From Lactifluus volemus (taxonomy: Eukaryota > Basidiomycota > Agaricomycetes > Russulales > Russulaceae): a DNA stretch of 64,000 nucleotides. This document shows, piece by piece, positions 1-64,000 of the stretch (positions are counted from its first letter, which is position 1; every line of letters begins with the position of its first letter). The stretch spans positions 1 through 64,000 of the forward strand of contig WTXI01000091.1 in assembly GCA_022376515.1 (NCBI GenBank), in the 5' to 3' direction. The notes beneath the pieces were generated by a model. That model saw only the letters and a list, made by a program, of their open reading frames with translations. It did no database searches and was not told where the DNA came from. The translations under genes were made by a program, and so were the position numbers.

Positions 1-515
1 GGCCCGGATTCAGAGATTATCGAGCGCAGATTGTGCTTTATCAATGGGAGCTGTGAATGAAGAGAATGAGGGCCGTAGAGATCGACATACCAATCAGCGA
101 AAATTTACCGTGGATTCGAGCGCGGCGAGTCGGTCCACAAGATCATCCACAACTTGAAGCTGATGACCTGCATCACGTGACACTTCGACGGGCAAGCCCG
201 AAACACCAGTGTAAAGTGTCGCCTCGAAGCCCAATGCAACAGGGCGAGCAACAACCTTTTTAAATTTACCGCGTTTTAGGACGCTGACCAGGGAAAGCGG
301 CGACGGCAAGTCGACAATAAGGCCATGGACGGACGAACGCGCCTGACTGATGTTTGTTGTTGTTTGTTTGTTCCTGATGAAGTTCGATGAAGCAGCGCGC
401 GGCCAGTGATTCCCGCCCCGATCACTAGTATATCCTCCTTCCTTCCCTATCTCAATCTATGAAATACATTTCATATACTCAAATAAACCCAATTTTGTAT
501 GCAAGGTCTCTCACT
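1..515. repeat. Relic of the NLR-associated duplication unit
   Basis: Positions 1-180 match 19520-19700 closely (shared motif gagattatcgag, then the cggtccacaagatcatcc block). Positions 200-240 match the segment at 27030-27050 (gtgtcgcctcga), and 490-512 match the sequence just upstream of NLR copy A near 13590 (tttgtatg..aaggtctctca). The order is the same as around NLR copies A and B, so this is the decayed flank of a fifth copy whose coding part is missing. The first bases also encode the end of the small helical reading frame described at 19370-19558. No functional gene is seen. Confidence 0.6.
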
Positions 516-1190
516 ATGTACCCCACGCCGGGTTATAAAAACCCGATTTTTCGTGCTACAAAGAGTTGAAATGATAGGTTTTCCCTGTGTTATGTCGAGC
601 TGGATCAATTACTTACTTCGAATTGTAGCCTTCGCATGGGAATAGGCCTTTCTCCCTACTTAGGGCTTCCTATGTGAATTTTTAGTCTCCAACACCATTC
701 CACTCTCCACGGTACTGTGAGAGCACGTTGGCCGTGAGAAACTTCAACTATTTTATTTTTAAATTCGCATCTGTAAAACGTAATGTGTCGACATACGACA
801 AAGGCGCACTCGACCCTCATAAGTCTACATGAACTATGTCTAAGTTTGGTTGGCATGACCATGAACTTTCCCATCTCACATTGAATCAGAGAATTTTTGA
901 CAACTCTCCGATGCAAAACTTACGTACAACCATCCCTGAAAAAGTATGACCGGTGCACAAATCATGAAAATCCCACTCTCAAGTTTCTCTCCCGATAAAT
1001 GAGCGACAATGTGGCTTGGGCTTCACCTATCAGTTATAGAGGTCGTCTGGCCCAACCTAGCGAAATTACTAGTTCAAGCCGGAATGAATGTCTTTCTTCA
1101 TTTCCATCGAGTCGCTTCTCTCTTTCAGGTGCCGCGGATTCCAATAGTGCGGAGATGGGGCTTGATGGCTTCCATGTATTCTCTGTATTC
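516..1190. other. Intergenic stretch, no gene recognised
   Basis: Only short, uninformative reading frames in all six frames; no recognised protein motif, RNA gene or repeat boundary. It leads into the FAD-oxidase gene and probably holds its upstream region. Confidence 0.5.
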
Positions 1191-1194
1191 AGAC

Positions 1195-1204
1195 TATATT
1201 AAAA
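1195..1204 (+). promoter_or_regulatory. Possible TATA-like box of the FAD oxidase gene
   Basis: TATATTAAAA lies about 37-46 bases before the ATG at 1241. Position and composition fit a TATA element with a very short leader, but this is only a composition match. Confidence 0.3.
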
Positions 1205-1240
1205 GGCTCTGATGGACTTGTCGCACCCGTCTAGAGACCC

Positions 1241-3251
1241 ATGCTTTCTACTCTTCTGGGTATTCTTTTTCTAGGGATTGTGGCCTCTACTCATCGTCTC
1301 TGCCTTTCTGGTGACAGCTGCTTTCCTAGAAGCGAAGTCCTTTCAGCCTTCAACAAGTCCATTGGCGGGAACTTTACGTTGAACGTCCCGCCGGGGCACC
1401 GTGCTATCATACCGACCCGGCCTACAACCCCACAACCTGTGCAACTATCTCTCAAAACTATCAGGTAGACCAGTGGCGGGAGGATTTATTTGGAGCGTGC
1501 GTATTTTAGCTTTTTTAGGCATGTCTGGGCCTCAGGGTTGATAAAAGATAGCTATGAACAGATCAATTGTGCATCTGATATCTCATCTATTTATCAGATC
1601 TGATTTTTTTTTCCTTAGGGGAGACTTGTACTTCCTCCGATGCTTGCCTCATCCCTCCGAATTCCGACTCCTCTACTTGTGGTCAGGGAAGCATCCCTTC
1701 CTATGCTGTGCATGCCACGTCCTCGGCAGATGTTGTCAATTATATGAAGTTTGCGACAACGTACAACCTTCGCATTGTCATCAAGAACAGTAAGTTCCCC
1801 CCATCCCATCTCTGCGTCAGCTTTTTCATGGGATTGACATTTTGTTAGCCGGTCATGATTTTGCGGGACGCTCGTCCGGCAAGGGAGGTTTCGGGCTATG
1901 GACCCACGGAATGAAGGGGATCTCGCGAGACGAGAGATTTATTCCTACTGGCTGTAGAACACCCCCGCATGATCAGTCACCATCGCAGCCGGAGAGCAAT
2001 GGTCGGCTGTGTACCAGTATGCGGATGATAACAAAATCATCATTGTCGGTGGAGATTCTCCCAATGTCGGCGCAGCCGGCGGGTGGGTCCAAGGCGCTGG
2101 GCACTCCATTCTCTCGCCGGCTCACGGCTTGGGCGTCGACAACGTTCTGCAAGCAACGATCGTCACTGCAGACAGTGTTGAGCGCACTATTAACGAGTGC
2201 CAATATTCCGATCTATTTTGGCGAGTTTACATTATTGGGTACACATGCTGCTTATGATTGGTGATTCTCATCACTTGCCTTCTCAGGGCTATCCGAGGTG
2301 GTGGACCCGGTACATGGGGTGTCATCACGAGCATCACCTACAAGGCCCACCCTGCCGTCCCATGCGCCTGGGTTTCTATTGCGAACAACGCCTCGAGCAT
2401 CGAGGAGAACTATGCACTAGTCGAGAAATTCGTCGAAAATGCGCCATACTGGGCAGATCTCGGCGGGGGTGCCTTCATCAGTATTTACCCCAAGTTTATC
2501 AGCTTTCTTGGTATCATCCCAAATGCGACCACGGAAGAGTTGAAGAAAGGACTGCCCGTCCTTCCTGCTGGTTCGGAGGCGAATTATACAGAAGCGCCGA
2601 GCTTCTTATCCTTCTTCAACGAGACCTTTGCTATCAATAATGAGGTGTGAGTCGCTTAGGTGTATCCATTCCTGGGCCTGCGGTTAATTCACTTGGCACC
2701 TGAGCAGTGTGGGCATGAACTTTGTCATGTCCTCCCGCCTGATTCCCAGGAACCATTTTGAGACCGATGCTGCAGGGCTCACTTCTGCAATTCGCCATGG
2801 TCAGACCTTTCTTGGTTCCACCGCGTATACGCAGCCCATCTCGATTGTCGCGGAAACACCGGCGCGGAAGTTTCAGAAGAATGCGACATCAGTAACGCCA
2901 GCGTGGTACGACTCGCTTTGGCATGTGATTTATACCACCACGTGGCCGAACAATGCGACGGTCAAAGAACAGAGAAAGGCTATAGACGGGATACACGAGG
3001 CCGCACAGGTGCTACGAGACTACGCGCCTGATGGTGGTGCTTATATCAACGAAGCGGACGTGTACGAGCCGAACCACGAGGGATCATTTTGGGGTACCGC
3101 GAACGCCGCGCGTCTGAAGGATATCAAGGCAAAGTACGACCCGAATAACGTATTCCAGGTGTGGCAGGGTATCGGCTGGGCTGGCGCTTCTGATGTGAGA
3201 TACGAGTGTTACTCTCAACTCAACCCCGGGGGCGTTTCTCTGGTGGACTAG
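1241..3251 (+). CDS. Berberine-bridge-like FAD-linked oxidase, secreted, frame-broken
   Basis: FAD-dependent oxidase of the BBE/VAO-PCMH family, probably extracellular. Residues 1-24 form a hydrophobic signal peptide. Five exons follow. Exon 2 carries CGQGSIPSYAV and exon 3 the TGHDFAGRS motif, whose His is the usual covalent FAD anchor, then GAAGGWVQGAGHS. The second FAD-linking Cys of many BBE proteins is not evident (GGDSPNVG), so one-point attachment is likely. Exon 4 starts AIRGGGPGTWGV; the last exon ends with the BBE domain YINEADVYEPNHEGSFWG and FQVWQGIGWAG. Two frame changes occur: near 1400-1402 (PPGHR to CYHTDPAYNPTTC) and near 1972-1985 before SVTIAAGEQW. Each is a one-base problem, so this is either a young pseudogene or an assembly error. 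Substrate unknown (sugars, alkaloids or alcohols in the family). Confidence 0.85.
2221..2286 (+). other. Non-canonical GC-AG intron in the FAD oxidase gene
   Basis: Conserved protein continuity (DLFW then AIRGGG) is only restored by splicing after base 2220, giving donor GCGAGT and acceptor CTCAG. The nearby GT at 2225 would shift the frame. GC-AG introns are a known minor class with a donor otherwise matching the consensus. Confidence 0.55.
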
Positions 3252-3856
3252 TTTGGTCCAGCTTCGGCGACGACCGGAAGAACGGGAGCAAGAGCGTTTT
3301 GAGTTGAAGGGTTCTTGCTTGCTCTTCTCTTTTGTTTTTTCGATATCTTTGTCGTCAGGTACTAGCGTTTTGCATGCATTTATGGGGCCGGAGAATTGTA
3401 ACGATATGATGGCTTCTCATGGGACGCCCTAGAGATTTTTTTACCAGAGTCATATCTATACATAATCGGAGGTCGTCTGTAAATCGTGAGGCCGATGCGT
3501 TGACTATCTTATCTCTGACGTTACACCCCATCAAAGTCACGAAGAGCCGGTCTATACTGTAGCGGAAATGTAGTGGGGTAGCGGACAGCGGAGCACTAGA
3601 ACGACACGAAGCGTCGCCTCGGCGCCTCGTGGCCAATGAAACACTCCGGAGATCCAACACCTTTTCATTATTTGTATTTCTCAGATAAGTTGGGATAACG
3701 CCAAACTGGAAACTAAATAAATAAAAACAAAAACTTCGGAATGTGTATGTCTTTCCGAAACCTCAACGTATGAAGGTCGGAGGGGTATCAAAGTTATCGG
3801 AATATTTAATACAGTATAATAGTTGTATTATGAACCGAGGGAAACATTAGATGTAC
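3252..3856. other. Intergenic DNA with a second relic of the NLR upstream unit
   Basis: Just after the oxidase stop the strand is T-rich (possible 3' end). Positions about 3540-3640 match 26985-27050 (ggggtagcggacagcggag, then gcgtcgcctcg), which is the leading edge of the NLR duplication unit. This unit continues after the LINE insertion at 13042. No gene seen. Confidence 0.5.
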
Positions 3857-3871
3857 AACAGTCCAAATTTC
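3857..3871. repeat. Target-site duplication of the LINE-like element, left copy
   Basis: AACAGTCCAAATTTC here recurs exactly at 13027-13041 directly after the poly(A) tail. A 15-bp duplication with an A tail at one side is the signature of target-primed reverse transcription. Its outer edge overlaps the A run, so it may be 1-2 bases shorter. Confidence 0.85.
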
Positions 3872-3906
3872 CAGCTCCTTTTCCTCTTACCACCATCATC
3901 TCACTC

Positions 3907-4175
3907 ATGCCTCCTCGCCAGAAACATCTCTTGTCCCCTCCTGCGGACTCTGCCCCTCCTACCCCCCCCCCTGCTCTCCGCCCCCTCGCTCTTGAAGACT
4001 TCTCCAACGTTGAAGCCGTCCATCACCGCGTGACTTTGCTTGCGGTGGTCATTGATGCCGCCTTGCTTGAGGATCCCGTCGGGGCTGCTGTTGAGATTCA
4101 GCGCCTCCTGTCCCTCCCTAGCCTTCTCCCCTTCCTGTCCCCCCCTCCTCCTCCTCCTCCTCCCCCTCCCCCCGC
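3907..4175 (+). CDS. LINE ORF1-like protein, 5' part (interrupted)
   Basis: Starts at MPPRQKHLLSPP; a Pro-rich head is followed by a helical segment with DAALLEDPVGAAVEIQRLL and a poly-Pro run encoded by a CCT/CCC tract at 4141-4173. The frame is cut by the hAT at 4176. It resumes at 11735 in phase: 269 plus 877 bases equals 382 codons including the stop. The upstream in-frame extension to 3851 lies in the target duplication, so the ATG at 3907 is preferred. Confidence 0.7.
4168..4175. repeat. 8-bp target-site duplication of the hAT element, left copy
   Basis: CCCCCCGC immediately before TAGTG; the same 8 bases follow the right end at 11727-11734. hAT transposases make 8-bp duplications. Confidence 0.85.
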
Positions 4176-4310
4176 TAGTGTTGCCGCAGCTCGGCTAGCC
4201 GCGCCCCGACTTGGTAAGCCGCAGCTTTTTCCGGGAACGGCTTGACTTAGCCGAGTTCTCTACTCAGGAGCGGCAACTTCGACTTAGCTGTAGCTCTCAG
4301 TCGACTTGAG
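4176..4310 (+). repeat. hAT left terminal inverted repeat and subterminal region
   Basis: TAGTGTTGCCGCAGC followed by CGGCT with one mismatch pairs with the complement of the right end. Further in, the GACTTAGCCGAG motif (about 4243-4255) and GTCGACTTGAGCC (about 4300) also have inverted partners near 11590-11670. Such subterminal motifs usually bind hAT transposase. Confidence 0.75.
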
Positions 4311-5258
4311 CCACACAAATTAAATTAAAAAAAATTCCTTTTTTTCTGCCCCTCCTAAGTTCAGCTCTCAACACATATCAATCCAAATATAATATTGTTG
4401 TAAGGTAGAATCTTTATGCTAATAAAAACTATGAAGAAGGATATGCTGAAAGGACTGGGGGCCCTGAACAATGGTCTCATCGGCGCATCGCTGTCGACGA
4501 GAGTAAGCTGGGGGGTGCGGACTCATTCGGGGGGATGCCACACAACAACGCCAGTCACAGGGATCAGGCGCTCGGACACCTTGATGTAGTGTGAATGACC
4601 CCGGCCCCCGGGTGGTGCTTGAGGCGGTGGATGTGGTAGGGTGAACCTGGGCGCAAGTTGTTAATGCCCCCAAAAAACGAGTCAGTGACGCACCAGTTTG
4701 AATGTCTCACCCTCATCCCCAACTCAGGAGGCAGGCATGGGCGGGCGTGTGTGAGACAACGCGGGCGTGGACGTGGACGAGAAGGTGTCGGCAGAGACGA
4801 AAGGGAGGGAAGGGACATCAAAGAAAGTCAAAAGAGTCAATTTGAGGAGTCAAAAAAAATTTCGCGACACACTGGCATGGGCCATGCTCACAGAGGGCGG
4901 CGACAGAGAGGAGGGCGAGTGGAGGGGCATCGTGAAAGAGAACTTGGCACTTACATAACCAGAACTTCAATTTGTTCAAGTTCGCTCGCGCTCGTTAATG
5001 GAAAACCTCACCCAAGCCTAAGATTCGGGAAACCAAGCTACTGTACACTGTTTACAGACTACAGTGCATACAAAACAACTTGTGTGTCAACACAGTATAA
5101 TAAAGGTAATAATGTTCGGAAATGGAAACAGCAACTAGTTAGAGTTGCCTCTTGCTAGACTGTAGGACGTGGAGTCTTGTTCGTAGAGTGTAACCTGCAT
5201 ACATTGTTAGAATGCAATAAGAAATTGGTAGTGAGTATGTAATATGTATGCAGGAAAC
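4311..5258. other. Non-coding left arm of the hAT element
   Basis: A/T-rich to 4430 (including ctaataaa at 4418), then G-rich. 4205-4440 recurs in shortened form at 10166-10285, and a GA-rich block near 4780-4880 (agtcaaaaaa followed by cgcgac) resembles 11330-11390. No convincing protein. The part after 5160 (complement of 5165-5230) could hold extra 3' exons of the kinase. Confidence 0.45.
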
Positions 5259-6322
5259 TCACCCTACACGACGATGATTGTGTTTATCGGGACGTGACTG
5301 ACGCTGCTTGCGACTCCGAATCTTGGCTCTGACAGATGCATCCCAATCAAACATCCTGTCATTGTGAGTTCCTTCTTGTGATAGGAGGTCGTTGAATAGG
5401 CCATAAATGTGGTCATAGTCAGGCTTGTCATCGAAAGAGAGCGATTGGCAGTGTTCGAAGAAAATGCGGAACGCCTCCGGGAGGCCCAGGAACAACTTGT
5501 GCGTGGTAATTCCTCGTTTGCTTTCCAGAACGGCGCTCTCATCTCCCAAGTCCTGCCATGGTAAGAAGCCCCAAAGAAAGTAAAATAAAATGTAAGCAAG
5601 GGACTCCAGGTCGTCACGCCTTCCAAGCTCTACGCCTGAGTGACTATTCATCGGTGCGAAGGCAGTCGTTCCTATGAAGTCAAGGCCTGTAATGTACGGG
5701 ATGTGCTTGTGTGTGTTGGGATCCCTAAACTCCTTCGCCAGTCCGAAATCAATGAGGTACACCAAATCGGACCGGTCCCCAACACCTATAACGATGTTGG
5801 TGGGTTTGAGATCGCGGTGAATGATGTTACGAGAGTGAATGTATTGTAGGCGACGAAGCTGAACATAGTCCATGTTAGCTCATTGGTTATGGCAGCAGAA
5901 GACACGTTTACTTACAAGTTGCCCAGCCAGGAGTAAAACAGTCTTCATCGTGAATCGGAAACCACAGCGAGCAAAAAGGTCGTCAAGAGATGGGCCAAGG
6001 CACTCGACTGCCATCACATTGAAGGAAGACTCTATGCCAAACCAATGCACAAGAGGGATGCCAACCCCTTTGCCAGCATTAAGTTTCTTGTAAACAAGAA
6101 ACTCGTGCTCCAGGGTATGAGGTGCACTTCTCATTTGCTCAAATTTGAGGATGATGTTATCCCCAGGGACCTCAGATAAAAGATCACATGCAAGGTATAC
6201 TTCATCTAATCACCAAAGCTTATGAGCCAAATACAGAAGCACATGTTTTCTGACATACGAGCAGGTCCTGAGGACAGTTTTCTTCGCAACCTGAACCTCC
6301 CAGCTACTCGGACAATTTCCAT
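5259..6322 (-). CDS. Casein kinase 1-like Ser/Thr protein kinase, inside the hAT element
   Basis: CK1-family kinase with three exons read on the minus strand: 6322-6259 (MEIVRVAGRFRLRRKLSSG), 6205-about 5913 and 5858-about 5259, with GTATGT and GTAAGT donors. Visible elements: degenerate glycine loop KLSSGPAHEVYLACD; ATP-binding Lys in IILKFEQ; GPSLDDLF; catalytic loop IIHRDLKPTN; DFG in YLIDFGLAKEFRDPNTHKH; the CK1 hallmark RRDDLESLAYILFYFLWG and LPWQDL. The CK1 signature GTARYASINTH is altered to GTTAFAPMNSH. Key catalytic residues are present, so an active kinase is possible. The stop at 5259 may be an unspliced donor (GGGTGAGT), so the C-terminus is uncertain. It lies between the hAT left arm and the transposase, in the same direction. 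Likely captured from a host CK1-like gene; its function for the element is unknown. Confidence 0.85.
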
Positions 6323-6882
6323 GTAAATTGTGAAGATTCGAAACAAGTCTGGCAGAAAGTCAGATGACATATCTTATCATAGTACTGAAAAACTAGGAAT
6401 TACTCACAATACCGAACTTGAACAGATGTAGTGTGGTGAATGGCACAATGAACGTTGCATTCAACGTTGCAAAAGAACAACTTGATTACATAACCACATT
6501 CAGGGCCGGTGACTCGTTGACTCCGGTGAGGAGACCGAGGTAAGGAACGCGCGAAGCGAGATAGCGAAGATAAGACAGGTGAACGTGGCATACACCCTGT
6601 GTCGGAGTTTACAATATTTCCAAAATGGCATGCTTAGCGCTCGCAACAGCCAATCAGAGTCTGAAATATGGCGTGTGACATTGCATGACTGATTCGGAAG
6701 GAAGGGTGATCCTAGGGGGGAGGGATAGTACGAGGTACAAGGATATGTCCGAGCAGAAATATCAAGAGAACAAAGGGGGCACGAGGCAAGCTAGTTAGAA
6801 AAAAGTACAGAGAAGACACGTAAAAGTGTAACAGTACGAGGTATGAGATGGCGTTAGAGCATAAGATGTCCGAGTCAAACGA
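6323..6882. other. Spacer between CK1-like gene and transposase gene inside the hAT
   Basis: No reading frame of note. It must hold the promoter of the kinase gene (minus strand) and the 3' end of the transposase gene. A short palindrome (AACGTTGCATTCAACGTT) lies near 6450-6470. Confidence 0.4.
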
Positions 6883-9517
6883 TTAGTCCTCCGATCGGCT
6901 GATAGATTGAATGATATTGTCAACATCTTCCTGAGAAGCATCGCCCTTACTCAACCCTTCCAGGAGATCTTTATCTGGAACAACCTCAAGCATCAGCTTC
7001 TCCGGTGTTATCCAACCTTCCATGAAATCGAGACGCTGCGTCTTCAGCTGGAACTTTTGCATTTGAAGCGCCTCCATCAGGAGAGGGCTGATACGATTCC
7101 TTCGCTTTGTGTCCGTTTCAGCGCTCGACGAAAAGACGCGCTCACAAGGCACAGAGGAAGCCTGAATTGGGAGGTAATCCATCGCGATCGCAAATAGGGT
7201 GGGGAATATAGAACTATTAGTCTGACACCGCCAGGGGACATTCTGTCAGTAGACGTCAAGTAATCATTATTCAACTTACCTCCCAGAAATGAAGAATGTC
7301 GATGGTCTTTGACGAAAGCACTCCCATAATATAGGATTGGTATTCCTGTTCAACAGTCTGCACAGTTGTACGCGAATCTTCAAAGCCAATGTCATCTGAC
7401 TCTTCGAGGCCATATTCTGCCGCAAGTGCGAAGTATGTCGGCATGGCTGTGGAACGACCAGTTGCCCGCGTCGACGGCTCTTCATTATTGCCGGTAGCAA
7501 GACTTGGACTGTTCTCGCGGTAATCACGCATCTTGTGAATTGAAAATGAGATGCTGTCCAAAACGATATATATTATAGTAGTCTCACGAGTCGCAGAATA
7601 TATTCTTCGCTTGTTTTATGGTACTTCTCCTCCCAGTGCTTAGTGATCCAGGACATGCGTATCGCAGGATTCAGCACTGCAAAAATGAATGTCAGATTCG
7701 TCGGGATTAGGAGTAGAAGCTTACTTACACATCGTAACGACATAGACCATAGTGTGATCCATTCGTGAATAGTATTTATATGCTAATGTTAGGCCAGGAT
7801 TGATGAGCTCCGTCAACTCGGGCCGTTCATTACCGAGCTTCTCCCAACTTGTCATGAATTGCTCGAACGCAGGAATCGCACCACACAAGATCGGGGTTTT
7901 CTCGCCGGACATAATTTGCTGTACCTTGTGCGGGACCTGTTGGCAAATCGGAGAGTCAGGTCACAATATATTGACGCGCGTTTGTAACTTACGCCTAGAA
8001 TGACTTCGATATGCTTCATGTGGTTCCAGTTGTTATCTGAGATCTTGTACTTGGCAAGGTCACTATTATTAGGAAGGGCGAGGAAGTAATCGACGGCCTG
8101 TTAGATGGATCGATTAGCACGCACCACTTTCCACAAGCTGAACTCACCAGTCGCAACATTCGGAGTCTATTAAGCATGTGATAGACCGAATCCCATCTCG
8201 TTTTCACGTCTTGCAGAAGCTCCAACTCTGGGAGCTGAACTATTTCCTCAGGATCTCCTTGCTTAAAATAGCCTTTCTTGTTGCCGGTCCTGATGGCATC
8301 ACGGAAGGCATCTCGACGCGTGCCCGATGCCCGAATGACTCTAACCACAGAACGCGCAAGCGCTATGCAGTTAGACATGTCCGAGCTGTCCGTCTCATCA
8401 CCAGATGAAGACTCATTGCCATCCGTAGCTCCTACATTGCGGATTACGCATCCAGAACAAAGATCGACGATATGACTATAGCACATCACCTGGCGATCAG
8501 CTGCGTTGAAAGGGACGTCCCTATGGATTAAAATAGGCTGGAGGACCTCCATCATGGACTTATTGGCCGACGCGTTGTCCATAGTGAAATGCCCAATCTA
8601 AAAGAAATCGAAACCATGCAGCGTAATTCCTCCGAGTGAACATACCCTTACTTTGAGAGTAATGCCAGCCCTATCGAGAAGCTGCAGAACGACATTGGCG
8701 AGTGTTTTTCCATCATGTCGTCCATGGTGACGATGAAAAGCGATGAGCGCTGTCCTGAGCTGCAAGGGCGAAGTGCGCGTAATCCAGTGCGCTGTCATGG
8801 CTAGGTAAGATCGACGATTTTGATCCGACCACATATCCATCGTCACCGAAATTCGCCCTTTCGCATCCTGTATACATGGTGGGAATACATCAAATAAGAG
8901 CATAATGTAACGTACGTCAAGGTTCGCCTTTAGTTCCAGGAACTTCATTCTCCAATTGTTAATGACCAGTTCACGAAGTTTTGTCCGATGCGGAATCATT
9001 GATTCTTTCAAGTCGCTTTTTAAATAACGAAGCAAGGATCGAAATTCAAGGCATTCCACAAGATTCAGGGACTTGAAGTCAGAAACGTCAATATAAATAA
9101 AGACAAAAAGGGCGTAGATAACTTACCTGATCATCTACTACCATCCAATCGATTAGATACTTGTGGAAGGTGTCCACTTTGAACTCGACAGGCTGTTCGC
9201 CTTGTGATGTAGCCGTCTCAGTAGATGCCACTGACTCATCCAGAATTTTCCATCCTTTCTCCTTTACAGTAGCCCAGTACAAGTCATGGTGGTCGTTCTT
9301 GAGGTGATTGCGTTTGGACGTAGTCGACGTGGTTAGTTTATACGAACGAATGGAATTTGCTTTCCTGTGTAATGTTTACGCAAGTCAGAAACCGATTGAA
9401 ATTAAAAAAAAACGGGAGCACTCACTTGCATTCTTTACATAGATGACGGTCCTTAGTCGCTTCAAAGAAATAATGGATATCCTCTGCGTTTTTCCTTTTG
9501 CGCGAAGTTGGTGGCAT
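6883..9517 (-). CDS. hAT-family transposase (BED zinc finger, DDE, C-terminal dimerisation)
   Basis: Cut-and-paste transposase, nuclear, about nine exons on the minus strand. N-terminus MPPTSRKRKNAEDIHYFF leads to a BED zinc finger (HLCKEC, then RNHLKNDHHD after an intron). Then VDTFHKYLIDWMVVDDQ and VECLEFRSLLRYL; first catalytic Asp in VTMDMWSDQ; second in TMDNASANKSMM; the Cys/His element CYSHIVDLC; the conserved Trp in DVKTRWDSVYHML; and the C-terminal dimerisation domain MDYLPIQASSVPCERVFSSS ending at 6883. The exons join in frame with GT-AG introns (for example HFWE joined to NVPWRC). I chose the ATG at 9517 because the longer upstream frame (to 9741) is out of phase with the BED finger. 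Probably functional. Confidence 0.88.
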
Positions 9518-9741
9518 TTCAGGATCATTGACGAGAATAACGTCAGCATTAATCTCATTAGCAGGGGTAATAGCGGCGGGCTGTCGGGAGGCTCATCGCC
9601 TGGCTCATAGACATCCTCTAGATCAAAGTCTTCGCCTGATTCCTGAGTATTCGCTTGTGGACGGGCAGGAGCCCTGCGAGTTCGCCGAGGTATGGTGAGA
9701 GACGGAGCGCCAGGAGCGGTTCGATGCTTTTGGGGCGGCAT
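9518..9741 (-). other. Possible frame-shifted N-terminal extension of the transposase
   Basis: From the ATG at 9741 runs MPPQKHRTAPGAPS, then an acidic stretch (GEDFDLEDVYEPGDEPP). It is compatible with a transposase N-terminus, but it needs a one-base shift near 9590 to enter the frame of NDPEMPPTSRKRKN. Either a damaged start region or an upstream reading frame. Confidence 0.35.
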
Positions 9742-10165
9742 GGATTAGAATTTGGAAAGTTGGGTACGTACCGATCTGGGGGAAGGGCATCAAATATACT
9801 GCCAGTGGCATGTTCGTGGACGATTCAGGATGGATACTGTAACAGCGCACAAAGAAGGTGAGGACTGTAGGTTTACGGTCATGATCATGGACACGTAACA
9901 GATGCCAGAAAATTTTCAGGAATAGAAGCAGAAACACGCGCAGAAAAATAAATCTGTACATATTGACATTTAAGTTCAAAATAACCGACAGATGGCCGGA
10001 AAGCTAGACACTGTACACGTAAGTTAGATAGAACTGCTAACTTAGATAAGTAAAGATCTGTGAGCGCGCCGGGGGCAAAAGCAGAAGAATGGCGATCCAG
10101 TAGTGGAATTTGGGCCGATGATGATGCAGGCGAGTTTTCTTTGGTGTGTCTTCGGAAAGGGCGGA
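9742..10165. other. Upstream region of the transposase gene
   Basis: A/T-richer DNA without recognised motifs; expected to contain the transposase promoter reading leftwards. Confidence 0.35.
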
Positions 10166-10290
10166 CTTGGTAAGCCACAGCTCTCGTCGACTTGAGCCAC
10201 ACAAAAAAATAAATAAAATTTTTCTTTTTTTTCGCCCCTCTGAAGTTATATGATCATTATGCTAATAAAGATTATGAAGTTCATTACTAC
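10166..10290 (+). repeat. Internal direct copy of the hAT left subterminal region
   Basis: Matches 4209-4435 in the same orientation (acttggtaagcc, gtcgacttgagccacaca, the T-rich tract with gcccctc, then atgctaataaa..atgaag), but lacks about 100 internal bases. The element therefore contains two versions of its left arm. Confidence 0.65.
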
Positions 10291-10532
10291 TCAGCCCCTC
10301 CTTCCTTTGAAAGTGCCTAGACATGTCCAAAAGTGAGGAGTGGGCACTGCCCATCGCGGGAAGCGACGCACGGCGATCACAGGCCAGCTGCGGTTGCTCC
10401 TGTGGCGGCGAGGGCGAGGGATCCTCCCAGAGGCAAGGGTCAGCGGTAAGCCAACCGTGTGATGCTTTATGTGAGATAGCAGGTCATCGAGGGAGGGCGA
10501 GCTGCGTGCTTGAAAATCTCGCGCGAGCCGAG

Positions 10533-11327
10533 TCAGCTGCACACCGTGCAGCGCGTACGTTCTTCACCTTCTGCACTACCGTTTGCGACTGCAATCAGAC
10601 TGCAGAGAAGTCGTAGACCTCCCCCGCAAGCGGTTGCGGTTGCGGTCGCAGAAGACGGCGTGCGACGCTTGAGGTACCGCTGCATTGGCTGCAGACCTGA
10701 AACTATGGGTGGACGGCCATGAGGCAAGGCCTTGAGCATCGGTGAGCAGGCTAGAACCATGCTGATGAGGTAAACTACCTCGGAGTGACCCAAACATTGG
10801 AGTCCTGGCATGCTGAATGAGCTCTGCAGGAGGAGGGAATATGGGACATCCAGCAGCAACGGCAGTGGAGGAGCCCGGGGAGGAGGGGAAGCATCATCAT
10901 GGGTGGCCGGAGCGGCGGAAGGATTACGAGAACGAGGCGTGGTTTCATCCGCACCTGAAAGTGCTGATTCGATTGACTGTCTCCTGTCATGACCCAGTGA
11001 ACGAGAGGTTGGGATGATTGTAGCAATAGAATCCCTGACAGCCGAAGGGAACAGCGGGACAGGCATGATCGGTCCTGCAGGACCAGGAGATTGGGGCGCG
11101 ATATACTGGAACTGCTGGTTTCCCGTGCCGGTCACCTTGAAGGTCATCAATGTGATGGTGGTGGTGACCGGGCTCGAGCTCTGTAAGCGAGCGTTGGTGG
11201 CAGCGGCGGCAGTTGCTGAGGCAGGTGCAGGGACAGCAGCAGCAGGGAGGGAGACATCACCGTTGGTGTTGGGACAAGCATGACCACACGATGGCCTGGG
11301 TGGACGAGGTGGGGAAGCGGACGACAA
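10533..11327 (-). CDS. Doubtful 264-residue Ala/Pro/Ser-rich frame in the hAT right arm
   Basis: An open frame starting MSSASPPRPPRPS, of low complexity (AASATAAAATNA-like stretches), with no recognised domain. The DNA is GC-rich and has no splice pattern I trust. It overlaps the duplicated arm and may be chance. Confidence 0.2.
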   Translation of the reverse strand: MSSASPPRPPRPSCGHACPNTNGDVSLPAAAVPAPASATAAAATNARLQSSSPVTTTITLMTFKVTGTGNQQFQYIAPQSPGPAGPIMPVPLFPSAVRDSIATIIPTSRSLGHDRRQSIESALSGADETTPRSRNPSAAPATHDDASPPPRAPPLPLLLDVPYSLLLQSSFSMPGLQCLGHSEVVYLISMVLACSPMLKALPHGRPPIVSGLQPMQRYLKRRTPSSATATATACGGGLRLLCSLIAVANGSAEGEERTRCTVCS

Positions 11328-11589
11328 AGGGAGAGAAGGAAAATAAAGAAATGTCAGTGTGAGAAGTCAAAAAAAAAAACGCGACGCACCGCTGACTATG
11401 CCTACGGAGGCGTGGGAGGGTGAAAGGCTGCCAAAGGGCAGCAATCGCGGCATCAGAGAGGTAGGTGTGGCAAAGAGAGAGAGGATAGCGAGAGGGGGGG
11501 GGAAGCGGCGAGAGTGAGAAGAGTGAGAGGGGGGGACGCGGCAACAGAGAGGCGGGAAAGCAAACCAGAGGTTGCCAGGGGCTTGAGTC

Positions 11590-11726
11590 GACTCGTGGTC
11601 ACGGCTAAGTCGAAGTCATGGCTCTCAGAGCCGACTCATTTCTCACGATCAGCTCGGCTAAGTCAGTCGATCACGCGACTGGCTCCGGCTTTCGGGTCGA
11701 CTTTGAGCCGGGCTGCGGCAACACTA
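11590..11726 (-). repeat. hAT right terminal inverted repeat and subterminal region
   Basis: Ends in GCTGCGGCAACACTA (11712-11726), the complement of the left tip. It carries GGCTAAGTCG motifs at about 11603 and 11653, matching the inverted subterminal motifs of the left end. Confidence 0.75.
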
Positions 11727-11734
11727 CCCCCCGC
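11727..11734. repeat. 8-bp target-site duplication of the hAT element, right copy
   Basis: CCCCCCGC, identical to 4168-4175. Confidence 0.85.
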
Positions 11735-12611
11735 CCCCTTACCTCTGGACCTCTCTGTGATCCAGAACACCCTCCAGTCGCTCTCTGTGGCGATGGCCGA
11801 CCTCCAGAAACAGGTCAATGCTCCTGCCCCTCCCCCCCCTCCCGTGAAGGCCCCCGCTGCTGCTAAGGCTCCTGCCAAAGGCCCCCCTAAAGCCCCCTCC
11901 CCTAAGCCCTCCCCCCCTTCCTACGCGGCGAAAGCCGTTGCCAGGCCCTCGTGCCCCAGCCTCGTGGTCTCCCTGGCTTCCTTCCTCCCACCAGGTGCCC
12001 CACGCCCCGACCCCAGCACGATCTGCGGAGTTCTAAACACGGACCTCGCGGCTTCCTCCCCCCCTCAACCTCCCCTCTCTGCCGTGAAATGGACGGCGAA
12101 AGGCAACCTCGTTGTCTTTGGGGGTCCCCATGGGACTCTCGCCACCCTTCAGGCCTCCTCCCCTCACATCTCGCGTATTCTTTCCTCCCACCTTTCCCTC
12201 CCTGCCTCCTCTCCCCTCCCTGCCCCCCGCCCTAATGTCAAATGGTCGCGTGCCACCGTCAATGGCGTCCCGACCGGAGTCTCCCCTTCATCTGGTGCCG
12301 TGTCCCCGGATGAGTGTCATCGTGCCCTGGTTGCCCTCAACCCTGCTTACGCCTCCCTCCCGATCACCCTTCGCCCCTCATGGGTCCGCTCTCCCTCCTC
12401 TTACTCCACCGGCGCTGTCTCCTCCCTCATGTTTGCCTTCGAGGATCCAGACGGCTCTAGCCTCAAGACTCTGCTTTCCGATCGTCACCTCTTTCTCTTC
12501 GGAGTTCGGGGCGTCGTGAAGAAATGGAAGCAGAAGCCCCCTCCTGCCAAGACTCCCTCAAACCAGGCTCCCCCCCCTCCTTTCCAGGTGCCACCACCAC
12601 CTCCGGTCTAG
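11735..12611 (+). CDS. LINE ORF1-like protein, 3' part
   Basis: Continues the frame of 3907-4175: a short helical segment (VIQNTLQSLSVAMADLQKQ), an Ala/Pro/Lys-rich basic linker, then a folded part with VKWTAKGNLVVFGG, LQASSPHISRIL and LFLFGVRGVVKKWKQK. The layout (helix, basic linker, then a part resembling the RNA-binding region of basidiomycete LINE ORF1 proteins) suggests a nucleic-acid-binding gag-like protein. No CCHC knuckle is seen. It stops at 12611 with no ORF2 behind it. Confidence 0.65.
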
Positions 12612-13028
12612 GTCCCACCCTTCCGCGAGGTTCGGTCCGCCTTCCTCCTCTCTTCTTTCGGACTTGTTGCATGTCTCCTGCCTTTTTCCCTTACTCCTCC
12701 TGTTTTTACTCTTTCTTTCCACGCCTCCTTTTTTCGCTACCGTATCTATGCGCTTGTTCATTTTTGTGGGTTTAGGGCGGGGTCTCTACTACTAGGAGGC
12801 GACGCGTCTGGTTCGAGTCCAGCCTGCCTTGGGGGGCCCTTTGGGTAATCGGGTCACCCCCTCTGCGGGGCCTTCTTGGGATGTTGCACGCCGGTCCAAA
12901 CTAGTTAGTCTTTGTTCTTTACCCTTTATGCACAGAATTCCGTGTACTACGTTGTTAGCAAGTCTTGTCACAATACACGCGGGGACTATAAACCCCAATT
13001 CCAAAAAAAAAAAAAAAAAAAAAAAAAA
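12612..13028 (+). other. 3' untranslated region and poly(A) tail of the LINE-like element
   Basis: Pyrimidine-rich to about 12760, then a more structured stretch to 13002, then 26 A residues. At about 12811-12829 CTGGTTCGAGTCCAG forms a perfect tRNA-type T arm and includes the pol III B-box core GGTTCGAGTCC, but no matching A box or acceptor stem was found. Confidence 0.6.
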
Positions 13029-13041
13029 CAGTCCAAATTTC
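13027..13041. repeat. Target-site duplication of the LINE-like element, right copy
   Basis: Same 15 bases as 3857-3871, following the poly(A) tail. Confidence 0.85.
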
Positions 13042-13703
13042 GGATGAGGAGTTGCGACAACTAATCTGAAAAATATAAATAATAAAGTTTACCCAAAGGT
13101 TTACCGGCAGTTTTGAAAAAAAAAACAAAACATCAGCATCTATATCCCGTAACATATAGCTATGACAAGGACGCGATCCCCGTGGTACAGGGTTGGATCA
13201 GGTGGCGGAGGGGAAGGAAGGTAAGACGTAGCGTTTGGCTGGACGGAAGGAATGGCAGGTGGAGTTGACCTGCAGTTCCGAGTCAGCAAGCTGACCAGAT
13301 TCATTGAGGAAGAAGCCGTAACGGGCCGGGCCACAATGCCATGTTTTTTTTTTGGATGTTTCTGGGGCTCGTTCGTGCTCTCGAGAGATATCATGACAAG
13401 CAAGGCCTGACGTGACTGAGTTTCGCGTGGCGCTGTTACTAATTAATGTCTGGAACGTGGCACCAGGATGTTTGTTTTGTCCAAGTTGTTTGTTCACGAT
13501 ATCGATGAACTGAAGCGCCCAGGCTGCGCCCTCAGGTTATCTGCCAGCCATTGCCCACCACCGCCCCAATCTCTCATATCGATGATCCCGAATTTGTATG
13601 CCAAGGTCTCTCATCCGATGTCTTTCTATCTATTAATCATTACTGTAGGCGAGGTCCTCAAGATTCCCGTGTAGGGTCCATCGGTCGTCCTCAAGTCAGC
13701 GAG
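13042..13703 (+). other. Upstream region of NLR copy A (shared with copy B)
   Basis: From about 13300 on this is collinear with 27060-27470 (shared ctgagttt and cgcgtggcgctgtta, then gaactgaagcgcccaggctgcgcc). It ends with VLKIP-type coding remains just before the ATG, suggesting that an upstream exon once existed. The duplicated part probably includes the NLR promoter. Confidence 0.5.
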
Positions 13704-16700
13704 ATGGAACCTGGCTTGATCCCTCTCCAGGTCACAGGTGCGTATCTTTGTGATCGTCCTCTGAAAGTACTAAATTTCTGTCCTCTTCCAGTACTCAAAG
13801 CTCACAACCTTCCCCATCTCAAGTCCCTCCTTGGGAAGAAAAGACGATTTCATGTCACTGTGACCTATGGGGAGAAAACGTGGGAATCAAGATCTGTGCG
13901 GAGCGTGGCTCAGCGCGTAGAATGGAACGAGATTGTCGGCGCATTGTGAGTGATGACACGTTTGATTTCAATATATAACTGAGCCTTTCGCAGCGCTGTG
14001 CAACCACTCTCACGTATTACGATATCTGTTTATGCGAAGAAGACCATGACGAGAGACATCCTCGTTGGAAGGCAGGAGATAGTCTGTGAACCCGGACACG
14101 GTTCGTCTATTTCTTAGAATTGTTATTTATACGACTTGCTCAGCGTCCTACATAGAAGTTGATATAGTTTTCGGCAGTACCGACTCGGGTGGACGCGATA
14201 TGCATTTGTCGGAGCCGAACACATTCACCCTAACAATTACCGTGTCGGCGGATGCGGGTCCCTCTCTGACAGGGGTGGTCAACACCCAGAGCCCTATGGC
14301 GGTTCATATCCCTGTTGCTGAAGGAAGCTCTGTACGTCACACTGTCTCAGCCAACACTGAAGCCATGCAACTCACGTCAGTTTCCGTGCCTATCTCTCCG
14401 TTATCTCAGAAGGGTGACCTTCCTATTGAGAGCGGTGCTTCTGTGGCGGATAGGCCGCTAAGTGATACAGACACATCACGTGCTACTCTCCGTCGCGCCG
14501 AGGAAGCTATCAATACGATAAAAACATGGAATAGCGCTGTGAATGTGGTCAAGTTGGTGATGGACACCGTTGGTCCAATCGCAGCAGTATGTCCAGAATC
14601 GGCTTTTAACCATTCGTGCTGAGCTAATTTCCGTTCTTCAGCTGAATCCATATGCAAGTCTAGCATGGAGTCTGCTCTCGAAGATCCCCAAGGTTTGTCT
14701 TCTTACATTCCCCCTTTTCTGAGCACCTGGGATACTCACCGTTTTCTCTTTCATTCTGCCAGACTTTGCTACAGCAGGTTCAGCGTGACGGCAACATCCA
14801 AGCATTACTTGAGGCGATACGAGATGCCTTTGGATTCGCAGAAGAGGCTGAGAATCTAAGGAACATCAAGCCGGAGTCTAGGCAAGCGAAAATCCTGGAG
14901 GAGATGCTGGAATGTGTCTCCGAATGTGCCGAATTCATCAGATCATATGCTGAGGATGTGAACGCAGGTACGTCATCTTGTTCTCTCTCGTTCGTAATTA
15001 CAAACAGGTGGTCTATAGGAAAGCGTACCTTGAAGAGTATTGTCGGACGGGTGGATGGAAAAATACATCAGTATCGCACCAATCTCGTCCGTCTGCGAGA
15101 CAATTTCCTTGCTCGTGCTGCTGTCACGACAGAGATTGCTGTGCTAGAAGCTGGTGCGTGCTTACGGTGACAAGATTGTCGGATTGTCAACCTGACACGA
15201 GGAACGCAGAACTGGACGCCAAATCAGAGAATTGCCTTATAAAGGAGGGTGGCGATTCGGAGATGAGAAGCGCTGTCTTCCAGGCACACGAGAAGATTTC
15301 CTGGACCATATTGTCAAGTGGGTCAGAATCCTGAATCTCAACGTGGGCTCGTCCTCCTTGGGCAGGCAGGCACGGGAAAGTCTTCGATTGCACATGAAGT
15401 CGCACGTCAGTTTGACAAGAGGAATCTCGGTCTTACTTTGCTTTCCTGAGAAAAGAACAATCCAAAGACGAGGCTTATCAGCTGTTCACGACACTCGCTC
15501 GTGATCTCTCTGATCGTTATCCCGCATTCAAGCTTGCTCTTGGACGAATCATCAAGGATAATTCATCTCTCGTGGCACCCGGACTATCGTACACTTTTTG
15601 AAAGTCTTCTCCTCGAGCCGCTGAGATCTGTCACTTCCCGGTCCGATTCTGATCGTTATCGATGCGTTGGATGAGAGTGGGGACGCGTCGGCGAAATCGG
15701 TATCCACACATTCATTGCTGAACACCTGGAGAAGCTACCAGCGGAATTCCGCATATTCATCACGCGAGGCCAGAAGATGGGATCGAATCTGTGTTCGCAC
15801 GAGCATCGTCTGTCGACACGCTTTATATGGATGATCCAAACTGGCTTCGAAGACAGAGCAAGATATTCGCATGTACCTTCAGAAGAGGCTCCTCCGGAGG
15901 TATTCAAAGATCATGGCGCGAACTGGCCAAGGCGGCAGAGGGTTGTTCCAATGGGCAGCCGTTGCAAGCGGACTCATAACTAGGCCTCCTGCTAGCTTTG
16001 GGTTTAGCGAGAAGAAGTGCGTACAGCGCCTGTTAGGACACTCTCGGGATCGGAATGGACAGGATCCACTGGACAGGCTATATGAAGAAGTTCTGGCAGG
16101 GTACTTCAAGCCGCATGAAGCACAGATTCTATTTCGTTCGGTGATGGGACAGCTTTTTGCTGCTATCGAACCATTATCCCTTCATTCCCTGATCGCTCTG
16201 CGTCGACATGCCCCCATTGATGACCCAGAGGACTCTCGTCCGGTCATCGAAATGCTCCGCCACCTCGGCTCATTGCTGAGTAACGTGACGTCATCTGATC
16301 GAACGCGTCCCATCGTCCCCCTCCACACCTCATTTCGCGACTTTCTGGTCAATAAGAAGAGCAATGAGTTTTATGTGGACCTTGGGGTTCGCACCGTGAA
16401 TTGGCACATTCGTGCCTTGGATTAATGGTCGACAGTCTCAAGTTCAACATTTGCGAACTGGAGTCGTCATATTTAGCGAATCCAGATGTTCCAGACCTTG
16501 AATCTCGAATTTCCAAGCACATTCCACCTGGATTATCGTATTCCTGCGTTTTCTGGGAAGGCCATTTAGAACATGTTGCTTTCGAGCAAGACCTGTTCGT
16601 GAAACTTCGATCCCTGTTCGAGACCAAGTTTCTGTTTTGGTTAGAAGTGCTTAGCGTGAAGAGCAAAGTGAGCGTTGCTTCACCAGCATTGTCATCTCTG

Positions 16701-19110
16701 AAGACATGGCTGGGTTCTGACAAGAGGAAGGTATGTACATCCCATATTGAATATGACGTGTATTGATTATTGCATTAAATCGCAGCAGTCTTCCCAACGG
16801 AAATGGAGAGCTTGTTGGCATTCGTGAACGATGCGACTTCATTTGTGCGGTACTTTGGAATGGCTATCGCAAGGAGCGCCCCGCATATATATATCTCAGC
16901 ACTGCCACTCGCACCATCCTCTTCCGACATCGTCAAACGTTACCTTGGCCAATTTCCTCACACGTTTTCCTTGGAGCGCGGGAAGTTGATTTATTGGCCA
17001 GCACTGGAGATGACGATTCCGGCACATAGCGACTCTGTCGACGCTGTTGCATTCTCTCCCGATGGGCAACGTATTGCCTCGTGCTCCCGCGATCGCACGA
17101 TTCGTGTGTGGGATGCCACAACTGGGGAGTTCGTAGTGGGTTCGTTTACTGGACACACTGATGGGGTGTATTCAGTTGCATTCTCGCCAGACGGGCGGTC
17201 CATTGCTTCGGCCTCGGATGATTGTTCGATTCGGGTGTGGGATGCCGCAACTGGAGAAGCTGTAGCGGGCCCATTCGCTGAACACACTGATTTGGTCAAC
17301 TCCATTTCATTCTCGCCTGACGGGAGCGCATCGCCTCAGGCTCGGGAGATAGCACCATCTTAGTGTGGGATATTGCAAAGGACGAGTCGTGGCTGGCCCG
17401 TTTACTGGACACACCAGTTGGGTCAGCTCTGTTATGTTCTCATCAGATGGGCGGCGCATCGCTTCAGGGTCAGACGATCGAACAATTCGCGTGTGGGATG
17501 CCGCGACAGGGGATATTGTAGCAGGTCCGTTTATTGGTCACACCGAACGGTCAGATCTGTCGCATTCTCGCCAGACGGAAAGCGCATCGCTTCGGCTTCG
17601 TACGATCACACGATCCGTGTGTGGGATGCCGCCACAGGAGAGGTCATGGCTGGCCCATTTACTGGCCACACAGATACGTCATCTCTGCTGCATTTTCGCC
17701 GACGGACAGCTCATCGCTTCAGCCTCGACGATTCTACGATTCGGGTGTGGGATGCCACGACCGGGAGGCTGTAGCAGGCCCGTTTACTGAACACCTTGAT
17801 CAGGTGTATTCTGTTGCATTCTCCCCAGATGGCAGCGCCTTGCCTCGCCTCATTCGATCGCACAGTTCGTGTGTGGGGTCTCGCAACCAGAGATGCATGA
17901 CAGGCCCATTTACTGGACACACCAACTGGGTCATGTCGATTGCATTCTCACCAGATGGCCAGCGCATCGCTTCGGCTTCGCTCGATCACAGAATTTGGTG
18001 TGGGATGTCACGACAGGAGAGGTCACCGTGGGCCCATTTACTGGACACGCAGATGGGTCGATCTGTTGCTTCTCACCGGACGGGCGGCGCATTGCGTCGG
18101 CTCGAATGATGACACAATTCGCATGTGGGATGCTACAACGGGAGAGGCAGTAACGGGCCCGTTTACTGGACACACAGATAGTCAACTGTGTTGCATTTTC
18201 ACCAGATGGGCGTCTGTTGCCTCGGCCTCGCACGATCTACGATTCGCGTGTGGGATGCCGCAACAGGAGAGTCATAGGGGCCCGTTTACTGGACACAGAC
18301 TCGGTCATGTCGTGGCATTCTCGCCGACGGCAGCAGATCGCCTCGGGATCCAAAGATTGCACGATTCGTGTGTGGGATGCTGCAAAAGGAGTGGTTATAG
18401 GAGACCCGTTTACTGGACACGCTGGTCCTCTTGATGTGTTGCATTCGCTCCAGATGGGAAGCACATCGCTTCGGCCTCGCAAGATCAGACGATTCGTGTG
18501 TGGGATACCGCAACAGGCGAGACCATAGCAGGCCCATTTACTGGACACTCCACCGAGTTACTCTGTTTCATTTTCGCCGAATGGGCGATGTATCGCCTCG
18601 ACCTCGGAGATCGTACGATTCGCCTATGGGATGTCGCAACAGGAAAGCCCTTAGCGTCTCCATATATTGGACACACTATCGAAGTATTCTGCGTTGCATT
18701 CTCACCTGACGGGAAGCACATAGCCTCAGCCTCAGCTGATCGCACGATTCGTCTATGGAATGCCCCGTCAGGCTCGGAGAGGTGGCAGCCCGATTCCTGA
18801 TACCTCAATCGTCGACTCGCACTATCACCGGACGGGCAGCGTACCGAGTCACGGGCTCACAAGATCACACGTTCGTGTGGGGAAGGTCAGAATGGAGGAT
18901 ACTGAGAAGATCGATTTTATGAACGAGTTTCTGGTTAATAGTGATGGGTGGATGTGTGGCGAAGATGGCGAACTTCTCTTATGGATCCCCAGATTCACCG
19001 GCCATACTTTCATAGATCTAACACAGTCTGGATTGCAGGCAGACACAACACTTGGCTTGATATGTCGAACTTTGTACACGGATCGAATTGGACTACGGTA
19101 CATGTTCATA
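13704..19110 (+). pseudogene. NLR copy A: C2-NACHT-WD40 STAND protein, frame-broken
   Basis: Same architecture as the intact copy C. The C2 domain (VLKAHNLPHLKSLLGKKR, then ITISVYAKKTMTRDILVG) spans 13790-14090. A helical region (SRATLRRAEEAINTIKTW) follows to 15160. The NACHT Walker A GLVLLGQAGTGKS is near 15350, Walker B (IVIDALDES) near 15655, and the NACHT tail (EMLRHLGSLLSNVTSSD) at 16250-16760. About 14 WD40 repeats run from 17020 to 18780, with the conserved tail DGWMCGEDGELLLWIP after that. The 5' exons are open. From about 15300 onward single-base deletions accumulate: at least five lie between 17500 and 17780 alone when compared with copy B. No full-length protein can be made as written. 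Such proteins in fungi act as intracellular ligand sensors in non-self recognition and cell death. Confidence 0.85.
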
Positions 19111-19734
19111 GTTTATCTGGATAGACTTTTATGTGTGCTGTTGTTTTTTGAAATCAATAAAGACGCTCCTTCTTCTCCCCCCCGCAATCCTATACTCAAC
19201 CAATCACGTTTTAGTACCTCCTTTTGAATACCGGGGTTTGCCTTCCCCTGCGAGGTCAGACGCCCCATTTCAAGTTCTTTCTTCCATCAACCACTCCGCA
19301 ACCTTGTCCCACCGTCATACGCAGCATCAGTCTTCATCCTCGGCACGGAGAGCTCATTTACTCACTCTGATGGATGCGCTCTGTGTTGCGCTCAGTGAGA
19401 TCGCTCAGTTACCATTCCTCATGGAAGAGCACCTCTTTGCGATCAAGAACTGCCGGAGCATCTTGTCAAGTTCGATAGAGCTAAGAGCTGGTCCCAGAGC
19501 TGAGCGGGAATTGGTGTTAGCATGGATTCAGAGATTATCGAGAGTAGATCGTGCTTGATCAATGGGAGCTGTGAAATGAAGAGAATAAGGACCGTAGAGA
19601 TCGACATACCGATCAGCAAAAATCTACCGTGAATTCGAGCTCGGCGAGTCGGTCCACAAGATCATCCATAAACCGCGACCAAGCTGATGACCGGCAAATT
19701 ACGTGATTGTGTCACGTGATCGAAGTCATTACGG
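19111..19734 (+). other. Downstream flank of NLR copy A, with a small unrecognised frame
   Basis: 19370-19558 encodes MDALCVALSEIAQLPFLMEE.., about 62 residues ending AWIQRLSRVDRA. This is helical, not recognised, and its end recurs at positions 1-50. 19560-19725 is the block shared with 1-180. The 9 bases 19726-19734 (TCATTACGG) are the left target duplication of the following element. Confidence 0.5.
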
Positions 19735-19757
19735 GGATGGTTGGTGGTAACAAAAAC
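19735..19757 (+). repeat. Left terminal inverted repeat of the MULE-like element
   Basis: GGATGGTTGGTGGTAAC followed by AAAA; partner at 26948-26970. Confidence 0.7.
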
Positions 19758-20424
19758 TGTTACCAAATGAGGAAAGCTTATATAAGATCACACCGTCACA
19801 CCGACCAAGAAAGGAAAGCTTACGTATGGGTCACTCAATGTAACGCTTGGGAGAAGCGCCTCCCGCCGCCACCCAAAATAGGACAGATGTCGGTGATTTG
19901 AGGGGAAAAAATTGAAATATGTACTGTACATTCTCTATCGTATTTATAAAGTGTTTAGCAACCGGGCATGTCATATACCGGGTCTCCTGAAATTTAGAGC
20001 ATGTGGGTGTAACGGATGAGTGCACATCAAATAGTCCATTATGCTTCCGGCATCGATGCCGACAAAAAAAAGGCCTCTACGGCGATGACAGAACCACATG
20101 GGTGCTTAAGCTTAAGGACAGGACCGACAGGTGTTTGCCCAAATGCCGTGTTGCAAGCGCTAAGTCCGTACGTGGTAGCGATTTGCGTAGTCCTTTCACT
20201 CACTTCCCGCTACCCGCACTCTTGTGACTTCGACTCCTCCATCTCATAGTTCATGTCACTTTGTCCCTCTCCCGCAACACTCTGGCAATTTCGACACATC
20301 TCACGACTCACACACTCTGCACAAAACTCTTCTCGAGCAGGACCGACGTGGTGTCTTTCTGCCTCGGGTGGGTTTGTTTGTTGCACCCCCCTCCTTCCCC
20401 TGGCCGTTTCCCTGGTTCTCCCCG

Positions 20425-21150
20425 ATGCCTGAGGGGTGCTTCCCTTTCGGGTCTCGCTTGGTACGCTGCCTCCACTCTTCTGTCTCACTGACCTCTCTGT
20501 AGTTTGCTTTGGTTTCCTCACTCCCCCCTTTTCCCCTTCGACGAGGGATGGTCTCGTGTCATTCCTCGGCAGAGTTGGCACTGAGTGGAGCCACTCAAAC
20601 CGCATTGACGTCCTTGGCGTCTGGACCACGCTGGCGCTGCGTTTGCGGTCGTCCGAGCTCATGACGCCAGCGACCACCGCTATCAAAAGTCGACCCCACA
20701 GCTTGTGCCATAGGTCTCTGAGCCAACTCTCCTCACCCTTGCCCTCAACACTATTAGTAATGCCATCTGCTGCCACTGCTGCCAACAGCACGCTTGAGGG
20801 GGGACTGCGTAGAGCCATTCGCATGGCGTCAACGTCCCATTCATTTCGAACACACCCGCGTTGGAGGGGCATTTGGATGTCTGAGGGGTGCTTCCCTTTC
20901 AGGCATTGCTAGGTACGCCATCTCCACTCTTTTGCCTCACTGACTTGTTGTTTTTTTTTTGTTTCCTTGCTTCCCATCCATCCCTGTTCATCCCTTTTTG
21001 TCCCCTCCGATGAGGGATGGCCTCGTGTCATTTCTCGGCGCTGAGGGGAACCATACACACCATGTCGAAACTCTTGGCATCAGGATCGTGCTGGTGGCGC
21101 CATTGCGACTGCCCGAGCGCCTGATGCCAGTGACCAGCGTGTGGAATGGC
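20425..21150 (+). repeat. Two direct copies of a 250-bp unit
   Basis: 20425-20665 and 20880-21150 share gaggggtgcttccctttc, the gcctcactgac and gatgggatgg-type blocks, cctcgtgtcatt and a closing atgccag. They are about 455 bases apart. The unit encodes no recognised domain. Both copies may be decayed parts of the element's own former genes. Confidence 0.6.
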
Positions 21151-21329
21151 ATTGGTGTTGGACCAACACCTCCCTGACGCATCCTCCCCCCTCATTTCTG
21201 CCAGCCTGCTGCTATGGTCTCAAGACTCAACACCTCCTTGCAAACGTAGCCATCCTATTATGAGGCGGCACTGAGGCAGCGACTCCTGGCCCTTACTCGC
21301 ACATTCGGGATGCTTAAGTTCCCGTGGTC

Positions 21330-22700
21330 AGAGTTTGTATCGATCCCTTCTCCCTCCTCTATCAAGTCATCTGAGCGGTCCTGTAGCGGTAACGCCGCCT
21401 CCTGTGCCTGCTTCAAGGCCTATCACTCTCGTTCCACCGTATTTACCTGGTCCTTCGCCGATTCCCAGCCCTGAGACGCTTCCCACGACTTCATCAGTCC
21501 TCCTGGCAGCACTCCATCCATATATTCCGACCTGGCCATACCCTCAGAAGGAGCGCCTTCCGAGAGACCGAGCGTCATCGTTACAGATGACGTTAACCGT
21601 CTTCTCCAGTATCTTCATGGCATTCATGGCCTGGAGGGCGACAGACAGCGCGACAATCAGGGCATTCATGATCATCTTGGGGACCTTCAGAATGAACTTC
21701 GCGATCTCGCCGATTACATGCGCGGGAAGGAGGCGCCTAAAGTAGTCCCTCCGCCCGTTGAGTTAAAGGACCGTTCCGTTGGTGGGAGTAGCGTTGTATC
21801 TTGGCGTGAGTCCCGTGGTGCACCCGAGTACCCTACAAGACCTCCCCCTGTGACTGAGAAGGCAAGCCTGCGACTCGTTCCCATTCCGTTGACACCCCCT
21901 CCACGTAGCACACGTTCTCCACTCGGATGACCTCAGCTTGATAGTGGTAGAGCCCAAATCCAACGAGTCATCTTCGCCTATATCCTCTTCCTCTCCATCG
22001 TCACCACCACCCTCTTCACGATCTAGCTCTCCTTTGTCTAAGGTCCTCCCCTTGATGCCTATATCATGTTCCCCTCCAGCGTCAGGCGAATATCTTTCCC
22101 AGACTTCCGTATCTCCCACACCGTCCGTAATCTCAAGTGCTACTGTCAGGCCTATAGCTCCCGGTATAGATCATGATATCCTCAACCGCATCCGCGACGT
22201 ACTGGATGGCGTCAAGGCACAAGCTCGCGTTGTGGGATGGACAATTATCGACAAATCATTTATTGGATAGCTTCACCAGTGCATCCCTCGAGTGCTGTGC
22301 AAGTTCAGCCACTGGCACCACCCGCATTCGTGCCCCAAACTTCCGACATGATCCTCATAGCCCACAACCTCAAAGTGCCAACCTGACACTTCATACCGAA
22401 TTACCCCCATACGGCCGATTACTGTCCCAATTCCAGAGCCTCTCACTGCATATGACTCAGATATGCGTCGCAGGCCTCCGCGGTGCCCAGCCAGACCACC
22501 GCCGAGTCCGTATCCTCCACCGCCTCTCCACAGGTTCCCTCAGCGATCCCAGGGGCCGACATTGGTTATCGACCACCTGTAGATGGACTATGTTTTAATG
22601 ATGCTGCCCATGGCAGCAGGCGGAGACGGGCTGGTGCGTCGGATGGATGGATAGGCTCACCCCCCAAACCAAGATAGTAAGATTGATCCTGGTTTCCTCG
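21330..22700 (+). pseudogene. Decayed gag-like coiled-coil protein gene in the MULE-like element
   Basis: In shifting frames one reads VIVTDDVNRLLQYLHGI..LQNELRDLADYMRG, then VELKDRSVGGSSVVS, a Ser/Pro-rich stretch, and DILNRIRDVLDGVKAQ followed by LALWDGQLSTNHLLD. Helical, coiled-coil-like segments in this order are familiar from uncharacterised repeat-associated proteins of mushrooms. I do not recognise a catalytic domain. Several frame changes make it non-functional as written. Confidence 0.4.
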
Positions 22701-25400
22701 CTGCCTGATACTGATATATTGTAGCCTGCTCCACTGATTGTCGAGGAAGATAGATATGCTACTGTTCCAGCGGTGCTTCAAGCATACCCACCAGGTATGC
22801 CTGCTGATTCTCTGCCTCTGACTAGCCACCAACAGCCCTGGCCGTCAGATGCGTCCCCTCACCCTTGACACTGCCACCGCCACCAGCAGTGCGCGTTAGA
22901 ACAAGTACGTACTGCGGACTTTCTTCCCGTTTTGGGCGGACCGAATACCCATATGTAGTACGCTGGAAGATTTAAAGGACGTTACAGTATCGAGCCGCTA
23001 ACGGTGTTTGTGGGGCTTCAGCCATGACGCTCGCCAACCACGGCTTTGTCTCTTCCCCATATTCCTTTATTCTCCAACACTGCTTTCATCGCAGCCTCAA
23101 TCCACCATGCATCCTTCCCCAAACAAGTCCTCCTCATCCAACAATGACTCTAGGCTCCTCCACAATACTCATTCAAGACTCGATCCTTGTCGTCTCTCGC
23201 CCATCCCTCCTGTTACGTTGACCCACAGGCCACGGCCGTAGCATGGACATCATGATGGACTTGTCTCAGGATTGCCTCTCCTTTTCTCCATCCGTCTCCA
23301 TTTCTATCTCCATATCCTCCCCACTCTCCATCCTTCCCATCCTCCTGTAGGGTCAGCTTAGCGGCTGGCCCCGAAACCTCTTTCTACGCAACTCCGTACG
23401 CCCAACTCACGTTTCCTCTCGTCTCGATTCGTGCTACCGCTCGCCGTATCCCTCGACTGTTTAGATCTCGTTCTCGCGCGTTTTTGATCTCGAAATGGGC
23501 CACGATCGCCCTCGGCCACGACCCGACTACGCCTCGGCCATACCCCCGTCCTCTGCGGCCTCGCGTTGCACGACGTTTCTCTGCTTTTCTCCTTTGTTTC
23601 TTTCATGTTCTGAGTTCTCTCTCGTGACTTGTGACTCCCGTTTCGTGCTAGTGTGCCTCGCGTTTCCCATTGTTCGCTCAGTATGGCATCTTTCCTCTTT
23701 TTGTGCTTAGCTTTCTCCCTTTCGTCTCGGGCTGCGTGCTGTGTCTCGCGCCGCGCCCACGTTCTAGGCTGACGGCCTAGCGATCTCTCGAAGAGACCGC
23801 GAGCATCCCGTGAAGCATTCTGAGGGTGCACGCGACTTCGAAGATTATTTTAGTCCCCTTTTTCCTTTCATGATTTCGTCCCCTTCCTCCTTGTTCCCCG
23901 CTTCGCCCTAGCTTCGTGTCTCCTCCCTTTCATACCTATCTCAGTTCCGATATATTTTTCTTACTTTCATGGCCTTTGTCTTCGCACCGATAGCCTCGAT
24001 ACTTACCTATGCTTCCGACTTCGACGCGTTTACCCCCCCCTTTTAGATTACACGGCTCGAATGTACTTAAATACAGCTTCGGAATGTACAAACGAGCCAG
24101 CGAAATCTCGCCGCTCACTTCTGTTCTCGAAATCTCGCCTGATTCTAAGTTTTCCCTCAAGTTTCTTCGACTTCTTTTCCCTCAAAAATCTCGTCTATTC
24201 TCCCTCTAGCCTCCGCTTATCTCGCTTAGATCCCTCGACTTGGGACTTCTACGCGTTCTTCATCCTACTTGCCGCTACTCTCCTCCTTTCCTCCCCTTCG
24301 TCCCTCTGATCCCCTTTTCCCATTTTATTTGAACTCACAAGCAGGGAGAGTTCCCCGCTTTCACTCCTCTCTACCTCGACCAGTACCCCTTCCCGTGACT
24401 ACTTTCCGACCCCGCGTGTCTCACTGGAGAGCGTTTGTTCTTGTCAGGTCTTGATAGCATCATAGAAAAAGCAGGGTGAAAAGTAGTGTGATAATTGAAG
24501 TTCTGAATGGAGAAACGAATGAAAACAAGTGGGGAAACTGAGAGAACATGAAAACGCGCGCAAAAACAAGAGGGAAAAACTGATGCCCTCACTGCATTCT
24601 ATTTGACGTATTTAAGTCCCTCGTACATAGAAACTGTTTGTATGATTACAGGTTGAGGTATTAAGTTGAAACGAGAGAAAAAAAGGTATCAACGAGACGA
24701 GATGACGCTCAGGCGCGCTCGATCCTCATGTGAGGCATTGGCCTCGTAAAAACGCGAGGGGGCCTCAAAAAATTGTAGGGCTATCCTAAGATAGTGGGGA
24801 GCGTCTATGATACAGCCCGGGTTGCTCTCAGAGCGCCGATAACGATAGCGGCACTTTCAATTCTTCAGGCTCCTCTGACCTAGCAGAGTCATTCTTCTCG
24901 GCATCCAGTATCTCATCCCGAAGCACCAATACATTCCAACAAAAAGGAATCACTTGTACTTTTCATCCTTTATGTATTGAACTTGTTGATCACAATTGTA
25001 CAATACCATGCAAAGTCTCATCTCTGAGAGAAGTCAAATGCAAAGTAGTACAAGACCTAGTCTGTGACATCGATAATGACAATCAGTTAACGATACCTTG
25101 TATATCTGCTTCGGTAGCATTAATCGTGGCCCTCTTTTCTCGGGTGTGGCATTCGAATGCTGCTCGAGGTATCAGCATTTCATGTTAGCCTGGAGGAGCT
25201 ATAAACGACACCTACCATCAGCACTTGCCGAGTTCAGCGTATGAGTTTGCCACATTATTTCGGTAGGGTATGTTGACAACTCGACAGCGATGTAACGAGG
25301 GTTTGCATGTTCGAGAAACTTTCAAGGACCTCGCCGCTGACACTGCCGACGGACTGCGTCCTCCGGTCCAACAGCAAAAATTGTAGCGAGCTTTGGGGCA
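22700..25400. other. Pyrimidine-rich stretch without a recognised gene
   Basis: Long C/T-biased runs on the plus strand (especially 23040-23350 and 23560-24330). Open frames here are short or biased by composition only. 24600-25200 is A/T-richer and featureless. Confidence 0.4.
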
Positions 25401-25439
25401 CTAGCTGAAGGTTAGAACACACGGAATCTATGTGGTGCC

Positions 25440-26234
25440 CTGGCGGACCTCCACAATGAGAATCCCCGCTACCACCCGCACCGTCAAATTGCGCGAAGAT
25501 GAAGATGGCATGGCAGGTTCGTCGTCGCATATGCGACGTCCCTCCGGTATGAACCCCGCCGATCTAGCAAACATCCTCACCGAGATCGTACCGTTCGCGC
25601 CTCCACAGATCCGAAAGCACTGCATGAGTCTTAACGACTCTGATATTTTCTTCGTCGCCGCCCTGCACCAACAACCAACCCAAAAAGCAAAGTTTTAGAC
25701 AAAACCCACGAATGGATAGGTGAGGAAACGCACCTTGTCGATTCACGTCGTTACACCTTTTTGATGTCCTCCTCGGTGCAATCACGTGGTACACCGGGTA
25801 TTTTATAACAATCCTGTCTTGCTACGCCTCGGCCTGTTTGAGCTCGCCTTGAAATGCACAAACGTCCGCGTCTATGCTCTCAAACTCGGCTTGCTCGAGG
25901 GCAGCCCAAAAGTCCGCAATGGTATCTTGCACTGTTCACTATGAAGCCGGATGCATGCCTGTGTGCGCAACGCTTTGAATGAACCTGGTTGGAGAAGCAA
26001 GCAAGCCTCAGTATCGATGAGGGCATCATCGTGGCGGGAAAGCTGTAGGAGCCAAATCTGACGGGAGGAAGAGGGGTTGATGAGAAGTAATACCTTGACG
26101 AGGGTGGTGGCGCAGTTGGACAGTAACAGTGCACGTAAATGACCGCTCTTCCTCTCATTCTCACGTTCTCCAACCAGCTGAGAACAACTCCAGTAGGGAA
26201 TTGAGAATGGGAAGTCGGTGTCAGCCACGGTCAC
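25440..26234 (-). pseudogene. Fragment of a TPR-DnaJ co-chaperone (DNAJC7/TPR2-like)
   Basis: Minus-strand reading LRALLLSNCATTLVK, then RHDDALIDTEACLLLQPG and FKALRTQACIRLH are tetratricopeptide repeats. They are followed in another frame by LEQAEFESIDADV and YKIPGVPRDCTEEDIKKV, then GGDEENIRVVKTHAVLSD and WRRERYDLGED, the J domain. The HPD motif is not present, a stop follows KKV, and at least one frame change occurs. The family connects Hsp70 and Hsp90; here it is only a captured, intron-containing fragment directly behind the phosphatidylserine decarboxylase fragment. Confidence 0.65.
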
Positions 26235-26289
26235 TGGCAGCGGTGTTGCCAGATGGGTTCAGGTTCGGATCCGAACCTGACCCCGACCA

Positions 26290-26673
26290 GTCTAAACGTT
26301 GGGCTTTCCGGTTCGAGGTCTGGGCCGCTCGACGCCGAGAAGTGTGTCGAGGGAATACGTACGCCCTTTAACCCATTCTGCGCCTTGTACAGCACCGAAA
26401 TGAAGGACCGTGCCATCTGTGGGGGAAACGAGAACCGAGTCAGTGATGGGATGAGCCTGGAAAAGGGAATGATAAAAGAAGGCCAAGAGAAGAATACTCA
26501 CGAAGGTCTGCAGGCTCGATTTCTGTAAGGCCAAGCCGAAAGGAGGTGTAAAGCTTGAAGCTTATCGGTCGAAGCCAGACCCCAGTGGCGAGCGAGATTT
26601 TGGAGGGCGAGAACCTGTCAAAAGGTGGGGAAAAAAAGTTGTTAGCGGAGCAACTATCTATACAAGTCTGCAT
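26290..26673 (-). pseudogene. Fragment of mitochondrial-type phosphatidylserine decarboxylase
   Basis: Minus strand: LATGVWLRPISFKLYTS, then LTEIEPADLREYSSLG; after an intron-like gap DSVLVSPTDGTVLHFG, GAEWVKGRTYSLDTLLG. This matches the N-terminal and middle part of Psd1-type proenzymes, which make phosphatidylethanolamine in mitochondria. The C-terminal LGST self-cleavage part is missing. The fragment ends abruptly and is followed in the same direction by the TPR-DnaJ fragment. A chimaera of two host genes, captured by the MULE-like element. Confidence 0.65.
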
Positions 26674-26947
26674 TCAGAGCACCAACTGCCAGGTTAATGG
26701 CCTGCATTCTGTCATTCCCCATCCAAGGTCCAATTTTTTTTACATCCTCGTGGATCTGTCATATTCCTGACAACAGAATATACCAGCCATAATTGGTAAG
26801 TACGGCGGCGGGAGCAACTAACTAACTGAGGAGGAGGGCACGTCGGGACGTCACAGTGACAGTCACATTCGTGAGTGCGTGACAGTGGGGTTCTCCGAAG
26901 CGTGGGAGCGTAACTGTGACCGTTACAATCACGTGGTATGATGTCAT

Positions 26948-26970
26948 TTTTTTGTTACCACCAACTATCC
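26948..26970 (-). repeat. Right terminal inverted repeat of the MULE-like element
   Basis: Complement reads GGATAGTTGGTGGTAAC followed by AAAA; directly followed by the 9-bp duplication TCATTACGG (26971-26979). Confidence 0.7.
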
Positions 26971-26979
26971 TCATTACGG

Positions 26980-27473
26980 TATAGTCCATGGGGTAACGGA
27001 CAGCGGAGCGCTACAGTAGAACAATACGAAGTGTCGCCTCGAGGCCAACGGACCAGACTGGCCCTGCTAACGTTGAGGAAGCCGTAGTAACGACATGCAC
27101 AACAATGCCATGTTTTTCTTGATTTTTGGAAAGTAGCATGATTCTGGTGCTCGCCTGTGTTCTCGAGACGTGGTATGATAAGCCAAGGCCTGATATGACT
27201 GAGTTTTGCGTGGCGCTGTTACCAATGTATGGAACGTGGCTCCAGGATCTTTGTTTGTCCAAGTTATTTGTTTGTTCACGATATCGGTGAACTGAAGCGC
27301 CCAGGCTGCGCCCTCAGGTCGTCTGCCGGCCATTGCCCACCACTACCCCAATCTCTCATATTGGTGATCCCAAGTTTGTATGCCAATCTCGCGCCCGATG
27401 TCTTTCTATCTATTAATCATTACTGTAGACCAGGTCCTCAAGATTCCCGTGTAGTCGTCCTCAAGCCAGCGAA
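26980..27473 (+). other. Upstream region of NLR copy B
   Basis: Collinear with 13300-13700 upstream of copy A and in its first part with 3540-3640 and 200-260. Presumed promoter region. Confidence 0.5.
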
Positions 27474-28929
27474 ATGGAACATGCAAGGGAACATGGCTTG
27501 ATCCCTCTCCAGGTCACAGGTGCGTATCTTTATCATCGTGCTCTGAAAAGTCCTAAATTTCTATCCTCTTCCAGTCCTCAGAGCTCACAATCTTCCCCGT
27601 CTCAAGACCCTCCTTGGGAAGAAAAGACAATATCATGTCACTGTGACATACGAGGAGAGAACATGGGAATCAAGGCCTGTGCGGAGCGTGGCTCAGCGCG
27701 TAGAATGGAACGAGGTTGTCGACACATTGTGAGAAGTGACGAATTTTTATTCCTGAACACGGCTGAGTCTCCGAATCCCGCAGTACTGTACGACCACTCT
27801 CACGTATTACGGTATCTGTTTATGCGAAGAAGACTATGGCGAGAGACATCCTCGTTGGAAGGCAGGAGATAGTCTGTGAACCCGGACACGGTTCGTCTAT
27901 TTCTTAGAATTGTTATTTATACGTCTTGCTGAGCGTCCTACACAGAAGTTGACATCGTGTTCGGCATCGCCGATGGACACGATATACATTCAGCGGAGTC
28001 GAACACATTCACCCTAACGATTACCATGTCAGCGGATGCGGGTCCCTCTCTGACAGGGGTGGTCAACACCCAGAGCCCTGTGGCGGCTCATCTCCCTGTT
28101 GCTGAAGGAAGTGCTGTACGTCTTACTGTCTCAACCAACACTGAGGCCATGGAACTCACGTCAGCTTCCGCGCCTATCTCTCCGTTCTCTCAGACGGGTG
28201 ACCTTCCGAGTCCCATTGAGAGCAGTGCTCCTGTGTTACCAATGAGAGATAACCCGCTGAGCGATACAGAGATGTCACGTACTACTCTCCGTCGCGCCGA
28301 GGAAGCTGTCAATGCGATAAAAACATGGAATAGCGCTGTGAATGTGATCAAGTTGGTGATGGACACCGTCGGTCCAATCGCAGCAGTATGACCAGTTATC
28401 GGCTTTTTTCCATTCTTCCTGATCTAATTTCCGTTCTTCAGCTGAATCCATATGCAAGTCTAGCATGGAGTCTGCTCTCGACGATCCCAGAGGTTTGTCT
28501 TCTTACATTCCCCCTTATTCGGGCATCTGGGATATTCACCATTTTCTCTTTCATTCTGCCAGACTTTACTACAGCAGGTTCAGCGTGACGGCAACATCCA
28601 AGTATTACTTGAGGCGATACGAGATGCGTTCGAATTTGCGGTAGAGGCAGACACACTAAGGAACCTCAAGCCGGAGTCTAGGCAGGCGACAATCCTCGGG
28701 GAGATGCTGGAATGCGTCTCTGAATGTGCCAAGTTCATCAGCTCGTACGCGGAGGATATCAAAGTTGGTACGTCCTCTTGGCCCCTCGTTGGTGATTATT
28801 AGACGTGTGATTTGTAGGAAAGCGTACTTTGAAGAATATTGTTGGCCAGGTTGATGGAAAAATAGACCAGTATCGCACCAACCTCGTCCGATTGCGAGAT
28901 AATTTCCTTGCTCGTGCTGCTGTCACTAT
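27474..28929 (+). pseudogene. NLR copy B, 5' part: C2 domain and helical region
   Basis: Starts MEHAREHGLIPLQVT; after an intron VLRAHNLPRLKTLLGKKR (C2 domain). The helical region has SRTTLRRAEEAVNAIKTW, then NPYASLAWSLL and LQQVQRDGNIQVLLEAI. Introns fall at the same places as in copies A and C. The reading breaks at about 28929, after DNFLARAAVT, where unrelated DNA begins. The corresponding NACHT segment (Walker A and B, about 1.3 kb in copy C) is missing from the locus. The gene resumes at 34205. Confidence 0.8.
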
Positions 28930-30579
28930 GCGCCCAAGAACGGATTCAGAACGCCCGGAAAGGATGTTAAAATGATCATTCACCCGGTAAACAGACCAAT
29001 GACGGGTTCATGTGAAATTTAGACTCTGAGTTAAATGAACTCGGTTTGAACGAGTTCTAAGGAGAACCCGATTTCCGGGTCAAATAAACACGTACTAGAC
29101 AAAGAAATAAAGTACACGAATCTATGACCCAAAAAACAGGTGAAATAAACGCGTATTCAAGCACCCAGCTCTGTGGCCCAAAAACCAGGTGAAACGAACA
29201 AGTATTAAACTAAGCCGTGAACTTCCCAAATCCATTTCGCCGGCTCGAAACTTGATGCAAGCTTGATGCTTGATGCTCGAAGCACGCGAGGCAAAACTCG
29301 CAAATATATAGCAGCGGGAGATGCGCGTACTCGTGCGGGTACTACTGAGTCACCAAGCATCGACTTCGTCCAGCCAATGGATGGTCGGTTGAGGTCCTTC
29401 ACATGAGACACAGACTGCGACATGGAACCACTTGTGTGAAGTTTCTCGATCTCCGCTTCCCCGAGCAATTTTGTGTCTGTTGGGTGCAACACCTGGATGA
29501 GTCCGTGTGAGTGTGATGGAATTTGGTTTCTCAGAACGCGAAGCTCGGGTGGTTGGGCGCTCCGGGTTGTCGGGATCCGAGTTCTCTGTTTCTATTTGTC
29601 TCCGAGTGGCGGGATCAAGAGCAGTCAGACGCTGGCCGAGTGAAAGTCCCGCAACGTCTACGTCCAGCGCTTGTTCAGAACAGCCTGGACAGTGGTCATC
29701 ACTGGAAGGTGTACACAAGACCGGCTTTGTGTACAGCGTTGTGCCACTGCTCGAGGCGGAAGCAGAAGAGGATGACGAAGATAGGGCGGTGAGGCACCAC
29801 CTGCCCCTGCACGATCTGGTTCATGAGAAATCCCTCGCGTGTGATGAGCGGGTTATGCTCCTCAACGCTTCGTACAAGCGGCTTACTGCGACCTTTGATG
29901 CTCCGCAAGTGACCTTCCTGTTGGGCGTGCTACGTGCCCCCAAAAATGGTTAGTTTGAGGGGTGGTGTCCATGGGACACGACACACCTCGATACGTTCCT
30001 TAACGAGCCCCACCCACCCTTTCATGCTCATGGGGTTCGGACTTACTTGTGTCTGCGCACCGCCCTTTACGCCCTTGGTAATACCGAGCCGGTAATCAAG
30101 CGTAGATTGCTTACCTCGCATGAGCCACCCAGCGGCCTCGGACCTCGGCTTGGCTTCGTGTTATTGATGATGCGCATGATCACCATCATCTTCCCCAAAT
30201 CCAGATGAATCAGCGCTCAGTCGTGAGGAGTTCCCAGCAGGAAAAGAAAGGCCGGAGGGATTGATCTTGCAGCCAAAAGAAATGACTCGAATGGTGTAAG
30301 GTCACGTCATCACGAGCCCATCAAGTTTATTGGCCTGAGTCCCGTGCTGTTTCTGTTGAGGGCTCTGTGTATTTCCGGACATCAGCTCAGCTCAAGGGGG
30401 AGAAATTATACGTACTGTCTCCGAGCACACTACCAGCAAGTAGCTTGCAGCCAGTGATGCCGCCAGCAAGCATCCGGACACCCCAGTGCCAGCCGGCAGT
30501 CTTCACTGCCCTTGGCACCACCTACCTCTGCAGGGTCTCTCAATTCACCAAGGGCCAATGTGCCGGTCGAGGCGCCACT
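28930..30579. other. Foreign DNA inserted in NLR copy B, origin unclear
   Basis: Starts with A-rich DNA containing three degenerate copies of a unit like cccaaaaa.caggtgaaa.aaacg between about 29075 and 29215. It then holds a fragment of a host gene on the minus strand (29205-29760), followed by DNA with no recognised content up to the left end of the next element. No terminal repeats of its own were found. Confidence 0.45.
29205..29760 (-). pseudogene. Probable fragment of a U3 snoRNP Utp5/WDR43-like gene
   Basis: Minus strand: ALDVDVAGLSLGQRLTALDP, then an acidic linker, NSITLTRT, and in the next frame LIQVLHPTDTKLLG. The series LSLGQRLTAL, SLTRTLIQALH.. is what I expect at the start of the Utp5 C-terminal domain (rRNA processing). 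One frame change and only about 100 residues; identification is by memory of the motif order. Confidence 0.45.
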
Positions 30580-30602
30580 GCATCAGCAAAATGTCCGAGC
30601 AG

Positions 30603-31040
30603 CTTAAAGTTACTTAAAGTTACTTAAAAAATTTTACTTAAAAAGTGCTTAAAATATGCTTAAAATGTACTTAAAATTGCTTAAAATTGCTTTTTAAGTA
30701 GTTTTAAGTACATTAAGCGAAGCTTAAGACAATTAAGTCATTTAAGCACAATTAAGCAAGTTAAGCGATGCCCATTTTTTAAGCAAAGTGGTCACGTGAT
30801 TTTTAACCAACTGCTTAAGTGTCATATCTGTGTACTTAATTACACTTAAAACATCTTGTTGACTGCTTACTGCACTTACCAGTTGCTTGATTATCAGGTG
30901 TTGCTTAATTATCACTTAAAACTACTTAAAACAATTGGTTCACTGCTTACTAGTTATTGTGTTTGCTTAATTGTTACTTAAACATGTACAGTTGCTTAAA
31001 GTCGCTTAAATTCGCTTAAAGTCGCTTAATTATCACATAA
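30603..31040 (+). repeat. Left subterminal array of (G/A)CTTAA(A/G) motifs
   Basis: Several dozen irregularly spaced copies of CTTAA or TTAAG, often as acttaaa, gcttaaa or ttaagca, in both orientations. Multiple short subterminal motifs are typical transposase-binding regions. Confidence 0.7.
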
Positions 31041-31081
31041 TTAGCTAAGCATACTGAAAATTTTGTGAAGTCGCGAAGTTT

Positions 31082-32300
31082 TTGCCAAAGTCAACGAAAT
31101 TTTTGCTAAGTCGTTCCGGTGCACCTGCTGCTGTTGTTTACTCTTGTTTGCTCGATGTTCGTACCCTTCTGTCCCTCCCTTTGTCCCCTCTGTTGCCACC
31201 ACCACTCCCCGTCTGGCGCTGGCGCATGTCTGCATGTCCCCGCTGCCTTCTTGCCACCGCAACTGTGTCACCTCCTGTGTGCGTTGTCAAACTGCCCCAC
31301 CCCAACGCGTCCCACTGCTGCCCCTCCTGTGCCTCCTGCACCTGCGCCGCCTCCCGCTTTCGCCTCCTCCGCATCGCGCGCCTCCTGATTTTACTCCCCC
31401 CCAAAATTCCAAGGTGTGATCTGATTGACTTTCTCATCCGAGTCATTCACCATCTCACCCAATCATAGCCTGATAGGCCCTCTAAATTTAAGCCTGCCAA
31501 ATCCGGGGCTCCTTCTACTGCTATAGGTACGGTTACTGCCTATGGCTTTCACAACTGTGTTCCTTTATGTATGACAACTGTGGTCCCCCTCAACTTCCGT
31601 CCTTTTCCACCCCCAGTTACGGCAAACAGAAACCCCGCCCGCCTGCTTCTGCGGCTTTGCACGCTCATTTGAACAATGAGCCAATTGACATAAGTCCGTC
31701 GGATACGACCTCGCCAAGTTCAACGAGCTCGATCCCCTACAAGTGCTCATCCTCCTACTTGGCTCAACAGCATTCTCCCAAGCACCCGAGAATTGGCTCG
31801 GAGAAGGAAAACGTTTTCTCCACACTCTTCTTCGCCCCATCATCTCTTGTATGCTAATTCGAGCGATAGAAAATGGTTGAAGAGCTCCAGTCGTTATATG
31901 ATATTAATGACACTCATTTTCATCAAGTCCGGAGAGGCCGAGATAAACTTCGAATGTGCAGGGCTACCAATCATGATCCATACATATTGGATGGACTATT
32001 GTGCGTATCTTTCTTCTCATCACTTGAATTCTTCTCAACCTTCCATCAATCGCAAGGGATCTTCTCGAAGACAGGCTGCGTGCTATCACCGATGCAATTG
32101 TTGCACGTCGAAGTGACTCGGAGGACGTACTGGTTTCTGACACACCGCCTGTGGTATTTCCGTTACTCATAGCTCCTACGGCTGCGATGCCCACCCACCA
32201 CCCAGCTCAAGACTCAATGCACGAAACCCAGACGATCGGTGATGAGTTGGGTCTGTTTCCTCTCCTTGCATGTGCAAGGACGAAAGCTGACCTGGAATTT
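31082..32300 (+). other. Unrecognised, partly coding-like segment of the TIR element
   Basis: 31700-31860 reads YDLAKFNELDPLQVLILLLG, then APENWLGEGKRFLHTLL; 31880-32150 has LQSLYDINDTHFHQVRRGRD. These look like decayed protein segments but I cannot assign a family. 31140-31400 is C/T-rich. Confidence 0.3.
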
Positions 32301-32880
32301 TATAGAAATGCTCCCTTCGCTCGACAACTTTGTCTCGTTTGGCACTGACATCTTCCGTGCCCGTCCCGACTACCGGCAAAACGCGCTGGACATTTACACG
32401 ACCTCGCTCGCCAGCGACCACCTCGGCGAAAACGACCGCGTAAATGGTAGCAAGCTCGCCGAGTCCCTTCTGCTCTCTCCGTGGGCACGTCGATGTGAGC
32501 AGCCTACCCCCTCGTCGTAATACGATATCCCTCTGACTTTTGGCTCATGCTCAAAACCACACACACACACACGCAGCGCCTTGAACTCATTGTGGCGACG
32601 GCATTCAAACACCTTGACAAGGCAGACAAAGGCGTTCGAATTAGCGAACCTCGAACTGCTCATCAACGCGGTGCTGTACAACCCGGGTGCCGCGCTTGCC
32701 CTGGTGGACGGGCAAAGCCCCCGTGGAGCACGTACGTTCTTCGATCATTGTTCCGGGTGGTCAATGCAGAGCGTGGGCTCCCTCGCGTGCATGACAAGAC
32801 GCTGTCGATCGTGGCGCTATCAGCTTTGCTCGAGATGGACCCTTCCGCCGTGCCTGCGAGGCTGCGCGATGGGTGCCTTG
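32300..32880 (+). pseudogene. Fragment of an importin-7/8-like (Sxm1/Nmd5) karyopherin gene
   Basis: MLPSLDNFVSFGTDIFRARP, DIYTTSLASDHLGENDRVNG, KLAESLLL; after an intron with TG-rich and CA-rich DNA, FELANLELLINAVLYNP and RVVNAERGLPRVHDKTLSI, ALLEMDPSAVP. This is the HEAT-repeat C-terminal part of an importin-beta-family nuclear import receptor. At least two frame changes. Intron remains show genomic capture, not a cDNA copy. Confidence 0.65.
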
Positions 32881-33900
32881 CTAGCCACGAAGCGGACCGA
32901 TCTCTCTGATGATAATGCCCTCGCGCGTCTTGGCGTTACATACGGTGTGTTAAGACGTCTAGGTTATTCTGAGGAAACTGTGGAACGTTGTCTTGCGGCC
33001 ACCGACGGAACCGATCTCGAAGAAGCTCATGAATGGGTTCGTGGGTTTTACCGCGTTCACGGTACTCGTATGTCACGTCCTTCGAACAGCTTTTCTTGCA
33101 CTGTACTGATGACGAGCTTCAACCGCATACTTGTAAGTTATCACAATTTGAATACGACGTCGTTTCAGATTGACAGTGTGTTAGTCCCCGGGTCCCTTGA
33201 GAGCAGCAAACCGTCGACGCCAAGGCCCCGGCCATCCCCAGCACTCCCAACTCCTTCAGACGCCCCTCGAGCTGGTTCTGACACACGTGAATCAACCCCG
33301 TCAGCTTCCCAGCCAGGTCCGAACCGGCTGGTCGGTGAGCAACAGGTTCCCACTATATGGCGGTGCAGCACCGACTTGTTTTCATTTCCAGAACCTATGG
33401 GTGACTTTGATGACCCAAACATACAGTATGCTCGCCTCAAGCTGGAACTTGATGAGGCAATGCGGAATTCAAGAAGTGATCTGGCTGACTTGCTCGTTGT
33501 GGATCTACGTGCTCGCTTGCAAACCATGAGGGCCCACTATCTTTTTGATCAGCGGGACGCCAATGCTCACTACGCATCGTAGATGCGGCTGCTCTCCAGG
33601 CTCGCCTTCGTGGCGACCCCGATGTTGCGGATATGCAATCCAGTGCACCCAGTCCGCCTGATCCCCAGCAGAGGCCTCATCAACCCAAAGAAAAACGTGT
33701 GGATCAGGACGACATTTTTAACGCGAGTGGGGATGAAGGTGGAGGGTTTACTTGGGATCCTTGATGAGATGCCTTCCGCTGCTGTCACCGAGACTGGGAT
33801 AACTATTAGGATTTGAGACATGCCTCTGCCTACAGCAAAATTTGAGTGGACATCGAAGGTGTTTCTTTAAGCTGCTGTCAACAAGCAGATTGTCCTTAGT
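32880..33900 (+). pseudogene. Fragment of a UBA/RWD-type DEAH-box RNA helicase gene
   Basis: ALARLGVTYGVLRRLGYSEE is a UBA-like domain, followed by GTDLEEAHEW. A 51-bp intron (about 33036-33088, GTTCGT..CAG) then restores LFLHCTDDELQPH. Further on QYARLKLELDEA, LRARLQTMRAHYLFD, then ILDEMPSAAVTETG and MPLP just where a helicase core would begin. Order and motifs fit the N-terminal third of DHX29/DHX57/Ucp12-like helicases. The core is absent and frames change several times. Directly fused to the importin fragment. Confidence 0.55.
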
Positions 33901-33939
33901 CCTAGTTATTAATGTTGTAGTGTAATCTCAAATATATTT

Positions 33940-34181
33940 TGCTTAAAATGTTCTTAAAAGTGCTTAAATCTCACTTAAACATGCTTGAAACTCACTCAAA
34001 TGTTGAAATTGACCTGATTTTAAGTAAAAAAAAAAAAGAAAATAAGCGAAAATAAGCGAAAATAAGTGAAAATAAGCAAATTCCTGGAGGCCGACTTGTC
34101 TTAAAATGACTTAAAGTGCTTAAAGTACTTAAAGTACTTAGGAGTACTTAAAAAAACTTTTTAAGTGAGTTTAAGTAGAAA
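33940..34181 (+). repeat. Right subterminal array of TTAAG/CTTAA motifs
   Basis: Repeated gcttaaa, acttaaag and aataagcg motifs mirror the left array; the aataagcgaa unit is repeated in tandem at about 34043-34080. Confidence 0.65.
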
Positions 34182-34204
34182 TAAGCTGCTCGGACATTTT
34201 GCTG

Positions 34205-37106
34205 ATGCCCGCCACCTCGGCTCACTGCTGAGTAACGTGACGTCATCTGATCAGACGCGTCCCATCGTTCCTCTCCACACCTCATTCCGCGACTTCCTAA
34301 CAAGTAAAAAGAGCAATGAATTCCACGTCGACCTTAGGGATTCGCACCGTGAATTGGCACATTCGTGCCTTGGATTAATGGTCGACAAACTCAAGTTCAA
34401 CATTTGCGAACTGGAGTCGTCATATCTTGCGAACAGCGATGTTCCAGACATTGAATCTCGAATTTCTAAGCACCTTCCACCTGGATTATCGTATTCCTGC
34501 GTTTTCTGGGAAGCTCATTTAGAACGTGTTGTTTTCGAGCAAGACCTTTTCGTGAAATTTCGATCCGTGTTCGAGACGAAGTTTCTGTTTTGGTTGGAAG
34601 TGCTTAGCGTCAAGAGCAAAGTGAATGTTGCTTCACCAGCGTTGTCATCTTTGAAGACATGGTTGTGTTCTGACCAGAGGAAGGTATGTACGTCCCATAA
34701 TTGAATATCTCGTGTAGTGATTGTCGCATAAAATCGCAGCAGTCTTCCCGAACGGAAATGGAAAACTTCGTAGCATTTGTGAATGACGCATCTAAATTTG
34801 TGCGATATTTCGGGAAGGCTATTGCAAGGAGCGTTCCACATATATATATATCAGCACTGCCATTCGCGCCAACCTCTTCCTACGTTGTGAAACGTTATCT
34901 TGGCCAATTTTCTCACACGTTCTCCTTGGAACGCGGGAAGTTGACTCATTGGCCAGCACTGGAGATGACCATTCCGGCACATAGAGAATCAGTCAACTCT
35001 GTTGCATTTTCACCAGATGGGCGTCGCATTGCCTCGGGATCACGCGACAGTACGATTCGGGTGTGGGATGCTACAACCGGGGATGCCGTAGCGGGTCCAT
35101 TTACTGGACACACTGATGGCGTGTATTCCGTTATATTCTCGCCAGACGGGCAACGCATCGCTTCGGCCTCGGACGATGGTACGATTCGGGTGTGGGATGC
35201 CGCAACCGGAGAAGTCGTAGCACGCCCATTCACCGGACACCCCGATTGGGTCAATTCTATTGCATTCTCACCGGACGGGCGGCGCATCGCCTCGGCCTCA
35301 ATAGGTTGCACCATTCTGGTATGGGGTATTGCGACAGGACAAGTGATATCTGGCCCGTTTACTGGTCACTCCGATCGGGTCAGATCTGTCACATTCTCTT
35401 CTGACGGGCAGCGTATTGCTTCCGCCTCGGACGACTTCACGGTTCGCGTGTGGGATGCCGCGACAGGGGATATTGTAGCAGGTCCATTTACTGGTCACAC
35501 CGACGCGGTCAGATCCGCAACATTCTCTCCAGACGGAAAGCGCATCGCTTCGGCCTCGCGGGATCGCACGATCCGTGTGTGGGATGCCACAACGGGAGCG
35601 GTCGTAGCGGGCCCATTCACTGGACACACGGATAAAGTCAACTCTGCCAAATTTTCGCCTGACGGGCAGTTCATCGCTTCGGTCTCAGACGACGGCACGA
35701 TTCGCGTGTGGGATGCAGCAACTGGAGAGGCTGTAGCAGGCCCGTTTACTGATCACCTTGATCAGGTATATTCTGTTGCATTCTCCCCAGATGGCCAGCG
35801 CCTTGTCTCGGCCTCATTCGACTGCACCATTCGTGTGTGGGGTGTCGCAACCAAGGAGACCATGACAGGCCCCTTTACTGGACACACCAACTGGGTCTCA
35901 TGGATTGCATTTTCACCAGATGGCCAGCGCATCGCTTCGGCTTCGTACGATCACAGAATTTGCTTGTGGGATGTCACGACAGGAGAGGTCACCGCGGGCC
36001 CATTTACTGGACACGCCGATCGGGTCAGATCCGTTGCATTCTCACCAGACGGGCGGCGCATTGCTTCGGCTTCACATGACGTCACGATTCGCGTGTGGGA
36101 TGCTTTAACAGGAGAGGTAGTAGCGGGCCCGTTTATTGGACATACCGATTGGATCAACGGTGTTGCATTTTCACCTGAGGGGGAGCGTGTTGCCTCGGCC
36201 TCGTATGATCACACAGTTCGGGTGTGGGATGCCGCGTCCGGAGAGATCGTAGCGGGCCCATTTACTGGACACACGGATACGGTCTATTCTGTTGCATTTT
36301 CTCCGGATGGCCATCACATCGCCTCTGGATCAAGAGATTGCACCATTCGTTTGTGGGATGTTGCAAAAGGAGAGGTTATAGGACACCCATTTATTGGACA
36401 CACAAGTTCGGTGTTTTCTGTTGCATTTTCTCCAGATGGGAAGCACATCGCTTCAGCCTCGAGTGACCACACGATTCGTGTGTGGGCTACCACAACAGGA
36501 GAGGCCATAGCGGGCCCATATACTGGCCACTCTCGCCCAGTATTCTCTGTTGCGTTCGCGCCGAATGGACAATGTATCGCTTCGGCCTCGCATGACCGTA
36601 CGATTCGCCTGTGGGATGTCACAACAGGAGAGCCCATAGCGTCTCCGTATATTGGACATACTGATCAAGTACTCTGTGTTGCATTCTCACCTGACGGGAA
36701 GCACATAGCGTCAGCTTCAGCTGACCGCACGGTTCGTCTATGGAATGCCCCATCAGGACTCGGAGAGGTGTCAAGCCCGATTCCTGGATATTCCAAATCG
36801 GTCGACCCTACGGTATCACCGGACGGGCAGCGTTCTCAAGTCACGGGCTCACAAGATCGCATGGTTCGTGTGGGGAAGGTCAGAATGGAGGATACTGAGA
36901 AGGTCGATTTTATGAACGAGTTTCTGGTTGATAGTGATGGGTGGATGTGTGGCGAAGAGGGCGAACTTCTGTTATGGATCCCCCAGATTCACCGGCCATA
37001 CTTTCATAGATTTAACACAGTCTGGATTGCGGGCAGACACGACACGTGGCTTGATATGACGAGCTTTGTCCACGGATCGAATTGGACTGCAGTACATGGT
37101 CCATAG
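34205..37106 (+). CDS. NLR copy B, 3' part: NACHT tail and intact WD40 propellers
   Basis: Begins inside the NACHT C-terminal part (HLGSLLSNVTSSDQTRPIV, ICELESSYLANSD) to about 34683, then an intron to 34740 and one uninterrupted exon. That exon has a lead segment (APHIYI-like VPHIYISALPFAP) and 14 WD40 repeats of about 43 residues (consensus like [22 protein letters not shown]). A degenerate fifteenth repeat and the conserved tail (DGWMCGEEGELLLWIP, FHRFNTVWIAGRHDTWLDM) follow. No internal stop over about 2.4 kb, in contrast to copies A and D. The 5' end is cut by the TIR element, so the nucleotide-binding core is lost. An ATG at 34165 or 34701 might still start a propeller-only protein. Confidence 0.8.
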
Positions 37107-38010
37107 TTTATCTAGAGAAGTACAGTCATGTGCTACTGTATGTTGTTTACGCATTTATGCATTTCAATAGCCGTGAATCCTTCCGCTCTAAATTTCCCTT
37201 TTTTCTACAATGTGCGTTTCTACTGACACCCCCAGCAGCCCATGCTTTGAAGCTTTCTGTTGATTCCTTGATCCTGATGACATGACAAACCACCCGCCTA
37301 GAATTTACGTTCTGTCCCCAATCAGCGCTCGATAAGACAAAAAGCTCCGCAAAAAATGATGCCGGGATAGCAGATGCTACGCATCGAGAAAGCAGCTGGC
37401 GCATCGTTAGTGCCTCTGCATATTTCTGGATATCCCGTTCTCACTGTGTGTAACTCAATTATACCAGCCAGCCCGTGCCTCATCGTCAGTCCTCAGCCTC
37501 GCCGGGCGAGCCTGCTGTCTATTGGTCCAATGGATCTCAGATCACATGACCTGTGTGCACGTTACCTCAGTTTGCACGTGATCTACCGGCTATGAGGAAT
37601 TCATGTCCTCAATCGCTTTCCTTTGCACTTTACTTAGGACCCATAGATTGATGAGATGCTCTCGTATTATACACGTGGATGTGATGTTCTGTGCTACCCT
37701 CAATGGAGTCGTTGGGCACTCATGACTCGGAGTCGCGGCACAACTTCACCCCTGTCAAGACGAAGACCAGCCTCAAGACCAGCCTAGAGCATCTTGTCAA
37801 GTTTGGATGGCTGATCTGATAGGGGAAATTAGGTTTCTTCTTGTTTGAAAGCTCAATAGCACGATAATACGCAGTTTCCGAGATCATCCAAGCAGCGGGA
37901 CACGTTTTTAAGAAACATCGACCGATCTTAATAACGTATCGGCTTTAGTTATATCGGTAACACGACAACAGGTATTTTGAGATAAAAGACGTAACCACGA
38001 ATGATTCTAT
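37107..38010. other. Convergent intergenic region between NLR copies B and C
   Basis: Holds the 3' ends of two genes transcribed towards each other. No gene, repeat boundary or terminal inverted repeat recognised. Confidence 0.5.
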
Positions 38011-41000
38011 TTAGATACCATGGTATACTGTAACCCAATCAAACCCGTGCACAAAGTTTGCCAGTTCAAGCCAAGTTTCGTATCTGCCTGCAATCCAGAC
38101 GGTATTGAACCTATGGAAATATGGTCGGTGAATCTGGGGAACCCACAGAAGAAGTTGTCCATCTTCCCCACACATCCACCCATCATTATTAATTAGAAAT
38201 TTGTTCATAAAATCGACCTTCTCAACATCTAGTCCGACCTTCTTCAGACTAATCGTGCGATCCCGTGAGGCTGTGATGTCCGGCGAGGATACAATAGAGT
38301 CGACAGATTTTGAGTATCCAGGAGATGGCCTTGCTAATGCTCTCATCGGGGTATCCCATAGGCGAATCGTGTGATCTTCCGAGGCTGAAGCAATGCACTG
38401 CCCGTCTGGTGAGAATGCGACACAAAACACCCGACCAGTGTGTCCTGTAACTGGGCACGCTATCGCCTCCCCTGTCGCTGAATTCCACACGCGAATCGTG
38501 CGATCGTATGAGGCCGAGGCAATAAGTTGCCCGTCAGGCGAGAACGCGACGGAATTGATCCTATCTGTATGTCCGGTGAATGGTGCCGCTACGACCTCTC
38601 CAGTTGCGGCATCCCACATGCGAACCGTGTTATCCGCCGAGGCCGAGGTGATGTGTTTCCCATCTGGAGAAAACGCGACAGACAAGACCGACTGAGTATG
38701 TCCGGTAAACGGGTCTGCTATGGCCTCTCCCTTTTCAGCATCCCACACACGAATTGTGTGATCTCGAGAGGCCGAAGCGATGTACTTCCCATCTGGGGAG
38801 AATGTAACAACATAGACCCGATCGGTGTGTCCGGTAAATGGGCCCATAACGACCGCTCCTGTGGCAGCGTCCCACATGCGAATGGTGCGATCACTTGAAG
38901 CCGAAGCAATATTCCGCCCGTCTGGCGAAAATGCGACTGACCAGACTTCATCAGTGTGTCCGGTAAACGGACCTGCTGCCATCGTTCCTGTTATGGCATC
39001 CCACACCCGAATTGTGCGATCTTCTGAGGCCGAGGCAATGTGTTGACTATCTGGCGAGAATGCAACCGAAAAAATACGACCGGTGTGTCCAGCAAACGGG
39101 TCCCCTGCGACCTGTCCTGTTGTGGCATACCACACGTAAATTGTGTGATCGTACGAGGCTGAGGCAATGCGCTGGCCATCTGGTGAGAATGCCACTGCGT
39201 AGGCCCAATTGGTGTGTCCAGTAAATGGGTCAACAACTACATCCGCCGTGGCACGCCACACACGAATCGTGCGATCGAACGATCCTGATGTGATGCGTTG
39301 TCCGTCTGGAGAGAACGCAACAGAAAGGACCTGATTGGTGTGTCCGATAAGGGGGCCTGCTACAACTTTTCCTGTCGCGGCATCCCACACGCGGATCGTG
39401 CCATCCAATGAGGCCGAGGAAATGAGCTGCCCATCTGGCGAGAAAGAAACAGAGGAGACCCGATCGGTGTGTCCAATGAATGGCCCCACTACGACTTCTC
39501 CTGTTGCAGCATCCCACACATGAACCATGCAATCGTTTGAGGCTGAGGCGATGAGCTTTCCGTCCGGTGAGAAAGCAACCAAGCGGACAGAGGCAGTGTG
39601 TCTGGTGAACGGGCCGGCTACAACCTCACCCGTGGCGGCATCCCACACGCGAATTGTGCAATCTCCTGAGGCTGAGGCGATGTGCCTCCCGTCTGGCGAG
39701 AATGCAACACTACTGACCCATTTGGTGTGTCCAGTAAATGGGCCTGCCACAACAGTTCCCTTTGCAACATCCCATACGCAAATGGTGCCATTTCCCAAGG
39801 CCGAGGCGATGCGTTCCCCGTCCGGAGAGTATGCTGCAAAAAAGACCATGGCTTGACTGGTAAACGGGCCTGCTGCGATCTCGCCTGTTGTAGCATCCCA
39901 CACCCGAATCGTATCATCCCTTGAGGCCGAGGCGATGTGCTGCCCGTCAGGAGAGAATGCAACAGAGCGGACTGGGGCAGTGTGTCCGATAAAAGGCCCC
40001 GCTACGAGCTCCCCCGTTGTGGCATCCCACACCCGAATCGTGCAATCGCGCGAGCCTGAGGCAATGCGCTTCCCATCCTGTGAGAACGCAACAAAGTCGA
40101 TTGGTTCTTCGTGTGCATGAATCGTCATTTCCAACGCGGGCCAATGAGATAGCTGCCCGCGTTCCAAGCACAACGTACGAGGGAATAGATGAAGATAATG
40201 TTTGAGGATGTGGGAAGAAGAGGGTGCGAATGGTAGCGCAGAGATGTAGATATGCGGCGCGCTCCTTGCCATGGGCATCCCAAAGTACCGCACAAACGCG
40301 GACGCATCATTCACAAATGCCAACAAATTCTCCACAGTTTGAGAAACCTGTTGCGATTTTATGAAATCGTCACCCAGGCCTTATTCAATGAGAAAAAGTA
40401 CACACCTTCCCCTGGTCAGACTGCAACCACCTCTTCAGAGACGACAATGCTGGTAAAGCAACGCTCACTTTGCTCTTGATGCTGAGCACTTCCAGCCAAA
40501 AGGGAAATTTGGTCTCGAACAGGGATCGAAGTTTCGTGAAGAGGCCATGCTCCAAAGCAGCATGTTCTAAGTGGTGGTCCACGAAAACGCAGGCATACGA
40601 TAGGGCAGGTGGGATGTGTTTCGAAATTCGAACGTTAAGGTCCAGGACATCGCTGTTCGCAAGGTATGATGACTCGAGTTCGCAAATGTTAAACTTGAGC
40701 TTGCCGAGCATCAAACTAAGGCAGGAATGCGCCAACTGACGATGGGCATCGTCAAGGTCCACATAAAACATATCGTTCTTCTTTCTGGTCAGAAAGTCAC
40801 GGAATGATGTATGGAGAGGAACGATGGGACGGGTTTGGTCCGATGAAGTCACGTTACTCAGCAGCGAGCCGAGGTGACGGAGCATTTCAAGAACAGAGTC
40901 AGAATCCTCGGCATCATCAATGGGGGTATGGCGACGCAAGGCGATTAAGGAATGTATGGAAAGCGGTTCGATTGCGGCAAGAAGCTGTCCCATGACCGAA

Positions 41001-43436
41001 CGAAATAGAATTTGCGCTTCTTGCGGTAAGAAGTACCCCTCGAGGATTTCTTTGTATAATTTGTCCAACGGATCTTGTCCCCTGCGATCTTGAGAGTGTC
41101 CTAACAGGCGCTGAACACACTTTTTCTTGCTGAATCCAAAACTAGCAGGAGGGCTATTTATGAACCCAGATGCAGCAGCAGCCCATTGGAACAAGCCCTC
41201 TGCCGCCTTTGCTAGTTCGGCACCATGGTCGTTGAACACGTCCCGAGAGAGTTTCTTCTGAAGATACAACCGAATATCTTGCTCCGTCTTGGCAGCCAGC
41301 TCAGTGTCATCCATGTAGAGCGTATCGACAGATGACGCTTTTGCGAATACAGGTTCGACGCCATCTTCCAGCCTTGAGGTGACGAATACGCGGAACTTTG
41401 ATGGGAGATCGACAAGATGTTCAGCAAGAAAGGTGTGTAATCCGACTTCGCCAATTGCATCTCCGCTTTCATCCAATGCGTCAATGACGACGAGAACCGG
41501 AACAGGTAGCGACAGGTTCTTCAGCGGTTCAACGAGGAGGGATTCGAAAAGTGTGCGATAATCTCGGGAATTGCGAAGAGAAGATTTATCCTTGATAACT
41601 CTCGCGAGGGTGTGTTTGAACGCAAGATTACGATCGGAGAGGTCACGGGCAATCGTCGTGAAGAGCTGGTAAGCTTCGTGCTTGGACTGCTCGCCCCGCA
41701 AAAAAGTGAAGTAAGAGGCGAGATACTTGTCGTCGAGGCGACGTGCAACCTCATGTGCAATTGAAGACTTTCCCGTGCCAGCCTGCCCAATGAGAACGAG
41801 CCCACGTTTAGATTCCGGATCCTCGACCCACTTGACAATATGGTCCAGGAAATCTTCTCGTGTGCCTGGAAGACATCGCCTCTCATCACCGAATTGCCAG
41901 CCCCCCCTATAAGGCAATTCTCTTATTTTTGCGTCCAACTCTGTGTGGCCCTTATCAGACCAACGATCCGACGATCTTGTCACTGTTAAAATTACGTACC
42001 AGCCTCCATTACAGTAACCTCGGTGGTTATAGCGGCATGGGTGAGGAAGCGGTCTCGCAATCGGATGAGGTTGGTGCGATACTGTGCTATTTTGCCATCA
42101 ACTGGGCCGAAGATATTCTTCAAAATCCGTTTTCCTGTAAACCACATGTTGGTAATGACCAACGAGAGAGACCAAGACGACGCACCAACTTGAACGTCCT
42201 CCGCATACAATGTGATAAATTCGGCACATTCGGTGACACATCTCAGCATGTTCTCTAGGATCGTTGCTTGCCTAGACTCTGGTCTGATGTCTCTTAAGGC
42301 GTCTGCCTCTTCCGCAAATTGAAATGCATCGAGCATCGCCTCAAGTAGTGTTTGGACGTTATCGTCACGCTGAACTTGCCGTAGCAAAGCCTGGAAGTAA
42401 GGTTAACAATGCCCCATGTCCTGGGAAAAGACACGGAGGCGCACCTCGGGTATCTTTGAGAGCGTGGCCCATGCTAGACTTGCAAAAGGGTTAAGCTGAA
42501 CAGCGAACGTTAACTCAGGGACGTGTAAACCAAAAAAGACACTGGGCATACCGCTGCAATTGGACTGACGGTGTCCATCACCCACTTGATAGCATTAACA
42601 GCACTTTTCCACGTAATCATCGCATCGATGGTGTCGACAGCTTCTTGGGCACGACGGATAGTGTCACGTGACATCGCGATCTGGCTTCCTGATATTTGCT
42701 GCGCAGCGGTACCACTCTCAATGGGACTCGTAGCACCCCCTTCAGTCACAGGGATAGCAACTGTAGAGTCCGGGCTGTTGACTACTCTAGTCAGAGAGGA
42801 ACTTGTGATTGCTGACGCGGCGATCATTAAGGATACTGTGGCTGACTCCCGGGTCTGTGTATTATTTCCAGCGTTGCCAAGAACGATATCAAGTTCTTCA
42901 ATGTAGAACGCTCAGCTAGAAAAATAAGGAATAATTCCAAGAACTAGACGAACCATCTCGGGGTTCACAGGTGATCTCCTGCCTTCCGATAAGGATGTCC
43001 GTCCCCATAGTCCTTTTCGCGTAAAGAGATATCGCGATACGGGAGGATGGTTGTACTGCGCTGCAGGAAACTCAGTTGTACGCAGGAACAAAAAAAAAAT
43101 TAGGACATTTCCCACAATGTGTCGACGTTCTCGTTCCATTCTACACGCCGTTGAGCCGCACTTCGGACAGATCGTGTCTGCCATCTTCTCTCCCCGTAAG
43201 TCACCGTAGCGTAAAATCGTCTGTGTCTCCAAAGGAGGGTTTTGAGACGGGGAACGTTGTGCGCTCTGAGGACTAACGAGACCAAACCGTTTTTTTAGTA
43301 AATTTGTCAGAGCCGAATCATAAAAGATTACTTTACCGGTCACTTGGAGACTTCGAGGAAGTGAGCTTGGTCGCATTTCGCTGACCTGAGCGCGACTGAT
43401 GGACCCTTCTCCAGCGGTTGAGTTCGGGACCATCAT
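38011..43436 (-). CDS. NLR copy C: intact C2-NACHT-WD40 STAND NTPase
   Basis: About nine exons and about 1,650 residues, all joining in frame with GT-AG introns. C2 domain (LRAHNVPRLKTLLWRHRRF, WNENVDTF, then ISLYAKRTMGTDILIG) at 43280-42960. The helical region (SRDTIRRAQEAVDTI, FASLAWATLSKIPE, LRQVQRDDNVQTLLEAM) runs to about 42000. NACHT domain: Walker A GQAGTGKS at 41788-41765, Walker B VLVVIDALDESGD near 41500, and a helical tail with HLGSLLSNVTSSD. After an intron at about 40400-40350 comes the propeller exon: 14 WD40 repeats plus a degenerate one, then a tail of about 60 residues (DGWMCGEDGQLLLWVP, FHRFNTVWIAGR). A cytosolic receptor: WD40 repeats likely sense a ligand, NACHT oligomerises, and the C2 domain may target membranes. 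The ATG at 43436 gives the longest exon leading into the C2 domain. Confidence 0.9.
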
Positions 43437-45154
43437 CTAGGGGATATTCTTAGTTAATGGTATGTGTAGGTAAAGACACGGAGGCAACCCTGCACCCCGG
43501 GTCCCACACGTTGCACCGAGGTGTTGCATCTTGTGGGAACAAACAACACACACCATTGACACGTTCCGAGCCCTTCTTGGCCACTGGCAGGCACTGCTCG
43601 CCGATTAACATTGTCAGCTTCCTCCATGTGTTTTGGAACAGTCGGATGAAGCGTGGTTAAGTGTTGAAAAGAAACTGAAATTCTGGGGTCAGTTTCAATG
43701 TCACGGAACTCGGAGAGAGAGGAGCTGTATAAACATAAACTCAGAATTATTACCCTTTTGCTTGCAATGTAAATTCTATTCGCTGTCCTCGCAAGCATTG
43801 AACTAGCCGTCGTTTGTCGTCGGGCCGTCAATAGCGGGCCATCACTCACGTGATGCCTGTATGAGTTCCGGCCCTTTCCGTCATCGGGGGTAAATCTCCG
43901 AGGTCTTCATCCCTATCTACAACGACGAATAAAGACAAATTATTTCTCTCCCACTCGGAATTCAACAGACATGATTGTTTTACCCGTGAGAAGTCAATCA
44001 ATGGTATGATCTCTCTCTTTCTCCTCGTAGAGTCCAGTAGTCGCGGCTTCGGGGTCCACTTCCAACGTGCTCGAAGTGTGCTCGAATTACAGGCACCTGA
44101 TGAGGGCGAAGGGCAAAAGACGGTCCTACTTCTTTCTCTTTCCGAGGAGGATGCAACCGCCTCCGTGGTAGGACCACCCTTTAGGTGTGTTCACCTGAGG
44201 TCAATACTAGTAAACTACGCGCGTGAATGAAGCGGTCCTCATGTTGGGCGCGGGCAATATCCCACGATGTCAGGCCCTGGCTTCCGACTCTCGACTCCGA
44301 GAACACGACCGACTCGGGACACCAGAGCCATGCAAGATATATGGTTTCGTGTGGCGTGGAATGTATGTATGTATATATTCGACAAAGTTTAATGTTTGTT
44401 GATTGGTTCCCACTGTATATGGGTAGAGACAAGTAACGTAAACGGTTGCCACACCATACAGTCCACCACGTTTTACTGATAACGCGTTTCCCCTGACTGC
44501 TTACACTACATGAACTTAACATGACACGGAGGAACTGACACGGAAACACCTTTAATATTCTCTGCATGGGGAAAAAAAGAGAGAAAAGAAAAAAACAGCT
44601 ACTTCACAACATGATCAAAAAAAAAAAGATGTCTGCTATACGAGTACTATCTCGGATGATGGCGATTGGATGGATGAAACGATGATCGGGATTTGATGAT
44701 TCATTGGTGGGTAACTAAGTAGGGTAAAAAAATAATTCGATGGATGCATTGATTGCGATTGCGAGACGAGGTGTCAAGTGAACGTGCGGGTGGGGTTGGG
44801 GTTTGGAGGGAGTAGGGAAAGAGGAAAATTTCCCAAATTCGAGGGCATAGCATTATGTTTGTTTGGCCTAGTTGTTGTTGTGGTGCGCGTAATGAGAATT
44901 AAGAGCAAGAGAGGGGAGGGGGGGGGGGGGGTATTTTCTTTTTTTTTACTGTAAATATATCAAAAACGAGCGACGGTGGGTTTGATGTAAACGATCGACG
45001 AAAGCGCAGGCGACAACTAGGCCGGCTGGCGGAGATAGAGAATAACATACGCATATAATGCGGACCAAAAGCTGCAATTTAAAAAGAATAAACTCTCAGT
45101 CCCGAGCCCAAGGATGTCGGCGGTGGGGGTGGATGGCGAGCAAGTGACGTCGTG
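43437..45154. other. Intergenic region
   Basis: 43440-43850 presumably carries the NLR C promoter (minus strand). The rest has no recognised gene. Low-complexity spots: a 14-base G run at about 44918-44931, A runs near 44570-44630, and TGTATGTATGTATATA near 44360. Confidence 0.45.
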
Positions 45155-47779
45155 TCACGCAAAGATGGCGACGCAGACGATAAAGGGGATGTATGTGAAC
45201 AACGAGACGAGGGACATGATCCGACAACGAAATCGCCAAGACCGTGCGTCTATATGAGACTTGTCAAAAAAACAAAAACCCTTCGATGAAAAAGTAAGCG
45301 CACCAAACTCGATCTGCGGATCGTCCAACGGCACCGCCTTTTCCGTATCAGTCCCCCCAACGACCCGAGTCTGCGGCACGCGCCACAGCGCACCGACCCA
45401 CCAGAGCGGAAAGACCACGAGGGCAAAGTAAAATAGCCAAGCATGCACTGGCGAGCCATCCTCCTCCGGCGTACGAAACCGTAGCGCCCACGCAGTCTCC
45501 ATCTTCCGTGGGGGACGGTGAGGATCGCGCATGTGGTACGCTGAGGAGGGGGGGCCGATAGAGGGCGCGTGCGGAGTCACGAGAGCGCTGATTGGGATCG
45601 AGCGCTGAGAGAGTGATTGACGTCGTCCGCGCTCTGAAGAATAGTCCGGTGGGCCGACGCCCGTGCCTGCGCCTGTGCCTGTGGAGGATGGCGCACGAGC
45701 GCGCGATGAGGCACGGGAAGAATACGTGCCTGTGTTGTGGGCCGTTGGTGGTGCAGGCGAGGGCGATGGAGCGGAAAGGCGAGCGCGTTTGTAAGATGAC
45801 GGCGCGGAAGCGGTATGTGTACGCGGGGCGGCAGCAGCAGCTGCAATAAAAAAAAAAACATGAGGCAAAAATTAATATTACATAATTGAGCGTGTGGGGG
45901 GCGAGGAATGGAAGGAAAAAAACGTGGAACGCACCTGGCACGGCAAACGTGGCCTTTTTGGAATCAGGAGGAGTGATGTCTACGTCGTCAGCCTTGCGCT
46001 TTCCCTTTGCGATTTCTGAACGAACAGGCGAGGATACGGGGGTCGTCTGTGCTGGAGCAGTATCTGATGATGCCGTGGCGACAGCTGCAACGAGGGAGAA
46101 AGAAGGCATTGGTGTAAAGGCAGTGTTCGATGGTGATGACGAGGAGGCGATCGGGGTAGGCGATGGCCTGGCGCTGGATTTGAGGGAGCTCCGCAGGGGC
46201 TTCTTGTCGCGCACGCGAGAGACATCTTGCTGCATTCGGACGACTTTACCAGATATAGATACGTTGGGCTCGTGGTCGTATAAGTTAGAGTCTACGGGGT
46301 CGTGAGGGTGGGCTGAATCAAGGGGGTGAAAGAAGAGGCAGGAATTGACTGTGAGGAAGAGGAAGAAGAAGAGGGAACTGAGAGAGTAAGCAAGCTGAAT
46401 GGATTTAGAGTCGACTGTACTCGGCTCACTACATGAGGCAGCTGCCGTGGGAACAGGAACCTCCCCCTTAATTCCAATTCCCGCGGCTCTATCGGCATGA
46501 CCTTGGCCTTCCTGGTTGCCTTGGTCGTTGCCTTGCTCCTCACTCTTGTTTGCCTTTGTCTTGAAAATTGTTGTACCCTCGGAAGACTTCGATAAGGTCG
46601 TAACGACTTTTCAAACGTGAATAATTTGTCTTCTGTCACTTGGACATTGTTCTTTACGCCCACGCTCCGAGCTCGCTGTGGATACGTTGCTATCTTGGCC
46701 CTGGAGCTCAAAGCGGGGTGGTCCAACGGCGGCAACGGTGGCGGAGGACTGGGCACATTGTGGACCTCAGGGCTCGGATGTCCGAGCGTGCGAGTCGAGT
46801 CGAACCCGAGATGGCGCGCGACGGATTTCGAGATGGGCTTGTAGCTGTTTGAACGGGCCGTTGCTGCGGGAGTACGTCTGCCAGACGAAGACTGGGAGCT
46901 AAGTCGCGGCGTGTTTTCGTGAGGCGACGAGTGAGTGCTGGCCGTTTTGGATGACGGACCGGAGGAATGTTGCGAGTGGGCACGCCGTGCGCGCCATGCA
47001 GATGGCGATGGGGAACTTGCACACCAAACTCATTCAACGATGGCGGTGGAGCGCGACGTCGACCGAACGTAGACCAGGTTCCGATGCGCTCGATGAAACC
47101 CGGCGCCCTAGGTGGGGTGTGTGCTGAGGAACTGCTCGTCGAATGGCTTGCCTTTGGTGAGGAGTCGTCGTCTCCCCTGGCAGAAGGTAGTGAGGGCGCA
47201 TTTGGTTGGACCGTTTCCAATACAGGCATTGGGTGGTTGCTTGAGCTTGTTAACCCTCGGCGGATAGGTGGTGGGAGACCGTGGCGGATCGTCGTTAGAA
47301 ATTCATCTGGCAATAGATCAAGGTCTGGGTAGATCTTTTGTCTCACGGGTGCGGATTCTTGTATTGGTGGCTCGTGGAGAGGTTGTTCTCCGTCTGCTCG
47401 CCCAACGCGTGTAGTTGTCGTCACTGTCAGAGGAGGAATCGCTACTTGGGTCGACTGGTCCACCGCGCGTGTCCGTAGGCGCGACAAAATAGAGGGCATG
47501 TAGTAACCTGTTTGCAAATTGGCGACGATTAGATCGTCGTCGATCTACGAAGAAGGTGCGGACAAAGTTATCAGTGTGATCCTCGCAAGCGAATCCGCGT
47601 ACCTGGGGACGACCCCAAGGGCCCTTTAAATGGCCTGCGATGTTTTCGTCAGTCCGCTCCGAGACAAAACTGGCCCATTTTGGAACTCTCGGATTACTGC
47701 GGTCCGCCTTCCTTTGACCTCCTTCTTTACGTGTTTGACCTTGTCCGTCACTTGGAAACAGAAAGGCATAAACTGACAC
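45155..47779 (-). CDS. Uncharacterised Ser/Pro-rich protein with two C-terminal membrane helices
   Basis: Probably one long gene. N-terminal part: PKWASFVSERTDENIAGHL then, across a GT-AG intron (about 47604-47545), IDDDLIVANLQTGYYMPS, IYPDLDLLPDEFLTTIRHG, and long Ser/Pro/Arg-rich linkers (PPPPLPPLDHPAL). Middle: KTKANKSEEQGN, then SISGKVVRMQQDVS and KPLRSSLKSSARP. C-terminal exons: HAWLFYFALVVFPLWW (helix 1), GGTDTEKAVPLDDPQIE, intron, RSWRFRCRIMSLVS plus FTYIPFIVCVAIFA (helix 2). The C-terminal pattern is one I know from uncharacterised mushroom proteins. Two or three one-base frame changes (near 46950, 46600) are needed, and the start is uncertain. It could instead be two genes, with the second starting at 46235. 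Confidence 0.5.
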
Positions 47780-48296
47780 TAAACTTCTCTCGTGCTTCCT
47801 TTTCCCTTCAGCCTATCTAAGGCCTTGGTGACTAACTCGGTGAATGTATGCCGAAAACCCAGGGGGCGTTTGACCAAGGGGTCAAGTGGCCGTGGCCAAG
47901 TTACTACTCAAATTACAGTACGCCACGTATGACTGCCATAAATGAATCTTTGTCCTGTCCATTATGTCCGAAAGATGCCTCGACGGCCACTTCTTCCCGT
48001 GCTGGCAAAAGAAGTTTGACACAGATAACTTGGTTTTGCTTCTTATTGCTATCCCTTCGCCCGCTCTGAAAAAAAAAAAGCGGGAGTCGTTGATACGTTG
48101 ATTAAAAAGCCGCCGTTTAGCATATTTTGACGTCTGATAAGCTGTTAAGCCAGCCTGCGTGATGTGATGGTCTGTAACGTCACAATGTGACAGTGTCGTG
48201 ACGCACTGCCGTGTTAGGGCAAAACCACCTTTCACCCACAACACGCAACAACCACACCTGTTCAGTCAACTCTCAGTCAGAGCCCATTTGTCTACC
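47780..48296. promoter_or_regulatory. Divergent intergenic region upstream of the epsin gene
   Basis: Lies between the minus-strand membrane-protein gene and the plus-strand epsin gene, so it should contain both promoters. Pyrimidine stretch ttcagtcaactctcagtcag before the epsin ATG; no clear TATA box. Confidence 0.35.
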
Positions 48297-50326
48297 ATGG
48301 ACAGACTCGAATCTTTGGGGAATACACTCTCCAACTTGACCCTCTATGACATCAAATCGATGTACACCCAGGTATATCCATGTCTTCCGAACGCCCTATT
48401 CTGTGTTTTACTTACCTGTCATGTAGGCAAAGAACGTTGTTCTCAATGTCAGTGAGATGGAGGCCAAGGTACGGGAGGCGACGAATGACGACCCTTGGTG
48501 TGTCGGGATTCACTTCGTCCGAACCATGGTGGGAAGAACGCTGACCCGCTTCATGATAACCAAGGGGCGCGAGCTCGACGCTGATGCAGGACATCGCCCA
48601 AGGGTATGTGTGCTACTCTCTTCACACTTTATATTGGAGCATTAACGCTGACACGGACTAACCAGGACATTTAATTTGTCCGTCTTTGATTTTCTTTTGG
48701 CGCGCAAAGTTGTGACCCCCATTGCAGCCAACACTTCAATGAGATCATGCCCTGTATCTACTCTCAATTTATGGAAAAGGAGGCTCGTCAGTGGCGGCAG
48801 ATCTACAAGGTACGCCACGACTTGCTCACCGATTAATTTAGCTCATGGTCTCACAGGCCCTGCAACTACTCGAATATCTGATTAAACATGGATCCGAGCG
48901 CGTCGTAGATGATGCCCGTTCGCATATCTCGACTCTCAAAATGCTGCGCAGCTTCCATTACATTGACGAAAAGGGGAAGGACCAGGGTGCCAATGGTAAT
49001 GTCTCCCCGCGAGCGATTTCCTAACTATACACCGACACCCCCCGTTTATTTTATAGTGCGGAATCGCGCAAGGAGCTCGTCGAACTTCTCGCCGACGTCG
49101 AAAGAATTCGTCAGGAGCGTAAAAAGGCAAAGGCGAATCGTAGCAAGTAGTCGGTACCGGTAATGATGGATTCTCTTTCGGTGGCGGCCGTTACGGAGGG
49201 TTCGGAAACGAAACCATGGGGAGCTACAGTGGCGACTATGGGGGGAGCGCGAGTGGTTATGATCGAGGTGGGTTACTGCCTCTTTTGGAAGATTCTTCTC
49301 ACTCATGGCCAATTTACAGAGGCTGGAGGGAGCAGCAGCGGGTTCGAGATTCTACTCCGAGGAGGACCGACTTTGAGGAGTACGATGCTGGCGATGATGA
49401 GACATCGTCCCGCCAGACGACAACCACCAGTGTAACCTCCCCGACAGTTCACTTGTCTCGTTCTTCCACAACGCAGTCAAAAACTGCAAGAAAAGCATCA
49501 GAGCCAGTGCCCGCACCGGTCGTGAACTTACTCGATCTTGATGACACGGACACTGGGACAACAATGGGAGGGAGCGCCTCCATCTCGGCTGCTGCGACGA
49601 ACAAGGCGCTTCCCGCACTCGGACCTCTCAATAATGGTATGTGCCCTTTTCATGGTTGTTGATATTAACATGCCCATGTACACGTAGCAGCTGGCAGCGC
49701 CGATGATGACTTTGCAGATTTTCAGGCGGCGCCACCTTCGCCACCCGCGATTGCGACTGCCACCGTACCTTCGGCTATAGCACCAGTCACGGCCCTGCCA
49801 AGCCAAACCTCATGGACCTCCTCGCATCGGCGCCCCCTCCGCTCCCCTACCACGTACACGCCCGCGCAGCCAACCCAGCCCCAGACTTTTGGTACTTTCA
49901 ACACCCTGCTCTCGCCGTCGTCACCACAGGCGCGTCCTAGCTCAACTCCAGCGAGAGCAGTCGGGTACAACGCAACACCGGTCATGAGCCCCATGTCCTC
50001 GCGGTCAGCAACAAAATCTCCCCTGAGCGCCGGGACTACTTCCTCGGTTACGACATCTGCTACAAAGTCGAGTGGCGGTGGGTTTGATGACCTGTGGAGC
50101 ATGTCACTCGGCTCGGCCGCGGCCAGCAAGCCAGGTGGACCAGGTGGCAGTAAGAGCATTCGGGATCTTGAAAAGGAGAAGGCCCAGGCAGGGATTTGGG
50201 GCGTACAGAATCAGACACCATCGTTGGCTGGCGGTTTTGGGTCGTTTTCGAAGCCCGCGGCTCCGAGCGTCGGAGGGAGTGGTGCCCCTCCGGGGCGGAC
50301 GACCTGCTTTTGTGAGTTGCGGTAGG
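48297..50326 (+). CDS. Ent3/epsinR-like ENTH-domain clathrin adaptor
   Basis: Starts MDRLESLGNTLSNLTLYD; the ENTH domain (residues 1 to about 150) is spread over six short exons: NVVLNVSEMEAKVREATNDD, GASSTLMQDIAQ, FQHFNEIMPCIYSQFMEKEA, LEYLIKHGSERVVDDARSH, HYIDEKGKDQG. A Gly/Ser/Pro-rich unstructured tail (GGRYGGFGNETMGSYSGDYGG, then Asp-containing LLDLDD and a final DDLLL) fits clathrin and adaptor binding. Role: budding of clathrin vesicles at the trans-Golgi and endosomes, via phosphoinositide binding. Three single-base deletions, near 49070 (AKEL), 49149 (after NRSK) and 50290, break the frame as written. Because the gene is normally important, an assembly error is a serious possibility. 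The tail from 49381 recurs at 58903. Confidence 0.85.
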
Positions 50327-50707
50327 ATACTGTTAAACTACGGGTGTAGATTTTTTTTCGTCTTTTTTTTCTTCGTTCCATATAGGCTGCGTGTATGTGT
50401 TCACTGCTTTTGGTGCGTTTTATGCCTTAGTACAGCGATATCATCCTATTTTTTTTTTCTATTGCCTTCGAGTGTTTTTCGCGCCTATCATAAAAGTGGA
50501 AACTGAAGGATGGCATGTGACGTCCCATTCATTTCCGTGCTTCTTGCATGACCTTCAGTGAATATCCGATGACCGTGACCTACGCTGTATTCAATGCTCA
50601 TATCGTGACATAAAACGACGCAGAGCCTAACTTCCTTCCTTCCTTTCTTCACCCCCAAGGACAGAGTTCACTCTCCCGCCGGGCAAAAACGAGGCAAACT
50701 CAAAGCC

Positions 50708-53002
50708 ATGCTGCCACACTCCTTCAAAGCCTTCTCCGTCATATTCGTCGTCCTCCCATTGACCAACGCGCTCTGGCCTCAACCCCGCCATCTCCAAACT
50801 GGCCCACCGAGCTCTGTGCTGTGCCTCGCTCCCTCCGACTCATTCACCATTTCAGTCGATGAGGTGCCCAACGCGCCCGAGGATCTCATCGCGGCCGCTC
50901 AGCGCACGCACGCAAATTGTTCAGCGATGATTTAGGTAGACTCGTGCTCGGGCGTGGTATAGACGATTTAGAAGCGATATCGGATGGCGCACCAAGTCTC
51001 AGACGACTCGTCTTGCGACTCGATGACTACCACACCCACACGACGACAAACACAAACACCGGCGGGAGCACAGGTACTTTGGGATCTACCGTTGGTGATG
51101 ATGACGATGCGGTGGTGGTGGTGGTACAGCCCATCGAGTGGAAGCGAGGTTGCCTATTGGGACGCGTGACGAGGGTATAGTCTTGTCGTACCCGCAGACG
51201 GAAGTCATGCGGTGCTCAAGGCCAACTCGACACTTGGCTTGTTTAGAGGTCTCAATACGTTCAGTCAATTGTGGTTCACGGTACAGGGAACTGTTTATAC
51301 GATCGGTACGCCCTTGGAGATTCAGGATTCCCCAGCTTATGTACGTGCGCGGCCGTGGATGCGATTTCCCGGGCGTCTTCTGACTTTTTGGACATAACAT
51401 TAGCCATATCGGGGGTTCATGTTGGACACGGCGCGAAATTTGTACGTGTTCTTTGGTACTTGTATGTCAAGGGCTCATGGATGCGCACGTAGCTTCCCAG
51501 TATGTGACATTGAACGCACGCTTGATGCAATGTCATGGGTCCATGTAAGTCTTCGTTCTTGAATGTTGTCAGCAGGAACTGACATACTGGACGCACGGCC
51601 GCGCAGATCAATACGTTTCACTGGCATGTTGTCGACAGCCAGAGTTTCCCGCTCGTCGTACCCGAATTTACAGATATCGCGGAAAAGGCCGCATATAGCG
51701 CTGACGCGGTTTACATCCCACAAGACGTTGCACATATCGTGTCCTATGCCGGCCAGGTGCGTCCCCCACTGTTCCCACCATCCTCTATTCAACCTAAGTT
51801 GATGTTGCCGCAGCGGGGGATCGACGTTCTCGTTGTACGTGGTTTCCAAGACTCGGAACGAACGGGAAGGAGGTTAATGTACATGATAGGAAATAGACAC
51901 TCCCGGACATACCTCGGCGATCTCAAAAGCGTATCCGGAACATGTCGCGTGCGCCGATGCGAAGCCCTGGGGTACATACGCCAACGAACCGCCCGCGGGC
52001 CAACTGCGCCTCGCCTCTCCCGCGACGATCGATTTCACGGCCAGTCTGCTGAGCGCTGCTGCGAAACTCTTTCCCTCGACATTGTTCGCCACTGGCGGCG
52101 ATGAGATCAACACGCGGTGCTATCAAGATGACCCGCAGACGCAACAGGATCTCGCTGGAAGGACGCTCAATGAAGCCCTGGACGTGTTTACCCAGGCCAC
52201 GCATGGTGCGCTCAGGAGTCTCGGAAAGACGCCGGTCGTGTGGGAGGGTGAGCTAGATATCTTACGGGTCTATTGGTGGGACTCTCAAGTCTTCTTTGGA
52301 TTTGGCACAGAGATGGTACTCAACTTTAATCTGACCCTTTCAAACGACACGATTGCCCTGTATGTCTCCACAATCCTTTCTCTCTCACACACCCTCTCGA
52401 ACGTTGATGTGTATTGATAGGGTGTGGATCTCGTCTGAAGACGCAGCTGCTGTTGCTGCCAAGGGATTCCGCTTTATCCACGCGGCATCCAATTCGTTCT
52501 ATCTGGTAAGGTCATGAGTCTGCCTTAAATCCCGGCAATTTTTTTTATAAACCTGCGTGTCATAGGACTGTGGTGCTGGTGGCTGGGTGGGAAATTATCC
52601 CCAGGCAACAGTTGGTGCGAGCCCTTTAAGACATGGCAAAACGTTGCGTGACATCCCCTTTTTTCGAGTAAGAGCGCACGCGCTTATTAATCCCTTCCCT
52701 CTGAAGGCATATACATTCGACCCACTGGCGAATCTGACCTCGGAGCAAGCATCCCTCGTGCTTGGAGGTCAACATCTCCTCTGGACTGAACAATCCGGAC
52801 CGGAGAACCTCGATTCGATCGCGTGGCCGCGCGCAGCTGCATCGCGGAGGTGTTCTGGACGGGTCCCGGGGGAAACGATAGTGCTGCGCTGCCACGGTTG
52901 CACGAGCTTGGATATCGGTTTAGGCGGCGTGGCGTGAAGGCCATATCGCTGCAGCCAGAATGGTGCGCGTTGCGCCCGTTTGCGTGTGATTTGAACGCGT
53001 GA
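50708..53002 (+). CDS. Secreted GH20 beta-hexosaminidase, copy 1, frame-broken
   Basis: Extracellular or vacuolar hexosaminidase that removes N-acetylglucosamine from chitin oligomers. Signal peptide MLPHSFKAFSVIFVVLP, then the N-terminal GH20b-type domain (SVDEVPNAPEDLIAAAQRTH, VLKANSTLGLFRGLNTFSQL). Catalytic barrel: YRGFMLDTARN, NTFHWHVVDSQSFPL, DTPGHTSAI, the catalytic pair in FATGGDEINTRCYQ (about 52094-52105), SNDTIALVWISSEDA, then NLTSEQASLVLGGQHLLWTE. It ends at 53002 after about nine introns, all GT-AG by eye. One-base deletions near 50914, 51138, 51177 and 52602 break the frame; copy 2 is in frame at the last two sites. Confidence 0.85.
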
Positions 53003-53501
53003 ATGGGATCAGCGCGCTCTTGCACTGCATTGAGGGAAAGAGGATGTGTATTATTTATACTAGAGAAGACAATGGACCTCTATCACATTAGACCAGGAGT
53101 CGCTGCAGTAATGACGAGGCGATTCCAAGGGGAGGGTGCATTATTTCAAGCAAACGATGGCGAGTCTTTTAACTACGCTACTTCCTGCCCTGCTTGGTTC
53201 CAGGATGGCGGGCAATGCTCGCGCCAGTGTTTGCTGCCAGCATTGAACCACCATGAGCAGGTTCGAAACCACATGACCTCCGCCAGTATCGGGGATGGCC
53301 GAGATAACCTGAACGTTCCCACGGCTCATATCTATTGCTTGCGTGGGCGTGGGGTCGTCCGCTGTCGCCTCCCACCCCCTTTGACCTCCCTCCTTATCGA
53401 TTAGCTATACAGGTCCTCACATTAGATTTTACCCCCCTCTCAGCATTACCTTAGCGCAAGTCCTCAAAATCCCGGAACAGTCTCAACCGCCGATTAACGA
53501 T
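53003..53501. other. Intergenic region before NLR copy D
   Basis: No recognised gene. The last 50 bases read VLKIPEQSQPPIND in frame with the copy D start, suggesting an upstream exon with acceptor near 53460. Confidence 0.4.
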
Positions 53502-56500
53502 ATGCTATCGAGTGGGACCCTTCAGCTGACCGGTACGTGTCATACTTTTTCGCTCTGACAAGCAAGTAAATTGACTTTTGTCCACCTGTCAGTCCTCAGA
53601 GCACACAGTCTTCCTCGTCTCAAGACCCTCGGAGTCCTTGCGAAGCAGAGAGAATATTTGTTACTGTAAGCGACGGAGAGAAAACATGGCAGACACGATC
53701 CGTGCGGAGCGTAGCTCAACGCGTGGAATGGAACGAAAGCGTCGACACCTTGTGAGAAATGAGCAATTTTTTTGGTTCTTATATATAATTGAGTCTCCCA
53801 CAGTTCCGTACAACAACTCTCCACAATTACCATATCTCTATATGGAAGAAAGTCCACGACGACAAACATTCTTGTTGGAAGGCAGGAGGTTGTTTGTGAA
53901 CCCCGTCGCGGTCGGTCTAATTCATGGGATTTTACTAATACACCTGGCTGATTGTCGTACATGCAGAACTTGAAATCATTTCCGTAGTCCTGATGGACAT
54001 GCTGGACGCCCAGCAGAGCCGGTCACAGTCTTCTTGATGGTTACCGTGTCAGAAAACACGAGTTCCTCTCTGACAGCGCCAGTCAACGCCCCGAGCCCTG
54101 CACCAGCCGATATTCTGTTTCTGAAGGAAGTGCTGTGCGTCTACAGCCCGAACTAACGTTGAAACCGTACAACTCACGTCGGGTATTCCTCCTTGACTAT
54201 TTATCCAGGGTGGCCTTCCGATTGAGACTGGTACTCTTGTGCGACGAGCCGAGGCCGTGATAGAGACGTCACGGACTACTCTCCGCGCGCCGAGGAAGCC
54301 ATCAATAATATCAATACAGTAACAACGTGGAAAAGTGCTGTTACCGTCATGAAGCGGGTGATGGACGCTGTCACTCCGATCGCAGCAGTATGACCAATAT
54401 CGTCCTTGTCCATCATCCTGAGCTAACTCCCGTCCTTCAGCTGAATCCTTATGCAAGTCTAGCATGGAGTCTGCTCTCGATGATCCCCGAGGTACGTCCC
54501 CTTGTCTTATCCCATATATGGGGTACTCACTCTTTGTGTTCACCTTTCTGCTAGGCTTTGCTACAACAGGTTCAACGTGACGATAACATCCAGACGTTAC
54601 TTGAGGCAATACGCGATGCCTTTGAATTTGAGGAAGAGGCGGACACTTTGAGGAACCTCAAGCCAGAGTCGAGGCAGGCGAAAATCCTCGAGGAGATGCT
54701 AGAATGTGTGTCCGAATCTGCCAAATTTATCAGATCGTATGCGGAGGATGTGAACCTTGGTACGTCATTTTAGCCTCTCTCGTTAGTCATTGCAAACATG
54801 TGATTTGTAGGCAAGCGTTTTTGAAGAGTATTGTCGGCCAAGTGGATGACAAATAGATCAGTATCGCGCCACCTTGTCCAATTGCGAGAGAGTTTCCTTT
54901 CTCGTGCTGCTATCACGACAGAGATTGCTGTGCTAGAAGCTGGTACGTACTTACGGTGAAAAGGTTGTCAGATTGTCAACCTGACAAGTGGACACAGAAC
55001 TGGATATGAGAATCAGAGAATTGCCTTACAAAGGAGGGTGGCGATTCGGTGATGAGAAGCGCTGCTTCCAGGCACACGCAAAGATTTCCTGGACCATATA
55101 ATCGAGTGGGTCGAGAATCCGAAATCTCAACGTGGTCTTGTCCTCCTCGGACAGGCAGGGACGGGAAAGTCTTCGATTGCACACGAAGTTGCACGTCACT
55201 TCGACGACAACTGTCTCGGCTCTTACTTTGCTTTTCTGCGAAAGGAGCATTCGAAAAACCGAGGCTTACCAGCTGTTCACGACAATCGCTCGCGATCTTT
55301 CTTATCACAATCCTGCGTTCAAACTTGCCCTTTGTCGGGTGCTTAAGGAGAAGCCGTCGCTTTGTGGTGCGCGAGACTATCGTGCACTCTTTGAAAGCCT
55401 TCTCGTTGAACCGCTCAAGAACGTACCACTTTCTCGTCCGATTCTTATTGTTATCGATGGGTTGGATGAAAGTGGAGATACCATTGGCGATACCGGATTA
55501 CATATGTTTCTCGCAGAACATCTCATCGACCTCCCAGCCGAATTCCGCGTACTCATCACCTCAAGGCCAGACGATGGTATCGAACCTGCGTTCACCGAAA
55601 CATCACCCGTCAACAAACTCTACATGGATGACAAGAAACTGGCTGCCAAGACAGAGCAAGATATTCTCGCGTATCTTCAGAAGAAGCTCCCTCGGGACGT
55701 GTTCAAAGATTATGGCGTCGAGCTAGCAAAGGCAGCAGAGGGCTTATTCCAGTGGGCGGCTGTTGCCAGTGGATTCATAAAAAAACCTCCTGCTAGTTTT
55801 GGCTTTAGCAAGAGGAAGTGCATACAGCGCCTCTTGGGCCACTCTCGAGATCGGAAAGGACAAGATCCGTTGGACAAGCTATATGAAGAGGTTCTCGAGG
55901 GTTCTTCAAGCCGCATGAAGCACAAATCCTGTTCCGTTCCATCATGGGGCATCTATTTGCTGCGATCGAGCCGCTTTCAATCGAATCTTTGATTACTCTG
56001 CGTCTGCATGCCCCAATTGATGACCCCGATGATTCAGATCCCGTTCTTGAAATGCTTGGTCACCTCGGCTCACTGCTGAGTAATGTGACGTCATCCGATC
56101 AAACACGTCCCATCATTCCTCTCCACACATCATTCCGCGACTTTCTGATCACCAAGAAGAGTGATGTATTTTATGTGGACCTGGTCGATGCCCACCGCGA
56201 GCTGGCACATTCGTGCCTTGGTTTGATGCTCGACAAGCTCAGATTCAACATTTGCGAACTGGAGTCGTCTTATCTTGCGAACAGTGATGTCCCAGACATT
56301 GACTCTCGAATCTCCATAAACATCCACCAGCTCTATCATATTCCTGCATTTTTGGGACGATCATCTAGAACACGTTGCGTTCGAACAGGACCTCTTCGTG
56401 AAGCTTCGATCCCTTTTCGAGACGAAGTTCCTGTTCTGGCTGGAAGTGCTTAGCCTCAAGAGCAGTGTGGGCCTTGCATCACCGGCGTTCTCGTCTTTGA

Positions 56501-58896
56501 GGACCTGGTTGCGGTCTGACCGCGGAAGGCGAGTACACCTTGTAATTAAGATGACATGTAATATAACTATTGCGCAAAATCTCACAGCCTTCCCAAGCTG
56601 AGGTGGAGAATTTGTGGCCATCGTAGACGATGGGTCCGTGTTTGTGCGGTACTTTGGGATGGCTATGGCAAGGAGTGCTCCCCATATCTATATCTCTGCG
56701 CTGCCATTCGCTCCGTCCTCTTCCCATATTGTCAAGCATTACCTTGGTCAATTTCCTCATACGCTAAGCTTGGAGCGCGGACAGTTGTCTCATTGGCCAG
56801 CATTAGAAATGACGATTTCGGCACACAACGCCAGTCCCTCTGTTGCATTCTCGCCGGATGGACGGCGCATTGCCTCGGGCTCCACGACTCACTATTCGGG
56901 TGTGGGATTCCACAACAGGGAGCTCGTAGCAGGCCCATTTACTGGACACACCGAATGGTCACATGCGTTGCATTTCTCCTGACGGCCAGCACATCGCCTC
57001 GGCGTCGGAGATCGGACGATTCGTTTGTGGGACGCCACAACAGGACAGCCTGAACAGCCCCGTTTACAGAACACAACTGTGGTCACATGTGTTGCATTCT
57101 CTCCCGATGGACACCAATTGCCTCGGCTTCAGCAATGGCATTCTCGTGTGGCGTGCCGCAACAGGAGAAGTTTTAATGGACACATTTACTGAACATGTCG
57201 GTGGGGCCAGATCTATTGCCTTTTCGCCGGATGGACAGCGCATCACCTCGGATTCAGATGATTTCACGATTCGGGTGTGGGATTCCACGACAGGAGAGCT
57301 TGTTGCAGGCCCATTTTTGGACACACCGATCAAATCAATTCTGTTCGATTCTCACCAGACGGCCGGCGTATCGCATCAGCCTCAGACGATCGTACAATTC
57401 GAATCTGGAGTGTTGCAACTGGAGAGGTCATAGCTGGCCCGTTTATTGGACACGCCCATGCGGTCACTTCTATCTCATTCTCGCAGACGGGCAGCGCATT
57501 GCCTCGGCCTCGGAAGATTCACTATCCGTGTGTGGGATGCCACGACAGGAGAGATCGTAGCAGGCCCGTTTACTGGGCACGTTGATCATATTTTTCTATT
57601 GCATTCTCGCCAGATGGCCAGCGCATTGCATCGGCCTCATGATCGCACGATTCGGGTGTGGGGCTCCGCAACAGGGAGGTACCGGATCCGTCAGCTGGAC
57701 ACACTGCTTCGTCTACTGTGTTGCATTCTCCCCAGACGGGCAGCGCGTTGTCTCGTCCTCCGATGATCACACGATTTACATATGGGATGCACAACAGGAC
57801 GGACTATAGCAGGGCCATTTATTGGACACACCAGTGGTGTCCGATGTGTTGCGTTCCGGCCGGATGGGCAGCATATCGCTTCGGCCTCGTTCGATCAAAC
57901 GATTCGGATGTGGGATGCCACACAGGAGACTCGTAGCAGGCCCATTCACCGGACACACCAATTGGTATCTCTGTTGCGTTCTCACCAGATGGGCAGCGCA
58001 TTGCCTCCGGCTCGGAGATAACACCATTTGTGTGTGGGACGCCACAACTGGAGAGGTCGTAGCTGGCCCGTTTACTGGACACCCAGTGGATCAGATCTGT
58101 TGCATTTTCTCCAGATGGGCAGCGCATTGCTTCGGCATCAGACGATTACACGGTTCGCCTGTGGGATGCTGCAACGGGGGATCTCGTAGCGGATCCGTTT
58201 ACTGAACACACAGATTCCGCCCGATCTGTTGCATTTTCGCCGGATGGGGAGCACATTGCTCGGCCTCATTGATCGTACGATTTGGGTGCGGATGCTGCAC
58301 AGGAGATATCACAGTGGGTCCTTTTACTGGACACACTGATCGGTGACCTCTGTTGCATTCTCGCCGGACGGACATCGTATTGCCTCGGCCTCATTCGATG
58401 GCACGATTCGGATGTGGGATGCCGAACAGGAGATGTTTAGCGCCCGTTCATTGGACACACAGATTGGGTCGACTCTGTCGCGTTCTCACCAGATGGGCGG
58501 CACATCGCCTCGTCCTCAGCAGATGGCACGATTCGCATGTGGGATGCAGGAACAGGTGCGTAGCAGGTACGCTTACCGGATATATGAAATCTGTCGATCC
58601 TTCTCTGGACAGTCAGCGCATCAGCCCGTCCTCAGAAGATCACACCGTGACAGGTAGTGTGGAGAAGCCGGATAGAGGAGAACCATTTTATGAACAAGTT
58701 CCTGCTGAAGAGTGATGGGTGGGTGTGTAGTGACGAAGGAGAACTCCTTTTATGGATTCCCCGAGTTCACAGGCCATATTTTCATAGATCTAACACGGTT
58801 TGGATTGCAGGTAAACACGATACCAAGCTTCGATTGGCAGATTTTGTACACGGATTGAATTGGGCTACAGTATATGTTCACAATTTAGCTAAATAG
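53502..58896 (+). pseudogene. NLR copy D: C2-NACHT-WD40 protein, frame-broken
   Basis: MLSSGTLQLT then VLRAHSLPRLKTL (C2). Helical region: NPYASLAWSLLSMIPE, LQQVQRDDNIQTLLEAIRD, with an in-frame TAG near 54855. NACHT: GLVLLGQAGTGKSSIAHEV near 55155 and ILIVIDGLDESGD near 55445; this core is open from 55260 to 55890. A deletion near 55895 breaks the frame. WD40 repeats run from 56830 to 58620 but nearly every repeat holds a one-base deletion relative to copies B and C. The tail is preserved: FMNKFLLKSDGWVCSDEGE, FHRSNTVWIAGKHDTKL. Not translatable as written. It separates the two epsin-tail/hexosaminidase copies. Confidence 0.85.
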
Positions 58897-58902
58897 TATG
58901 AT

Positions 58903-59790
58903 GCTGAGACATTACCCCACCACCGACTCGGACAACCACCAGTGTGACCTCCCCGACTGTTCAATCAACTTGTTCTTCTACAACACGGTCAAAAACTGCA
59001 TGAAACGCACTAGAGCCCGCACTGGTCGTGAACTTCCTCGATCGTTATGACACGGACACTGGGCAACAATGGGAGGGAGCGCCGCCTCCATCTCAGCTGC
59101 AGCGACGAACAAGGCGTTCAGTGCACTCAAATCGCTCAATAATGGTATGCTACATTTTTATAGTTGTTGATATTATAATAAGATGCCCACCTACACGTAG
59201 CAGCTGGCAACACCGATGATGAGGCGGCGCCACCTTCGCCACCCGCGACTACGACTGCCACCGCACCCTCACCAGCGATGGCTCCTGCCAAATCAAATCT
59301 CACGGCGGGCTTCCTCACATCTGGCAACCCCTCCAATTCCCTTGCCACAGACACGCCCGGGCAGTCGTCGCAGCCCCAGACTTTTGGTACTTTCAACACT
59401 CTGCTCTCGCCTTCATCACCACAGGTGCCTCCCAGCTCACCTCCCGCAACGACAGTCGGGTACACCGCAACACCCTTCATGAGCCCCACGTCCTCCCGGT
59501 CAGCAACAACATCTCCCATGAGCGCCGGGACCACTTCCTGGGTTGCGACGTCTGCTGCTACTACTACAAAGTCAAGTAGCGGTGACTCGGCTCGGGCATG
59601 GCAAGCAACTGGACCAGGTGGCGGCAAGAGCATCCGGGATGTTGAAAGAGTGAAGGCCCAGGCGGGGATTTGGGGTGTACAGAATCAGATGGCATCATTG
59701 GCTGGCGGTTTTGGGTCGTTTGCGAAGCCCACAGCCCAGAGCGTTGGAGGGAGTTGTGCACCCGCCGGGGCGGGCGACCTGCTTCTGTGA
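58903..59790 (+). pseudogene. Partial duplicate of the epsin gene (tail only)
   Basis: Corresponds to 49381-50326: starts within the linker (tatgatgctg..gagacat), keeps FGTFNTLLSPSSPQ, GGGKSIRDVERVKAQAGIWG and ends GDLLL. The ENTH domain is absent, so it cannot work as an adaptor. It begins 7 bases after the NLR copy D stop, marking the duplication breakpoint. Confidence 0.8.
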
Positions 59791-59979
59791 GTTGCAGTAG
59801 ATACTTTTATAATAAACTACGGATTTAGATTGTTTTCGTATTTTTTTCTTCATTCCATATAGGCTACGTATATGTATGACCGGCGACGTTACAGCGATTT
59901 CTTTTTTTTTTCTCTTTCTTTCGGGTTTTTTTTGTAGAAGTGAAAGGGAACGGCATGTGACGTGTCGTTCCTTCTCGCA

Positions 59980-60888
59980 TAGTGTTGCCGCGGTCCGGTC
60001 CGACGCTGCTCGAGTTGACAGCTCAAACGAACTCGCACCGTCGAGTTGACACTGGTGCAACTAGCGAGCTATCACATCACCGGACTTAGATGTCTAGCCA
60101 ATAAGGACTCATGGATGGCCGTTTAATTCACACGCCACATTTCGGAAGCTGCGTTGCGACAAAACATGGCGTTTGTCATGTTGTGGGTGCATTATCTACT
60201 GGAAACTATATACATTACTTGAATGACGCTTGTGCGACTACCCAAGCACACTACAGATTAGGGGCACTGAGTCGCATGCAGTGGAGGACTGAGGCAAAGT
60301 TTGTCAGTGAGAGCCTGAGCCATGCACGTACATCGGTGTTCCTGTCCATAAACACCCATGGCCCGCGTTGATGCACCAGGAGCACTTGCTGTCCATGATG
60401 CCCACGCCAATCTTGTCAATCCGTTTCAGCAATCCAGATAGTTGTCTTGGACCTGGAAGTACTCCCGAAGGGGAACGAGGATGTCCAAGACAAAGCTTCA
60501 GGATCTGACTTCTCTATGGGGGATCCACAGAGGTAATTGGGGTAGAAGACAAGAACAAACGATTCTAAATGAACGGGGCTGGTATGGTTAAGTAGTGTAA
60601 GGACACCCAAGTTGAAGAGAAAGATGACGATGACGATGAGGACCGCAAAAAACCAAGGCAAACCCCGAAAAGGTTTATAAGCCCACGTGGGAATTCCATA
60701 TATGGCATGGGTTCTCTGGAGGATACTTGATCAGGGCGGTCAGTTCCAGCCAACCCTCGCTCGCGCAGTTGGCAGATGGGAAAATCAACTCGCTAGTTGC
60801 ACCGGTGCGGACTCATTTTCCCAGTTGCAGTGTGAGTTGATGACAAATCCTGACTGTGTGCGAGTTTCACCGGTGCAGCACCGGACTA
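59980..60888. mobile_element. Probable non-autonomous hAT-like element between epsin tail and hexosaminidase copy 2
   Basis: Absent from the equivalent spacer of copy 1 (50330-50700). Left tip TAGTGTTGCCGCGG is nearly identical to the tip of the large hAT at 4176; the right end complement starts TAGTCCGGTGC. Deeper inverted match: GGTGCAACTAGCGAG at about 60053-60068 and its complement at about 60790-60805. No clear 8-bp duplication (ttctcgca against gcttcgat), so ends or flanks have changed. Two short open frames inside are not recognised. Confidence 0.5.
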
Positions 60889-60998
60889 GCTTCGATCTCA
60901 TTCAATACTCGTGACATAAAACGAAGCAGAGCCTAACTTCCTTCCTTCCTTCATCCCCCAGGCCAGAGTACACTCTCCAGGGAAGGCAAACTCAAACC

Positions 60999-63900
60999 AT
61001 GCTGCCACGACCCTTCAAAAACCTTCTCCGTCATATTCGTCGTCCTCCCATTGACCAACACGCTCTGGCCTAGGTCCTGCCATCTCCAAACCGGCCCACC
61101 GATCTCTGTGCTGTGCCTCGCACCCTCAAATTCGTTCACGATCTCAGTTGACGAGGTTCCCAACGCGCCCAAGGACCCCATCGCAGTCGCTCAGCGCACG
61201 CATGCATAATTTCTCAGCGATGATCTTGGTAGGCTCGTGCTTGGCCTGGTATAGACGACATTGGAGCGATCTCAGAGTCGGATGGTAGACCAACGCTCAG
61301 ACGACTCGTCTTGCGACTCGATTACTACCATGCCCACACGCAGACAAATAGAAACACCGGGAGCTTAGGTACATTGGGATCTACCGTTGATGGTGATGAT
61401 GCGCCGGTGGTGGTGGTGGTACAGCCCATCGAGGTGGAAGCCAGGATGCCTATTGGGACGCGTGACAAGGGGGTTAGTCTTGTCGTACCCGCAGACGGAA
61501 GTCATGCGGTGCTCAAGGCCAACTCGACACTTGGCTTGTTTAGAGATCTCAATACGTTCACGTTGTTCAGTCAGTTGTGGTTCACAGTACCGGGAACTGT
61601 TTAGATGATCGGTGCCCCCGTGGAGATTCAGGATTCCCCAGCTTATGTACGTGCGTGCATCCGATTTCTCGGGCGTCTTCTGAGTTTTTGGAGATGACAT
61701 CAGCTATATCGGGGGTTCTTGTTGGACGCGGCGCGAAATTTGTACGTGCTCTGTGTTTCTTTGGTACTTGTATGTCAAGGGCTTATGATGCGCACATAGC
61801 TTCTCAGTATCTGACATTGAACGCACGCTTGACACAATGTCATGGGTCCATGTAAGTCATTCTTTCTTGAATGTTGTCAGTGGGAACTGACAATGGCTGT
61901 GCAGATGAATACGTTTCACTGGCATGTTGTCGACAGCCAGAGTTTCCCGCTCGTCGTACCCGGATTTACAGATATGGCGGAAAAGGTCGCATATAGTGCT
62001 GACGCGGTTTACACCCCACAAAACGTTGCGCATATCGTGTCCTATGCCGGCCAGGTGCGTCCCCCACTCTTCCCATCATCCTCTATTCAACCCGAATCGA
62101 TACTGCTGCAGCGGGGGATCGACGTTCTTGTTGTACGTGGTATTCCAAGACTCGGAACGAAAGGGAAGGAGGTTAATGTACGTAATAGGAAAACGCCTGG
62201 ACATACCTCGGCCATCTCGAAAGCTTATCCGGAACAAGTCGCGTGCGCCGATGCGAAGCCCTGGGGTACATACGCCAACGAGCCGCCCGCGGGCCAACTG
62301 CGCCTCGCCTCTCTCGTGACGATCGATTTCACGACCAGTCTGCTGAGCGCTGCTGCGAAACTCTTTCCCTCGACATTGTTCGCCACTGGCGGCGACGAGA
62401 TCAACACGCGGTGCTATCAAGATGATCCACAACAGGATCTCGCTGGAAGGATGCTCAACGAAGCCCTAGACGTGTTTACCCAGGTCACGCATGGTGAACG
62501 TACTCTGGAGAGCACGGGCGAGTCCGATGAAAGCAAGGGGGAGTCGACGAAGACTTGGGGAAACGTGCGCGGGAATGATGAAGACGCTCGCGGCATGTTT
62601 TCGGATCGGAAGCGAACGAGGGTCGAACGCGCGAGGTAATCGAACACCTGGTAGTAGCCGGAGCTATAACGAGTGACAAGATAGAAGTTTAAATGAGCAA
62701 AACGAGAGTGATACAAGACGAGACGAGACGACGAGAGCAATATATCTTCTTGCGAGTGCGAAACGAGGTGATCCTGAATGAAAGTAGTATATTGGATGCC
62801 CTTCTAGGTCAATGGGCAAGGCCTTTATATGTGATTTTTCTGTAAGTAACTCAACGAAAAAAGGGAAAGTCTTTTGAAGACAGTGCTAGACAACACTGCC
62901 CCCTAGGACATCCTAAAGTAGTGTGAAACCAAAGATAGTCAAAAGGAAGGGGAATGTAAGGGTTCAGCCAAGGAGGCGCTGCACTGGCAATGCTCCGAAT
63001 GGCTTGCCCTTGCGCGCAACGTCGCTCGATGGTCCGTAAAAATGGGGTAAGGGGCGTGAGAGTGTGATAGCGCGCTGATAGGTGGTGTATCGTAGCACCA
63101 GTATAATAGAAAATGTCTGAGAAGGAGGCTAAAAGATCCAAGTAAACTAAAAGTAAGCACTGCCAGAGACTGATGTGAAGGTCCCAACAACGGGAGATAC
63201 TCAAAATGTACAAGTCCATACACCTTGAAAGGCTGTCCAACTGGTGTCTTCAGCTGAGGATGCGTCGGAGTCGGTGATCACGGTGATGTAGATTTTGCGG
63301 AGAGGCGCGGCGGTGGGTTGACGGAGTCGAGACGTCCAAATCGGGTCGATGTTTAGGGCAGGCGCGAGGACGAGGTTGAATGTGAAAGCAGCCGAATTCG
63401 AGGGTGCAGGTAAGGTCCACCTTACAATGGTGTGCTCAGGAATCTCGGAAAGACGCCGGTCGTGTGGGAGGGTGAGCTAGATGTCTTACAGGTCTATTGG
63501 TGGGACTCTCAACTCTTCTTTGGATTTGGCACAGAGATGGTACTCAACTTTAATCTGACCCTTTCAAACGACACGATTGCCCTATATTGTCTCCACATTT
63601 CTTTCTCTCACACACACCCTCTCGAACGTTCTTGATAGGGTGTGGATCTCATCTGAAGACGCAGCTGCTGTTGCTGCCAAGGGATTCCGCTTCATCCACG
63701 CGGCATCCAATTCGTTCTATCTGGTAAGGTCATAAATCTTCTTTATATCCCTGCAATTCTTATAAACCACCGTGTGATATAGGACTGTGGTGCAGGCGGC
63801 TAGTTGGGAGATTATCCTGCAGGCAACAGTTGGTGCGAGCCCTTTAAGACATGGCAAAACGTTGCGTGACATCCCCCTTTTTTCGAGTAAGAGCGCACGG

Positions 63901-64000
63901 CCTTATTATTAACAATCCCTTCCCTCTGAAGGCATATACATTCGACCCACTGGGAAATCTGACCTCAGAGCAAGCATCCCTCGCCAACATCTCCTCTGGA
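60999..64000 (+). pseudogene. GH20 beta-hexosaminidase, copy 2, broken and cut by the window end
   Basis: Same gene as 50708-53002. Lesions seen: a one-base insertion in the signal peptide (near 61017) followed by a stop, TAA near 61207, TAG after TVPGTV near 61605, a 932-bp insertion within the barrel at 62495, TAG near 63802 in place of a Trp codon, and loss of about 11 bases near 63980. The active-site segment FATGGDEINTRCYQ is kept. Copy 1 and copy 2 are damaged at different places. Confidence 0.8.
62495..63426. mobile_element. Probable solo LTR inserted in hexosaminidase copy 2
   Basis: 932 bp not present in copy 1, starting TGAACGTACTC and ending CCACCTTACA (TG..CA termini), flanked by ATGG on both sides (62491-62494, 63427-63430). 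Contains a TATA-like cttTATATG near 62825. No coding capacity of note. The short duplication is weak evidence; another insertion type is possible. Confidence 0.45.

Follow-up and report, generated by a model that had tools for sequence, protein, structure and literature searches.

Eukaryotic DNA transposons are affected by the kinases of their hosts, and some mobile DNA, such as Pack-type transposons and Starships, carries genes beyond those needed for movement. Elements of the hAT superfamily, such as Hermes, Ac and the fungal Restless, normally carry a transposase only. A precedent of a kind for a kinase effect on a transposase comes from piggyBac and piggyBat, the transposases of which are damped by predicted casein kinase II sites (PMC11707139). 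Among fungal kinases, the FunK1 family has undergone lineage-specific expansion in Coprinopsis, Paracoccidioides and Coccidioides; the cause is unclear, and the available part of the report states no linkage to transposons (PMC3203195). Among the matches listed in a collection of open-access papers, none of the titles or starts of abstracts described a kinase-bearing hAT.

Here we describe a single 7.55-kb hAT element at positions 4176–11726 of a 64,000-nucleotide stretch of the Lactifluus volemus genome (contig WTXI01000091.1; the whole stretch analysed is referred to as the window), which contains a hAT transposase gene and a three-exon CK1-like kinase gene. The element resembles hAT transposons in its 8-bp target site duplication, its short terminal inverted repeats beginning with TAGTG, its PF05699 C terminus and the profile and model matches to Hermes, and differs from them in having a second, conserved, CK1-like kinase gene. 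The element, whose transposase gene is frameshifted in this copy, probably belongs to an old lineage of hAT transposons that have two genes, one of them for a dedicated CK1-like kinase. The transposase–kinase pair inserts as one unit and recurs in several diverged subfamilies; by sequence comparison, the element kinases group as one clade in which the predicted catalytic residues are mostly kept.

Element boundaries and insertion as a unit

The target site duplication, CCCCCCGC, lies at 4168–4175 and is repeated exactly at 11727–11734. Alone it is weak evidence because it is C-rich, but it is backed by empty sites and by two further copies whose duplications differ. Two other loci in the genome contain the uninterrupted target, at 96–97% identity over all 600 query bases; we therefore conclude that all 7.55 kb arrived in a single insertion, and we rejected a chance duplication in C-rich DNA. 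The terminal inverted repeats, 21 nucleotides each on the forward strand (left, 4176–4196; right, 11706–11726), start with TAGTG and pair at 20 of 21 positions (95% complementary), and other copies have the same left end with different flanks. The exact 8-bp duplication and inverted TAGTG ends described in an earlier note, made from the sequence of the window, are thus both confirmed.

On the transposase side, positions 10164–10247 (forward strand) repeat sequence of the left end (4208–4226 plus 4300–4361), a feature also present in copies C80, C11 and C86. The adjoining subterminal region (10248–11705) has no recognised domain and recurs in short relatives that showed neither of the two genes. 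A scan of the window against Rfam returned 0 matches, and a scan for bacterial promoters and terminators, which is not designed for fungi, found no excess over shuffled sequence.

Two genes on the reverse strand

The transposase gene (6886–9741, reverse strand) has several exons and ends in the C-terminal dimerisation domain PF05699 (27.3 bits against a cut-off of 21.4). Among PDB entries, Hermes is matched by a profile built from relatives of this transposase (E = 4.3e-14), and a Foldseek search with the predicted model of one relative, P0121, also retrieves Hermes (E = 1.8e-11), with a mean pLDDT of only 57.9 and a TM score of 0.25. The earlier description of a nearly fully open hAT transposase stands with one correction: the window copy has a frameshift in exon 1 when compared with C80 and C86, both of which are open there. 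Stops damage further transposase copies (C86, C11 and C334). Acidic, serine-rich loops, scored by counts of phosphosites, are uneven among transposase relatives and are a weak lead only.

The kinase gene, also on the reverse strand, is modelled as three exons: 6322–6259, which aligns to CK1 delta and ends in a degenerate glycine loop; 6205–5916, with the ATP-binding lysine and with intron places that agree with those read from subfamilies B, C and D; and 5858–5262 (to 5259 with the stop codon), with the HRD and DFG motifs. The introns are GT..AG, and the model is open throughout and gives a 317-amino-acid product. The product matches PF00069 (E = 3.6e-18), among proteins of solved structure it comes closest to CK1 delta (E = 1.8e-83) and HRR25 (E = 3e-82), and it has all three of the catalytic lysine, HRD aspartate and DFG aspartate; gene model, domain and structure matches together bear out the three-exon kinase with intact Lys, HRD and DFG that had been read from the window. 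The window kinase has the whole kinase domain of CK1 delta/HRR25. Subfamily A, however, departs from these proteins in its glycine-rich loop: the GxGxxG pattern is absent from the window kinase, which has SSGPAH where HRR25 has GSGSFG, and is kept in the subfamily B and C kinase copies read. A scan of viral contigs with the window kinase found no relative.

We also considered membership of PF17667, which we take to be the FunK1 family. Only residues 126–211 of the window kinase match (profile positions 304–385 of 387), and this assignment was rejected because the match is partial; the window kinase belongs to a different kinase family. The likeness to FunK1 is that of a lineage-specific fungal kinase expansion (PMC3203195).

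Copies of the element in the genome

The window element belongs to a family, A, with kinase sequence at seven insertion loci. Both ends and differing target site duplications were found at three of these (C620, 8/8; C84/C80, 8/8; C11, 7/8). C461 and C11 were rejected as two separate insertions, since they share a left flank and internal insertion points, and were counted once. Family-A copies are 97.7–99.2% identical, which would imply recent movement only.

The earlier note had proposed a search for the terminal repeats and the kinase together, naming absence of the kinase from all other copies combined with a single decayed insertion here, or insertion boundaries of its own, as evidence against its claim. 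Neither was found. The left end of the family occurs at eight loci at an identity of at least 92%, and six of these hold the kinase; at the others, C84 is broken off by a contig end, with the kinase in its other half (C80), and only the left 1 kb remains at C596:1158088. No insertion boundaries flank the kinase at the family-A loci, and a nested kinase insertion was rejected because the kinase region is collinear in other copies. Empty sites and family-A copies alike support the claim that the element carries its own kinase and that the kinase moves with it. Short relatives of 81–90% identity (C212 twice, C334:1443112, C21, C596:222391 and C98) had neither gene in the stretches examined, and the existence of such shortened relatives makes loss of the kinase possible.

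Many family-A kinases are damaged. Exon 1 has a stop at four of the seven loci (residue 13 in C596, C11 and C168; residue 5 in C86), and gaps occur in C11, C461 and C86. C620 and C312 keep an open frame along the full 951 bases, as does C80 along the 322 bases seen. Unless exon 1 has been misjudged, only these three could encode the whole kinase. Values of omega, which rest on few changes, are 0.30–0.44 in recent copies (0 in the right-hand piece of C11, across 70 codons) and 0.88–0.92 in C168 and C86. The kinase is also frameshifted in C399, and its frame is broken in C20.

Pairing of kinase and transposase

Genome-wide, a kinase lies near 28 of the 30 matches to C-terminal domains of lineage transposases. 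Measured against all hAT dimerisation domains, a CK1-like kinase is found within 3 kb of 28 of 103 matches, where about 1.0 would be expected by chance. In every one of the 28 pairs the kinase is downstream of the transposase on the same strand; because these pairs come from copies within a few subfamilies, they do not amount to 28 independent events. Lineage transposases with no nearby kinase are C146, C608 and C168:214.7k.

Strong kinase loci (merged, E ≤ 1e-10) number 39 in this genome: 27 adjoin a lineage transposase, 4 more are pieces of such elements, and the host HRR25 gene is among the remaining 8. The earlier suggestion that the element could explain kinase expansion thus finds support in this genome, where 31 of 39 loci lie within such elements or are fragments of them. 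The same count speaks against an adaptive-cargo reading, in which the kinase would benefit the fungal host and the element would do no more than spread it. That reading could draw on the large numbers of kinase relatives in Russulaceae, such as a Russula decolorans cluster with 152 member sequences at 90% identity, and we consider it very unlikely.

Four diverged subfamilies (A–D) share the transposase–kinase layout, and the terminal motif of the window inverted repeat is also present at the kinase-side end of subfamily B. As read, the kinase introns are at the same two places in A–D, although the start of the first intron in D is unsure. In a tree with long branches and without YCK-type fungal CK1, the element kinases form one clade (support 100/98) apart from fungal HRR25 and other CK1 proteins. 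The transposase tree agrees with the kinase tree at the sole node resolved in both, B + C (100/99).

Kinases of subfamilies A and B are only 38% identical, below the identity of either to HRR25 proteins (about 44–48%), as might be expected had related hAT elements captured different CK1-family genes several times. The single, if long-branched, clade and the identical intron places, gene order and orientation in all four subfamilies make such repeated capture improbable.

Origin and possible role of the kinase

Compared with CK1 delta/HRR25, the element kinases are mobile and multi-copy and fall in a separate, long-branched clade. The host HRR25 gene (C1:1742792–1743909) shares no more than about 50% identity with the element kinase, and Pack-type elements are recognised by a captured piece close to its host donor. 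A recent Pack-type event, in which one element transduplicated a host kinase, would account for the introns, as expected of DNA-level capture, but this low identity, the separate clade and the recurrence of the pairing in four diverged subfamilies leave it barely credible. The proposal that the element spreads a host kinase therefore stands for the spreading and fails for a recent pick-up from the host. In Pack-type transposons and Starships the extra gene is variable cargo; in the lineage of the window element it appears to be an old, fixed part.

Among 43 relatives hand-chosen from lists of matches, the catalytic lysine is kept in 41 (the other 2 have gaps), the HRD aspartate in 41 and the DFG aspartate in 42. 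The full HRD motif occurs in only 27 of the 43, the rest having HLD, HCD, HQD or single odd variants, and the subfamily D copy read has HRH. This HRH, together with the exon 1 stops and the broken genes in C399 and C20, is what might be seen if the kinase had been trapped long ago between transposase and element end without helping transposition; any gene between the ends moves, useful or not. Neutral cargo, however, would be expected to decay or vanish, yet the catalytic residues have mostly been conserved despite large divergence and a kinase persists at nearly all lineage transposase loci. Transposase copies are damaged too, by stops and by the window frameshift. We regard passive carriage as unlikely.

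We are fairly confident that the kinase is a conserved, functional second gene, although the stops at four family-A loci led us to lower that confidence slightly. In a full element of this two-gene lineage, the gene for the hAT transposase would be followed by one for a CK1/HRR25-like protein kinase. The kinase would derive from an intron-bearing gene of CK1 delta/HRR25 type, acquired in a single event that preceded the split of the subfamilies, and would have been retained because the element benefits from it. Its likeliest job would be to phosphorylate either the transposase of the element or a host factor that is needed for, or opposed to, transposition; phosphorylation would then set the activity, location or timing of transposition. 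If the kinase is functional, we tentatively favour its own transposase as the putative main substrate; a host silencing or repair factor is a possible but weaker candidate, and some other target is a minor prospect.

Implications

The broadest reading combines these elements: a lineage-wide dedicated kinase, co-inherited since before the subfamilies split, may phosphorylate the transposase or else host factors of defence or repair, which would give the transposon a signalling enzyme of its own, and may be one of the main reasons why CK1-like kinases have expanded in Russulaceae and other Agaricomycetes. We give this combination slightly less than an even chance. If true, a transposon lineage in which a kinase is built into the element as a constant component would represent a new layer of transposon control, and the paired genes would allow tests of kinase–transposase co-evolution and of the kinase target. 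It would also offer a direct, testable cause for the puzzling growth in kinase numbers among mushroom genomes: many of these kinase genes may be transposon genes, which would change how fungal kinome counts are read.

Structure of the element

The assembly comprises 62.4 Mb in 628 contigs (C-numbers; L-numbers denote fetched loci and P-numbers proteins of relatives), and the window lies on contig C620. The hAT element occupies 4176–11726 (7,551 bp) between two exact copies of its target site duplication, CCCCCCGC, and its ends are 21-bp inverted repeats that are 95% complementary. Counted from the right end, the first gene is a multi-exon hAT transposase on the minus strand (9741–6886), followed after approximately 560 bp by a CK1-like kinase, also on the minus strand (exons 6322–6259, 6205–5916 and 5858–5262, plus the stop codon). 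The 317-amino-acid kinase product matches PF00069 (E = 3.6e-18), and among solved structures it lies closest to CK1 delta (E = 1.8e-83) and HRR25 (E = 3e-82); the frame is open end to end and the glycine loop pattern is lost. The transposase C-terminus matches PF05699, a PDB search with a profile of transposase relatives hit the Hermes transposase (E = 4.3e-14), and Hermes was the top hit for a low-confidence AlphaFold2 model of the relative P0121 (mean pLDDT 57.9; E = 1.8e-11; TM-score only 0.25). Transposase exon 1 carries a frameshift; the same exon is open in the C80 and C86 copies.

The left-end sequence at 4208–4361 is repeated inside the element at 10164–10247. In a short relative at C334:1443112, the left end is fused directly to the equivalent of 10173–11564 and both genes are absent; this arrangement would be expected if the two repeats had recombined with loss of the DNA between them, or if the long element were a composite. 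Elsewhere in the window, frames at 34701–37106 and 38011–41983 contain 14 and 13 WD40 repeats, one of them adjoining a NACHT/NPHP3_N-type ATPase frame; they correspond to fungal receptors of the NLR-like kind. Another NPHP3_N fragment lies at 55132–55992.

Pairing of kinase and transposase

The earlier note proposed that the element may spread a host kinase. Kinase and transposase move as a pair, and the pairing recurs in diverged subfamilies. Protein searches of the genome returned at least 130 kinase matches (125 of 160 candidates scored) and at least 123 transposase matches (73 of 253 scored). Among the matches listed, 28 of 30 lineage transposase C-terminal matches are followed on the same strand by a kinase match no more than 3 kb downstream; only C146 and C608 are not. 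The count covers transposase pieces with a C-terminal match, and the 28 pairs are copies of a few subfamilies. As a control, we used the 103 genome-wide matches to the hAT dimer domain (PF05699), in which a few genes are represented twice. A listed kinase match lies within 3 kb of 28 of these, always downstream and on the same strand (approximately 1.0 expected by chance), and the other 75 have none. The kinase is thus a hallmark of a single hAT lineage and not of hATs in general. Among the matches listed, 27 of 39 merged kinase loci (E ≤ 1e-10) adjoin a lineage transposase; four of the remaining 12 (C461, C168:165k, C11:52k and C11:3.9k) are pieces of such elements, and eight, including the host HRR25 gene, have no known element link. 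No kinase-bearing hAT was found among the papers listed in searches of an open-access library.

Insertion as one unit

A 600-base empty-site query, consisting of two 300-base flanks and a single copy of the duplication, found uninterrupted matches at C533:1948–2546 (97%) and C591:163340–163936 (96%), and further loci match across the flank joint at 72–83%. The target is a repeat with many relatives in the genome. Its proline-rich frame (3823–4175 and 11735–12611), within which the hAT inserted, appears LINE ORF1-like by eye from the reading frame; a Pfam search of this frame returned no domain.

Mapping the element onto fetched loci showed that kinase sequence is present at seven insertion loci: C620, C11, C84 plus C80, C596:57675, C312, C86 and C168. 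C461 duplicates C11 (identical left flank) and is counted with it, and C84 and C80 are taken as a single copy split by contig ends, read except for the equivalent of 4808–5947, which includes kinase exon 3. Both ends and differing duplications are present in C620 (CCCCCCGC), C84/C80 (CTCCCTCT, exact) and C11 (ATGCCAAC/ACGCCAAC, 7 of 8 bases). The C11 copy (49890–66716; L005, L009, L013 and L052) was subsequently split by three LTR-type insertions that start with TG, finish with CA and carry duplications of 5 bp; the 446-bp ends of the largest are 99.8% identical. The C596:57675 and C312 copies stop within the transposase, the C86 copy is older (94–95%, gapped, no right end on the contig) and the C168 copy contains deletions. 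A left end at C596:1158088 (92%) retains 1 kb without the kinase, and neither gene was found in the stretches examined of short relatives (81–90%; C212 twice, C334:1443112, C21, C596:222391 and C98). At C334:1459685–1463157 (L016–L019), an old family A transposase is interrupted by palindromic, MITE-like inserts of around 170–200 bp from two families and by a 341-bp insert; the stretch examined did not contain the kinase-bearing left portion of this copy.

Subfamilies and origin of the kinase

The lineage was divided into subfamilies A (the window element), B (C399 and others), C (C20 and others) and D (C596:6376 and others). Ten B copies, including C399, are 98–99% identical over the stretches compared; C125 shares 76% identity with B across 5 kb, and another B-like relative (C168:214.9k and C614:61.5k) is 72–73% identical, with no kinase near its dimer-domain match on C168. 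Comparison of ends covered both ends of A and the kinase-side end of B, and none of C or D: the B end, GCAACACTA, has the same terminal motif as A. The 18-base B end was found on the kinase side of nine of the ten B copies, all but C334, and C125 has it with a single mismatch.

Query-anchored transposase identities are 47% (A–B, A–C and A–D), 49% (B–C), 40% (B–D) and 39% (C–D), and kinase identities among subfamilies are 35–50%. By our reading of the introns, two kinase intron places are common to A–D, with the start of the first D intron unsure. A careful 43-row kinase tree, in which D has a very long branch and YCK-type CK1 was left out, places A–D and 25 relatives in one clade (support 100/98); nine HRR25 proteins of fungi and five further CK1 proteins fall outside it. 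These relatives, found with A and B queries and picked by us among the matches listed, include Russula, Lactarius, Piloderma, Phlegmacium and Tricholoma. A quick 63-row tree agrees with it. The transposase tree joins B and C (100/99) with A and D unplaced, and its resolved part is consistent with the kinase tree.

The host HRR25 gene (C1:1742792–1743909) is 92–93% identical to a Tephrocybe CK1, and its match is interrupted where the element kinase has its intron 2, which fits the origin that we infer for the element kinase, an intron-bearing HRR25-type gene. The relative P0003 (342 amino acids; longest contig 1,323 bp) is continuous across both intron places, as expected if it derives from spliced RNA or from a gene lacking introns.

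Conservation and decay

Among 43 relatives chosen from the matches listed, the catalytic lysine is kept in 41 (two gaps), the HRD aspartate in 41 and the DFG aspartate in 42; full HRD occurs in only 27, and the glycine loop is variable. HRH replaces HRD in one of four own-genome kinase readings, that of D; this copy (L084, C596:6360–10010) retains the lysine and DFG and is possibly a pseudokinase branch. The B and C copies read keep the glycine loop pattern but have broken frames; in seven other B copies (C120, C145, C379, C457, C71, C181 and C202), a single open stretch runs through the position at which C399 is broken.

Some copies of each gene are broken. In family A, C620 and C312 have a kinase that is open along its full 951 bases, and in C80 it is open along the 322 bases read. 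An exon 1 stop at residue 13 is common to C596 (L002), C11 (L009) and C168 (L007), whereas the C86 stop is at residue 5; these stops may reflect common descent, repeated mutation or a misjudged exon 1. Kinase gaps occur in C11, C461 and C86. Relative to the window copy, kinase omega is 0.30–0.44 in C596, C312, C11, C461 and C80, except that the right C11 piece gives 0 over 70 codons, and rises to 0.88 in C168 and 0.92 in C86; transposase omega is 0.38–0.61, with four stops each in the C86, C11 and C334 copies. Because counts are small and branches shared, these values are hints only.

Proposed role and kinase expansion

The kinase is probably useful to the element. As kinase and transposase come as a pair, the simplest model would be that the kinase phosphorylates its own transposase. 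Phosphorylation-type control of transposition has a precedent in PMC11707139: N-terminal sites predicted for casein kinase II damp transposition by the piggyBac and piggyBat transposases. That precedent, however, involves another kinase and another transposon superfamily than a CK1-like kinase in a hAT. Acidic serine-rich loops are present in the A and C transposases but uneven among relatives, so they do not decide the kinase substrate. The kinase may instead target a host factor in silencing, repair or cell-cycle timing, processes in which CK1/HRR25 acts.

Expansions of FunK1 kinases are already known, as described in PMC3203195, although FunK1 is a different kinase family from the CK1-like kinase of the element. 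In Russula decolorans, a 90%-identity cluster (P0150) holds 152 kinase sequences of the B type and may record a further burst of these elements; it suggests that they may account for part of the CK1-like expansions of Russulaceae.
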